From: Candidatus Mediterraneibacter norfolkensis | Lineage (GTDB): Bacteria; Bacillota; Clostridia; Lachnospirales; Lachnospiraceae | Direction of reading: 5' to 3' | DNA: 50,932 nt | NCBI GenBank assembly: GCA_019120615.1 | Contig: DWUT01000100.1 | Coordinates: 1 to 50,932 of the forward strand | Shown here: in pieces, positions 1 through 50,932 of the stretch | How positions within the stretch are numbered: position 1 is the first letter of the stretch | How the letters are laid out: each line of letters opens with the position of its first letter | Program-made: the position numbers and the translations under genes | Notes under the pieces: model-generated | Told to the model about the DNA's origin: nothing | The model's input: only the letters and a program-made list of their open reading frames with translations | Databases searched by the model: none

Positions 1-98
1 GATGTTTGGGTCTCACGCGACGGGAACCTGTGAACCGTGTCAGGTCGGGAACGGAGCAGCACTAAGCAGGAGCTCTCGGGTGCCGTGAGGGTGCCTGG
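1..98 (+). ncRNA. ffs: Signal recognition particle RNA (probably small bacterial type; ends approximate, may be truncated at the left edge)
   Basis: SRP domain IV-like core 'gtgtcaggtcgggaacggagcagcactaagcaggagc' (GTCAGGTC..GGAA..GGAGCAGCA) flanked by complementary arms (ctcacg / cgtgag). Confidence 0.8.
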
Positions 99-169
99 GC
101 TGAGTTAACTGCCGGGGTAACGCCTGTTAGCCAAGTTCGAAGCGCAATGCACGTAAAAAAAGAAAAAGT

Positions 170-216
170 CTCCGGAACATGCCAGAGCAGAACTGCTGCA
201 TGTTCCGGAGTTTTTT
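170..216. terminator. Rho-independent terminator, possibly bidirectional
   Basis: Perfect 12-bp stem ctccggaacatg / catgttccggag followed by T6, with an A-rich run on the other side. Confidence 0.8.
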
Positions 217-1948
217 ATACGGATGCGCTCTTCACCATACACTCTTTCCGATAAAACGCGATGCCATATTTCAGGATATCTTCATACCCTTCTTCCCTCA
301 ACGCCTCATCATATCTCTGCTCCTCGATCTGCCGGAGCGCCTCATCACATTTTTCTTCCATTCCCCGATAAGTCTTCGATACTTTGATCTCCATGATCAC
401 GGCTTTCCCTCTGACACTGGGATATTTCAGCAGTATATCCGGCCTTCCGTTTCCGGACTCCCTGTTTGACATAACGATATAGTTACCGATATTCTTGAGC
501 ATCCCTGCAAGGAATCCGTGATAATAACTTTCCTGATAATCATAGAAACTGATCGTTTCCATAAGATTCTCTGACAGAATCTCCGACATCTTCCCGGTAT
601 CGCCATTTAAGATGCTTTCATAGAGAGGGGTCAGTTCCTTCTGCTCTGTTTTTTCCTCGAACCAGCGCAGTACAGTCCTCTTATAAATATACCTTACCTC
701 TCTGTTGGGGATCGCCATCTCGATATAGATCGTCTCCCCCTCCTGACGCTCGCTGATCTTCTTCAGATACCCTGTAAAAAAGAGGAAATTCCAGAGATTG
801 TCCTGGGTCGAATCCATATCGTCATAAGTGATATCCTCATGGATCGGTTTGGTTATCGTTCCGCCTTCTATAAGCGCTTCAATCTCCTGCTTTGCAGAAA
901 TGTCCGCATTCTCTACCAATCTGCGCACAATACTGTTGGAACTGGTATTGGACCAGTAGGGATGCATCAATGAATTTTTATTTTTGAAACAGTCCTGAAG
1001 ATAATTTATCACACTCCACGGATTATAGACTTCCGTTGTCCCAAACTGATACCCATCGTACCACTCTCTAACCCTGGGCATATTCTCTTTCAAGTCATAA
1101 AACTCCAAAGTCTGTTCGACCTCTTCCGAAGTGAAACCAAAATATTCCGCATAAAGCTGTGTTGTGATCGAATTAATTTTGAAATTGTTAAGGCCTGTAA
1201 ATATCGACTCCTTGCTGATGCGAAGACATCCCGTCACAACCGCGAATTCAAGATATTCGTTAGTCTTTAATGCTGATTCGAACAGAGAGCGTATTATACT
1301 GACCATCTCTTCATAAAACCCGGCAAAATACGCATTTTCCAGAGGCACATCATACTCATCGATAAGAATGATCGATGATACACCATAGCAGACATTCAGA
1401 CATTCCGAAAGGAACTTTAACGCATCGGCATAATCCGCATTACTGCCTTTTACATCCCGTATCCTTAAAAAGCGCTCCCTCTGAGCATCTGTCAGTTTTC
1501 CGCTTTCTTCCACCTCTTTCCAGTGGCGCAAAAACTCTTCTGACACTGCTTTTTTCAGCATTTCAAAAGAAAGTTCAAAGGAAGACTGTTTCATTGATTT
1601 CAAAGAAATGCTGATGACCGGGTATTTCCCCATATGGACGAGATACTCGTTTCCCGCATCCATGATCTTCAGGCCCTGAAACAGCTTTGCATTTTCCCCG
1701 TTCCCCTTTTCGAAAAAGTATCGCAGCATGCTCATATTCAGAGTTTTTCCAAAACGTCGGGGACGGGTAAAAAGATTAACCTCACTTTTCATATCAAGCA
1801 GTTCTTTTATAAACATTGTCTTATCTATAAAAAAATATCCGTTCTCAACCATTTTAGAAAAATCATCTACTCCAATCGGCAGAGGCTTCCATGCCATAAA
1901 ACCATCTCCTCTCCTATTTCGGTATTCATTCTTCAAGATACCTTCCAT
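215..1948 (-). CDS. AAA-ATPase-like protein with C-terminal PD-(D/E)XK nuclease-like domain
   Basis: 577 aa ORF; N-term 'KPLPIGVDDFSKMVENGYFFIDKTMFIKELLD...LFTRPRRFGKTLNMSML' and C-term 'NRESGNGRPDILLKYP...AVIMEIKVSK', typical of the AAA-ATPase_like/PDDEXK_9 architecture. Confidence 0.85.
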   Translation of the reverse strand: MEGILKNEYRNRRGDGFMAWKPLPIGVDDFSKMVENGYFFIDKTMFIKELLDMKSEVNLFTRPRRFGKTLNMSMLRYFFEKGNGENAKLFQGLKIMDAGNEYLVHMGKYPVISISLKSMKQSSFELSFEMLKKAVSEEFLRHWKEVEESGKLTDAQRERFLRIRDVKGSNADYADALKFLSECLNVCYGVSSIILIDEYDVPLENAYFAGFYEEMVSIIRSLFESALKTNEYLEFAVVTGCLRISKESIFTGLNNFKINSITTQLYAEYFGFTSEEVEQTLEFYDLKENMPRVREWYDGYQFGTTEVYNPWSVINYLQDCFKNKNSLMHPYWSNTSSNSIVRRLVENADISAKQEIEALIEGGTITKPIHEDITYDDMDSTQDNLWNFLFFTGYLKKISERQEGETIYIEMAIPNREVRYIYKRTVLRWFEEKTEQKELTPLYESILNGDTGKMSEILSENLMETISFYDYQESYYHGFLAGMLKNIGNYIVMSNRESGNGRPDILLKYPSVRGKAVIMEIKVSKTYRGMEEKCDEALRQIEEQRYDEALREEGYEDILKYGIAFYRKECMVKSASV

Positions 1949-1969
1949 TTTACCATTGGCAGGACTAAA

Positions 1970-2518
1970 TCACAAGGCAGATGCCCCGCCCTTTTTCTCC
2001 CTCTTCTTCCTCTCCCTCAGCTCCTTAAAAAACTGCTTCATCATCCCGCTGCACTCCTCTTCCAGCACCCCGGTAGTTAGCTCCGCCTGATGGTTAAATC
2101 GCTCTACCTGCAGCAGGTTCAGCACAGATCCGGCACATCCTGCCTTCGGGTTCATGCATCCCACGACCACCCGTGGGATCCTCGCCTGGATGATCGCGCC
2201 GGAGCACATCTGACAGGGTTCCAGTGTCACATAAAGAGTACAGTCCTCCAGCCTCCAGTCACCAATCTTCTTGCTTGCTTTCTTTATCGCGGTGATCTCG
2301 GCATGGGCAAGTGGGCTTTTATCCGTATTCCTCCGGTTGTATCCCCGGCCTATGATCTTTCCTTCGTGAACGATCACACAGCCGATGGGCGTCTCGTCGA
2401 GCGCATAGGCTTTCTTCGCCTGCTTTATGGCCTCCCGCATAAATCTTTCATCCGTTTTTCTATCCGCCTTATCCAGCCCAGTACTGGTCCTGCTTTCTTT
2501 CCGAATCCCGTCTTCCAT
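1970..2518 (-). CDS. tadA: tRNA-specific adenosine deaminase
   Basis: Cytidine/deoxycytidylate deaminase zinc motifs HAE and PCQMC in 'SPLAHAEITAIKKASKKIGDWRLEDCTLYVTLEPCQMCSGAI'. Confidence 0.92.
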   Translation of the reverse strand: MEDGIRKESRTSTGLDKADRKTDERFMREAIKQAKKAYALDETPIGCVIVHEGKIIGRGYNRRNTDKSPLAHAEITAIKKASKKIGDWRLEDCTLYVTLEPCQMCSGAIIQARIPRVVVGCMNPKAGCAGSVLNLLQVERFNHQAELTTGVLEEECSGMMKQFFKELRERKKREKKGGASAL

Positions 2519-2599
2519 CTCATTTCATCCTTTCCCGGTTCTTTTTCCTGTCTCTCCCGAATAAACTAGCACAGAAAAGACAAGATAAGAGGTTGTTCC

Positions 2600-3709
2600 A
2601 TGAATCCCGGTATCTATTATCTATATGAATATCAAAATAAAAAACGCCGCAGAAACGTCGGTTTCCTCAAGGTTGCGCGGCATTATCAATCCTGTATCCT
2701 GCAGATCCACATCCGGGGAATCGGCGCAGGAAACGGATCTACCCTGGAGCTGTGGGCATTCTGTCTGCATGGCGGAGATATGGTGGGAAGTCAGATCGCC
2801 GCCCTGACCTGTTTTAACCGCACTGTATCAGCCCGTCTTCCGGTCTCAGAATCCACTTTTCCCGAAGAGAAGCCGCTCCCTGAGATCGATGGTTTCCTTG
2901 TCCGGTTCCCCGGAGGGAATCCGCCGGTCTTCTGGATCGCATCCGATCAGTTTCTGGACACGGACCCGGAAACCCTGCGCGAACCCCTCCCTGAATCTGA
3001 GTCAGGCATTGAGCCAGACATTGAAACAGATATTGAGTCATACGTTTCCACCGGAATGCCTGAGCCCGTTACCGACGACGAAACGCCTTCGGATTCCGGA
3101 GACATTTTCCCAGAAAACGAGGCTGCAGAGCCGCCTGCAGAAAACGAATCTCCGGCTGAAAACGAGCTGTCAGCACCGGAGTCAGTCTCAGAGCCCGCCG
3201 CTTCTCCGAACACTTCCCGGTCACCGGAAGAGTCCTTTGTAAACCTGTCTGCAGACCGCCCTGTCAGCCAGTCTGAGGATCTTCTGGCAGACCAGTCCGC
3301 GAACCAGTCGGTAACTGAGTCTGAAGAGTCATCTGTGAAGCAGTCGTCTGAGGATCATCCCTCCGAGAAACAGGTCTCCACGGAATCCCATATCGCCGCC
3401 TCCGCCGCCAGGAAGATCCAGCGCTCAGACCTTTCCCGGCTCCCCCGGAAGTTCTGGCCCCTGGCAAACAACAGCTTCCTGCTGCATGGCTATCACAACT
3501 ATGCTCACCTTCTCCTTGTGGATGAGGACGGACGGATGTGGCTTGGCGTTCCGGGGATTTATGATCCCCGGGAGGCAAGAGCGGCTGAACTGTTCGGATT
3601 CCCCCAGTTCACCCGCGCTTATGTCCGGGAGCTGGATCTCAGCGAGGAGGAACGGAACGACGACGCAGACTTCGGACACTGGTGCCGCTATCTCGACTCG
3701 GCTAGATAA
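2600..3709 (+). CDS. Uncharacterised protein with conserved N- and C-terminal blocks and a long acidic Ser/Glu/Pro-rich linker (DUF6128-like)
   Basis: 369 aa ORF with good codon structure; start 'MNPGIYYLYEYQNKKRRRNVGFLKV', family recognised by similarity only. Confidence 0.6.
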   Translation: MNPGIYYLYEYQNKKRRRNVGFLKVARHYQSCILQIHIRGIGAGNGSTLELWAFCLHGGDMVGSQIAALTCFNRTVSARLPVSESTFPEEKPLPEIDGFLVRFPGGNPPVFWIASDQFLDTDPETLREPLPESESGIEPDIETDIESYVSTGMPEPVTDDETPSDSGDIFPENEAAEPPAENESPAENELSAPESVSEPAASPNTSRSPEESFVNLSADRPVSQSEDLLADQSANQSVTESEESSVKQSSEDHPSEKQVSTESHIAASAARKIQRSDLSRLPRKFWPLANNSFLLHGYHNYAHLLLVDEDGRMWLGVPGIYDPREARAAELFGFPQFTRAYVRELDLSEEERNDDADFGHWCRYLDSAR

Positions 3710-5222
3710 GTCCTTTCATCTGCTGATACAGCCTTTTCGCATAATTATCTGTCATCCCGCACACATAGTCTGTGACAAGGAGCAGGCGGAGATACAGTTT
3801 TTCCGCCTCGCTCTTTCCCTCCGCCTGAAGGCGGTACGCATTTTTATAGTTATCAGAAATAAAGGAGACGACACGGATATCCGTGGAATCCATTTTCCCA
3901 TCGGTATCGTAATACAGCACCGCATGGACAAGCCGGTCCATAAGGTAGTCAAGGATGGAGGACTCTGACAGCTCCATCTCATAGATCGCCCTTGATGTGA
4001 AGACACGGCGGTATGCCATATCTCCCAGCAGATCCATCAGGGATGCCCCGAAGGTCCCGCTGAACAGATCTGCGCCGAACGTGCCTTCCATAATCGCATC
4101 ATAGTTTGAAGTAAACCCGTATGTAGCACAGCTGATCAGGAATCCCTGGGCGCTGATGATCCAGTTCTTCACCGCATAGGACTCCGGGTTATCCACACTC
4201 TTCTTTGTGCCACGCTCATAGAGCTGGCGGAGTTTCTCAAGAGGCCGGAACCCTGCATCCTGATACTCGTCCTCGATAGCTGCCAGCTCTTTTTCCAGTG
4301 TGTAATATGAGATAAACCCTTTTACGAATGCGTCCTCTATGTCCGCTGTTTTATACGCGAGATCGTCCGCCGCTTCTAGGATATAGGTAAGCGGATGCCG
4401 GCGGTTCCCTGCTCCCGTAGCTTCCGTGATCTTCCGGAACGTGCCCTCGTCCGCCAGATAGTATCCCATTTTCTTGTCTTTGATATTCCCGCTCTTTCTA
4501 TCGATCCCTGTGGAGGGGACAGGATACTTTATGATCGTATTGAGCAGGGCATAGGTCAGGTTCATCCCGTATTCATCTACGAGATAGTGTAGTCTGGTCA
4601 CCAGGCGCAGCGCCTGAGCATTTCCTTCAAAGTGCAGGAAGTCCTGTTTCATCTGTTCGCTCAGCATCTCATTCACATGTTTTCCAAAAAAAGAAAGCCG
4701 GGGCAGATTTTTTTCAAACCACTCTCTGATCGCATCCTCTCCGAAATGTCCGAAAGGCGGGTTCCCGATATCGTGAATCAGTCCCGCGCACTCCAGGATA
4801 TGGGAGATATCTTCTCTCATTTTCGGCGTAAACCCCGGATCTTTTCGGTATTTCAGGATGTTTTCGCCAATGTTCTGTCCCAGCGATTTCCCCAGAGACG
4901 ACACCTCCAGGGAATGCGTCAGCCTTGTCCGGATAAAATCACTTTTGTCCAGAGGGAACACCTGGGTCTTATCCTGAAGGCGCCGAAAAGACGCGCTGCC
5001 AATGATCCGGTGGTAGTCTTTTTCAAATTCGCTCCTCAGATCCGTCGATCTGCGGCGGCTTCTGCCTTCTCTCTCCCGCTTTTCACACAGAAGCCTGCTC
5101 CACTCCATTCTCTCCATATCCTTCACATCCTTTTCTTCGATCGGACAGGGGTCGGAAATCTTCCCCTGTCCGTGCTTACCGTATAAAATAGATATCGGCA
5201 TACGGGATCTCTGTGTTCCCAT
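3702..5222 (-). CDS. dgt: Deoxyguanosinetriphosphate triphosphohydrolase-like (HD domain dNTPase); true start may be downstream of the ORF start
   Basis: 'FRRLQDKTQVFPLDKSDFIRTRLTHSLEVSSLGKSLG', HD motif 'AGLIHDIGNPPFGHFGEDAI'. Confidence 0.92.
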   Translation of the reverse strand: MGTQRSRMPISILYGKHGQGKISDPCPIEEKDVKDMERMEWSRLLCEKREREGRSRRRSTDLRSEFEKDYHRIIGSASFRRLQDKTQVFPLDKSDFIRTRLTHSLEVSSLGKSLGQNIGENILKYRKDPGFTPKMREDISHILECAGLIHDIGNPPFGHFGEDAIREWFEKNLPRLSFFGKHVNEMLSEQMKQDFLHFEGNAQALRLVTRLHYLVDEYGMNLTYALLNTIIKYPVPSTGIDRKSGNIKDKKMGYYLADEGTFRKITEATGAGNRRHPLTYILEAADDLAYKTADIEDAFVKGFISYYTLEKELAAIEDEYQDAGFRPLEKLRQLYERGTKKSVDNPESYAVKNWIISAQGFLISCATYGFTSNYDAIMEGTFGADLFSGTFGASLMDLLGDMAYRRVFTSRAIYEMELSESSILDYLMDRLVHAVLYYDTDGKMDSTDIRVVSFISDNYKNAYRLQAEGKSEAEKLYLRLLLVTDYVCGMTDNYAKRLYQQMKGLI

Positions 5223-5243
5223 ACGCCGATCTCAAGTTCCTTC

Positions 5244-6095
5244 TCAATCAAGATAGATAGGCGGTTCGTACGCTTTGCCGAGAAGCGCCTTCTTCCTCTC
5301 CTGATATCCCAGGAAGGCCCACTCTGTCATATCCGTCCATTTATGTATACTTCTGTCATAAACCTGCACATAACCAATCCTGGTCGGATGCATCCGGACA
5401 CTGTTGGACTGGTATTCTCTTCCGGTATACGGGTTCACCTCTCCCAGCTCCCTGTCCTCTTCCCCGTCGTCATGAGAGATGACAGGTTCAAAATCTTCTT
5501 TTTTTGTCTCCTGCATTGCAGCCGGTTTCACATCGGCGGAATCCGAAAGGCGTACCTCGCGGGACGCGTTACGCTTTTTCTCCTCTTCTTCCTCTTTCGT
5601 CTCCGTCTCATTGTTTTTTCTTCTCATGTAAAATTCTCCGAAGCGGTCTTTCTTCGGCTTCTCCAGTTCTTCCTTGATCGCTTCCACCGGCTCACCGGCT
5701 TTCGCGTTCTTTTCCAGTTCAGAGAGTTCCTCATGGATATCATAGAGTTCACCGATTGTCATATCCCTCTCATCCTTATCCGCTCCGCCTGTCTGCTCCC
5801 GGACTTGTACATCACTCTCCGCCCCCGCCATTTCATCATTCTGCGCCGGTGTCCTGGCAGGTGCCTTTGTTGTCTCGCCCCCCATAATGCTGAGCTGAAA
5901 CGGGCATTCCAGAATCGCGGCGATCATCCTCATATCCTGCTCCTGAAAATTATCGCGTCCAAGTCTCTGTGTCAGATTCTGTCTTGACATCTTCTTTCCC
6001 GTCCGCTGCTCTATGGTCTCAGCCAATTCTTTGATAGTCATCCCTTTCCGTCCGAGAACGATCTTGACCTGTTCACCAAACGTTAAATCTTCCAT
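5244..6095 (-). CDS. XRE-like helix-turn-helix protein with long charged C-terminal region
   Basis: N-term 'FGEQVKIVLGRKGMTIKELAETIEQRTGKKMSRQNLTQRLGRDNFQEQDMRMIAAIL' resembles a lambda-repressor-type HTH. Confidence 0.7.
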   Translation of the reverse strand: MEDLTFGEQVKIVLGRKGMTIKELAETIEQRTGKKMSRQNLTQRLGRDNFQEQDMRMIAAILECPFQLSIMGGETTKAPARTPAQNDEMAGAESDVQVREQTGGADKDERDMTIGELYDIHEELSELEKNAKAGEPVEAIKEELEKPKKDRFGEFYMRRKNNETETKEEEEEKKRNASREVRLSDSADVKPAAMQETKKEDFEPVISHDDGEEDRELGEVNPYTGREYQSNSVRMHPTRIGYVQVYDRSIHKWTDMTEWAFLGYQERKKALLGKAYEPPIYLD

Positions 6096-6149
6096 GGTTT
6101 TCCTCCTTATGCAAATTATACTCCTTTGTTTCTTTGGGTCATTGTTGAA

Positions 6150-6345
6150 GGTCTCAGTTCACACCTAACCGCCGCCCCATGCGCACTCGTCGCGCTGACG
6201 CGCTCCAGTCCCGCGCTTCGCGCTAAGACTGCTTATGTGGGCGGCGGTTACGAGTTCCACTCGTACTCGGGAATAGGGAAATGCCCCTTACATGCAAGCA
6301 TGACACTGCATTTCCCTATTCCCGAGTACGGTGTGAACTGTAACC
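6150..6345 (-). repeat. Structured interspersed repeat element, full copy A (terminal inverted repeats plus nested hairpins)
   Basis: TIR ggtctcagttcacacc (6150-6165)/ggtgtgaactgtaacc (6330-6345), 14/16 complementary; perfect 12-bp IR taaccgccgccc (6166-6177)/gggcggcggtta (6239-6250); hairpin acgagt-tcc-actcgt; perfect 21-bp IR gtactcgggaatagggaaatg (6263-6283)/catttccctattcccgagtac (6309-6329) with loop containing atgcaagcat. Confidence 0.85.
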
Positions 6346-6347
6346 GG

Positions 6348-7148
6348 TCATTGTCCCAGAATGTATTCCTCCAGCGTGCCCCCCTGCTCCGTGATCTCTT
6401 TTGCCGCCTCTTCTCCTACATAGCGATAGTGCCACGGTTCATAGATGATCCCCGTTATATCTGCCTTTTCCTCGGGATATCTCAGGATAAACCCATACTC
6501 CCAGCAATGTTCCATCAGCCATTTCTGTTCGTCCGTATCCCCCTGTCTGTCATCCAGTTCTTCATATTCAGAAGAAATGATATCCACTGCAAGCCCGGTG
6601 GCATGTTCACTGGCTCCTGGTACCGCAACGGATTTTTTTGTCTCATCATACGCATTCAATGGTGTGTATCCCCGGCTGATCCAGTCCTGCATCGTCGAGT
6701 TGAACACATCCCTCTGCTTGTCATAGGACCTGTACGCCGATGCAACGTACATGCTGAGCCCCGCTGCAGCCCCGTCGTCAAGCATATTCTGAAGACTTTC
6801 CGCAATTCGTGAATCCACTGACCTCTCGGAGTCGATCTCCGTTAGTTCCGCCGGCGTATACTCTGTGTCAAGGGGATGGCCTTCGTTCACAAGCGCAAGG
6901 CACCATCCGTCCGAATCTCCTGCCAGCAGTTCTGCGCTGTCCGTCACAGCGTCCACCTTGACCGCCTGCAGTGCCAACTCATCATTTGCCTGTTTCAGTT
7001 GTGCATTTTCCGCAGCGAGTTCTTCCTCCTGTCTCTCTATGACAGTCCTGGCTGCCACAAAGGTCACAAGCACTCCTGCCGCCAGACCAAACCCTGCTCC
7101 TGTCAGCAGTGTCCGTCTTGTTTTCGCTCTCTTGCTCTCACGTCTCAT
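6348..7148 (-). CDS. D-alanyl-D-alanine carboxypeptidase, VanY/M15B family, membrane-anchored
   Basis: 'SAYRSYDKQRDVFN...VAVPGASEHATGLAVDI...WLMEHCWEYGFILRYPEEKADITGIIYEPWHYRYVG' contains M15 zinc motifs (SEHxxGxAVD, EPWHYRYVG); N-terminal hydrophobic helix. Confidence 0.92.
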   Translation of the reverse strand: MRRESKRAKTRRTLLTGAGFGLAAGVLVTFVAARTVIERQEEELAAENAQLKQANDELALQAVKVDAVTDSAELLAGDSDGWCLALVNEGHPLDTEYTPAELTEIDSERSVDSRIAESLQNMLDDGAAAGLSMYVASAYRSYDKQRDVFNSTMQDWISRGYTPLNAYDETKKSVAVPGASEHATGLAVDIISSEYEELDDRQGDTDEQKWLMEHCWEYGFILRYPEEKADITGIIYEPWHYRYVGEEAAKEITEQGGTLEEYILGQ

Positions 7149-7149
7149 G

Positions 7150-7776
7150 TTATAGTTTCAACTCCGTATGTACTTCTGATTCGATCATATTATCTGTTGT
7201 GCAGACCGCCATCTTATAGGGCAGTCCGTCTATACGAAACTCTCTGTAATAATACTGTTCCTGGAATTCCGGCGGCTGTTTTACAAGGACCGGCGGATCA
7301 CCGAGAAGAACAGTAAAAGAATCCATAGGAAGAGCCATTCCCTTCCGTGTCGCCTTCAGAAAACTTTCTTTCAAAGTCCAATATCTGTAAAACCTGTCCC
7401 GTTGCTGCTCCGCGGTATCTCCGTCCAGAATCGTGAGCCATTCTTCTCTGCTGAAAAACCTCTCTGCAATCTTCATCCGCAGTTCTCCCATCTGCTGAAG
7501 GTCGCATCCTACTCTGACAGAAGACGCCCCTGTCTCTGCAGCACACATCACATAGTCTCCGGAATGAGACAGATTATACACAGAAGATTCAGGCAGACCA
7601 TATTCTGCCCGAATCTTTTCCCACAGACTCCACGCTCCCGCACTCTGAGCCCTGCCTTGCCAGGACCTCAGCGCATCCGCTTTCTTACGGCGGAAAAGCG
7701 GAAGTCTCTCATAATATTCCCTGTAACATTTTTCATCATAGAGTGGCGTCACACTCGCCAGCCAGACTCTGACCAT
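7150..7776 (-). CDS. 4'-phosphopantetheinyl transferase (Sfp-like)
   Basis: 'VRVGCDLQQMGE...IAERFFSREEWLTI...FYRYWTLKESFLKATRKGM' matches Sfp-type motifs (GxDxx, WxxKES). Confidence 0.88.
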   Translation of the reverse strand: MVRVWLASVTPLYDEKCYREYYERLPLFRRKKADALRSWQGRAQSAGAWSLWEKIRAEYGLPESSVYNLSHSGDYVMCAAETGASSVRVGCDLQQMGELRMKIAERFFSREEWLTILDGDTAEQQRDRFYRYWTLKESFLKATRKGMALPMDSFTVLLGDPPVLVKQPPEFQEQYYYREFRIDGLPYKMAVCTTDNMIESEVHTELKL

Positions 7777-7780
7777 AACT

Positions 7781-9400
7781 CTATTCCTTCATATAGCGAA
7801 CTTCAAAAGTTTCTATCGTGATCGGTTTATTAAAAAGAGTGCCCTGAGCATAATCACATCCCAGTTCTTCCAGAACATTGAGTTGGTCCTGGGTCTCAAC
7901 TCCAGAGGCCAGCACATAAGCTCCAAGCTGTCTGCATACATCAATGACTGCCTTTGCCACAATGCGGCTTCTTCTGTTTCCAACGATATTTGTGATCAGG
8001 CTCTTGTCCAATTTCAGTCCGTCAAATTCCATAATGGAGAGAATGGAAAAACTGGAGTTCTTTGCCCCGAAATGATCCAGAATGACCCTCACATTCGCCT
8101 TCCTGATCTTGCTGCTCGTCTCAGTGAGCATCTCCTGATTCATATCTGTGTACGACTCTGCCACTTCCACCTCAAGATACTCACAGAACACGTGATATTT
8201 CTCGATCAGGGTGAGCATTCTGTCCGCGATGCTCTCCTCCCTCAAAGTCGCCCCGGCAAAATTTACAGAAACCGGAATCATTGGAAGTTCTTCCAGTTCC
8301 CACCGGTGCAGTGTTTTACACACCTGCTCAAAAACATAAAGATCCAGGTAATGGGAAAGCCGTGTCTCCTCCAGGAGATTCAGGTATCTTGCCGGATTGA
8401 CGATTCCGAGATCTTTATGGTGATACCGCACTACAGCCTCTGCTCCGGCAACCTTTCCGGTCTTTACGTCGATCTTCGGAACAAAACATACAATGAAGTT
8501 CCCGTTTTCGATGTCATTGAGCAGATCTTCTTTAATAATCGGCTCGTGATGCCCTTTCTTCAGGTTTTTATAGTATTTGCGCTTTTCGTCACGCATCATA
8601 TTCTCTGCCGACGCAACAAGATTGCTCACGTCAATGTCAACTTTTTCCCATGCATATCCCACAGATACAAGCCCCAGGCTGATATTGTCCAGTTTTCTGT
8701 GTGCGGCGTGCGCCTGTTTTGTAAATTCCTCATAGGAGCTGTCCTCCATAAGGACCAGATATTCATCTCCCGTCAAGCGGTATACAAAACCGCTCCGGAA
8801 ATACTCCTCCAGTACTTCCCCTACGCGGATGACCACTTCATCCCCGTAATCACGGCCGAACTCCTTGTTAAAATTCTTTAGACCATTGATATCCAGAGAC
8901 AATGCTCCCAGAGACTTCAATTCATCATGGGGTGTTTCATCCATATAGGCAACAAAACTGTTTCTGTTCAGCAATCCTGTCAGATTATCGTGATAACTCA
9001 GGTATTCCTGCTGTTTCTGCATTTTCTGCAGCGTGATCGCCTGAGGAATATAGGGGAGTACCGCGCGCATCAGACTGATATCGCATCCTCCTCTGTGCAC
9101 TCCCACGACCGCCAGAATCGCCGTAGTATCTTCATCCAGCTTCAGAAATACACTGTAGCTGTCTGCTGTCGTATCAGTAATCTCCTGCTTCATCCATTTC
9201 GGCTGCTGGTCAGCGGAGAGCATTTTGATCCGGTCCCTCTGCCACGGAATATTTTCCGCGCACCATTCATAGATCGTCTCAATGTCATCAAACTCTTTTT
9301 CAATATAGTAAACGTACTCTGAATCGTAGTAATCACGTACTGCCCTCAGGACATCGTTTATGATCTCTACCAGAGAACGAAGATTCCTTTTTTCACTCAT
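7781..9400 (-). CDS. GGDEF/EAL tandem-domain protein, both domains with deviations from consensus
   Basis: GGDEF region 'LSLDINGLKNFNKEFGRDYGDEVV...YRLTGDEYLVLM'; EAL region 'GAEAVVRYHHKDLG...VSVNFAG...EVAESYTD...ILDHFGAKNSS...KLDKSLI...ASGVETQDQLNVLEELGCDYAQG'. Confidence 0.88.
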   Translation of the reverse strand: MSEKRNLRSLVEIINDVLRAVRDYYDSEYVYYIEKEFDDIETIYEWCAENIPWQRDRIKMLSADQQPKWMKQEITDTTADSYSVFLKLDEDTTAILAVVGVHRGGCDISLMRAVLPYIPQAITLQKMQKQQEYLSYHDNLTGLLNRNSFVAYMDETPHDELKSLGALSLDINGLKNFNKEFGRDYGDEVVIRVGEVLEEYFRSGFVYRLTGDEYLVLMEDSSYEEFTKQAHAAHRKLDNISLGLVSVGYAWEKVDIDVSNLVASAENMMRDEKRKYYKNLKKGHHEPIIKEDLLNDIENGNFIVCFVPKIDVKTGKVAGAEAVVRYHHKDLGIVNPARYLNLLEETRLSHYLDLYVFEQVCKTLHRWELEELPMIPVSVNFAGATLREESIADRMLTLIEKYHVFCEYLEVEVAESYTDMNQEMLTETSSKIRKANVRVILDHFGAKNSSFSILSIMEFDGLKLDKSLITNIVGNRRSRIVAKAVIDVCRQLGAYVLASGVETQDQLNVLEELGCDYAQGTLFNKPITIETFEVRYMKE

Positions 9401-9511
9401 AGATTTTTTCTCCCCTGTTTCTTTTTATAGATTCCCCTACAGATACAGACATGAATATTGTAGTATACTCATCCTTAAAATGCAAGATAAAATGCTTCAA
9501 CAAGATTCCTG

Positions 9512-9576
9512 TGAACTGGAGCGCGGCAGCGGGACGAGTGCGCACGCGGGCGGCAGTTAGGTGTGAACTGGGACCA
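9512..9576 (+). repeat. Partial copy (3' half) of the structured repeat element
   Basis: 'actggagcgcggcagcgggacgagtgcgcacgcgggcggcagttaggtgtgaactgggacc' closely matches the reverse complement of 6150-6213 ('actggagcgcgtcagcgcgacgagtgcgcatggggcggcggttaggtgtgaactgagacc'), with a few substitutions and one indel. Confidence 0.8.
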
Positions 9577-9578
9577 GC

Positions 9579-9629
9579 AAAAAACAGGCCTCTCCCCGCG
9601 AAAAAAGCTGCCGGGAAGGCCTGTTTTTA
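9579..9629 (-). terminator. Terminator downstream of atpC
   Basis: Stem aaaaacaggcc / ggcctgttttt with A/T runs on both flanks. Confidence 0.75.
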
Positions 9630-9640
9630 TATAAGATTTT

Positions 9641-10057
9641 TTAAAGATTCCACTTTTTATCCTGAGCCAGCCGCAGGCGGTTCATCGCTCTGGCAAGGGA
9701 CGCCTGAGTATGATAATACTCCTGAATGCTCTGTTTCTGACGCATCTGCTCCTCCGCGCGCTCCCGCTGTTCCTGTGCCCGGCGGATGTCGATCTCCTCC
9801 GGACGTTCCGCAGTATCAACAAGAAGGGTGACACGATTGTTGACGATCTCGGCAAAGCCGGTTCCCACCGCAACTTCCGTCCACTCGCCTTCTTTTAATT
9901 CCATACGGGCGATCCCGACATCGATGGCGATCACCATATTCTCATGACGGGGAAGGATCCCTTTCTCACCGTCCGGCGCCGGAATGACAAGGCTTAAGCA
10001 TCTGCCCTCATAGAACACTCTGTCGCTGGCTATGATCTTCAGCCCAAATGTTTCCAT
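9641..10057 (-). CDS. atpC: ATP synthase F1 epsilon subunit
   Basis: 'FGLKIIASDRVFYEGRCLSLVIPAPDGEKGILPRHENMVIAID' and operon position. Confidence 0.95.
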   Translation of the reverse strand: METFGLKIIASDRVFYEGRCLSLVIPAPDGEKGILPRHENMVIAIDVGIARMELKEGEWTEVAVGTGFAEIVNNRVTLLVDTAERPEEIDIRRAQEQRERAEEQMRQKQSIQEYYHTQASLARAMNRLRLAQDKKWNL

Positions 10058-10073
10058 ATGATCACGCTCCTGT

Positions 10074-12369
<2,296 letters not shown>

Positions 12370-12370
12370 A

Positions 12371-13888
12371 TTAACACCTGCTCTTCTTGAATTCCTTCGC
12401 TGTCTCCACGATCTTTCCGATCAGTTCGTCTGTCAGCACCTTCTTCTCCTCAATCTCCTGACCGATCTCCGGATGCTCTGTGTCAAAGTGCTGCAGCATA
12501 TCCATCTGGAACTGTTTGATCTTTGATTTCTCCACGCCCAGCATCACCTTATGCGTCGCCGCACACAGCGTGATAACCTTCTCGTGCAGGCTCAGCGGAT
12601 GATAGAGCGGCTGCTTTAACAGTTCCATCAGGCCGCTGCCGTACTCAAGCTGTTCTTTTGTGGCAGCATCCAGATCGGAGCTGAACTGTGTGAACACTTC
12701 CATCTCACGGTACTGTGCCAGGTCGATACGGATACTTCCGGACGCCTTCTTCATGGCCTTTGTCTGGGCAGCTCCGCCCACACGGGATACGGAAAGTCCG
12801 ACATTGACCGCCGGTCTCATTCCGGACGCGAACAGGCCGCTCTCCAGGAAGATCTGTCCGTCTGTAATAGAAATCACGTTGGTCGGAATGTACGCGGACA
12901 CGTCTCCTGCCTGCGTCTCGATGATCGGCAGGGCCGTGATGGATCCGCCGCCCCTCTCGTCGCTCAGGCGGCTGGAACGCTCGAGCAGTCTCGAGTGGAG
13001 ATAGAATACGTCTCCCGGATAAGCCTCACGCCCCGGTGATCTTCCGAGCAGAAGGGAAAGCGCACGGTACGCCACCGCGTGTTTGGAAAGATCATCATAT
13101 ACGATAAGAACATCTTTCCCCTGGTACATAAAATATTCCGCCATCGCGGTTCCCGAATACGGCGCGATATACTGAAGTGAAGCGCAGTCGCTGGCAGTGG
13201 AGGACACGACGATCGTGTAATCCATTGCTCCGTTGCTGCTCAGTGTATTCACAACCTTCGCCACAGTAGACGCTTTCTGTCCTATCGCGACATAGATACA
13301 GATCACATCTTTTCCTTTCTGGTTCAGGATTGTATCCATCGCGATGGACGTCTTTCCTGTCTGACGGTCTCCAATGATCAGCTCACGCTGTCCCCTTCCG
13401 ATCGGGAACATGGCGTCAATGGAGAGGATTCCTGTCTCCATGGGCACGCTGACCGACTTACGGTCAATGATTCCCGGCGCCTCCTGCTCGATCGGCCGGT
13501 AATCGGATGACTTTATCTCCCCTTTTCCGTCGATCGGCTCGCCCAGAGCGTTCACGACTCTTCCGACAAACCCTTCTCCTACCGGGACTCCCGCCCGTTT
13601 TCCTGTACGGGACACCTTCGTGCCTTCACGGATCTCCGAATCACTTCCAAAAAGGATACAGCCGATCTCATCTTTCCTGACATCCTGGACCATTCCCTTA
13701 AGGCCTGTCTCAAATGTAATGATCTCCCCGTACATGGCGTGATCAATCCCGTATATGGTGGCGATACCATCGCCCACTGCAACGACAGTACCGACTTCAC
13801 TGTCCTTGCTCATTGTATCAAAATTTTCTATCTCCTCCCGGAGTATAGAAATAATCTCATCTGAATTGATTGAACTCACCTTGCTCAC
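12371..13888 (-). CDS. atpA: ATP synthase F1 alpha subunit
   Basis: '[18 protein letters not shown]', '[19 protein letters not shown]'. Confidence 0.97.
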
Positions 13889-13894
13889 CTCCGG

Positions 13895-14434
13895 TTACTT
13901 TAATCTTTGCTCTAATCTGTTCAGGCGTCCTCTCATGCTCCAGTCATACTCGTCGCTGCCCACGCGGAGGATAAACCCTCCCAGGAGCGCCGCGTCCTGA
14001 CTGACTTCGATATTGGCTTTCTTCGCGCCGTATTTTCCGCACAGGAACGCCTCCATTCCCTTTTTCTGTCCCTCGCTCGGAGGTGCGGTACACGTCAGTC
14101 TTGCATTCAGGACTTTGTTCTGCTCGTCGCAGATCGCATCATACGATTGAAAAATATCAGAGATCAGATCCATTCTCTGATATTTGCACACAACTTTCAA
14201 AAAGTTTCTCATTTCTTCCGGGAATACCCTGTCTACCACGCTCTGCTTTTTCTTGAGCGCGATCGTGGGATTCACGAAAATATCATAGAGCTGAGGCACT
14301 TCTTCGAATATCTCCCTGGTCTTCTGCACTCTGTCGGCAGGAACACCGATGTCATAGAGGACACGGGCATATCTCACCGCTGCCAGTGGGCAGTGCACAG
14401 GACTATTTGTTGTCTGTGTCGTCATGGCTTCCAC
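13895..14434 (-). CDS. atpH: ATP synthase F1 delta subunit
   Basis: Operon position and 'RYARVLYDIGVPADRV...C-term LLGGFILRVGSDEYDWSMRGRLNRLEQRLK'. Confidence 0.92.
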   Translation of the reverse strand: MEAMTTQTTNSPVHCPLAAVRYARVLYDIGVPADRVQKTREIFEEVPQLYDIFVNPTIALKKKQSVVDRVFPEEMRNFLKVVCKYQRMDLISDIFQSYDAICDEQNKVLNARLTCTAPPSEGQKKGMEAFLCGKYGAKKANIEVSQDAALLGGFILRVGSDEYDWSMRGRLNRLEQRLK

Positions 14435-14903
14435 CTACTTCTTTCAGAAACTGGTCATAGAGATCCTCATCCGCTGTCCTTCCGACAATCTTCGCTGCAG
14501 ACGCCACGGCAAGTCCCGCGATCTCGCCCTGAAGTTCTTTCATGGTCTGCTCGCGCTCGACTCTCACAGTCTCTTTCGCGCTCTCAATGATATTTCCCGC
14601 CTTGTCGCCGGCCTCACCGACGATCCTGTTATACTCGTTCTTCGCAGCGGAACGCGCATTTTCTATGATCTGTGCGGATTCCTGCTTTGCTCCTTTAAGG
14701 GCGTCCTCATATTCCTGTTTCATCTTCATCGCGTCGTTCTGCGCATCCTGCGCATTCTTGAGTCCATCCTCAATGATCTGTCTTCTCTTCTCCATAATAC
14801 CCATCACAGGTTTGAACAGGAAATGCCTGAGCAGAAGATAAAGAACAACAAGATTTATAATATTCCAGACAAGGTTCAAATCAAGACTCAGCATCTTTTC
14901 CAC
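14403..14903 (-). CDS. atpF: ATP synthase F0 b subunit
   Basis: N-terminal TM helix 'LNLVWNIINLVVLYLLLRHFLFKPV' followed by a long charged helix. Confidence 0.93.
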   Translation of the reverse strand: MEKMLSLDLNLVWNIINLVVLYLLLRHFLFKPVMGIMEKRRQIIEDGLKNAQDAQNDAMKMKQEYEDALKGAKQESAQIIENARSAAKNEYNRIVGEAGDKAGNIIESAKETVRVEREQTMKELQGEIAGLAVASAAKIVGRTADEDLYDQFLKEVGGSHDDTDNK

Positions 14904-14946
14904 CCGCCTTTCTTGTTACTTTCCATCTGTTTGTTTCCTGCCCTCA

Positions 14947-15171
14947 TTATCCTAAGAAGAAGATGATCAGGATACCGATGATGAAACCGTAGATAGCGGT
15001 TGCCTCTGCAAGTGCACATCCAAGGATCAGTGTCTTGCTGATCTTACCCTCTGCCTCCGGCTGTCTCGCGATTGCTTCTGTAGCTTTAGAAGTTGCAATT
15101 CCGATTCCGATACCTGCTCCGATACCTGTAAGTACTGCGATGCCTGCTCCAATTGCTATAAGTGTTTCCAT
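14947..15171 (-). CDS. atpE: ATP synthase F0 c subunit (74 aa, start METLIAIG)
   Basis: Two-TM hairpin with 'ARQPEAEGK' loop and '[10 protein letters not shown]' ion-binding carboxylate helix. Confidence 0.95.
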
Positions 15172-15266
15172 AATATTGATCTCCTTTTTCTTTTTTCTTT
15201 TCATATTATTTTTTGAGGTTTCTTTCACCTTTTATATAGGCAAGTCTTTTCCCTTTTCCGCGATGC

Positions 15267-15926
15267 CTACTCCATCTCTTCATTCATGAACAGTCCTGTC
15301 AGAAACACGAAAACGTATGCCTGAAGAAGCCCGTCAAAAATATCGAAATAAAAACTCACCGGAATCGGTATGATCAGCGGTACAATGGTCTTTATAAGCT
15401 CCATTACCACAAATCCGGCAAGCATATTTCCGAAGAGCCGCATACACAGCGACAAGGGTCTGATCACGACCTCAAGGATCATGATCGGTGCGACCACCGG
15501 AACCGGCTGAGCGAAATGCTTCACCCAATGCTTTAGTCCGTTCTTGTGAATGCCTGAATACTCAATCAGGCACATACTCATGATCGCCAGTCCCGCCGTC
15601 ACATTCAGATCTTTTGTCGGCGGTTTGAAGCCAAACAGGGGGGCGATGGTATTCGAGAAGGCGAGATAGAGAAGTACTGTGATCAGATACGGAATGTATC
15701 TTCTGTTCTCTTTTCCGATGATCCCTTCGAAGAAATCCTGTGCCCATCCTATGCCGGCTTCCAGTGCAAGCTGCACTTTACCGGGATTCTCAACCTTCAA
15801 GTTTCTCACCAGTACGATGGATAAGATAACGAGTATCGCCATGATGATCCATGTGACGACTACAGACTCTGAGATCCCGCCGAGAACCGGAAGTGTGAAT
15901 ACTGTCTCACAATTCAGTTCTTCCAT
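15267..15926 (-). CDS. atpB: ATP synthase F0 a subunit (start MEELNCETVF)
   Basis: 'PLSLCMRLFGNMLAGFVVMELI' conserved a-subunit helix with essential Arg; the ORF track extends upstream to 16136 without plausible protein character. Confidence 0.93.
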   Translation of the reverse strand: MEELNCETVFTLPVLGGISESVVVTWIIMAILVILSIVLVRNLKVENPGKVQLALEAGIGWAQDFFEGIIGKENRRYIPYLITVLLYLAFSNTIAPLFGFKPPTKDLNVTAGLAIMSMCLIEYSGIHKNGLKHWVKHFAQPVPVVAPIMILEVVIRPLSLCMRLFGNMLAGFVVMELIKTIVPLIIPIPVSFYFDIFDGLLQAYVFVFLTGLFMNEEME

Positions 15927-16179
15927 AAGTGTGTCTACCAAATTTCCCGTATTACTCCCTCCTTTTCCTTTTCTGATTACTGCGGGTGCATAGTGCGGTT
16001 GTGAGGGGACATGCAAATCAGCCGCCAGTCCCGGTCGGATCTTCACCCGGACCCAGCCGGTCCGGGACAATTTTTTGCACAAAAAAAGGAGCTGTTCCCC
16101 GTTGAACCCCTTGAACCCTTGCCGCTTTTCAGGCATCTATTCTGTTTTCTTCCCGAATATTCCCCGAAAAGTTGACTAA

Positions 16180-16208
16180 ATATTACTCCCGATTTTTTTG
16201 TTTGTCAA
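16180..16208 (-). promoter_or_regulatory. Predicted sigma-70-type promoter for the atp operon
   Basis: Minus strand TTGACA - 17 bp (aacaaaaaaatcgggag) - TATAAT-like TAATAT, about 250 nt upstream of the atpB ATG. Confidence 0.75.
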
Positions 16209-16516
16209 CAGTTGTGCCCCGCAGTTTTTTTGTCGACTTTTTTCGCATTTTTTACTTCATTTTGTCTGTTTTTCTCATTGACATTTTTTGAATTTTTATT
16301 TATTTTTTATCTATCATTTTCCATAACGATAACTTCAGTACAGTCAGACAGGCGCATTTCATGCAAAAGAGAGCTGATTCATTTTTATTTTTTGTCTATT
16401 CTGCGCATGGACGACTCTTTTTTCACGAGGTAAATAAATCCGTTTTTAGCAATACTGCTTATTTTTATTTTATTTTTACAGGTTTGAGATATAATAAATG
16501 AAGAGGTTATTCAAAT

Positions 16517-17239
16517 TTGGAGAAAACAGATATGAAATTTTTGCGAAAGATCATGATAACTTATTTCTCACAGCTTTCAGACAGGCTGTTTTTTCTCTGC
16601 GGCATTGTCATGCTCGCCAGCGAGATCTGGAAACAGCTCATGCTAACCTATATCCTTGGCGGAGGACAGTATAACTGGTGGTACTTTCCCTTCCAGCTCT
16701 GCAGCGTCCCCATGTATCTGCTGCTCCTCTGGCCCTGGATCAGAAAAGACTCCCTGCGCCGTATCCTGCTCACTTTTCTCATGTGCTACACTCTTCTCGG
16801 AGGGGCCGCGGTCTTCGCCGACACCAGCGGTCTGCACTATCCTCTGACGGCGCTGACAGTACATTCCTATCTCTGGCACATCGCTCTGATCCTGATCGGG
16901 ATCGCGGCAGGCTTTCTCTGCCGCCGGAAATCATGCCGCATGTTCTCATCCTCCAGCATAAAAGGAGCCCTGCGCGCCTTTGCCGGCAGCACAGGGCTGT
17001 ATTTTTTCTGCTGCGGCGCAGCAGAACTGTTCAATCTGATCTTCGGACGCTTTGGAACGATCAATATGTTCTACATCAATCCTGCCTATCAGATGCAGCA
17101 GATCATCTTTTCGGATCTGTCAGTTCTGATCGGCAACGTTCCCTCGATCCTGCTCTATATGGCCGCTACTGTTTTCGGGGCTTTCCTGCTCCTCCTTCTC
17201 TGGCAGCTCCTTTTCCGGCTTCTCCCGCATTTCCGCTAA
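16517..17239 (+). CDS. YwaF/TIGR02206-like integral membrane protein
   Basis: Multi-TM protein; 'GGGQYNWWYFPFQLCSVPMYLLLLWPW' and 'ADTSGLHYPLTALTVHSYLWHIALILIGI' resemble the YwaF family. Confidence 0.7.
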   Translation: MEKTDMKFLRKIMITYFSQLSDRLFFLCGIVMLASEIWKQLMLTYILGGGQYNWWYFPFQLCSVPMYLLLLWPWIRKDSLRRILLTFLMCYTLLGGAAVFADTSGLHYPLTALTVHSYLWHIALILIGIAAGFLCRRKSCRMFSSSSIKGALRAFAGSTGLYFFCCGAAELFNLIFGRFGTINMFYINPAYQMQQIIFSDLSVLIGNVPSILLYMAATVFGAFLLLLLWQLLFRLLPHFR

Positions 17240-18088
17240 AGCTCGTTCCTCCGCGATCCGCAGGAAATCCCGGTCCGCCTGCTTCCTTCTCGGCACCAGC
17301 CATCTCACAACGCCTCCTTTTCCTCTGTTCTTGACAAAGAAAAATCCGATGACCGAAAAAAGGAAGGCTCCGATAAAATTCACGATCAGATCCTGCATGG
17401 TATCGATCAAGCCGATATCCAGATATCCTCCCAGTTCCAGCTCCGTTCCGTTTACCGCAGTCTCGGTGATCCCGCTGATCACATAGGGAACGTTCCGCCC
17501 CTGAGGATCCAGCGTAACTGACCGGATCGTGTGGATGACCGTATCTTTCTGCATGTCATATCCGGCGATCTGATCCATCCCGAACTCAAAGAACTCCCAC
17601 AGGACGCCGATGGTCATGGAGAAACAGAACGCCACGATCGTAACGAAGATCGGAGACAGGTTAAACTTGATCCTCTCGCTGCGGTTCAGCAGATCCACCA
17701 TGGAAAAACCGATCGCCGCCATTAAAAAACCGTTCAGCGTATGGAGCACCGTGTCCCAGAAGGGAAACATCAGGTAGAATTCGCTGATCTCCCCCAGTAT
17801 CTCCGCCGAGAAGATAAAGAGCAGGATAATGATCTCGAGGACAGTCGGGAGTTCCACCTTGAACGTCACCTGGATGAAGCTTGGCGCCACGAGCAGGACC
17901 AGCGTCAGGATACACAGGAATACATTTTCATAATTCCGGTTCATAAGCTGAAGGATCATCATCACAATGACAAGGAGACGCAGAGTGAAATAGACAATGA
18001 ACGAACTCCTGTGTTCCCTCAGTTCCATGTGCAGCGCGTCCCCCATATTTCTGAACCAGTTGTTTTTCTTTTCTTTATGTTCTTTCAT
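17120..18088 (-). CDS. Multi-pass membrane protein (YjdF-like) with charged C-terminal tail
   Basis: 322 aa ORF; several TM segments, 'WDTVLHTLNGFLMAAIGFSMVDLLN', 'GVLWEFFEFGMD', 'DTMQDLIVNFIGAFLFSVIG'. Confidence 0.7.
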   Translation of the reverse strand: MKEHKEKKNNWFRNMGDALHMELREHRSSFIVYFTLRLLVIVMMILQLMNRNYENVFLCILTLVLLVAPSFIQVTFKVELPTVLEIIILLFIFSAEILGEISEFYLMFPFWDTVLHTLNGFLMAAIGFSMVDLLNRSERIKFNLSPIFVTIVAFCFSMTIGVLWEFFEFGMDQIAGYDMQKDTVIHTIRSVTLDPQGRNVPYVISGITETAVNGTELELGGYLDIGLIDTMQDLIVNFIGAFLFSVIGFFFVKNRGKGGVVRWLVPRRKQADRDFLRIAEERALAEMREKPEKELPEKEEQESPENSSGHIEQDRGNVADQN

Positions 18089-18137
18089 TCTTTTCCTTTC
18101 ATTTTTTATGTGTTACACTTTGTTGCGAGGTGATATT

Positions 18138-18692
18138 ATGCATTTTTCTTTTCCATATGAGATCATATACAGCCGCCGTAAGACTGTCGCGATTCAGATC
18201 ACTCGTGACGGAAAAGTCAAAGTCCGGGCGCCATACGGCTGCTCCCGTTCTTTTATCGATTCTTTCATACGGAGCAAAGAGGACTGGATCACCAGGAATC
18301 TCGAAAAAGCCCGCTCCCGTTCTTCGGCTGAGCATCCTCCTCTGTCCGAGGAGAGACGGAAACATTATGTGGAGACTGCACGGGCCATATTCACTCAGAA
18401 GACAGCATACTACGCCCGCATCATGGGCGTGACCTACGGCCGGATCTCCATCCGCGAGCAGAAGACCCGCTGGGGAAGCTGCAGCAGCGCCGGAAACCTG
18501 AACTTCAACTGGAGGCTGATCTTCGCCCCGGAGGAAGTCCTGGACTATGTGGTCGTCCATGAACTGGCCCACAGAAAAGAGATGAACCATTCAAAGGCAT
18601 TCTATGCCATCGTCGAGTCCGTCCTTCCGGATTACAGAGCGTCCCGGAAATGGCTCAGGGATCACGGCGATTCTCTCTGGGAAGCGGCGTGA
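18138..18692 (+). CDS. SprT/YgjP-like zinc metallopeptidase (DUF45)
   Basis: 'RWGSCSSAGNLNFNWRLIFAPEEVLDYVVVHELAHRKEMNHSKAFYAIV' with HELAH zinc motif; start at MHFSFPYEI with upstream gaggtg. Confidence 0.9.
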   Translation: MHFSFPYEIIYSRRKTVAIQITRDGKVKVRAPYGCSRSFIDSFIRSKEDWITRNLEKARSRSSAEHPPLSEERRKHYVETARAIFTQKTAYYARIMGVTYGRISIREQKTRWGSCSSAGNLNFNWRLIFAPEEVLDYVVVHELAHRKEMNHSKAFYAIVESVLPDYRASRKWLRDHGDSLWEAA

Positions 18693-18736
18693 GGATTCTC
18701 AGTCCTTCAATCCCTATGCTGTTTCTTCCATGTAAT

Positions 18737-18764
18737 AAGTCGTCAAAAGAGCTTTTGACGACTT
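18737..18764. terminator. Perfect hairpin between convergent genes, terminator-like
   Basis: aagtcgtcaaaag / cttttgacgactt, 13-bp perfect stem; no strong T-tract. Confidence 0.5.
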
Positions 18765-18768
18765 CATC

Positions 18769-19392
18769 TTATAGTGCTCCCATCTCCTTCAGGGTCCTGT
18801 ACACCCGGGACACCGGAAGTCCCACTACATTATAATAGTCCCCTTCGATCCGATCGATATACGCGGCAAATCGCCCCTGTATCCCATAGGCGCCCGCCTT
18901 GTCCATCGGATCCCCCGTAGCGATATACGCCCGGATCTCCTGTTCTGTCATGGGATTTACATATACCCGGGTCCCTGCGGCATAATTTTCTTTCTTTATC
19001 AGTTCCGGTCCGCCGGAAGGCATCCCCTCTCTGCGATCCGCATATTCCAGGACCGCCACTCCGGTATAGACTTCATGGCTCCTGCCCTGAAGAGCCGACA
19101 GCATGCGCGCGGCCTCCTCTTCATCTGACGGTTTTCCGAGGATCTTCCCGTCCAGGACGACCACAGTATCCGCGCCGAGCACCACAGCCCCTGCTCTTTC
19201 TGCTTCGCTGAGTTCGGAAGCCACATTTTCCGCCTTCATCAGCGCGAGTTCGCAGACGATCTCCTCTGGTTTCTCGCTGTGATAGATTTCCTCCTTCTCA
19301 CTCACACGGATCTCAAACTCAGCACCGATCTGTGCAAGGAGTTCCCTGCGCCTGGGGGAAGCCGACCCCAGGATGATTTTTTTATTTCCCAT
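18769..19392 (-). CDS. maf: Maf/HAM1-like nucleotide pyrophosphatase (septum formation inhibitor Maf)
   Basis: 'KKIILGSASPRRRELLAQIG', 'VVLGADTVVVLDGKILGKPSDEEEAARML', 'TGDPMDKAGAYGIQGRFAAYIDRIEGDYYNVVGLPVSRV'. Confidence 0.95.
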   Translation of the reverse strand: MGNKKIILGSASPRRRELLAQIGAEFEIRVSEKEEIYHSEKPEEIVCELALMKAENVASELSEAERAGAVVLGADTVVVLDGKILGKPSDEEEAARMLSALQGRSHEVYTGVAVLEYADRREGMPSGGPELIKKENYAAGTRVYVNPMTEQEIRAYIATGDPMDKAGAYGIQGRFAAYIDRIEGDYYNVVGLPVSRVYRTLKEMGAL

Positions 19393-19449
19393 TCTGTAAT
19401 ATCCTTTCCTTATTCAACAGTTCTTCCAACGGAAGCCGTCCGTCAGTTA

Positions 19450-19491
19450 TGCATAGGGGCCTGACCCTTTTGCATAAGGGCCTGTCCCTTT
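19450..19491. repeat. Two tandem copies of a 21-bp repeat
   Basis: tgcataggggcctgacccttt | tgcataagggcctgtcccttt (two mismatches). Confidence 0.75.
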
Positions 19492-19494
19492 TGA

Positions 19495-20769
19495 TCACAT
19501 CTCCTCCCAGGCTCTCTTCAGGATCTCCGGTTCTGTCACCAGCCGGTACGCTCCCGCCGCCATGCATTCTGCCGCATAGATCATGCCCTTTTCGCCGATG
19601 CTCATCCCCGCCTGAGCCGTTGCGGCCCAGTGGTGGAGAGGCGTCTCCCTGCACATCGCCGCCGCGCTCAGCATAATGGTCGGCACGGTATGGCTGACGT
19701 CGGACACATCCGTCCCGATGGCAAGCGGTACAGGCTCATCTTCCAGAGGCTCCAGTCCGGTGAAATATACCCCGTTGTTTTCAAACCCTGCCTCCTCCGA
19801 GATCCTGGCGGCAAACGAAATTTCCTCCTCCGTGTAGGACGGAACCGGGATTTTCTCCATCTCCTCATAAAATGTTTCCGCAAGAGCTCTGTTTACTTTC
19901 ATTTCCTTATTACATGTGACCCTTTCGATCTCTACCCGTGTCCCGGTCATGGTGGCAGCGCCTCTCGCGCAGTCATCCACCCGCTCAGAGGCATCTTTTG
20001 TCCTCTCCCATTTGTTCGACCGGATAAAATAATTTGTGGACGCGTACGCCGGAACGATATTCGCGGGTCCGTCCGTATTCGTATAAGTATAATGCATCCT
20101 CACGTCGTCGGCAACATGTTCTCTCAGATAATTTACCCCCACATTCATCAGCTCCGCCGCGTCCAGAGCGCTGCGCCCTCTCTCCGGGTGTTTTGACGCA
20201 TGGGCCGCGGTCCCGTAAAATTTATAGTTTTTGATATCCTGCGCCTGCCAGATATCGTAGCTGACCCGGTTCCGGTCAAAGGGATGCCATGTGACTGCTG
20301 CGGAAAGATCGTCAAATACGCCCTCCGCGTTCATCTTTATCTTCCCGACCACCGTCTCCTCCGCAGGGCATCCGTAGACCCGGATCGTGCCCGGCAGCCT
20401 TTCCGCCTGCATCCGCTCCTTCAGCGCGCACGCCGCGCCGGCGCATGCTGTACCCAGGAGATTGTGACCGCATCCGTGTCCCGGTCCCCCGGTAGGTTTA
20501 TACTCGCTGCAGGCCTCCTGTTCCAGTCCCGGAAGGGCGTCATACTCGGCAAGAAAGCCTATGACCGGCTCCCCCTCTCCCCACTGGGCCAGAAAAGCTG
20601 TGTCAAATCCCGCAATCCCCCAGGTGACGGAAAAACCTTCCCGATCCAGAAAACGCGCCAGAGCACGGGACGACTTTTTTTCCTGTCCGGATATCTCCGG
20701 ATAAGAAAAAATATATTCCGATGTTTCTTTCATCTTCTCTATGATACGTTCTCTCATTATATATTCCAC
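19495..20769 (-). CDS. M20 family amidohydrolase, AbgB-like (aminobenzoyl-glutamate hydrolase type)
   Basis: 'IGFLAEYDALPGLEQEACSEYKPTGGPGHGCGHNLLGTACAGAA', 'GCPAEETVVGKIKM'. Confidence 0.88.
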   Translation of the reverse strand: MEYIMRERIIEKMKETSEYIFSYPEISGQEKKSSRALARFLDREGFSVTWGIAGFDTAFLAQWGEGEPVIGFLAEYDALPGLEQEACSEYKPTGGPGHGCGHNLLGTACAGAACALKERMQAERLPGTIRVYGCPAEETVVGKIKMNAEGVFDDLSAAVTWHPFDRNRVSYDIWQAQDIKNYKFYGTAAHASKHPERGRSALDAAELMNVGVNYLREHVADDVRMHYTYTNTDGPANIVPAYASTNYFIRSNKWERTKDASERVDDCARGAATMTGTRVEIERVTCNKEMKVNRALAETFYEEMEKIPVPSYTEEEISFAARISEEAGFENNGVYFTGLEPLEDEPVPLAIGTDVSDVSHTVPTIMLSAAAMCRETPLHHWAATAQAGMSIGEKGMIYAAECMAAGAYRLVTEPEILKRAWEEM

Positions 20770-20878
20770 TCTCCTTCTGCCTCATACCACATGTTGTGAA
20801 TCCTCCAATCAGTATACACCAGTATCTGTTTTGTGTCATTTCAATTCTTAAGATTTTCATATGTTTTCCTCATCAGAG

Positions 20879-20919
20879 TGTGGTTTTTTGTGGTTTTCGC
20901 TTTAATTAGTTGTGGTTTT
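20879..20919 (+). promoter_or_regulatory. Three direct repeats TGTGGTTTT upstream of the dehydratase operon
   Basis: TGTGGTTTT at 20879, 20889 and 20911 (spacings 10 and 22 bp). Confidence 0.5.
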
Positions 20920-20943
20920 TTGGCTAATTCTTTTATTATTATA

Positions 20944-20972
20944 TTGCCATTCCCCTGTGATTATAGTATACT
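20944..20972 (+). promoter_or_regulatory. Predicted sigma-70-type promoter for the pdu-like operon
   Basis: TTGCCA - 17 bp - TATACT, about 100 nt upstream of the pduC ATG. Confidence 0.65.
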
Positions 20973-21073
20973 TAGGATTAAGGATGCCCGATTGCGCACA
21001 TTGCGGCAATTCAGCCATGTCATTCGGGCGAAATGGAAAATCTGAAGAATGTTTCCATAAGGAGAAAACCATT

Positions 21074-22738
21074 ATGAAAAGATCAAAACGTATCGAAGCA
21101 CTGGACAGGCGTCCGGTCAATCTGGACGGTTACATTGACGAATGGCCGGAGATGGGATTTGTTGCGATGAGCAGTCCCTACGACCCGAAACCGTCTGTCA
21201 GAGTAGAAGGCGGGAAGATCGTCGAGCTCGACGGGAAGCAGCGTGACGACTTTGATTTTCTTGATCAGTTTATCGCTGATTATGCGATCAATGTGGAACG
21301 CGCCGAAACTTCCATGGCGGTTTCTTCCCTGGACATCGCGAGGATGATCGTGGATATCAATGTATCGCGAAAAGAGATCCTGGAACTGATATCAGGAATC
21401 ACCCCGGCAAAGATGACGGAGGTGATGAATCAGTTAAATGTCGTCGAGCTGATGATGGGTATGCAGAAGATCCGCGCAAGACGGACTCCCGGCAACCAGG
21501 CTCATATTACCAATCTGAAAGACGACCCGGTACAGATAGCGGCAGACGCTGCGGAGGGCGCGCTGAGAGGATTTGCGGAGGAGGAGACCACCATGGGCGT
21601 GGCGCGTTACGCACCCCTGAGCGCCATGGCGCTCCTCATCGGCTCCCAGGTTGGGCGGCCGGGCGTGCTCACTCAGTGCTCCGCGGAGGAAGCGACAGAA
21701 CTTGAACTGGGTATCCGCGGACTGACAACATACGCAGAGACCCTCTCTGTGTACGGCACGGAAAAAGTGTTTATCGACGGGGATGATACCCCCTATTCCA
21801 AAGCGTTCCTGAACTCCGCATATGCTTCCCGCGGTCTGAAAGTCCGCTTCACCTCCGGATCCGGTTCTGAGGTGCTTATGGGAAGCAGCGAAAAGAAGTC
21901 CATGCTCTACCTGGAGTGCCGCTGTCTCTTTGTCACCAAGGGTGCCGGCAGCCAGGGGATCCAGAACGGTTCTGTAAGCTGTATCGGAGTGACAGGGTCC
22001 GTCCCGGCAGGTATCCGGGAAGTCCTGGCAGAAAACCTTGTGGCAGCGCTCCTCGGACTGGAGTGCGCTTCCTCCAACGACCAGAGTTTCTCCAACTCGG
22101 ATATGAGGCGTACCGCCAGGACCATGCTGGAATTCCTTCCGGGAACAGATTTCATCTTTTCCGGATACGCGGCAGAGCCGAACTACGACAATATGTTTGC
22201 AGGCTCCAACTTCGACGCGGAGGATTTCGACGATTACAATGTCCTGCAGAGGGACATGCAGGTAGACGGCGGATTGAAGCCCGTCACTGAAGAAGAGGTG
22301 ATCCGGGTCCGCAATAAAGCTGCCCGGGCTGTACAGGCAGTCTTCCGCAATCTGGGGCTCTCTCCTGTCACGGACGAGCAGGTAGAAGCGGTCACTTACG
22401 CTCACGGAAGCAAGGACACGCTCCCCCGTGACGTCACGGCGGATCTGGCCGCTGCAGAGGATGTTCTGAAGCGCGGCATAACAGGCATTGACGTCGTAAA
22501 GGCACTGGCTGAGACCGGTTTTGAGGACGTTGCATCCAGCGTGCTGAACATGCTGAAGCAGCGCGTTGCCGGCGATTACATGCAGACCGCGGCGATCCTG
22601 GACAGAAACTTCCACGTCATGTCAGGCGTGAACACACCGAACGATTACATGGGCCCCGGAACGGGCTACCGGGTTGACGGCGAGCGCTGGGAAGAGATCA
22701 AAGACATCCCGCACCGCATCAATCCGTATGATATATAA
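21074..22738 (+). CDS. pduC: B12-dependent propanediol/glycerol dehydratase large subunit
   Basis: 554 aa from 'MKRSKRIEALDRRPVNLDGYIDEWPEMGFVAMSSPYDPKPSVRVEGGKIVELDGKQRDDFDFLDQFIADYAI'; RBS aggag upstream. Confidence 0.95.
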   Translation: MKRSKRIEALDRRPVNLDGYIDEWPEMGFVAMSSPYDPKPSVRVEGGKIVELDGKQRDDFDFLDQFIADYAINVERAETSMAVSSLDIARMIVDINVSRKEILELISGITPAKMTEVMNQLNVVELMMGMQKIRARRTPGNQAHITNLKDDPVQIAADAAEGALRGFAEEETTMGVARYAPLSAMALLIGSQVGRPGVLTQCSAEEATELELGIRGLTTYAETLSVYGTEKVFIDGDDTPYSKAFLNSAYASRGLKVRFTSGSGSEVLMGSSEKKSMLYLECRCLFVTKGAGSQGIQNGSVSCIGVTGSVPAGIREVLAENLVAALLGLECASSNDQSFSNSDMRRTARTMLEFLPGTDFIFSGYAAEPNYDNMFAGSNFDAEDFDDYNVLQRDMQVDGGLKPVTEEEVIRVRNKAARAVQAVFRNLGLSPVTDEQVEAVTYAHGSKDTLPRDVTADLAAAEDVLKRGITGIDVVKALAETGFEDVASSVLNMLKQRVAGDYMQTAAILDRNFHVMSGVNTPNDYMGPGTGYRVDGERWEEIKDIPHRINPYDI

Positions 22739-22753
22739 AAGGGGGAATCAGAC

Positions 22754-23428
22754 ATGCAGATCAGTGAAGATTTAATCCGGCAGATCACCAACGCGGTCCT
22801 GGATCAGATGTCCCACGGGGACTCCGGGGAGAGCGCCGGATCAGCCGCTTCCTTCCCGTCCCTTGCGGGAAGAGACCGCATCAACGAGGAGCATACTTCC
22901 TACGCCGATTACCCCAGAGCAAAAAAAGGGACTGACCCCAAAGAGGTCGTGATCGGAGTCGGAGCGGCATTCCAGAGGGAGATCAAGAAGACCATCTGCG
23001 GGATTCCGCTGGATGATGTACTCCGCAATGTGAAGGCGGGTATCGAGGAGGAGGGGATGGTCCCCAGAGTCGTAAAGATCCTCGACACCTCTGACGTATG
23101 TTTCATGGCGCTGGAGGCCGCAAAGCTTTCCGGTTCCGGCATCGGCATCGGCATTCAGTCCAAGGGAACGACCGTGATCCATCAGAGGGATCTCTATCCG
23201 CTCTCAAATCTTGAGCTGTTCCCCCAGGCGCCGCTCATGACTCTTGAGACATACCGACATATCGGTCAGAACGCGGCGAAATACGTAAAAGGGGAGCAGG
23301 TTGTCCCGATCCCCTGTGAGAATGACCCGATGTCCCGTCCGAGATATCAGGTAAAAGCAGCGATCATGCACATTGCAGAAACCGAACAGCTCGACCCCGA
23401 AGTCGGCGCTGTGGAATGGGAGGGATAA
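22754..23428 (+). CDS. pduD: Propanediol/glycerol dehydratase medium subunit
   Basis: '[83 protein letters not shown]' and operon context. Confidence 0.94.
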
Positions 23429-23430
23429 GA

Positions 23431-23823
23431 ATGCAGTACCCTTTAGCTGAACACGAAAAAGACAATATCACATCAAAGACCGGCAAAAAATTTACCGACA
23501 TTACCCTCGATGAGGTGATGAAGGATCACATCGCGCCGGATGATATCAAGATATCCAAGGAAATCCTGAAAGCCCAGGGGCAGGTCGCACTTGAGGCGGG
23601 CAATGATCCGATGGAGAAAAATTTCGAGCGGGCAGCGGAACTTGTTGACGTTCCGGACGACGTTATACTGAAAATGTATGACAAACTGCGCCCCAACCGC
23701 TCGACAAAACTGGAACTCGTCATGATGGCTCAGGAGCTTCTTGAAAAATACAATGCGCGCAACTGTGCACGCCTTGTCATGGAAGCCGCTGAAGTGTATG
23801 AAAAGAGAGGGATCTTACTTTGA
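23431..23823 (+). CDS. pduE: Propanediol/glycerol dehydratase small subunit
   Basis: 'YPLAEHEKDNITSKTGKKFTDITLDEVMKDHIAPDDIKISKEILKAQGQVALEAG...NFERAAELVDVPDDVILKMYDKLRPNRST'. Confidence 0.93.
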   Translation: MQYPLAEHEKDNITSKTGKKFTDITLDEVMKDHIAPDDIKISKEILKAQGQVALEAGNDPMEKNFERAAELVDVPDDVILKMYDKLRPNRSTKLELVMMAQELLEKYNARNCARLVMEAAEVYEKRGILL

Positions 23824-25646
23824 GTTATATCGCAGGAGTTGACATCGGCAATTCTACAACCGAAGCCTGTGTCGGAGAGGTAACCCCTGACGGGAATCTC
23901 ACCTTTCTGACCAGCGCATCCTGCCCTACCACCGGCACCAAGGGAACTCTGGAGAACGTTCATTCCGTAAAGAACGCATTGAAACTGGCCATGGCACGGA
24001 TCGGAAGGGAAACATCGGATATTGATCTGATCCGTCTCAACGAGGCTGCCCCCGTGATCGGAGACACCGCCATGGAGACACTGACGGAAACGGTCATCAC
24101 AGATTCGTCCATGATCGGCCACAACCCTTCCACTCCTGCAGGAGCGGGACAGGCTGTGGGAGAGATCCTGCTGATCGAGAAGATCTCCCGGGCGGTTCCC
24201 GGAACCGATTATATCCTGGCCGCGTCCGCGGATCATTCCTATGAGGAGGTTGCCGCGGTGGTAAACCAGTACACGGAAGGGGAAGGTGCTCTCCATATCG
24301 TCGGGATCATCCTTCAGGCGGACGAGGCAGTCCTGGTGGAAAACCGGATCCATACAAAGGTTCCCATCATCGATGAGGTCCGCAGGATCGACCGTCTCCC
24401 CGACGGGGTTCCTGCCGCCATCGAAGTCGCTCTTCCCGGGCAGACGATCCGTATGCTTTCCAACCCTTACGGGATTGCCACGCTGTTGGGGCTTACCGCA
24501 GATGAGACCCGCACCGTAACCCCTATCGCGAAAAGCCTGATCGGCAAACGGAGCGCTGTTGTCCTGAAAACGCCGGGCGGAAACGTTCATGAAAATGTCC
24601 TTCCCGCCGGGGAGATCTATTTCCACGGTGATCAGGAAATCACCATCAGCCTGGACGAAGGCGCGGAGAAGATCATGGACGCAGAGTCAGAGGCGGGCGA
24701 TATCCGCGACATCAGCGGACAGCCCGACACCAACGTGGGAAATATGCTCGTCCGTATCCGAAAGGGAATGGGCGAACTGGACCGGACAGATCAGGCGGAT
24801 ATCCGCATCACGGACATCCTTGCGGTTGACACTCTTGCACCCGTCCTGATCTCGGGCGCGCTTGCGGGGGAGACCTGTCTGGAAAAAGCGGTAGGCATCG
24901 CCGCGATGGTAAAGACCCAGAAACTTCCCATGCAGGAGATCGCTCAGCGTCTGGAATCGGATCTGGGTACAGAAGTAAAAGTGGCCGGAGTGGAGGCTGT
25001 CATGGCAAGCCTCGGCGCCCTCACCACACCGGGGACAAAACTTCCCCTTGCCATCCTTGACATGGGAGGCGGATCCACAGACGCCGCTGTCGTTTCTGAT
25101 GAGGGACAGGTGACGCTGACCCACCAGGCAGGCGCCGGCGAGCTTGTATCCATGCTGATCGAGACAGAGCTGGGGCTGGGTGACAGGCACATTGCCGAAC
25201 AGATCAAAAAATATCCGCTTGCCAAAGTGGAAAGTCTGTTCCACATGCGCATGGAGAACGGGCAGATGACTTTCGTGGACGAATCCATTGATCCCCGTTT
25301 CTTCGGACGGGTTGTTCTTCTGACAGAAAAGGGGCTGATCCGCATCGAGCAGGAGATCCCCATGGAGAAGATCGTCCAGGTGCGCAGAGAAGCAAAGCGC
25401 AAAGTCTTCGTGACCAATGCATTCCGGGCGCTTGAAAAGGTCGCGCCGGATCATAATCTGAGAAACATTTCTACCGTAGTCCTCGTAGGAGGTTCCGCGG
25501 AAGATTTTGAAGTACCCGAGATGCTGATGGAAGAATTTGCCGACTACCGCATCGTCTGCGGACGCGGCAACATCCGCGGGAGCGAAGGCCCGAGAAACGC
25601 CGTCGCCACCGGACTTGTACTCTCCTATCTCGGGGAGCGTTCATAA
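23820..25646 (+). CDS. pduG: Diol/glycerol dehydratase reactivase large subunit (TTG start, overlaps the pduE stop)
   Basis: 'SYIAGVDIGNSTTEACVGEV...' actin-like ATPase fold and 'LAILDMGGGSTDAAVVSDEG'. Confidence 0.94.
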   Translation: MSYIAGVDIGNSTTEACVGEVTPDGNLTFLTSASCPTTGTKGTLENVHSVKNALKLAMARIGRETSDIDLIRLNEAAPVIGDTAMETLTETVITDSSMIGHNPSTPAGAGQAVGEILLIEKISRAVPGTDYILAASADHSYEEVAAVVNQYTEGEGALHIVGIILQADEAVLVENRIHTKVPIIDEVRRIDRLPDGVPAAIEVALPGQTIRMLSNPYGIATLLGLTADETRTVTPIAKSLIGKRSAVVLKTPGGNVHENVLPAGEIYFHGDQEITISLDEGAEKIMDAESEAGDIRDISGQPDTNVGNMLVRIRKGMGELDRTDQADIRITDILAVDTLAPVLISGALAGETCLEKAVGIAAMVKTQKLPMQEIAQRLESDLGTEVKVAGVEAVMASLGALTTPGTKLPLAILDMGGGSTDAAVVSDEGQVTLTHQAGAGELVSMLIETELGLGDRHIAEQIKKYPLAKVESLFHMRMENGQMTFVDESIDPRFFGRVVLLTEKGLIRIEQEIPMEKIVQVRREAKRKVFVTNAFRALEKVAPDHNLRNISTVVLVGGSAEDFEVPEMLMEEFADYRIVCGRGNIRGSEGPRNAVATGLVLSYLGERS

Positions 25647-25672
25647 AGCATATCAAAGGGGAAAGGAGCCGG

Positions 25673-26029
25673 ATGTCAATGGCTATGGTTGTAAAGAGAC
25701 CGTCCATATTTATCTACACACATGAAGCGGACCCGGCTGTCCTTAAAGAAGTCTGTGCCGGGATCGAAGAGGAAGGCGTCTTCTATGACACCACAGAGAT
25801 GCCGGACGAGTGTATGGAAAAACTAGCATATAAGGCAGCCCGTGATTCCATGCTGGGTTCCGGGATCGGGATCTTCGGAACCGCCATATGTCTGAAGATG
25901 CGCGGACTGGAAAAAGGGAAAAATATCGAAAGCTATCTGCATCCAGACAAAAGGCAGTGCCGCAATGTGGGCGCGAACAGTGCCCGTGCCATCAAGAAAC
26001 TGCCGTTTAAGGAGGAATACGGAATATGA
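25673..26029 (+). CDS. pduH: Diol/glycerol dehydratase reactivase small subunit
   Basis: 118 aa; 'KRPSIFIYTHEADPAVLKEVCAGIEEEGVFYDT...LGSGIGIFGTAICLKMRGLEKGKNIESY'. Confidence 0.9.
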   Translation: MSMAMVVKRPSIFIYTHEADPAVLKEVCAGIEEEGVFYDTTEMPDECMEKLAYKAARDSMLGSGIGIFGTAICLKMRGLEKGKNIESYLHPDKRQCRNVGANSARAIKKLPFKEEYGI

Positions 26030-26586
26030 ATATCTATACAAAACACGGCGACCGGGGAACGACCTCCCTGGCAAACGGGATGAGTGTTTCCAAGTCGGAT
26101 GACCGGATCGAGCTGCTGGGCACCATCGACGAGCTGAACAGCCATATCGGGCTGGCCAAGGTCCTTGCCGATGCTTCCCTGAAGGAACGCCTTTCTCATA
26201 TCCAGCGAAATCTGATGCAGATCATGGCGGGAGTGGCAGATCCACGCAATCTGGATTACCGTTTCAGCCAGGATGAGACCTCCGCTCTGGAGGATGAGAT
26301 CGATCAGATCGAGAACTCCTTCCCCCGCGCGAAAGAGTTCGTCCTGTACGGCGGGTGCGAACTTTCCGCAAGGCTGGATGTAGCGCGTGCAGTGGCGCGG
26401 CGCTCTGAGAGACGGTTCCGTAAGGTGGAGCAGAACTACGGCGCTGACGCCAGAGCAATGCAGTATGTAAACCGTCTTTCCGATTACCTTTACATGTGCG
26501 CCAGATATGCGGATTACCGCGTGCAGAATGAAAAAAACGACCAGATCCAGGATCAGGTCGTTCGGAATATCATGAAAGGGCTCTGA
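26026..26586 (+). CDS. pduO: PduO-type ATP:cob(I)alamin adenosyltransferase
   Basis: 'MNIYTKHGDRGTTSLANGMSVSKSDDRIELLGTIDELNSHIGLAK...GGCELSARLDVARAVARRSERR...YVNRLSDYLYMCARYAD'. Confidence 0.95.
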   Translation: MNIYTKHGDRGTTSLANGMSVSKSDDRIELLGTIDELNSHIGLAKVLADASLKERLSHIQRNLMQIMAGVADPRNLDYRFSQDETSALEDEIDQIENSFPRAKEFVLYGGCELSARLDVARAVARRSERRFRKVEQNYGADARAMQYVNRLSDYLYMCARYADYRVQNEKNDQIQDQVVRNIMKGL

Positions 26587-26614
26587 CAAAGCCTTAAGAG
26601 ATGAGACGTCAAAC

Positions 26615-26672
26615 ATATCCCCCGGGGGCTGAAGTACACTTTCTCCTTCCTCAGCTCCGGGGGATATTTTTA
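26615..26672 (+). terminator. Rho-independent terminator after pduO
   Basis: atatcccccgggggctga / tcagctccgggggatat followed by TTTTTA. Confidence 0.85.
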
Positions 26673-26685
26673 TGCCTTTTATTCC

Positions 26686-27522
26686 CTAAAGCTTTCGAAA
26701 AACTGGTTTTCTCCTCTCAAATACCGTGTAATATCGGAAACCGCATTCTTTCAGTATCTCCTCCGCCTTGTCAAAATCATAGGCGATATGCTCCGGCTTG
26801 TGGGCGTCAGCGCCCACTGTAATGATCTCTCCGCCCAGCTCATGATACCGTTTTATTATGTCAGGGTGGGGATTGCAGAACCCAAGTCCGTATTTGAATC
26901 CTCCGGTATTCAGTTCGATTCCTTTCCCCATCTCGATGACTTTCTTCAGGACCGCATCAATCTCATCCGCAAACTTCCGGTAAGAATAATGCTTTTCCTT
27001 CTCTCTTCCGTAGCGCACCACATAGTCGATATGCCCCAGAACATCGAAATCTTTGATGGCTTCCAGATCCGTCAGGGTCTCCCGGAACGTCTCCGCATAT
27101 GCCTCCTCATCCGTCCTCCCCTCAAAGAGTTCTCCATAATAGGGGTCAAGACCGTGTACAAGGTGGACCGAACCAATGACAAAGTCAAAAGGATACTTCT
27201 CTGTCAGTCCCCTGTAAAAACCGCCCAGATGGGGCTGCAGTCCGATCTCGATCCCGGTACGGATCGTGATTCGGTCCCTGTACTCCTCTTTTAGTCCGGC
27301 AAGCGTCCGGCAGTATTCCTCCGGGTCAAAGACAAATGGGATTCCTTCGATGTCCGGCACTTCCGGGTAATCTTTGTCGTAGTGATCCGTAAGACAGATT
27401 TCACGTAGTCCTTTCTGTATTGAGCCCTCGATCATGCTCCTTACCGGGGCTTCACTGTCTGATGAAAATTCTGTATGCATGTGGCAGTCGCTCTGTATCA
27501 TATCGTTTCCTCCCGTTTTCAT
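26686..27522 (-). CDS. PHP-domain histidinol-phosphatase (HisJ-type)
   Basis: 'SDCHMHTEFSSDSEAPVRSMIEGSIQKGLREICLTDHYD', 'GIEIGLQPHLGGFYR', 'FDVLGHIDYVVRYG', 'ELGGEIITVGADAHKPEHI'. Confidence 0.88.
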   Translation of the reverse strand: MKTGGNDMIQSDCHMHTEFSSDSEAPVRSMIEGSIQKGLREICLTDHYDKDYPEVPDIEGIPFVFDPEEYCRTLAGLKEEYRDRITIRTGIEIGLQPHLGGFYRGLTEKYPFDFVIGSVHLVHGLDPYYGELFEGRTDEEAYAETFRETLTDLEAIKDFDVLGHIDYVVRYGREKEKHYSYRKFADEIDAVLKKVIEMGKGIELNTGGFKYGLGFCNPHPDIIKRYHELGGEIITVGADAHKPEHIAYDFDKAEEILKECGFRYYTVFERRKPVFRKL

Positions 27523-27532
27523 TCCTTTTCTA

Positions 27533-28537
27533 TTATAACAGAGGACTCCTCAGAAAAACAGGATTGCTCCATGCGGTTTTTCCATTTTTATCTGTACATT
27601 TTACCCGCACATATGTCTCGTGGCCTTTAAGTTCATACTCTCCATGATCGATCGTCTCATCGCAGGAACCACACACACAGGAAGTTCCGTCATTGATGTC
27701 ATTACCTGCTATAAAGTCGATCCGATAAACATCGCTGCATTTCACATATGCCACTCCGCCGCGGATCCCCCAGTCATAGATCTCCGGCCCCGATGACGAA
27801 TAATAATTTCCGGAAAGCATATTCTGAACGATGTCCTCATGCGTCAGCTTTTCCGCCTTTACAACGATCCATCCTCCACAGGCGTCGTCAAACAGCCCCT
27901 CGTTATGGTTGTCATCTGACGCAAATCCGAAAACCTTTTTTCCTTCGCGCAGCATCACATCCCAGTATGTCTCGTCATACCCTGTGTTGCTCTCATTCAC
28001 TGTATTATAGTTAAAGATCTCCAGCGCCCAGATTCCTTTTGTGTTGATAAACTCCGATTCTCTCACCCGTGACCAGATCGGATGATTGTAAGTTGCTATC
28101 ATTCCCCTCTTTAGCATTTCGTCTGCAAGCTCCTGTGCCACAGCCGCGCCGTCCCACTCTCCGTAATATTTCAGCACCGGATGGAGCTCATTGTGCTCAT
28201 ATAACGGCATGGAGGCATTCCTTACCATTTCCTCCGTTCCCAGTATCCCGTGGATATGGTGTACTTTCTTTTTGCGTCCTGAACCGTCTCCCTCATAAAG
28301 GACTGCGGACGCCTCCAGTCCGGGAAGTATAATAAATTCCTCACAGTCAAACTGTTCCCTATAATCCGTATATTTGTCATGCTCTGAAAAACACAGAAAA
28401 TGGTACCCGTGTTTCCTGAACAGTTTTACCGCTTCCTCCGGAGTAAGTCTTCCGTCAGAATTCACCGTATGGCTGTGCAGATTGCCTTTATACCAGCTCC
28501 CTTTTTCCGAAAATCCCCGAATCGTCATCTTCTCCAT
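27533..28537 (-). CDS. PHP/CehA-McbA-like metallohydrolase
   Basis: 'WYKGNLHSHTVNSDGRLTPEEAVKLFRKHGYHFLCFSEHDKYTD', 'ATYNHPIWSRV', 'FGFASDDNHNEG'. Confidence 0.8.
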   Translation of the reverse strand: MEKMTIRGFSEKGSWYKGNLHSHTVNSDGRLTPEEAVKLFRKHGYHFLCFSEHDKYTDYREQFDCEEFIILPGLEASAVLYEGDGSGRKKKVHHIHGILGTEEMVRNASMPLYEHNELHPVLKYYGEWDGAAVAQELADEMLKRGMIATYNHPIWSRVRESEFINTKGIWALEIFNYNTVNESNTGYDETYWDVMLREGKKVFGFASDDNHNEGLFDDACGGWIVVKAEKLTHEDIVQNMLSGNYYSSSGPEIYDWGIRGGVAYVKCSDVYRIDFIAGNDINDGTSCVCGSCDETIDHGEYELKGHETYVRVKCTDKNGKTAWSNPVFLRSPLL

Positions 28538-28656
28538 TTTCCCTCCTGCTGATGCGGGACGTGGCAGAACTCATTTCCACTGCGTCCCAGATCAAATTTT
28601 CCTGTATTCCTGTTTGTCTTTTTCTATGTTCCGATTCTCTCCTGATCTCAATCCGC

Positions 28657-29661
28657 TTACAGCCGTACGCAGTTGTGATCAGAAACACCGATATTGAGTC
28701 TGTCCCCAATATTATACATTGATATGCTTCTGAAAAGAACATCTGCGTATACTTCTACGTCGTTTATATTGATCGTATAACGCAGCACATTCCCCCGGGG
28801 AACCGAATCCGTGATAACCCCCTGCATACAGTAGTCTTCTGTTGTGATCTCGTTTCTTGACAGGAAAAATGTCTCCGGGCGTATCGCAATCTGCCCATCC
28901 TTCCATTTCTTCCCCGTTATAAGTTCCATTGCCCGGGAGTCAAGGATATTGTAGTTTCCGATAAAACCTGCCGCAAACGACGTCACCGGTTTTGTATAAA
29001 CCTCCACAGGACTTCCGGACTGCTCAATCTTTCCTTCATGGAACAGATGGATCACATCTGACATAACCATTGCCTCATCCTGATCGTGTGTTACAAACAC
29101 AGATGTAAACCCTAATTCTTTATGTATCCTGCGAATACTTGTCTGAAGAGATTTCCTCAGTTTTGCGTCGATCGCGCTCAAAGGCTCATCCAGAAGAAGA
29201 ACCTTTGGCTGCATTACGATCCCTCTTGCAAGGGCAACTCTCTGCTGCTGACCTCCGGAAAGATTAGCGGGATATTCCTTTTCTTTTCCTTTCAGTTCCA
29301 CCATATCAATCGCATCTTTCACACGTCTGCTGATTTCTGAATTATCCAGCTTCTGGAGTTTCAGACCGAAAGACAGGTTCTCTTCCACCGTCATATTCGG
29401 AAAGAGACTGTACTGCTGAAATACCATTCCTATGTTGCGGTCTTTGGGATCCTTGTTTGTTATATCCTCTCCATCCAGCATGATCTGCCCGCCGGAAATC
29501 TGTTCCAGACCCGCAAGACAGCGGAGCAGCGTACTCTTTCCGCACCCCGAAGGTCCAAGCAGCGTGACAAAGTCTCCTTTGTTTATTTCCAGGTTGATCC
29601 CCTTTAAAACGTGATTATCACCATAGTACTTATCAATATTTTTAAATTCTATATAAGCCAT
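28657..29661 (-). CDS. ABC transporter ATP-binding protein (PotA/PhnT-like)
   Basis: Walker A 'GPSGCGKSTLLRCLAG', signature 'LSGGQQQRVALARG', Walker B 'VLLLDEPLSAID', C-terminal TOBE-like region. Confidence 0.93.
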   Translation of the reverse strand: MAYIEFKNIDKYYGDNHVLKGINLEINKGDFVTLLGPSGCGKSTLLRCLAGLEQISGGQIMLDGEDITNKDPKDRNIGMVFQQYSLFPNMTVEENLSFGLKLQKLDNSEISRRVKDAIDMVELKGKEKEYPANLSGGQQQRVALARGIVMQPKVLLLDEPLSAIDAKLRKSLQTSIRRIHKELGFTSVFVTHDQDEAMVMSDVIHLFHEGKIEQSGSPVEVYTKPVTSFAAGFIGNYNILDSRAMELITGKKWKDGQIAIRPETFFLSRNEITTEDYCMQGVITDSVPRGNVLRYTININDVEVYADVLFRSISMYNIGDRLNIGVSDHNCVRL

Positions 29662-29666
29662 TTTCT

Positions 29667-30473
29667 CTACCTATCCTTTCCGTCTTTTCCCCTCGACTGC
29701 AGGAAAAAGGCGCACGCCGAGATGATCAGTGTTACAAGAAACAGTATAACAATAACCGCGCAGGTTCTCTGTCCGGACTTTTTCATAACATCGTACAGAT
29801 ACATCTGAGCTGTCATAAAGCGCCCTCCTGCCAGCGTGTTAATAATAACAAAATCGCCAAATACGATCGCCATGGCAAGCATGACAGAAACGGTAACTCC
29901 GCTCATAATATTGGGAATTACAACACGAAAAAAGGCATAGAACCTGCTGGCGCCCAGCATTTGAGCCGCCTCAATCAGGCGGGACGCACCGACTCCGTTC
30001 AGGTTATTGCGTATTCCCTGATAGACATAAGGCAGTATCACTACCATATAAGTTGCGATCAGCATAAACATTCTGTCCCCAAAAGGTTCCGGGGCACCGC
30101 TGTACAGCGACAGCACACAGATCGGAAGAATCACTCCCTGTATGGCGTATGGAATCGTACACAGGATCTGGATCATTTTATCCCACTCCGGATGATATAC
30201 GCCTACAACATACATTGCCAGAAGTACAAATACTGTACAAAGTATAATCGGCACAATAGAAATGATGACAGTCCTCCCCACCGCCTTCCAGAACAGCGGA
30301 TCCGTAAAAAGCTCAGTATAAGCGCTCAGTGTAAATCCCCCAGGCACCACATCAATCCATTCCCGAAAGAGCGAATAGATCAGAGTCATTACCAGAGGAA
30401 GAAGCAGGTACGCTATTATTACCACGATCGCGATCTTTGCTCCGATATGTTTCTTGTTCTTCTGTGCGTTCAT
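29667..30473 (-). CDS. ABC transporter permease (PotC/PhnV-like)
   Basis: Multi-TM protein with EAA-loop-like 'ASRLIEAAQMLGASRFYAFFRVVIPNI'. Confidence 0.9.
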   Translation of the reverse strand: MNAQKNKKHIGAKIAIVVIIAYLLLPLVMTLIYSLFREWIDVVPGGFTLSAYTELFTDPLFWKAVGRTVIISIVPIILCTVFVLLAMYVVGVYHPEWDKMIQILCTIPYAIQGVILPICVLSLYSGAPEPFGDRMFMLIATYMVVILPYVYQGIRNNLNGVGASRLIEAAQMLGASRFYAFFRVVIPNIMSGVTVSVMLAMAIVFGDFVIINTLAGGRFMTAQMYLYDVMKKSGQRTCAVIVILFLVTLIISACAFFLQSRGKDGKDR

Positions 30474-31318
30474 CAGCGGCTTCCCCCTTTCTTTGGCGTC
30501 ATTTTATTCTGTACACCTATGGCAAGTACCATAAATACCATCATAACTACCGCAATAGCGCTTCCAAACTCCGGTCTCTGGATAATGTCTCCGACAAACT
30601 GTTCGGAGAGACGTATCGGTAAAAGAGAGACATTGTTCATCAGCAGCGCATACGCAGTAGCATATGCCGCAAGCGCATTTGCAAACAAGACAGAAAATGT
30701 CCCCAGGATACTCGGCATCAAAACAGGTATCCCTACTTTTCTCCAGAATGTCATCGAACTGCCCCCGAGAAGCGCAACTGCTTCCTTCCATTCTTTCCGT
30801 ATCGAATCAAATGCCGGGATCAGGAGCAGTGTGGAAAGCGGTATCTGGAAATATACATAGATCAGAATCAGCCCCCATACAGAATAAAGCGGGAATTCCG
30901 CCAGAAACTCGATCCCGTAATTCGCTCCGATCATTGTCATTACTCCGATGTTCCCGAACATGATGATATATGCGAATGCAAGCGGCACTCCCGAGAAATT
31001 TGACACCATGTTCAGGATACTCATAAATACGGTCTTCAGTCTGCCGTGTTCCTCATGGACTGCCTTTGCCCCTATAAAAGCTACGCTCAGACCGATAACA
31101 GAGGAAAGGATCGAGATCAGCAGACTGTTGATGATCGCCTGCTGATATAATTTCCCCGTAAAAATATTGATATAGTTTTCAAGTGTAAAACCGATCTCTC
31201 CCCCTTCCGGGAAAAAGCTTCTGACGACTGTGTAGATCACCGGGATGATCTCAAAAAGAATACACAGGAGAAGAAATGGTGCCAGCGCCAGTAAGTAAGT
31301 TTTCTTTTGTCCTTTCAT
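30473..31318 (-). CDS. ABC transporter permease (PotB/PhnU-like)
   Basis: Multi-TM protein with 'WKEAVALLGGSSMTFWRKVGIPVLMPSI'. Confidence 0.9.
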   Translation of the reverse strand: MKGQKKTYLLALAPFLLLCILFEIIPVIYTVVRSFFPEGGEIGFTLENYINIFTGKLYQQAIINSLLISILSSVIGLSVAFIGAKAVHEEHGRLKTVFMSILNMVSNFSGVPLAFAYIIMFGNIGVMTMIGANYGIEFLAEFPLYSVWGLILIYVYFQIPLSTLLLIPAFDSIRKEWKEAVALLGGSSMTFWRKVGIPVLMPSILGTFSVLFANALAAYATAYALLMNNVSLLPIRLSEQFVGDIIQRPEFGSAIAVVMMVFMVLAIGVQNKMTPKKGGSR

Positions 31319-31386
31319 ATCAACCTCACCTTTACATAAAGAGAGCCGCTGTTTTCAGCAGCAGCCCTGTCATTTCCTGATTTTAA

Positions 31387-32487
31387 TCATTGTGCGTAAG
31401 CTACGACCTCTTCCTGCCATAATGTTCCAATCGTCGTTGCCGTCTCATCCCATGCATCCTGGTCTTCTACCATTCTCGCATTTACATACTGGCTGTCATC
31501 CAGAAGTTTAGAATCAACATCTTCCGGAAGCTCTACATCTTCCCTAATCGGTGTGGCATATCCCTTTGCAAGATTAATCTGCCCCTCATCGCTTAAGATG
31601 TACTCTCTGGCCAGAGCCGCAGCACACGGATGCTTGGAATATTTGTTAATAATCGTCGCATATCCGGTCTGGATAGATGCTTCAGATGGAATGAATACAG
31701 AGAAGTCGGCATCGGGATTATTCTCAACAAACTGTTCTCTATACCCCAGAGCGTTGAAATCCCAGAGGAATGCCACGCCAACTTCACCTCTTTCTATACG
31801 TGCCTGCGTGAATTCCCCAAGATCAAGCCTTCCCTGTTCCGCAATCTGTCTGAAGTAATCCAGTCCCGGCTGGATATTGCTCTCATCTCCGCCGTAGGCG
31901 ATCGCCGCAGCGAGTACTGCATACTGCGCCTGCGTTGCCGCCTGAACATCCCCAACCGCAACCATATAATCTCCATTCAGGATATCTTCAAAGGAAGTCG
32001 GTGTATCCTTCACAATCTTGTTGTTCACGATAACAGACATTGTTCCATAATATCCTATGATCCAATCCCCGTCATCATCCTTCGCCCAATCCGGAATCGA
32101 ATCCCAGTAGCTTGTCTTGTAAGGCATAGTAACCCCCCGCTCTTCAGCTACCGGCCCAAACGCCTGTCCGACGTCTCCAATGTCCTTTGTCGCGTCTTCA
32201 CCTTCCGTTTCAAACAGCGAGATCTCTTCTGCGGACGACATATCTGTATCAACATGAGAAATTCCATACAGATCAGTGTACTCCTGCCATGTTTCTCCCC
32301 AGTTCGCCCAGGTATCCGGCATTGCCGCAGACTCAAGTTCACCTTCTTCTTTGGCCTGAGTTTCGATTTCTTCCAATGTCATGCTGTTTAAGCCAACAGT
32401 CTCAGCCGCTTCAGCAGAGCCGCATCCCGCCGCCAGTGAAGCTGTCATGCATACAAGAAGCAGTGTGCTTATAATTCTTCTTTTCAT
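31387..32487 (-). CDS. Extracellular solute-binding lipoprotein of the ABC transporter
   Basis: Lipoprotein signal 'MKRRIISTLLLVCMTASLAAGCGS'; type-2 periplasmic-binding-like body. Confidence 0.9.
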   Translation of the reverse strand: MKRRIISTLLLVCMTASLAAGCGSAEAAETVGLNSMTLEEIETQAKEEGELESAAMPDTWANWGETWQEYTDLYGISHVDTDMSSAEEISLFETEGEDATKDIGDVGQAFGPVAEERGVTMPYKTSYWDSIPDWAKDDDGDWIIGYYGTMSVIVNNKIVKDTPTSFEDILNGDYMVAVGDVQAATQAQYAVLAAAIAYGGDESNIQPGLDYFRQIAEQGRLDLGEFTQARIERGEVGVAFLWDFNALGYREQFVENNPDADFSVFIPSEASIQTGYATIINKYSKHPCAAALAREYILSDEGQINLAKGYATPIREDVELPEDVDSKLLDDSQYVNARMVEDQDAWDETATTIGTLWQEEVVAYAQ

Positions 32488-32580
32488 CGCTTCCTCCCTT
32501 TACTTATCATTTGTTTTTTAGTCAGCAACACTGTACATTATAATGAATTCCTGTAAAACACTCACCAATAAAATGTTAAG

Positions 32581-33447
32581 TTATTGTAATCTTTTCCAGA
32601 TTCTTTTCCCTTCTGGTGTACCAGCCAATCCGCCTTCTCCTGTTTCTTTCAAAGAGACATGCATACTTTTGCCCACTTCCCTCATAGCGTCGATCACCTG
32701 ATCCGCAGGAATCCTGCTCTCGATTCCCGCAAGCGCCATATCCGCACATGACATCGCATTCACGGCCCCTATCACATTTCTCTTAATGCAGGGTACCTCT
32801 ACTAATCCTGCAACCGGATCACAGACAAGTCCCAGCAGGTTTTTCAATGCCATAGCCGCGGCATTTACGATCTGCTCCGGTTCTCCTCCTCTTACACTTA
32901 CAAGAGCGCCTGCCGCCATCGCTGACGCAGAACCGATCTCCGCCTGACATCCTCCTGCCGCTCCTGATATAAATGCTCTCGAGGCAATAACCTGCCCGAT
33001 TCCCGCCGACGTGTATAAAGCCTCCAGTATTTTATCTTCGGAGATCCCTTCCTCTCTTTCCAGGGGAATGAGCACGGCCGGAAGGACGCCGCACGCACCG
33101 GCGGTCGGCGCCGCGACAATACGGCGCATACACGCATTGGACTCTCCCATCTGAAGAGCCTGGGCGATAACTCTGGACATCCTCTCTCCACTTAGCGTAC
33201 CGCCTCTCTCTGCGTATTTCTGCATCTGTCCTCCCATACCTCCCGACAGCCCGCTGGGAGACCTGAGATTCTCATCATACTCTGCTCCCGCCCCGCGCAT
33301 AGCCCGCCACATTATTTTCATGCTGTTAAGAGACATTTCATCCGTAATATCCCTGTCTTCTATATCGGAATATAATACAGCTTTCCAAAAAGGTATTTTT
33401 TCATGTTCACATCGTAATACGATCTCTTCCAGCGAATTATAGGACAT
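32581..33447 (-). CDS. sdaAA: L-serine dehydratase, iron-sulfur-dependent, alpha subunit
   Basis: 'RRIVAAPTAGACGVLPAVLIPLE...GGCQAEIGSASAMAAGALV...LGLVCDPVAGLVEVPCIKRNVIGA'. Confidence 0.95.
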   Translation of the reverse strand: MSYNSLEEIVLRCEHEKIPFWKAVLYSDIEDRDITDEMSLNSMKIMWRAMRGAGAEYDENLRSPSGLSGGMGGQMQKYAERGGTLSGERMSRVIAQALQMGESNACMRRIVAAPTAGACGVLPAVLIPLEREEGISEDKILEALYTSAGIGQVIASRAFISGAAGGCQAEIGSASAMAAGALVSVRGGEPEQIVNAAAMALKNLLGLVCDPVAGLVEVPCIKRNVIGAVNAMSCADMALAGIESRIPADQVIDAMREVGKSMHVSLKETGEGGLAGTPEGKRIWKRLQ

Positions 33448-34112
33448 TATTCTACCTCCCCGTTGACATATATCACTCTGCTGATCCCCTCAAGCTGTTC
33501 CAGCATAGAGATGGACTCTTTCCCGACCGGCTGATCTGTCTCGATCACCATCACAGCGCTTCCTCCCCGTTTATCCCGATGAAGGCGCAGAGCAGCGATA
33601 TTAACATTTATCCCGGATAGTATGCTGGTGACTTCTGAAACGACTCCCGGACTGTCCTGATTGCATATGATTAAGGTTGGACAGTCTCCCATAAAGCTGA
33701 CTTCCGTTCCATCCAGTTTTTCTATCATTATCCTCCCGCCTCCCAGAGAAGACGCCTGGACTGTGATCTCCCTTCCCGCATCTCCGGTCACATCAAGCAC
33801 CGCCGTGTTTGGATGAGCTTCCGGAAGTCTGACGCTTTCAAAAGAAAAGGACAGCTTCTCTTTCTCCGCCACGGCAAAACTTTCCGGGATCCTCATATCA
33901 TCCGGCTTCATCCCAAGCAGTCCCGCGATGACAGCCTTGTCTGTACCGTGCCCTTTTCCGGTTGCGGCGAAAGAACCACACAAACCAATTCTGGCATTTA
34001 CCGGTTTCTCTCCAAGCAGGGTACGGGTTATATATCCTATTTTTGCCGCTCCTGCAGTATGGGAACTGGATGGTCCTACCATGATCGGTCCCAGAATATC
34101 AAAAATTTTCAT
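33447..34112 (-). CDS. sdaAB: L-serine dehydratase, iron-sulfur-dependent, beta subunit (C-terminal ACT domain)
   Basis: 'FDILGPIMVGPSSSHTAGAAKIGYI' and ACT-like 'LIICNQDSPGVVSEVTSILSGINVNIAALRLHR'. Confidence 0.95.
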   Translation of the reverse strand: MKIFDILGPIMVGPSSSHTAGAAKIGYITRTLLGEKPVNARIGLCGSFAATGKGHGTDKAVIAGLLGMKPDDMRIPESFAVAEKEKLSFSFESVRLPEAHPNTAVLDVTGDAGREITVQASSLGGGRIMIEKLDGTEVSFMGDCPTLIICNQDSPGVVSEVTSILSGINVNIAALRLHRDKRGGSAVMVIETDQPVGKESISMLEQLEGISRVIYVNGEVE

Positions 34113-34214
34113 AGATCATTATCTCCCGTCTTTTTTTACCTATACTGTACACTATTGTTAATTATCCTACCTGAAAAATGCCTTTTTTATATCAAAGCGA
34201 GGTAAATTTCCCGT

Positions 34215-34245
34215 AAAAAAGGACATCCACATCTGTGGACATCCC
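34215..34245 (-). terminator. Terminator downstream of dapL
   Basis: Minus strand ggatgtccaca-ga-tgtggatgtcc (two G.U pairs) followed by TTTTTT. Confidence 0.75.
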
Positions 34246-34271
34246 TTATAATTTATATTTTAGAGTTCGGC

Positions 34272-35468
34272 CTAAAACAGCTCGTCAAATCTCCTCATGG
34301 CTTCTTTTGTGCTCTCATGCTGTCCGAACGCAGTCAGGCGGAAGAAATATTTTCCGTTCTCGCCGAATCCCGCTCCCGGTGTTCCCACTACTTCCGCATG
34401 TGTCAGAAGGTAGTCAAAGAACTCCCAGGATTCCATACCGTTCGGGCACTGGAACCAGATATAAGGTGAATTCACACCGCCTGTGAACGGAATGTTCTTC
34501 TTCTTCAGGACGTCTGCGATGATCTTCGCATTCTCTCTGTAGTAGTCGATGTTCTCCATGCACTCCGACATTCCCTCTTCTGTGAATACAACAGCGGCCG
34601 CGCGCTGAACGATATAAGGCGTTCCATTGAACTTTGTGGAGTGTCTTCTGTTCCACATTTCGTTTAAGGACATTTCTTTTCCGTTGGAAGCTGTAAATAC
34701 CAGTTCCTTCGGGATCACAGTGTAGGAGCAGCGCGTTCCGGTAAATCCTGCCGTCTTCGACAGAGAGCAGAACTCGATGGCACATTTCTTCGCACCCTCG
34801 ATCTCATAGATGCTCCTCGGAAGCTCCGGATCGGAGACAAACGCTTCATACGCCGCGTCAAACATAATGACCGCATCGTTCTTCAGCGCATAGTCAACCC
34901 AGACTTTCAGCTGCTCTTTGTTATAGCATGCTCCTGTCGGGTTGTTCGGGGAACACAGATAGATCATATCTGCCTTTACAGAATCGTCCGGCATGGGCAG
35001 GAAGTTGTTCTCCGCCGTTCCGTTCATGTAGACGATCTTTCTTCCATCCATCATATTTGTGTCCACATATACCGGGTATACCGGATCCGGCACCAGCACT
35101 ACATTGTCCTTTGCAAACAGGTCTGTGATATTTCCTGTATCACTCTTTGCTCCGTCGGAGATGAAGATCGTATCCGGATCCACATCTGCGCCGTTTCTTT
35201 TATAATAATCAGAGATGGCATTTCTGAGGAAATCATATCCTTTCTCCGGGCCATATCCTTTGAACGTCTCCGGCACTGCCTGCTCATCCACTGCCTCGTG
35301 GAGTGCAGCGATCACCTTCTTTGTCAGCGGCTTTGTCACATCGCCGATCCCGAGACGGATGATCTTGTTGTCCGGATGGGATTCCTCATATACCTTAACC
35401 CGTCTTGCGATCTCTGCAAACAGGTAGCTCTCTTCCAGGTTCTGATAGTTCTCGTTTAATTTTGGCAT
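34272..35468 (-). CDS. dapL: LL-diaminopimelate aminotransferase
   Basis: 'RLGIGDVTKPLTKKVIAALHEAVDEQA...ISDGAKSDTGNI...LCSPNNPTGA...SLSKTAGFTGTRCSYTVIP'. Confidence 0.95.
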   Translation of the reverse strand: MPKLNENYQNLEESYLFAEIARRVKVYEESHPDNKIIRLGIGDVTKPLTKKVIAALHEAVDEQAVPETFKGYGPEKGYDFLRNAISDYYKRNGADVDPDTIFISDGAKSDTGNITDLFAKDNVVLVPDPVYPVYVDTNMMDGRKIVYMNGTAENNFLPMPDDSVKADMIYLCSPNNPTGACYNKEQLKVWVDYALKNDAVIMFDAAYEAFVSDPELPRSIYEIEGAKKCAIEFCSLSKTAGFTGTRCSYTVIPKELVFTASNGKEMSLNEMWNRRHSTKFNGTPYIVQRAAAVVFTEEGMSECMENIDYYRENAKIIADVLKKKNIPFTGGVNSPYIWFQCPNGMESWEFFDYLLTHAEVVGTPGAGFGENGKYFFRLTAFGQHESTKEAMRRFDELF

Positions 35469-35504
35469 CGTCTTTTCTCCTTTCCTGCATTTACGTTCCC
35501 CATT

Positions 35505-36686
35505 TTAGCAGGAAATCATTGATTTTTCCAGTGTTTCATCTGTCTCTTCGCACTTTTCCAGTATTTCCTCCGGGAATCCGGCGAGTTTCAGCAGCTTCAC
35601 CGCATTCTGCGACGTTGCCGGTCCCCTCATGATCTTATAACTGAAGGAAATATCATCCTCTCCCATCTCCTCACTGAAATGGTAGTTATCATACAGTCTG
35701 TCCAGAAGTACTGTCAGTTCCTTGTCGTGGGATGCGATCAGAGGAATGCAGTTCTTTCCCGCCAGATATTCCAGGATCGCGCGGGAGGCACGTATCCGCT
35801 CTCCGGTGTTCGTCCCCCGGAGGATCTCATCAATAACGCAAAGGGTAATCTTCCTGTCATTCAGATGATCCAGCAGCAGCGCCCCTACATCTCCAGTGGC
35901 AGTGTTCGCCCTCTGGGTACGCAGGAACCGGGATCCCCGGAGTACCTTTCTAAACCCGTTCATTCTTTCAGAGAGAGTAGGAAAAAGTTCCCGGATCTCC
36001 GCCTTCTCAGACAGCTTCTTCCCCACCTCCAGGATCTGGATCGCCGGGTCGCTTAAGCCCAGCTCAACCTCATATTTCATCTTCGTCACCATATAAAGGG
36101 CCAGGTTGACCACACATACCGCCAGACAGACAAGTTCCGCCGCATCTGCCTGCGTTATCACAGCGGCGAGCAAAGAAAGAACGAGCAGGATCTGCAGGCC
36201 CCGGCATACCCATCCGGTCTTCGGACGGTATTCCTCGATCCCGTCCATATAGGAAGGAATATAGTAGGACGCGGATTCCTTTCCGATGTTATAAAGGATC
36301 TCCTCTGTCTCTTCCCTGAGCGTTTCATCTCCGGCAAAGGCGGACACTCTCTTCTCAAAAAGGCTTCTCTCATCATCCCCCATATCATTCCTGCGCAGTT
36401 TCCAGTAGAGGATTTCCTCCCCTGCGGAAGTATCACAGTTATTGATCCGGTTGAAGATTTCATTCATGGACAGATCGTTCCAGGTGACGTCATCCAGTCC
36501 GTTGTCGTCCCCTGCCAGCTGCCAGTATCCTTTTACCTTGTCATTCCACTCTTTCTCCTTCGGTACGGCGCCGAACTTTCCGCGAATATATTCCTTCACT
36601 TTCTTCTTCCAGGATCTGAGTGACAGCAGCCGGTTAAATTCCAGGAAAAGAAAGAAGATCAGTATTGCAAGTAAGATCGCGATCAT
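35505..36686 (-). CDS. MutS-family (domain V)-like membrane-anchored protein, apparently lacking the Walker A segment
   Basis: N-terminal TM; C-terminal 'TLCVIDEILRGTNTGERIRASRAILEYLAGKNCIPLIASHDKELTVLLDRLYDNYHFSEEMGEDDISFSYKIMRGPATSQNAVKLLKLAGFPEEI' typical of MutS-like ATPases, but no GxNxxGKST motif in the ORF. Confidence 0.7.
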   Translation of the reverse strand: MIAILLAILIFFLFLEFNRLLSLRSWKKKVKEYIRGKFGAVPKEKEWNDKVKGYWQLAGDDNGLDDVTWNDLSMNEIFNRINNCDTSAGEEILYWKLRRNDMGDDERSLFEKRVSAFAGDETLREETEEILYNIGKESASYYIPSYMDGIEEYRPKTGWVCRGLQILLVLSLLAAVITQADAAELVCLAVCVVNLALYMVTKMKYEVELGLSDPAIQILEVGKKLSEKAEIRELFPTLSERMNGFRKVLRGSRFLRTQRANTATGDVGALLLDHLNDRKITLCVIDEILRGTNTGERIRASRAILEYLAGKNCIPLIASHDKELTVLLDRLYDNYHFSEEMGEDDISFSYKIMRGPATSQNAVKLLKLAGFPEEILEKCEETDETLEKSMISC

Positions 36687-36815
36687 CTGTTTCGCCCTCC
36701 CATTGTATTATTCACTTAATACAGTATCGCATCCGGCATGCAAAGTCAATCTTTTCCCCTGTCTGGCAGGAGATTGGATACATTTACTTTTTGCAGGTCA
36801 CACCCAACCATTTGT

Positions 36816-38168
36816 TTACAGGTATGGGACCATATATACAGGGAGATAGATAATCTCATTCTCTGTCTTCAGGTCATTTTTGTGGATCACATACGCAGTA
36901 TGCATCTGCTCCCTGTATTTTCTGCGGAACTTGTTAAGAGAACTGATAGTATAATTACTCCCCGACTTCACTTCTATTGGAGAGATATTATGCCGGCTCG
37001 TCACTTTGCTCTTGGCAAGCAAAAAGTCTATCTCCATTCTCGCCTCGGAATCTTCTCTTGACGGATTAGAGTAAAAATAAAGCTTATATCCTGATGATGT
37101 AAGCATCTGAGCAACAATATTCTCCAGGATCATCCCTTTATTGATCTCCAGCTTATCAAACAGAAGCTTCCTGTATATTTCCTCTGATACCAGACCATTC
37201 TCATCAAACGCATGGCTGATCAGCAGCCCTGTATCTGCCATATAACATTTCATCGTCATTCTGTCCATATTCATGCGCAGACCGACGTTTGGTTCTGTAG
37301 AATTATAGCAGGTATTGATGATCATGGCATCATCCAGCCAGGCAAAAGCATCCTCGTATTCTCTCAGCCTTGCTTCCCGGCTTATAGACGCAAGCCGGAA
37401 TTTTTTCTCATGTCTGCTCAGTTGAGCCGGGATCTCATCAAAAATACTTTCTACCTTTCTTTCATATCCTTCCGTATATTTTGAAACATCTGCCCGATAA
37501 AGTGTCAGGATATCACGTTTGATCCGATCCACTCTGTCAAAATCTCTGGATTCTGAGTATTCGGCAACTGCCTGCGGCATTCCCCCTACGATCATATACT
37601 GACGAAAATAATCCATTGCCTTTCTGTGAAGTGCCTGTCCCAGTGGCTGCTTCTTCTCAAAACATGCTGCAATAAAAGGCATCATAGTCTGGTTCCCAAC
37701 AGCCCACAGGAATTCTTCAAAATCCATAGGATACATCCGTATATGCCTCTCTTCTGACGGGATCACTATATCCTGCACATTTCTTTTTATCGAAAGGAGG
37801 GAGCCTGTTTCCATATAATCATAACGTCCGTCAGCTACCAGATATTTTATTGCCGCTCTTGCTCTCGGAAACATCTGTACCTCGTCAAAGATGATCAGGG
37901 AATTATGTTTATAGAGCTTCACATTATAAAATGCTGACAGATACATAAAAAAGTTATCCAGATCATTCAGATAGGTATAAAACAGCTCCTTTACTTCATC
38001 CGGAGTATTATTGAAATCGATCATTATATAAGATTTGTATTCTGCTCTTGCAAACGCTTCGACTATATAACTTTTCCCGACACGTCTCGCGCCGTCGATC
38101 AAAAGAGCTGTTTTTCCTGCACTTTCCCGCTTCCATTCAAGGAACTTATCGTATATTTTTCTTTTCAA
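36816..38168 (-). CDS. AAA ATPase with C-terminal DUF4143-like domain (likely TTG start LKRKIYDK...; ORF extends to 38204)
   Basis: 'GKTALLIDGARRVGKSYIVEAFA' Walker A, 'NSLIIFDEVQMFPRA' Walker B, C-terminal 'EIDFLLAK...ISPIEVKSGSNY'. GGAGGAG RBS 6 nt before the TTG at 38168. Confidence 0.85.
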   Translation of the reverse strand: MKRKIYDKFLEWKRESAGKTALLIDGARRVGKSYIVEAFARAEYKSYIMIDFNNTPDEVKELFYTYLNDLDNFFMYLSAFYNVKLYKHNSLIIFDEVQMFPRARAAIKYLVADGRYDYMETGSLLSIKRNVQDIVIPSEERHIRMYPMDFEEFLWAVGNQTMMPFIAACFEKKQPLGQALHRKAMDYFRQYMIVGGMPQAVAEYSESRDFDRVDRIKRDILTLYRADVSKYTEGYERKVESIFDEIPAQLSRHEKKFRLASISREARLREYEDAFAWLDDAMIINTCYNSTEPNVGLRMNMDRMTMKCYMADTGLLISHAFDENGLVSEEIYRKLLFDKLEINKGMILENIVAQMLTSSGYKLYFYSNPSREDSEARMEIDFLLAKSKVTSRHNISPIEVKSGSNYTISSLNKFRRKYREQMHTAYVIHKNDLKTENEIIYLPVYMVPYL

Positions 38169-38180
38169 ATTTGTCTCCTC

Positions 38181-38263
38181 CACGTTTTCAAGATTTTTAT
38201 ACAATCATTTTATCACGTTTTCAAGATTTTTATGTAACCATTTTACCACGTTTTCAAGATTTT
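38181..38263. repeat. 33-bp tandem repeat, about 2.5 copies
   Basis: cacgttttcaagatttttatacaatcattttat | cacgttttcaagatttttatgtaaccattttac | cacgttttcaagatttt, with starts at 38181, 38214 and 38247. Confidence 0.9.
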
Positions 38264-38350
38264 CGTCTGTTTCCGTGCTTATCGCACAAAAAGAGGACGG
38301 AAATCCATCTTCCGGATTCCATCCTCTCATCTCTTTCTTCTCTTCTTTTT

Positions 38351-38914
38351 CTATCCTTTTTCCATATGGATCGCTTTTTTCGGACATATCAGTGCGCAGA
38401 CCGCGCAGCCGATGCACTTCTCTCTGTCCACCTTCCAGACCAGTTCCTTCCGGTTCACCTCAAGCGCTCCCTGGGGACATTTCTTCGCGCAGAGCGAGCA
38501 GTACATGCATTTCGTCACATCCATGACCGGCTTTTCTTCTCCGCGTTTTCCTTCCTTCTCCTCATCATGGGGCTTTGTGTATGTATCGCTCTTCTTGGTC
38601 ACATCCGGCTCGGTATAGCCCTTTGCCATAAAAAGACATTTTTTCGGGCATCCGCGCACACAGGCTCCGCACTGGACGCAGTCAAACCGGTTTATGGTCC
38701 ATGTTCCCGCCTTCCGGTCAACCTGTATCGCCTGTGACGGACAGGAGCGCGCGCACAGACCGCAGGTGATGCAGTCTTCTATTTTTATCTCCACATGCCC
38801 CCGCATCCGTTCCGGATATTCGACAGGCTCATAGGGATATCCGACTGTGGCCGGCTTCCGGAAAAGGTTGCCTATGATCCTGCGGGTAAATGTAAAAAAT
38901 CTTGTTCTTTCCAT
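38351..38914 (-). CDS. echF: Ech-type hydrogenase iron-sulfur subunit with four 4Fe-4S motifs
   Basis: CITCGLCARSCP, CVQCGACVRGCP, CMYCSLCAKKCP and CIGCAVCALICP motifs; position at the end of the hydrogenase operon. Confidence 0.85.
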   Translation of the reverse strand: MERTRFFTFTRRIIGNLFRKPATVGYPYEPVEYPERMRGHVEIKIEDCITCGLCARSCPSQAIQVDRKAGTWTINRFDCVQCGACVRGCPKKCLFMAKGYTEPDVTKKSDTYTKPHDEEKEGKRGEEKPVMDVTKCMYCSLCAKKCPQGALEVNRKELVWKVDREKCIGCAVCALICPKKAIHMEKG

Positions 38915-38933
38915 GCTATCACTCCTCCGCTGC

Positions 38934-40013
38934 CTATCGTTCCGTACAGCTCACGCACGGGTCTATGGTAAGAATCAGGATCGGCACATCCGCCAGCTGA
39001 CATCCCTTGAGCATCTCGACCATAGGCGGGATATTGCTTGTAGTCGGAGTACGGAGCCTGAATCGGTCGAGATACTTCGTCCCGTTTGCCTTTACATAGT
39101 AGATTGCTTCCCCTCTGGGCTGCTCGATCCGGACGAAATACTCTCCGGCAGGATTTCCTTTTACCGGAACGCTGACAGGTCCGTCCGGGATCTTGCCGAT
39201 CGCCTCACGGATCAGATCAAAGGACTGAAGCAGCTCTTTGAGGCGAACCTCACATCTCGCATAGGAATCACAGTCTGTCGATATGATCGGTTCCACAGAC
39301 AGATCCTTATACGCTCCGTATCCCAGCATCCTTACATCATAAGGCTCTCCGCTGGCTCTCAGCATCGGTCCTACGGCTCCAAGAGAAATCGCATCTTCCC
39401 TGCTCAGCACGCCCGCTCCTTTCAGACGGCTCTGAACTGTATAATCCTGAAGAAACGTACTGATGATCGGCTTCAGCTGGCTCTCAATGTCTTTGATGGC
39501 ATGGAGGATATCGTTCAGCATAGTGCTGTCCATATCTCTCTGCACGCCTCCCACCAGATTGACAGAATGGATGATCCTTCCTCCTGTCGTCTCGTCAAAC
39601 ATGTCCAGAATCTTCTCTCTGAGGCGCCAGCTCTCCATGAACAGGCTCTCAAATCCCATGGCATCCGCAAGCAGTCCGAGCCAGAGGAGATGGCTGTGGA
39701 TACGGCTCATCTCCACCCAGATCGTCCGCAGATAATTGGCGCGTTCCGGCACCTGGATATTCATGATCTCTTCTACTGCCATACAGTATCCCAGACCGTG
39801 TCCGCAGCTGCAGATCCCGCAGATCCTTTCCGCGACATACGGATACTGTTTAAAATCTCTTTTCTCAACCAGTTTTTCAAGTCCTCTGTGGATGTAACCG
39901 ATACTGGGGATCGCACCCACCACAGTCTCATCCTCCAGCACAAGATCCAGGTGGACCGGCTCCGGCAGGACAGGATGCTGAGGACCGAACGGTACAATAC
40001 TTCTTTTAGCCAT
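38934..40013 (-). CDS. echE: Energy-converting [NiFe]-hydrogenase large (catalytic) subunit
   Basis: L1 motif 'ERICGICSCGH' and L2 motif 'DPCVSCTER' at the extreme C-terminus. Confidence 0.93.
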   Translation of the reverse strand: MAKRSIVPFGPQHPVLPEPVHLDLVLEDETVVGAIPSIGYIHRGLEKLVEKRDFKQYPYVAERICGICSCGHGLGYCMAVEEIMNIQVPERANYLRTIWVEMSRIHSHLLWLGLLADAMGFESLFMESWRLREKILDMFDETTGGRIIHSVNLVGGVQRDMDSTMLNDILHAIKDIESQLKPIISTFLQDYTVQSRLKGAGVLSREDAISLGAVGPMLRASGEPYDVRMLGYGAYKDLSVEPIISTDCDSYARCEVRLKELLQSFDLIREAIGKIPDGPVSVPVKGNPAGEYFVRIEQPRGEAIYYVKANGTKYLDRFRLRTPTTSNIPPMVEMLKGCQLADVPILILTIDPCVSCTER

Positions 40014-40019
40014 TGCTTT

Positions 40020-40376
40020 CTACTCCTTTTTCTTAAATGGTGTTTCCTCATCGATCCGGTACAGCTTATCGTGATAATCCGGCTCAATGTGCCCGATCTT
40101 TACTCCGAAAAGCTCCTCCGCCTCATTCTCCTGAAGGAACGCGCACGGATAGATATGCGTGATACTCGCGATCTCCTCATTTTCTTCCACTTCCAGCCTG
40201 AGAGTGACCATATCATATCCCTTGCAGAAAGAATAACTCATCTCATATCCATCGTCCACGGTAACGGCGCAGATCTGGACCAGTCTCCAGTCTTCTGCTT
40301 TCATTGCCACCACTGCCGGGAAGAATCCCGCCAGAGAGATCTTCCTTATCTCATTTTTCCCATCCATCTCTGTCAC
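40020..40376 (-). CDS. echD: NuoC-like (30 kDa) hydrogenase subunit
   Basis: 'YDMVTLRLEVEENEEIASITHIYPCAFLQENEAEELFGVKIGH' resembles NADH dehydrogenase 30-kDa subunits. Confidence 0.88.
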   Translation of the reverse strand: MTEMDGKNEIRKISLAGFFPAVVAMKAEDWRLVQICAVTVDDGYEMSYSFCKGYDMVTLRLEVEENEEIASITHIYPCAFLQENEAEELFGVKIGHIEPDYHDKLYRIDEETPFKKKE

Positions 40377-40828
40377 CTCCCGTCTTTCTTCATCGCCGCC
40401 TGTTTCTCATCCAGCACTTTCAGTGCTTTGACCACACCGTCGATGATCGACTCCGGGCGCGCCGCGCAGCCCGGCACATAGACGTCCACCGGGATCACGG
40501 TATCGATCCCGCCTTTTATGTTGTAACATTCCTTAAAAATGCCTCCCGTACAGGCGCAGATCCCGACTGCCACAACGACCTTAGGTTCCGGCATCTGGCT
40601 GTAGAGCTGTTTTACCACGCTCTCGGTCTGGCTGTTGACCCCGCCGGTGATCAGCAGGATATCCGCCTGAAAGGGGTCTCCCGTATTGATGATCCCGAAC
40701 CTCTCGATATCATACTTCGGAGTCAGGCAATCCAGCACTTCGATATCGCATCCGTTGCAGCTGCTCGCGTCATAGTGGAGCAGCCACGGTGATTTTGAAA
40801 CTTTATTCATAACAGACCTTCCTCCCAT
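40373..40828 (-). CDS. echC: [NiFe]-hydrogenase small subunit (NuoB-like)
   Basis: 'DASSCNGCDIEVLDCLTPKYDIERFGI', 'AVGICACTGGIF', 'VYVPGCAARPESIIDGV', i.e. proximal Fe-S cluster ligands. Confidence 0.92.
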   Translation of the reverse strand: MGGRSVMNKVSKSPWLLHYDASSCNGCDIEVLDCLTPKYDIERFGIINTGDPFQADILLITGGVNSQTESVVKQLYSQMPEPKVVVAVGICACTGGIFKECYNIKGGIDTVIPVDVYVPGCAARPESIIDGVVKALKVLDEKQAAMKKDGR

Positions 40829-41692
40829 TTACTTGATCAACATCAGGATCAGTATGTTCACGCCTCCGGCTACCAGAGTCACGACCCAGCAGCTGTAGAG
40901 CAGCATCTTCCATTTCACACGGGCGCTCACATTATCCCAGAGCGTCTCCATGAAGAAGATCACCGCACAGATCACAAACGCCACGATCCAGCTCCACCAG
41001 GTACTGTTCACAAAGAACAGGAAGAAGATTCCCAGAAGCAGTATCATCTCATAGTACTCCGCTATATTCATGATAGCCAGCGTAGTACCGGACATCTCTG
41101 TCGTGATCCCCTTGACCATCTCCTGATGCGCATGATGGCTCGTAGACAGATCAAAGGGGGACTTTCTGAATTTGATCGCTGTTGTGAACATGAATCCGAA
41201 CAGAAGCCCCGGCATCCAGATCACCGCACTGTACTCGCGGGTGATAAAATCCGACACCTGGAAGGAATCTGTGGTCAGATAGAATCCCACCGCCACAAGG
41301 AGCGTCAGAGGTTCATAAGCCATCATCTGAAGCATCTCTCTGCTGGCTCCCATGTTCGCATAAGGCGAAGAATCGCTGGAAGCTGCCATGATCAAAAACA
41401 TGTCCGCCGTACTTAAGATAAACAGGACCATCAGAAGGTCCGCTCCGGCAAAGAGCATGGAACCTGCGATCATCAGGATCACCAGATAACTTAAGTTCAG
41501 AAGGAGCTGCACGTTATTAACCGCGATCATTTCCTTCGAAAACAGTTTTCCCAGATCATAAAACGGCTGAAGGATACTGGGACCTTTTCTCCGCTGCATC
41601 CGGGCGCTGATGATCCTGTCGATCCCGTCCAGCAGCGCACCAACGAACGGAGCGAAGATCAGATATGCAAGAACAAAAATTACCGGTCTCAT
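40829..41692 (-). CDS. echB: NuoH-like membrane subunit
   Basis: 'GIDRIISARMQRRKGPSILQPFYDLGKLFSKE' and multiple TM helices. Confidence 0.93.
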   Translation of the reverse strand: MRPVIFVLAYLIFAPFVGALLDGIDRIISARMQRRKGPSILQPFYDLGKLFSKEMIAVNNVQLLLNLSYLVILMIAGSMLFAGADLLMVLFILSTADMFLIMAASSDSSPYANMGASREMLQMMAYEPLTLLVAVGFYLTTDSFQVSDFITREYSAVIWMPGLLFGFMFTTAIKFRKSPFDLSTSHHAHQEMVKGITTEMSGTTLAIMNIAEYYEMILLLGIFFLFFVNSTWWSWIVAFVICAVIFFMETLWDNVSARVKWKMLLYSCWVVTLVAGGVNILILMLIK

Positions 41693-43587
41693 ACTACAGC
41701 ACCTCCGATCACAATACAGAATCCAAGCACAAGCGCGGCCGCCGCAATGATAATAGACGGGATCCGCAGATGCCGTCTTCCGAATTCAAACCGCAGATAC
41801 CAGTTGCTCAGGTACAGGTGCTCCTGTCCGCCAAAACTGTTGGTAAAGAACCGGTTGTCCCCTTCGTTGATCCCGTTCATGTAGATCGGCACGAGTTCTC
41901 TGTGGGAACGCCGGCTGATAAAGAACATGACCACCGGCACGATAAAGATGGAGACAAGCATGATCGCCATAGTCGTCAGCACGCTCATGGAAATGACGTC
42001 CTTCGCGTTCCCGAACAGTTCCTGCACGATGGGGTTAACCACCCATATCGCCACCAGCGGAAGCAGAAGACAGAGCAGGAGCATGGTCGCCGCATGGAAG
42101 ATCATGGATACATACTCGTCTTTTCTTGTCACATCTTTTACCTTTTCTCTCGGAATGTGATAGCACAGCAGCTTTGCCAGCCATTTCGTCCAGTAGAACA
42201 TGGTCGAGGCGCTGCCGTACGCAATACAGAGCACAAGGATAAAGTTTCCGGAATCCACGAACGCTCTCAGCGCCACCCACTTCGAGATCAGCATCCCGAA
42301 GGGCGCCAGATACATACCGGCGATCCCGATTCCCATTATGTAGGCCAGTTTCGGCACCCGGATGATCAGACCGTGCATATCCTCGATATCCCTGGAGCCA
42401 AGCGTGTTCTCCGTGGCGCCGACGGACTGGAACAGCATGGACTTGCTGACCGAGTGGAAGATCATGAGGAAGACTGCCGCCCAGACCGTCTCCTCCGCGC
42501 CGATCCCTGCACATCCCACGATCAGTCCCAGGTTGGATATAGTAGAGAAGGCAAGGACTTTCTTCCCGTCATTCTGGGCGATCGCCATCATACTTGCCAT
42601 GATAAAAGTAAACCCTCCGATACTGGACACCAGGATCCCCACCAGGTTTCCCTGGAATGCCGGGGAAATCCGGAGCAGCAGATACACCCCCGCCTTCACC
42701 ATCGTCGCGCTGTGGAGCAGCGCGCTGGACGGCGTCGGAGCCACCATAGCGCCCAAAAGCCAGGTAGAGAAAGGCAGCTGCGCTGATTTGGTCAGTCCGG
42801 CAAGGGCCAGGCAGATCAGCGGAAGCATCGCACCCACACTGACAATGTCGAGGAGCTGTACCGTACCGTTCACTTTCGCCATCCACGCGATGGCGACCGC
42901 AAATCCAAGACCGCCCAGGAGGTTCATCCACAGGGCACAGAAGCTGTTGTTCACCGCCTCCTCCGACCTGGTATATCCGATCATCAAAAACGAGATGACA
43001 CTGGTGATCTCCCAGAAAAAATACATCCAGATCATATTCTGAGAGAGCACAAGTCCGAACATTGCCGCCAGGAACAGAAACAGCATGGAAAAGAAAAACG
43101 GCTGCCTGTCCTGTACCTCCTCATGATGGGAATGGTATCCCTTCATGTATCCCACTGTATAAATGCAGATGAATCCGCCGATAAAAGCGATGATGATAAA
43201 CATCAGAACCGTAAACCAGTCCACCATCATGTGAGGCTGTCTCTCAGCGAGCTCGGTTGTGAACTCTGTATACAGAAGAAGCACCGTCTGTGCCGCAGAA
43301 AGCAGGATCGGGACGATCCTCCGGTACTTTACTCCCATATAAATAATAAGGCACATCAGAACAACATCCCCCACAGACATCAGATGGTCCACGAGTTCTG
43401 TCTCGGGATAAAGCATCAGCACCCGGGCACCGTCTGTAATCCAACGGACTATGAATACGACCGTTGTGAGCATAATGACTCCGGCACCTGTATACACGAT
43501 AATCCCTCTTGCCTTCTGGTCTCTGACAAAGGGGAAGATCAGTGCAAACACCGCCGGAATTCCGATAAGAAATGGTATCATTGTCAT
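41689..43587 (-). CDS. echA: NuoL/MrpA-like proton-translocating membrane subunit
   Basis: 'LFLAAMFGLVLSQNMIWMYFFWEITSVISFLMIGY', 'SAQLPFSTWLLGAMVAPTPSSALLHSATMVKAGVYLLLR'. Confidence 0.93.
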   Translation of the reverse strand: MTMIPFLIGIPAVFALIFPFVRDQKARGIIVYTGAGVIMLTTVVFIVRWITDGARVLMLYPETELVDHLMSVGDVVLMCLIIYMGVKYRRIVPILLSAAQTVLLLYTEFTTELAERQPHMMVDWFTVLMFIIIAFIGGFICIYTVGYMKGYHSHHEEVQDRQPFFFSMLFLFLAAMFGLVLSQNMIWMYFFWEITSVISFLMIGYTRSEEAVNNSFCALWMNLLGGLGFAVAIAWMAKVNGTVQLLDIVSVGAMLPLICLALAGLTKSAQLPFSTWLLGAMVAPTPSSALLHSATMVKAGVYLLLRISPAFQGNLVGILVSSIGGFTFIMASMMAIAQNDGKKVLAFSTISNLGLIVGCAGIGAEETVWAAVFLMIFHSVSKSMLFQSVGATENTLGSRDIEDMHGLIIRVPKLAYIMGIGIAGMYLAPFGMLISKWVALRAFVDSGNFILVLCIAYGSASTMFYWTKWLAKLLCYHIPREKVKDVTRKDEYVSMIFHAATMLLLCLLLPLVAIWVVNPIVQELFGNAKDVISMSVLTTMAIMLVSIFIVPVVMFFISRRSHRELVPIYMNGINEGDNRFFTNSFGGQEHLYLSNWYLRFEFGRRHLRIPSIIIAAAALVLGFCIVIGGAVV

Positions 43588-43786
43588 AAATCCGCCCTTC
43601 CTCTCTTATAGTATAAATTCACAATGGCTAAAAACCACTCATATCTAATGTAATCCTGATTTCAAAATTTTACAATAGCAAAACATCATTTTCTGTTTTC
43701 TTTTTTGTGAAATGTGCTACAATGTAGAATGTTGAAATTTGTATTTATATGTTATTTCGAACAGGATTTTTATGGGAGGAGTCAGT

Positions 43787-44170
43787 ATGCACGAACTGAG
43801 TATCACAGAACATCTGCTTGATCATTGTATCCGGGAGGCTGAAGCTCAGAATGCCTCGCGGATCCGCACGATCCGCCTGTGCATTGGTCAGCTCAGGGGC
43901 ATTGTCCCGGACTGTATCCAGCTCTATCTGGACATGCTTTCCGAGGGAACGATCGCAGAGGGCGCACAGATCGAAGCGGAATTTCTCCCTGTGAAAGTGC
44001 TCTGCCGTGACTGCGGGATGGAAGGAGAGATCACCCCTCATCATCTTTCATGCCCCCACTGCGGCGGTCTCAGCCTCAAGATCCTGTCCGGGAAAGAATT
44101 TTATATCAAAAGCATGGAGGTAGACATCAATGGAAATAAAAGTACTGCATCAGATCATGGACTGGAATGA
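43787..44170 (+). CDS. hypA: Hydrogenase nickel incorporation protein HypA
   Basis: 'MHELSITEHLLDHC...' and zinc site 'CRDCGMEGEITPHHLSCPHCGG'; RBS gggagga. Confidence 0.94.
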   Translation: MHELSITEHLLDHCIREAEAQNASRIRTIRLCIGQLRGIVPDCIQLYLDMLSEGTIAEGAQIEAEFLPVKVLCRDCGMEGEITPHHLSCPHCGGLSLKILSGKEFYIKSMEVDINGNKSTASDHGLE

Positions 44171-44795
44171 GGATGTCAGCGAGGACGTCAAAACAGAACT
44201 TGCCTCTCATAATATATGTATGATCAATGTGATGGGAAGCCCCGGAGGGGGAAAGACCAGCCTGATCACTTCCCTGATCGGCATTCTCCGGGACCGTTTC
44301 CGCATCGGAGTCATCGAGGGAGATATCGCCGGACAAGCAGACGCCGACCGAATCGCGGAGCTGGGGATCCCTGCGGTCCAGCTCAACACGGACGGGGCCT
44401 GCCACATTGAAGCCATGAGCATCCAGCACATTCTTCCGGAGCTTCCTCTGGAAGACCTGGATCTTATTTTTGTGGAAAATATCGGAAATCTTGTCTGCCC
44501 CGCTGAATTCCGGATCGGAGAGTCCCTCCGCATCACACTGCTGAGCATCCCCGAAGGCGACGACAAGGTTGAGAAATATCCTCTGATGTTCACCGATACG
44601 GACTGCCTTGTCCTGAACAAATATGACATGCTGCCCTACTTTGACTTCGACGAAGAGCGGATCTGCTCCAACTATGAAACAGTCAATCCCGGCGCACCGC
44701 TTTTCCGGGTAAGCAGCCGCAGCGGCGACGGCATCAAAGAGCTGGCGGCATTCATTGCCGAAAAAGCTGAGACAGCAGGGAAAGCCGGAGCATGA
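44130..44795 (+). CDS. hypB: Hydrogenase nickel incorporation GTPase HypB
   Basis: 'INVMGSPGGGKTSLIT', 'GVIEGDIAGQADADRI', 'LVLNKYDMLPYFDFD'. Confidence 0.95.
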   Translation: MEIKVLHQIMDWNEDVSEDVKTELASHNICMINVMGSPGGGKTSLITSLIGILRDRFRIGVIEGDIAGQADADRIAELGIPAVQLNTDGACHIEAMSIQHILPELPLEDLDLIFVENIGNLVCPAEFRIGESLRITLLSIPEGDDKVEKYPLMFTDTDCLVLNKYDMLPYFDFDEERICSNYETVNPGAPLFRVSSRSGDGIKELAAFIAEKAETAGKAGA

Positions 44796-47362
44796 GCGAC
44801 AGAAGCAGGAATCCGCGGGACAGGAGCACCGGTCTGCCGGAGCAGGGAAAACAGGATCCCCGCGTCCATATCTATATAGAAGGGATCGTTCAGGGCGTCG
44901 GATTCCGCCCTTTTCTCCACCGACTAGCAGAGCAGTATCAGATCCGTGGATGGGTACGCAACACTTCCTCCGGACTGGAAGGTTCTCTCGAGGGCGATCC
45001 CTGCTCTCTGGAACAGTTCACAGACGCCGTAAAAAATTCACCCCCGCCTATGGCAGTGGTCGAGCGGGTGGAGACCGTCCCGGAGGATCCGGAAGCCGGC
45101 ATCAGGTCCGGTGTTTTTCCCTCCCCGGAGAGCGTTCCCCTCGCAGCCGATCCTTCGGATGACTTTTCCGGTTTCTCGATCCGGGAGAGTTTTTCCGATC
45201 CGGGCTCCACTCTCATCTCACCGGATATCGCCATCTGCCCGGAATGCGCAAAAGAACTGTACACTCCCTCGGACCGGAGGTACCGCTATCCGTTTATCAA
45301 CTGCACAAACTGCGGCCCCCGGTATACCATTATCGAGTCTCTTCCCTATGACAGGGAACGCACGGTGATGAGGGAGTTCCAGATGTGCAATGAGTGTGAA
45401 AAAGAATACCACAATATCCGCGACCGGCGGTATCACGCCCAGCCGGACTGCTGCCCTGAATGCGGTCCTCAGGTATTCTTTGTACCCGGTTCAGACACAG
45501 CCCCCCCCTGCGGCACTGCTCCTGACTGCAGCGCTGTTTATGGCCGAAGCACTGTTCCTGACCGCAGCGCCGTTTATGGGGAGAATGCCTTCCGGCTCTC
45601 TCAGGAGCTCCTTCGGGATGGAAAGTTCCTTGCCGTGAAGGGGATCGGCAGCATCCATCTTGCCTGCAATGCGGAAGATCCGGAAGCTGTGATCCGTCTC
45701 AGGAATAGGAAACACCGCGCCAAAAAACCGCTGGCAATCATGTGCCGTTCCCTGGAAACGGTCCACCGGCTCTGCATTATCACCCCTGAAGAAGAGAAGC
45801 TTCTGACAGATCCGGCCCATCCCATCGTCCTCCTGGCAAAGAAGGACCGGGAATGTTTTAAAGAACTGAGCTTCAGTCCCCGTCTCGGGGTCATGCTGCC
45901 CTATACGCCCCTCCATATGCTCCTTCTCGATGGGACACACGGGGGACCTGATGCTGTCGTCATGACAAGCGGCAACGTGCCCGGCTGTCCCGTGATCACG
46001 GAGAACGACGAGGCGCTCCGGTCACTGGAAGACGTGGCGGATGGATTTCTACTACATGACCGCAGGATACGGAACCGCTGCGACGATTCCCTCATCGCGG
46101 AGTGGAAAGGGCAGCCCTATTTTTACCGGAGAAGCCGGGGCTATGTCCCCCGTCCCGTCCCCCTGACCGGAAGCACAGAAAAGGACGCAGACGGGATCTT
46201 CGCCTTCGGCGCGGAACAAAAGGCTTCCTTCGCTCTTGGGAAAGGCAGCCACGTCTTCTTAAGTCCCCACATCGGGGATCTGAAAAACGCGGAGACACTG
46301 GCACATTACAGTGAGTCACTTGAGACTTACTGCCGTCTCTTCCGGCTGAAGCCCTCTCTGTATGTCTGCGATCTCCACCCGGACTATCTCGCCTCCCGGG
46401 AAGCCGCCGACGCGTCCCGCAGAGATTCCCTTCCCCTGCTGAAGGTCCAGCATCACTGGGCACACATGGCTTCCTGCATGGCGGACAACCGCTTGGACCA
46501 GCCCTGTTTCGGCATCGTCTGGGACGGGACCGGTCTTGGAACAGACGGGACGATCTGGGGCGGAGAGTTCCTGGAAGGAGATCTGACCGCTTTTACCAGG
46601 AAGGGGAGTATCCGTCCGATCCTTCTTCCGGGCGGAGACAGGGCGATCCGGGAGATCGGCAGGATCGGACTCTCCCTTGTACGGGACGCCGGGATCACAG
46701 ATTCCTCCCTCATCCCTCTTCCCGAAGAAAAACGGAAAGCGATGGATTTCCTTCTCTCATCCGGAAGTCACCCTGCTGCCAGCAGCATCGGCCGGCTCTT
46801 TGACGGAGTGTGTGCGCTGATCCTTGGGAGAATCGATGCAGATTATGAAGGAGAAGGGGCTGCGCTGGTGGAGGCGCTCTCCCCGGTTGAAACGATAGCT
46901 GAATCGATAAACGCCGTTGAAACGACAGACGCTGCGGGATCCCCGGGCAGACAGATTTCCATGGCAATGACGGATCTGTCTTATCCCCGGGAATATTATG
47001 ACGTGAACGGAATCAGAACCTTCGATCTGAGACCGCTGACAAGAGGGATCGTAAACGACCTTGAGAAAGGTGTCGACGCAGGCAGGATCTCTCTGCGATT
47101 TATGTCAACCCTGTGCTGCATGGCTCTTGACCAGTGTCTCTCCCTGAACCCGGACCGGAAGCCTGTAATCCTCTCCGGGGGCGTGTTCCAGAACCGTTTT
47201 CTCCTGACCGGCGTCTCCGGTCTGCTGGAAGAGAACGGATTCTCCGTATACACCCACAGACAGGTCTCAACAAATGACGAGGGGATCAGCCTGGGGCAGC
47301 TCGCCATCGCGCAGAAGAAAAGGAGTATGAATCATGTGTTTAGCAATGCCAATGAAGATTAA
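44792..47362 (+). CDS. hypF: Carbamoyltransferase HypF
   Basis: Acylphosphatase domain 'EGIVQGVGFRPFLHRLAEQYQIRGWVRNTSSG', Zn-finger pairs 'CPECAKELYTP..CTNCGP/CNECEKEY..CCPECGP', YrdC-like and Kae1-like domains. Confidence 0.96.
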   Translation: MSDRSRNPRDRSTGLPEQGKQDPRVHIYIEGIVQGVGFRPFLHRLAEQYQIRGWVRNTSSGLEGSLEGDPCSLEQFTDAVKNSPPPMAVVERVETVPEDPEAGIRSGVFPSPESVPLAADPSDDFSGFSIRESFSDPGSTLISPDIAICPECAKELYTPSDRRYRYPFINCTNCGPRYTIIESLPYDRERTVMREFQMCNECEKEYHNIRDRRYHAQPDCCPECGPQVFFVPGSDTAPPCGTAPDCSAVYGRSTVPDRSAVYGENAFRLSQELLRDGKFLAVKGIGSIHLACNAEDPEAVIRLRNRKHRAKKPLAIMCRSLETVHRLCIITPEEEKLLTDPAHPIVLLAKKDRECFKELSFSPRLGVMLPYTPLHMLLLDGTHGGPDAVVMTSGNVPGCPVITENDEALRSLEDVADGFLLHDRRIRNRCDDSLIAEWKGQPYFYRRSRGYVPRPVPLTGSTEKDADGIFAFGAEQKASFALGKGSHVFLSPHIGDLKNAETLAHYSESLETYCRLFRLKPSLYVCDLHPDYLASREAADASRRDSLPLLKVQHHWAHMASCMADNRLDQPCFGIVWDGTGLGTDGTIWGGEFLEGDLTAFTRKGSIRPILLPGGDRAIREIGRIGLSLVRDAGITDSSLIPLPEEKRKAMDFLLSSGSHPAASSIGRLFDGVCALILGRIDADYEGEGAALVEALSPVETIAESINAVETTDAAGSPGRQISMAMTDLSYPREYYDVNGIRTFDLRPLTRGIVNDLEKGVDAGRISLRFMSTLCCMALDQCLSLNPDRKPVILSGGVFQNRFLLTGVSGLLEENGFSVYTHRQVSTNDEGISLGQLAIAQKKRSMNHVFSNANED

Positions 47363-47552
47363 GACAATCGACGGTCAGTCTGCCGGGTGCGAAGCAGGCG
47401 GACTGACCCAGAATATACGGATCGACTTTATCCAGGATGCAAAACCCGGGGATTACGTCATGGTCCACGCAGGGTTTGCCATCGAAAAGCTGTCGGAAAA
47501 GGAAGCCCTGGAAAATCTGGAACTGTTGGAGGAGATCAAAAATGCTCTGTGA
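47334..47552 (+). CDS. hypC: Hydrogenase assembly chaperone HypC
   Basis: 'MCLAMPMKIKTIDGQ...YVMVHAGFAIEKLSEKEA'; N-terminal Met-Cys. Confidence 0.95.
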   Translation: MCLAMPMKIKTIDGQSAGCEAGGLTQNIRIDFIQDAKPGDYVMVHAGFAIEKLSEKEALENLELLEEIKNAL

Positions 47553-48642
47553 AAAAGAGTTTAAAAATCCGAAAGACGCGGAGGCGGTCCTGGAAAAGAT
47601 CCGGGAGTTATCCGCCCTTACCGGTCCAGTCCGCCTGATGGAGATCTGCGGGACCCACACCATGGCGATCGCCCGGAGCGGTCTGAAGACCGTACTGCCG
47701 GATTCCGTCCGGCTCCTCTCCGGTCCCGGCTGCCCAGTCTGCGTCACACCCGCCAATGTAATCGACATGATTCTGGATCTGTCCCAGACTCCCGGCGTCC
47801 TGATCACCAGCTACGGCGACCTTCTCCGCGTTCCCGGTTCCCGCCAGGGAGACAATCTGCTCTCCCGAAGAGCGCTGGGTGGAAATGTGGAATCCGTCTA
47901 CTCGCCCATGGACGCCATCCGGATCGCTCAGGGACATCCGGAACTGGAAGTAGTCTTCCTCGGCGTGGGTTTTGAGACCACTGCGCCGGGCACCGGAGCA
48001 TGCGTCCTCGAAGCGTCCCGCCTGGGACTTGAGAATTTCTCCGTTCTGTGTCTTCTGAAAAAAACAGAACCGGCTCTGCGCTCCCTGATCGAGGCGGAGG
48101 ACTTCTCAGTGAACGGCTTTCTCTGTCCCGGACATGTGGCGGCTGTCATCGGCTCCGACGCGTTTTCCTTCCTTCCGGAGGATTACGGGCTTCCCGGAAT
48201 CGTGGCAGGATTTGAGCCGGCGGATCTTCTGTATTCCGTCCTGAGCCTTATGCAGATGCTTGCCGCAAAGCGTCCCGAACTGAAGAACGAATATACCCGT
48301 CTGGTAAAGCCGGAAGGGAATCCCGCTGCCCTGGCGATCATGGATAAAGTCTTCCGTCCCGCCGTATCAGACTGGCGGGGGCTGGGAAGGATCGAAGGGA
48401 GCGGGTTCGCTCTGCGGGAAGAATATTCCCCCTGGGATGCCTGGAGGAAATTCTCTCTCCATCTCCCGGATGAGAAGGAAATCCCGGGCTGCCGCTGCGC
48501 CCAGGTCATCCGCGGGGTCTTAAGCCCCTCTGACTGTCCTCTGTTCCGGACAGTCTGCTCCCCGGAAAATCCGGTGGGACCGTGCATGGTATCCGGAGAA
48601 GGCGCCTGTGCTGCGGCATTTCAATATGGGATAAGTCTATAA
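47542..48642 (+). CDS. hypD: Hydrogenase maturation protein HypD
   Basis: 'LMEICGTHTMAIARSGLKTVLPDSVRLLSGPGCPVCVTP', 'CPGHVAAVIGSDAF'; start MLCEKEF overlaps the hypC stop. Confidence 0.95.
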   Translation: MLCEKEFKNPKDAEAVLEKIRELSALTGPVRLMEICGTHTMAIARSGLKTVLPDSVRLLSGPGCPVCVTPANVIDMILDLSQTPGVLITSYGDLLRVPGSRQGDNLLSRRALGGNVESVYSPMDAIRIAQGHPELEVVFLGVGFETTAPGTGACVLEASRLGLENFSVLCLLKKTEPALRSLIEAEDFSVNGFLCPGHVAAVIGSDAFSFLPEDYGLPGIVAGFEPADLLYSVLSLMQMLAAKRPELKNEYTRLVKPEGNPAALAIMDKVFRPAVSDWRGLGRIEGSGFALREEYSPWDAWRKFSLHLPDEKEIPGCRCAQVIRGVLSPSDCPLFRTVCSPENPVGPCMVSGEGACAAAFQYGISL

Positions 48643-48669
48643 AACATCAGGAAGGAGACATGACAGAAA

Positions 48670-49698
48670 ATGAACGACAGAATCACACTGGACTACGGAA
48701 GCGGGGGACTGAAAACTTCAGAACTGATCGAGTCCCTGCTGGTCCCCGCTTTTGACAATCCGGCACTCTCTCAGCTCGGAGACGGAGCGCTCCTCGATGG
48801 AAGTAAAAAACTGGTATTTTCTACCGACAGCTTTGTCGTATCTCCCTGGAACTTCCCCGGCGGAGATATCGGAAAACTCTCGGTCTGCGGCACGGTAAAC
48901 GACGTGTGCATGGCAGGCGGCATTCCGAAATACTTAAGCCTGTCCTTCATTCTCGAGGAGGGATTTCTCTTCTCCGACCTCCGGCAGATCGTTGCCTCCA
49001 TCGCGGAAGAAGTCAAAAAGGCAGGCGTATCCATCGTCACCGGTGACACCAAGGTAGTGGACGCCGGAAAAGGCGACGGGATCTATATCAACACCGCCGG
49101 CATCGGATTTCAGCGGACTGATCTTCCCGGGAAAGCTGCCATCCGTCCGGGAGACGATGTGATCGTCAGCGGAACTGTCGGGTGCCACGGCGCCGCAGTC
49201 ATGATGGCACGTTCAGGTCTCCTCAGCGAAGATAACCCACTGCGTTCTGACTGTATGCCCCTGCACCGCATCTCCGCAGCAGCCCTTGACGCTGCCGTTG
49301 CAACTGCCGGCTCAGAAAGCGGCGCGGTCCGGATCCTGCGGGATCCCACCCGGGGCGGCGTCGCCACCACCCTGAACGAATTCACAGAGGGAATGCCCTT
49401 CTCCATCGAACTGAAGGAAAACGAAATTCCCATCGAGCCTGCCGTTGAGGCAGCCTGCGACATGCTGGGACTGGATCCGCTCTACTGTGCCTGCGAAGGA
49501 CGGATGCTGCTCGTCTGCGATCCCTCCGCCACAGAGGACATCCTGGAAGCGCTCCATAACGTCCCCGGCGGCGAAAACGCCGCCCGCATCGGAACCGTCA
49601 CCGAAGAAATGCCCGGCAAAGTCCTCCTGAAAACCCCCATCGGAGGCCGCCGCATCCTATCCAAACTAACCGGAATACAACTACCGAGGATATGTTGA
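48670..49698 (+). CDS. hypE: Hydrogenase maturation protein HypE (thiocyanate-forming, C-terminal PRIC)
   Basis: 'ITLDYGSGGLKTSELIESLLVPAF...DGALLDGSKKLVFSTDSFVVSPWNFPGGDIGKLSVCGTVNDVCMAGG'; ends in PRIC with terminal Cys. Confidence 0.96.
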   Translation: MNDRITLDYGSGGLKTSELIESLLVPAFDNPALSQLGDGALLDGSKKLVFSTDSFVVSPWNFPGGDIGKLSVCGTVNDVCMAGGIPKYLSLSFILEEGFLFSDLRQIVASIAEEVKKAGVSIVTGDTKVVDAGKGDGIYINTAGIGFQRTDLPGKAAIRPGDDVIVSGTVGCHGAAVMMARSGLLSEDNPLRSDCMPLHRISAAALDAAVATAGSESGAVRILRDPTRGGVATTLNEFTEGMPFSIELKENEIPIEPAVEAACDMLGLDPLYCACEGRMLLVCDPSATEDILEALHNVPGGENAARIGTVTEEMPGKVLLKTPIGGRRILSKLTGIQLPRIC

Positions 49699-49865
49699 TT
49701 ACAGCTCACTCGTGAGGCGATGCCCTGACAAATTTATGCTTGCATAAGGATTTGTCGGGGCGTCGTTTCACGAAGGGAGCGCCCGCTCATGAGCAAAGTA
49801 GCTGCGCAGCAGCGGGGAGCACCGCAGGTGCGTTTTGCGAATGGCGCGGGTGAGCTGTAATCAAC
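49694..49865 (+). repeat. Structured interspersed repeat element, full copy B
   Basis: Perfect 16-bp TIR gttgattacagctcac (49694-49709)/gtgagctgtaatcaac (49850-49865); 23-bp stem cgtgaggcgatgccctgacaaat (49711-49733)/atttgtcggggcgtcgtttcacg (49750-49772), four mismatches all G.U compatible; apical loop ttatgcttgcataagg. Confidence 0.85.
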
Positions 49866-49867
49866 CA

Positions 49868-50006
49868 GTCTGCCGTGCAGTAAAAAGAAGCCGGGATGTC
49901 ATATAAGCTCGCTTAAATATGGCATTCAGGCTTCTTTTTAGTATATGGCGGACGCCATACAGCGAGAAGGAGCCGTCAGGCGGATTCGAGCTGCTGCTCG
50001 GCAGAC
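49868..50006. repeat. Adjacent nested inverted-repeat segment containing a terminator
   Basis: Outer arms gtctgccgtgcag (49868-49880)/ctgctcggcagac (49994-50006), 12/13 complementary; internal tatggcggacgccata hairpin. Confidence 0.6.
49882..49939. terminator. Bidirectional Rho-independent terminator between hypE and the convergent gene
   Basis: aaaaagaagcc / ggcttcttttt perfect 11-bp outer stem with extended imperfect inner stem. Confidence 0.8.
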
Positions 50007-50017
50007 GGACGGTATTT

Positions 50018-50929
50018 CTACACTCCCAGTTCCCTTAGCAACTGTTCCTGATATTCCGGGTTTTCTGCTGCCTTAATAATATCATCCGTCCTTCCCAGTT
50101 CTGCCAGTTTCAGAACAAGCCTGCCAAATTCTTTGCGTCCCTTATCTTCTCCTGCCCGATAATTCTCCTGCAATTCTTCTGCAAATAATTCCTTTAATGC
50201 ATCACACATATTTTTCGCCTCCTCAAACTGCTGCCGATTTGCTCGAATTATAATATCCATTACTGCTTGATACAGCGTATTATCTTTATGCTTACAATAT
50301 TCTCTTACAAGTCGCTCCGCCTGTATCTCTCCTTCCAGATGATCGGTCAGATTTCTCAACCAAAGATTCTCTTCTTCCGAAAGTCTGTTTAGTAAAAGAA
50401 TTTGAATCGGTATGTAATCCCCGATAATATAATAAATTCCTTCTTCCATTTTCTGAATCGAGAATTTTCTTTTCTCTTTCAGATGACGAAAAAGTTTTTC
50501 CGGATACCTATGGCAGGCAAAAGTGATTGTTAAATCTTCAATGCCAATACTTTCTGAATTTCTTACATCCGATTTGTAAAAACATGCATAGCCGTACACT
50601 CTGTAAAAATCGTCTACGCTCAAAGTATCCGTCGGACTTTTATACTCCATGATATTATGCCCGCGAAAAATCCTTCCTATATTTTTCCTGATTCTCCGAC
50701 TTCCTTGTTTTTTAATGATCAGAAGATCAATCTGCTTCGGTTTTCTTCCAAGCTGATGCTCTCTTTCAAATGTCAGATCCCCGGCTGCTTCTTCCAATTC
50801 AATCTGCATCCCTGCGCAAAATGCCGGATGCCATTGGAGAATCCTCTTCACCGACACTTTTTCCTCCATTATCTTCTTCGCAGCTTTCCGGGGCATCTCC
50901 CGCGTAACTTCCGTACGCTTTTTTCCCAT
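50018..50929 (-). CDS. Uncharacterised PD-(D/E)XK-like (Rpn/transposase-derived nuclease-like) protein
   Basis: 'KPKQIDLLIIKK...GHNIMEYKSPTDTLSVDDFYRVYGYACFYK' resembles a D...(E)YK nuclease core; 303 aa, begins at the window edge. Confidence 0.6.
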   Translation of the reverse strand: MGKKRTEVTREMPRKAAKKIMEEKVSVKRILQWHPAFCAGMQIELEEAAGDLTFEREHQLGRKPKQIDLLIIKKQGSRRIRKNIGRIFRGHNIMEYKSPTDTLSVDDFYRVYGYACFYKSDVRNSESIGIEDLTITFACHRYPEKLFRHLKEKRKFSIQKMEEGIYYIIGDYIPIQILLLNRLSEEENLWLRNLTDHLEGEIQAERLVREYCKHKDNTLYQAVMDIIIRANRQQFEEAKNMCDALKELFAEELQENYRAGEDKGRKEFGRLVLKLAELGRTDDIIKAAENPEYQEQLLRELGV

Positions 50930-50932
50930 ACA

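Follow-up and report, generated by a model that had tools for sequence, protein, structure and literature searches.

A folded mini-transposon dispersed in gut Lachnospiraceae and its probable mobilisation by IS66-family transposases

The mini-transposons (MITEs) RUP, NEMIS/Correia and ERIC are short, non-coding, intergenic and multi-copy, with inverted ends, and they are presumed to be mobilised in trans; RUP is tied to IS630 and to a TA duplication. Hairpin elements of the REP/RAYT or IS200/IS605 kind move as single-stranded DNA, a class in which target duplications are not expected. The IS66 family (PF03050 / NF033517) is autonomous, its elements measuring 1.8–2.4 kb and carrying a transposase gene. 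Rfam holds Clostridiales-1 (RF01699), listed as a probable biological RNA that is not of cis-regulatory type and has no known role (PMC2864571). Where does the repeat beside a VanY-type gene of Candidatus Mediterraneibacter norfolkensis belong? The window (the whole stretch of DNA analysed, 50,932 nucleotides of contig DWUT01000100.1) holds an element that, judged from sequence comparison, is very probably an IS66-derived MITE: a non-coding unit with 14-bp inverted repeats that would be moved in trans and would duplicate 8 bp of its target. Unlike RUP, NEMIS/Correia and ERIC, the two element families described here have other ends and another duplication, and a three-way fold with strong covariation. 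Neither the review PMC10969869 nor the openly accessible literature searched yielded a comparable IS66-derived MITE from Lachnospiraceae.

The element beside the VanY gene, assigned here to family A, lies at 6151–6344 on the minus strand, is read from 6344 to 6151 and is short (194 bp), without a transposase gene. Its 5' terminal inverted repeat, GTTACAGTTCACAC (6331–6344, minus), has near-identical counterparts (GTTACTGTTCACAC) on IS66-family loci, and its 3' repeat, GTGTGAACTGAGAC (6151–6164, minus), is two bases degraded from an end in GTAAC. Between them are a variable long hairpin (6262–6330, minus), with a perfect stem of 21–22 bp and the loop ATGCTTGCAT at 6292–6301 (loop region ..CATGCTTGCATG..), and a GC-rich arm (6165–6250, minus) closed by TAACCGCCGCC / GGCGGCGGTTA with hairpins inside. 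Folding is strong (MFE −119.3 kcal/mol, z = −11.9, equalled by 0 of 200 shuffles) and the window has two occurrences of the loop where 0.09 would be expected; the hairpin, loop, GC-rich arm and complementary ends described in the sequence-only reading are all there. No T-run follows the hairpin. The host neighbour, outside the element, is a carboxypeptidase gene at 6348–7148 (minus), identified as VanY (PF02557, E 2e-38), with its stop codon at 6348–6350. The element does adjoin this stop, at a distance of 3 bp and not the 2 bp first given. What about the target duplication? Its expected place is the 8-bp flank (6345–6352, minus), and no 8-bp duplication directly abuts either end of this copy; an exact 8-mer, CAATGACC, recurs close by, separated from the left end by 1 bp and from the right end by 6 bp, and this displaced pair is a possible target duplication. 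A third piece in the window, at 9513–9574 (plus), is a truncated family-A remnant with only the 3' arm and 3' end.

The other full element, at 49698–49861 (plus, 164 bp; its inverted repeat reaches 49694–49865, GTTGATTACAGCTCAC..GTGAGCTGTAATCAAC; folding z = −9.9), belongs to family B, which is abundant in Mediterraneibacter and whose arm reads GAGCGCC..ATGAGCAAAG..GCGAATGGCG. Are the two full elements copies of the same thing, as first proposed? Loop, architecture and similar ends are common to both, but they represent two sister families, A and B, otherwise alike only at the level of covariance models. The family-B model aligns over the full length of the family-A element in the window (31.3 bits, E 7e-6), and it also matches other element types of the same genome; control loci included in the search gave no match. 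Because one genome (G017) has hybrid copies combining family-A ends with a family-B body, ends and bodies appear to be exchangeable or of common descent. A further element type in the window's own genome (L018 1179–1355, L019 1502–1670 and L022) has the ends AACTGTGCGGTTG..CAACCGCACAGTT and shares the ATGAGCA / GCGAAT arm; the family-B model finds it at E 3e-6 to 4e-5. Elsewhere, family B forms tandem arrays with a unit of about 160 bp (L202, L205, L216 and L223, in G020, G012 and G002). Just after the window's family-B copy, at 49868–49953, an imperfect inverted repeat of 37 nt and its T-run resemble a transcription terminator; in the congener G007, the orthologous copy is followed by the beginning of this sequence. 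Positions 4–103 of the window hold the bacterial small SRP RNA (RF00169).

By DNA search, family A was matched in 17 of 37 Mediterraneibacter genomes, with at most 16 matches per genome, whereas 24 genomes outside Lachnospiraceae gave no match; the family-B model has matches in 45 of 299 sampled Lachnospiraceae genomes, one genome per genus. Twenty-four full family-A copies align end to end, with ends, loop and arm conserved. It had been foreseen that the likeness of loop and end core might vanish as copies were added; both are kept, with the architecture, across dozens of aligned copies. At the VanY locus, where synteny (the next gene) extends to about 30 congeners, the element is present only in the window's genome and, as an internally deleted orthologue, in G007 among the congeners examined, which makes the window copy an old insertion. 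The proposed comparison of orthologous loci with and without the element succeeded to this extent: most congeners lack it, and their empty sites are too diverged for a base-exact junction.

How do these elements spread? Flanks were compared in 56 copies picked by family-A-like ends, some family-B bodies among them, so the statistic is for the mixed set as a whole. Their 8-bp flanks are identical at 0.60 of positions vs 0.27 under the null (z = 13.7), and 18 of the 56 have 8-bp duplications with at most one mismatch, where 0.33 would be expected; other lengths and offsets are far weaker and near chance, save the equivalent frame 1 bp into the ends. Examples from this set are ATGCCCGC, AAGAAGAG, CCACAATG and TCTTCCCC; clear family-B duplications are GTATTTCA (L130), CATTTTTG (L065), TGTTGTGG (L222) and ATTGGAAA (L235). 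Shorter derivatives that keep only the hairpin, 82 and 95 bp long, are also flanked by 8-bp duplications. At L158, L159, L163 and L168, 20-bp fused ends (GTTACAGTTCACAC(T/C)GTAAC), some with duplication-like flanks, look like deletion footprints of family-A elements. Collecting copies, as the sequence-only reading had advised, thus defined 14-bp inverted ends and 8-bp target duplications. A TA duplication of the IS630/RUP kind, prompted by the TA at the ends, was dropped once the 8-bp duplications emerged.

Two transposase families were tested as partner, IS66 and IS256. IS256 (PF00872) was rejected, its loci being without matching ends. The genome G017 holds a 1820-bp element encoding a 485-aa IS66-family transposase (PF03050, E 6e-21; NF033517, E 2e-42, below that model's cut-off), with the ends GTAACAGTTCAGCC / GTAACAGTTCACCC and the duplication CGAAAAAA. 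A 567-aa relative from the same genus sits between GTTACTGTTCACAC-type ends with the duplication GCCGGAAT, and at least 10 further Lachnospiraceae IS66 loci have GTAACAGTTCAGCC or GTTACTGTTCACAC ends. These end variants pair up with the mini-elements: GTAACAGTTCAGCC is that of family B, GTTACTGTTCACAC that of a family-A variant, and the family-A end in the window is one base from the IS66 end. Exact 8-bp duplications flank the IS66 loci L251 (CGAAAAAA) and L271 (CAAAGCCC, where the ends differ slightly); L252, L253 and L257 have one as well, GCCGGAAT in each case, and are taken as a single event. Some IS66 loci with both ends have no exact 8-bp duplication. The terminal 14 bp or so and the duplication length are the same in IS66 elements and in families A and B, and no likeness to the folded core was noted beyond the ends. 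The IS66 element of G017 directly adjoins a family-B mini-element (L238 1–141). At L157 (G007:C232:46809-48043), a candidate with inward-facing family-A-like ends 1.2 kb apart, the contents read as cobalamin/sirohaem-type genes and not as a transposase.

Since the mini-elements have 8-bp duplications and IS66 genes lie between the same ends with 8-bp duplications, the former are MITEs, probably mobilised in trans by IS66. A transposase acting in trans had been suggested from the outset, and IS66-family genes with the same ends, which may well act in this way, do exist. The transposase would bind the 14-bp ends, and the element would be inserted into a target of which 8 bp are duplicated. But where is the enzyme? 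Neither PF03050 nor an L238-type sequence has a match in the window's own genome (G000, a draft of 317 contigs) or in several MITE-rich relatives. The enzyme is therefore inferred from relatives. It would belong to the past, be rare, or be missing because the assemblies are fragmented; a MITE can persist after its enzyme is gone.

The body of the element is predicted to form a three-way fold of an end helix, a long hairpin with a CUUG-type loop and the GC-rich arm. The family-B fold has 51 consensus pairs, 25 of them with changes on both sides, and 96.5% of cells paired; that of family A has 67 pairs, 17 with double changes, and 97.1% paired (0 of 500 shuffles for each). In slid controls pairing falls to 30–45%. 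As the structures derive from the same alignments and the copies are related, absolute pairing is favoured; more weight attaches to the excess of double changes. The first reading had the stem sequence wholly different between copies, which is right between families; within a family the differences are compensatory pair changes. The diverged but paired stem is genuine covariation. For a conserved loop on such a stem, selection or repair working on the hairpin of a mobile lineage is a better explanation than a gene-specific 3' element. Is it RNA that is selected? Over pairs predicted on both strands, the loop strand of family B has 29 G-U against 7 A-C, which suggests selection on RNA or a single strand in this family only; the same comparison in family A gives 20 against 16, no asymmetry. 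These strand-symmetric pair sets replace an earlier count (99 vs 34) that included conserved wobble positions.

A plain MITE leaves the strength of this fold conservation unexplained. Most likely the fold would be maintained for its importance to the lineage of these elements, whether as RNA or as single-stranded DNA. The stems of a MITE could also be kept perfect by mutation, through template-switch correction of quasi-palindromes, without selection on the fold. Long perfect palindromes with replaced sequence are the outcome of such repair, and the family-A mismatches have no strand asymmetry. However, double changes also occur in the inner helices of the GC-rich arm, the loop and the ATGAGCA..GCGAAT positions are fixed, which points to a conserved fold, and the family-B asymmetry is at odds with repair. 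As a full account this is rather unlikely, and template-switch repair remains a partial alternative for the stem.

Could the elements be genes for a structured small RNA that acts in trans, in line with the Rfam listing of the related Clostridiales-1? Neither copy in the window reaches the gathering threshold of any Rfam family. The family-B copy at 49694 aligns with RF01699 over its full length at 37.8 bits (E 3e-5), a weak match below the gathering score of 48 bits; the family-A copy at 6151 has no RF01699 match, and a sister of it (L010) scores 32.1 bits. In the reverse direction, the family-B model finds RF01699 copies only at E 4e-4 or worse. Alike are the long hairpin with its GCUUGC loop, the CGCC..AUGAGCA..UGCGAAU arm, the end helix and the dispersed, multi-copy occurrence; the fold and motifs of RF01699 (the GCUUGC loop and AUGAGCA / GCGAAU) are present in family B and weak in family A. 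RF01699 differs in its ends (GATGCC..GACATC) and in having 7-bp and not 8-bp duplications. The one-contig genome G028 has at least 38 matches to RF01699 proper, and 20 copies there, of 193–196 bp, have those ends and 7-bp duplications (identity 0.86 vs 0.47 null). Because its dispersed copies of about 194 bp have such duplications, RF01699 itself behaves as a MITE or mobile repeat, with ends unlike those of families A and B. Together with the weak family-B match, this means that a similar folded core occurs in mini-transposons with different ends. Homology of the core is likely for family B and less sure for family A. A small RNA, compatible as it is with a MITE, would account for the end-to-end match, the Rfam listing, the strong covariation of both families and the G-U excess of family B. 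Target duplications, many dispersed sites and deletion remnants are nonetheless those of mobile DNA, RF01699 has duplications of its own, and family A lacks the asymmetry; from the sequences, such a role is unlikely. A bolder reading, advanced tentatively and on balance doubtful, is that the Clostridiales-1 RNA core is a module carried on several mini-transposon families (an 8-bp, IS66-type one and a 7-bp type) under selection on the folded RNA strand, a selfish or domesticated RNA whose transposition system would have changed more than once.

Why, then, do both window copies sit within 5 bp of a stop codon in sense orientation? The sequence-only reading took this placement for a functional 3' element or an insertion preference at stop codons. 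Hairpins this strong could affect transcripts, and a cis-acting terminator, mRNA stabiliser or attenuator kept at stops in sense orientation would give that arrangement. True of the two window copies, it is not general. Of 75 distinct loci (simple ORF calls, gene borders approximate), 15 have the copy beginning no more than 30 bp from a sense stop and 11 have the mirror arrangement (p = 0.56); at 19 a start codon lies 30 bp or less from the end of the copy, and the upstream gene is sense at 28 and antisense at 47. The site is most often a divergent intergenic region. Relative to genes, position and orientation look unselective, the outcome that the proposal's own author had named as speaking against it. 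With the VanY locus free of the element in most congeners and no T-run 3' of the hairpin, a cis-acting 3' element is highly improbable, and the placement at the VanY stop codon is a coincidence of ordinary intergenic insertion. A REP/RAYT- or IS200/IS605-like element moved as single-stranded DNA, for which hairpin architecture and intergenic dispersal might speak, is scarcely credible against clear terminal inverted repeats, 8-bp duplications and ends equal to those of IS66 loci.

The element beside the VanY gene thus belongs to a non-coding mini-transposon that is dispersed in gut Lachnospiraceae, with IS66-family transposases as the most likely agents of its movement. For this abundant and largely unannotated repeat, the ends, the target duplication and a probable transposase family can now be given. 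Clostridiales-1, a 'small RNA' family in Rfam, shows the behaviour of a mobile repeat, and the annotation of these loci should change. What keeps a covarying, RNA-like fold in a mini-transposon becomes a testable question.

Follow-up and report, generated by a model that had tools for sequence, protein, structure and literature searches.

What kind of sequence runs into the stop codon of hypE at positions 49694-49865 of the window (the whole 50,932-nucleotide stretch of DNA analyzed here): a structured RNA belonging to the hyp operon, or a mobile element inserted there? A preliminary description of the locus had listed a terminal inverted repeat (TIR), a stem with G.U-compatible mismatches only, a palindromic tip, small GC-rich hairpins and a hypE TGA inside the left TIR arm, and all of these features were found (Table 1). 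The TIR is perfect over 16 bp (49694-49709 and 49850-49865) and extends to 19 nt at 95%; it encloses a stem of 23 bp, whose four mismatches are every one G.T/U, with the tip TTATGCTTGCATAA, and the TGA, at 49696-49698, lies within the left arm. The + strand RNA has an MFE of -107.2 kcal/mol (z = -9.1) with 0 of 200 shuffles as good, and the - strand RNA one of -88.9 kcal/mol (z = -8.0), a fold far beyond chance. The conserved family end is 5'-GTA-ACAGTTCA, and because the empty site of the nearest relative (genome G037) reads ATATGTTAAACCAG, the outermost GTT and AAC are assigned to the host. The 16-bp perfect repeat is best read as the family TIR plus a target that was palindromic by luck.

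Table 1. Features of the hypE-adjacent element and of its second relative, in window coordinates.
Feature	Position	Strand	Details
hypE	48670..49698	+	stop TGA supplied by element end
Left TIR arm	49694..49712	+	family end ACAGCTCA 49701-49708; outer GTT = host target
Long hairpin	49711..49772	+	arms 49711-49733 / 49750-49772, four G.U; tip TTATGCTTGCATAAGG 49734-49749
Core domain	49779..49847	+	stem GCGCC 49779-49783 / GGCGC 49843-49847
Core internal loop	49789-49793 / 49838-49842	+	AUGAG / CGAAU; common to Clostridiales-1
Core inner parts		+	GCAAAG-type inner stem; small GC-rich hairpins GCTGCGCAGC 49801-49810 and GCACCGCAGGTGC 49819-49831
Right TIR arm	49847..49865	+	family end TGAGCTGT, consensus TGAACTGT-TAC; outer AAC = host
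Second, diverged relative	6154..6341 (about)	-	ends ACAGTTCACACC...GGTGTGAACTG; tip CATGCTTGCATG; RNA z = -9.7

The second relative in the window has the same TIR type and tip as the hypE element with a different core; it starts a few bases past the stop of the ORF at 6348-7148 (-), with the ribosome-binding site of the next gene downstream, and it is probably the 'copy B' of the preliminary description. DNA similarity placed related sequences in 44 of the 58 genomes of the genus, and a covariance model built from 24 copies (R1, alignment A1) found copies in 51 of these 58 genomes (species), with up to at least 51 per genome (51 of 51 candidates scored), as well as in 44 of 250 genomes of the family taken one per genus, where counting was capped at 11 per genome; copies are few in the genome that the window comes from. 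The search for more copies suggested in the preliminary description thus returned dozens per genome. The element is ~164-165 bp long, multicopy and without an ORF, and no frame is conserved between copies, whose loop lengths differ by 1-2 nt. A leader peptide translated from the conserved ATGAGCAAA was considered and rejected, as these inner loop differences break any frame. Closely spaced or tandem copies occur, some of them truncated (L024, L033, L037, L145 and L162).

The boundaries of the copies point to transposition. When the flanks of 108 full copies from 23 genomes were compared from three nucleotides beyond the model ends outward, an 8-bp direct repeat was found to flank the copies, with an increase in identity at exactly eight positions; 25 of the 108 copies matched at 7 or more of the 8, compared with 0.6 on average, and never more than 4, in 500 shuffles. 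This target-site duplication (TSD) defines the element ends as 5'-GTAACAGTTCAGCC...GGCTGAACTGTTAC-3', with TIRs of 12-14 bp. IS66 ends start with GTAA and are accompanied by 8-bp repeats (PMC11946415). A search of the genus with PF03050 gave matches in 18 genomes and led to L229 in genome G047, a single-ORF IS of 1820 bp with a 485-aa IS66-type transposase, ends GTAACAGTTCAGCCTT / GTAACAGTTCACCCTT and a perfect TSD, CGAAAAAA. Its transposase scores 75.5 bits with PF03050, over the cut-off, and 145.6 bits with NCBIfam NF033517, below the cut-off of 180; the marks of an IS66 element, a DDE_Tnp_IS66 transposase, GTAA ends and an 8-bp repeat, are all present. Further IS66 transposase loci in the genus were rejected as partners, as only L229 among the 18 genomes with PF03050 matches has matching ends and a TSD.

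Beyond the genus, a high-threshold search for this IS in 250 genomes of the family returned none, and viral contigs contained no relative of it. Public genome contigs yielded 16 IS loci, with relatives in Roseburia, Blautia, Eisenbergiella and other Lachnospiraceae; three of them (L247, L249 and L252) share the GTAACAGTTCAG ends of the MITE and are flanked by 8/8 TSDs, and L248 has a variant end. Fragments of the IS with the same end lie in two more MITE-bearing genomes, G094 and G296 (L321 and L322). The single-ORF elements L229, L247, L249 and L252, of 1.8-1.9 kb, encode a 485-aa transposase whereas the MITE has no ORF; they share with it identical terminal 10-14 bp and an 8-bp TSD. G047 is the only member of the genus with an intact IS, and its MITE copies are the most uniform, with a mean identity of 92.6% as against 76-84% in seven other sampled genomes with at least seven copies; the comparison used the best-scoring copies, which makes the MITE ages only relative. 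Two observations speak against an IS-driven origin: MITE and IS are alike in their terminal 10-14 bp only, with no internal similarity, and an intact IS is absent from most MITE-rich genomes. Nevertheless, because an IS66-family IS with the same ends and perfect 8-bp duplications exists, we consider that the MITE is most likely mobilized in trans by that IS66-type IS.

Of the identities offered in the preliminary description, the mobile, MITE-like structured element is therefore the one that held, with TIRs, an 8-bp TSD, dozens of copies and an empty site. The element is short, multicopy and non-coding, it has TIRs and a TSD of fixed length, and its ends are common to an autonomous element in the same hosts. 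The REP-like identity, also offered there, fits less well. Copies of a REP/BIME-type palindromic repeat, mobilized by a RAYT (Y1 tyrosine) transposase, would likewise be numerous, intergenic and hairpin-forming, and tandem copies would not be out of place, but REP sequences have neither TIR nor TSD. The TIRs with their 8-bp duplications, and ends in common with an IS66-family DDE element, make such an origin improbable in the extreme.

Does the element nevertheless have a dedicated role at hypE? The closest hypE, that of G037 (protein 94% identical), reads GGATATGTTAAACCAGTCTGCC, has a TAA stop and lacks the element, and the window reads GGATATGTTGATTACAG...CTGTAATCAACCAGTCTGCC at the end of hypE; since the empty allele ends in TAA and the occupied one in TGA, it is the end of the element that provides the TGA. 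The element is present at the hypE stop in G000, G011, G014 (truncated) and G056, and in G007 it is located past a first R2 repeat (described below) after hypE. These occurrences are what a vertically inherited, non-mobile cis-regulatory RNA acting as a 3'-UTR element of hyp operons would predict. However, among the 34 genomes that have hypE, just a few carry an element at this site; the closest relative has an empty site, as do most of the 30 hypE loci examined, and dozens of copies per genome lie at unrelated loci with TSDs. A dedicated hypE 3'-UTR function loses its support with this sparse occupancy, and a host cis-regulatory RNA, already refuted as a general account by the TSDs and the distribution of copies, seems to us very improbable. 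At hypE, no TSD is visible around the element, whose outer bases are aberrant, so this copy is old, eroded or came by recombination.

We give about as little credence to the element being the ordinary intrinsic terminator of the hyp operon. It lies where hypE ends and two convergent genes meet, as would be expected of a terminator, but no U-tract follows its hairpins, and a scan of 49500-50200 for a GC-rich stem with a U-tract returned no terminator-like site. By eye, the adjoining repeat R2, with an A-run and a T-run round a long hairpin, is the better candidate. R2 occupies 49866-50012 (+), right after the element, and consists of CAGTCTGCC, a hairpin with tip AAGCTCGCTT, and then ATATGGCGGACGCCATACAGCGAGAA, GGATTCGAGCTGC and GGCAGACGG; most of the 30 hypE loci examined have it behind the gene, at times in tandem, and it occurs elsewhere in the genus. 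Its layout is similar to that of the element, with an internal loop of the UGAGAA/UUCGAA kind, and it has no meaningful Rfam match. The convergent 303-aa ORF at 50018-50929 (-) matched no Pfam family.

The surroundings of the other copies likewise assign them no uniform position. The neighbor strands of 83 deduplicated copies were -- for 34, -+ for 27, ++ for 16 and +- for 6; between co-directional genes, 34 antisense against 16 sense copies amount to a modest orientation bias without a consistent sense UTR position. There is, however, a tendency for copies to adjoin stop codons: by rough gene calls, 11 of these 16 sense copies lie between -17 and +13 nt relative to the stop of the gene upstream, and insertion next to a stop would be tolerable because GTAACAG contains TAA. 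A general role as a 5'-UTR leader, considered for the -10-like boxes upstream of several copies, was dropped as a rule in view of the neighbor-strand counts.

If the ends are those of a transposon, what lies between them? A search with Rfam at the gathering threshold reported nothing at the hypE-adjacent locus, and the preliminary description had known of no named family. That statement no longer stands, because the span 49696..49863 (+) matches Clostridiales-1 (RF01699) over model positions 1-166 of 166 with 37.8 bits (E-value 8e-7 on 501 bases, from E-value output), below the Rfam gathering threshold of 48 bits. Three other copies score 26-33 bits and the copies of the family overall 26-46 bits; in the reverse direction, R1 hits coincide in position and strand with 17 of 28 canonical RF01699 loci, with a best E-value of 1e-8. 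The two RNAs have in common an outer stem, a long variable hairpin with a palindromic tip, the AUGAG/CGAAU internal loop (possibly closed by tandem G.A pairs, as we read the alignments), many copies in the same bacterial family, a more stable + strand, and a TIR and direct repeats as bounds. They differ in the outer stem (ACAGTTCA in the element, TGATGCC in Clostridiales-1), in the length of the duplication (8 bp and 5 bp, respectively) and in an extra 3' hairpin ending CATCA, which the element lacks (157-160 positions versus ~166 + 28). With a full-length match below the cut-off and these shared features, the RNA domain is, judged from sequence and predicted structure, a diverged relative of Clostridiales-1 and not a member.

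Clostridiales-1 was described as a probable RNA, not cis-regulatory, from Clostridiales and the human gut (Weinberg et al., 2010, PMC2864571), and we found no functional study of it in the open literature. Of 250 genera sampled within the family, 133 have canonical RF01699; outside the family it is present in 1 of ~190 genomes of a class-wide sample. The canonical copies (L290-L319 and L045-L073) extend beyond the Rfam model by a second hairpin, whose terminal CATCA complements the left TGATG, and an exact 5-bp direct repeat flanks 17 of the 32 copies with a placeable end, on the basis of coordinates (shuffled mean 1.3, maximum 7 over 1000 shuffles). The Rfam model therefore appears to end short of the mobile unit, and the known RNA family also looks like transposon cargo. 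Canonical Clostridiales-1 thus itself appears to lie within a mobile element with other ends and another duplication length, so that related RNA folds would ride at least two transposon chassis.

Is the fold maintained as RNA? In A1, a structure of 44 pairs has 96.4% of its cells paired, with double-sided changes in 24 of the 44 pairs and a covariation score of 0.374, compared with 0.127 for shuffled alignments and at most 0.09 for slid partners. The long hairpin differs in sequence among copies, with compensatory changes; among 65 non-redundant long hairpins, 69 G.U stand against 15 A.C mismatches (p = 2e-9), and RNA of the + strand folds more stably than that of the - strand in 40 of 45 copies of the MITE type and in 33 of 34 canonical RF01699 copies. 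Covariation, whose absence would have refuted the preliminary description, is very strong, and the suggestion made there of selection at the RNA level gains support from the strand-specific excess of G.U over A.C. These data support selection on the folded + strand as RNA, and we infer that this strand is transcribed.

Covariation of this kind could also arise at the DNA level, if the two arms were homogenized, while the DNA replicates or transposes, by repair templated on the hairpin (quasi-palindrome correction) and the RNA itself had no function. Of all parts of the element, the long hairpin varies most (identity between copies of 67-78%, against 81-86% for the core, in most genomes) and yet stays self-complementary, as template-switch correction would leave it, and strand-biased deamination could imitate part of the G.U/A.C asymmetry. 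What such a process would not predict is an excess of G.U on one defined strand, the greater stability of + strand RNA in most copies of both families, and a conserved, non-palindromic internal loop common to RF01699. We regard a purely DNA-level origin as unlikely.

Taken together, we consider it highly probable that the hypE element is a ~164-bp IS66-ended MITE, amplified in trans, that carries a + strand-selected RNA domain related to RF01699. In this scenario, a single-ORF IS66-family transposase would recognize the GTAACAGTTCAG ends of its own IS and of the MITE, insert the latter with an 8-bp duplication, mostly in intergenic regions or at gene ends, and in this way would have amplified it in trans within the genus. 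Between the ends, the TIR would form the outer stem, followed by the long covarying hairpin with its ATGC..GCAT tip and the AUGAG/CGAAU core; canonical RF01699 copies would travel on another chassis, with TIRs TGATG..CATCA and 5-bp duplications. The + strand fold might make insertions within or between operons tolerable, or might tune the stability of flanking transcripts, and in the window the hyp transcript would have the element as its 3' end. Modulation of the stability of flanking transcripts, as has been argued for ERIC and NEMIS (review, PMC2229807), would perhaps be the most economical function. Going a step further, Clostridiales-1-type RNA might be a selfish module, present in at least two chassis, whose + strand RNA aids mobility or shields host transcripts; this we entertain tentatively, leaning somewhat against it. 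If it were true, an ncRNA that is an orphan in Rfam would be cargo of transposons and not a host gene.

Structured MITEs are known from other bacteria. Compared by features and not by sequence homology, the element resembles ERIC/IRU, Correia/NEMIS and RUP in being shorter than 200 bp, with a TIR, a TSD, intergenic location and a strongly foldable RNA, and differs from them in hosts, ends, TSD and partner IS family. For RUP, common ends had led to the proposal of IS630-Spn1 as the partner IS (PMC2229807), the same logic as we apply here. Unlike these elements, the one described here has a fold that shows covariation throughout a bacterial family and that groups with an orphan RNA of Rfam. Clostridiales-1, 'probable' since 2010, would thereby be recast as probable mobile-element cargo: together with its diverged sister family, it is bounded by TIRs and TSDs, has many copies and reaches roughly half the genera sampled in the family. 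The question would then move from which host process a small RNA serves to why mini-transposons keep a folded RNA, and, with an IS66 transposase named as partner, mobilization becomes directly testable. For annotation, insertions of this kind supply stop codons, UTRs and spacers in many gut-bacterial operons.

Two minor observations may be added. Plasmid records gave no match to the element, and seven unannotated 'Bacteriophage sp.' records from human feces, 4-20 kb long (MT836949, MT839102, MT836794 and four others), match it in part, with 76-83% identity over 30-85% of the query. At its other end, the window carries a bacterial small SRP RNA at positions 4-103 (+) (RF00169, 69.9 bits).
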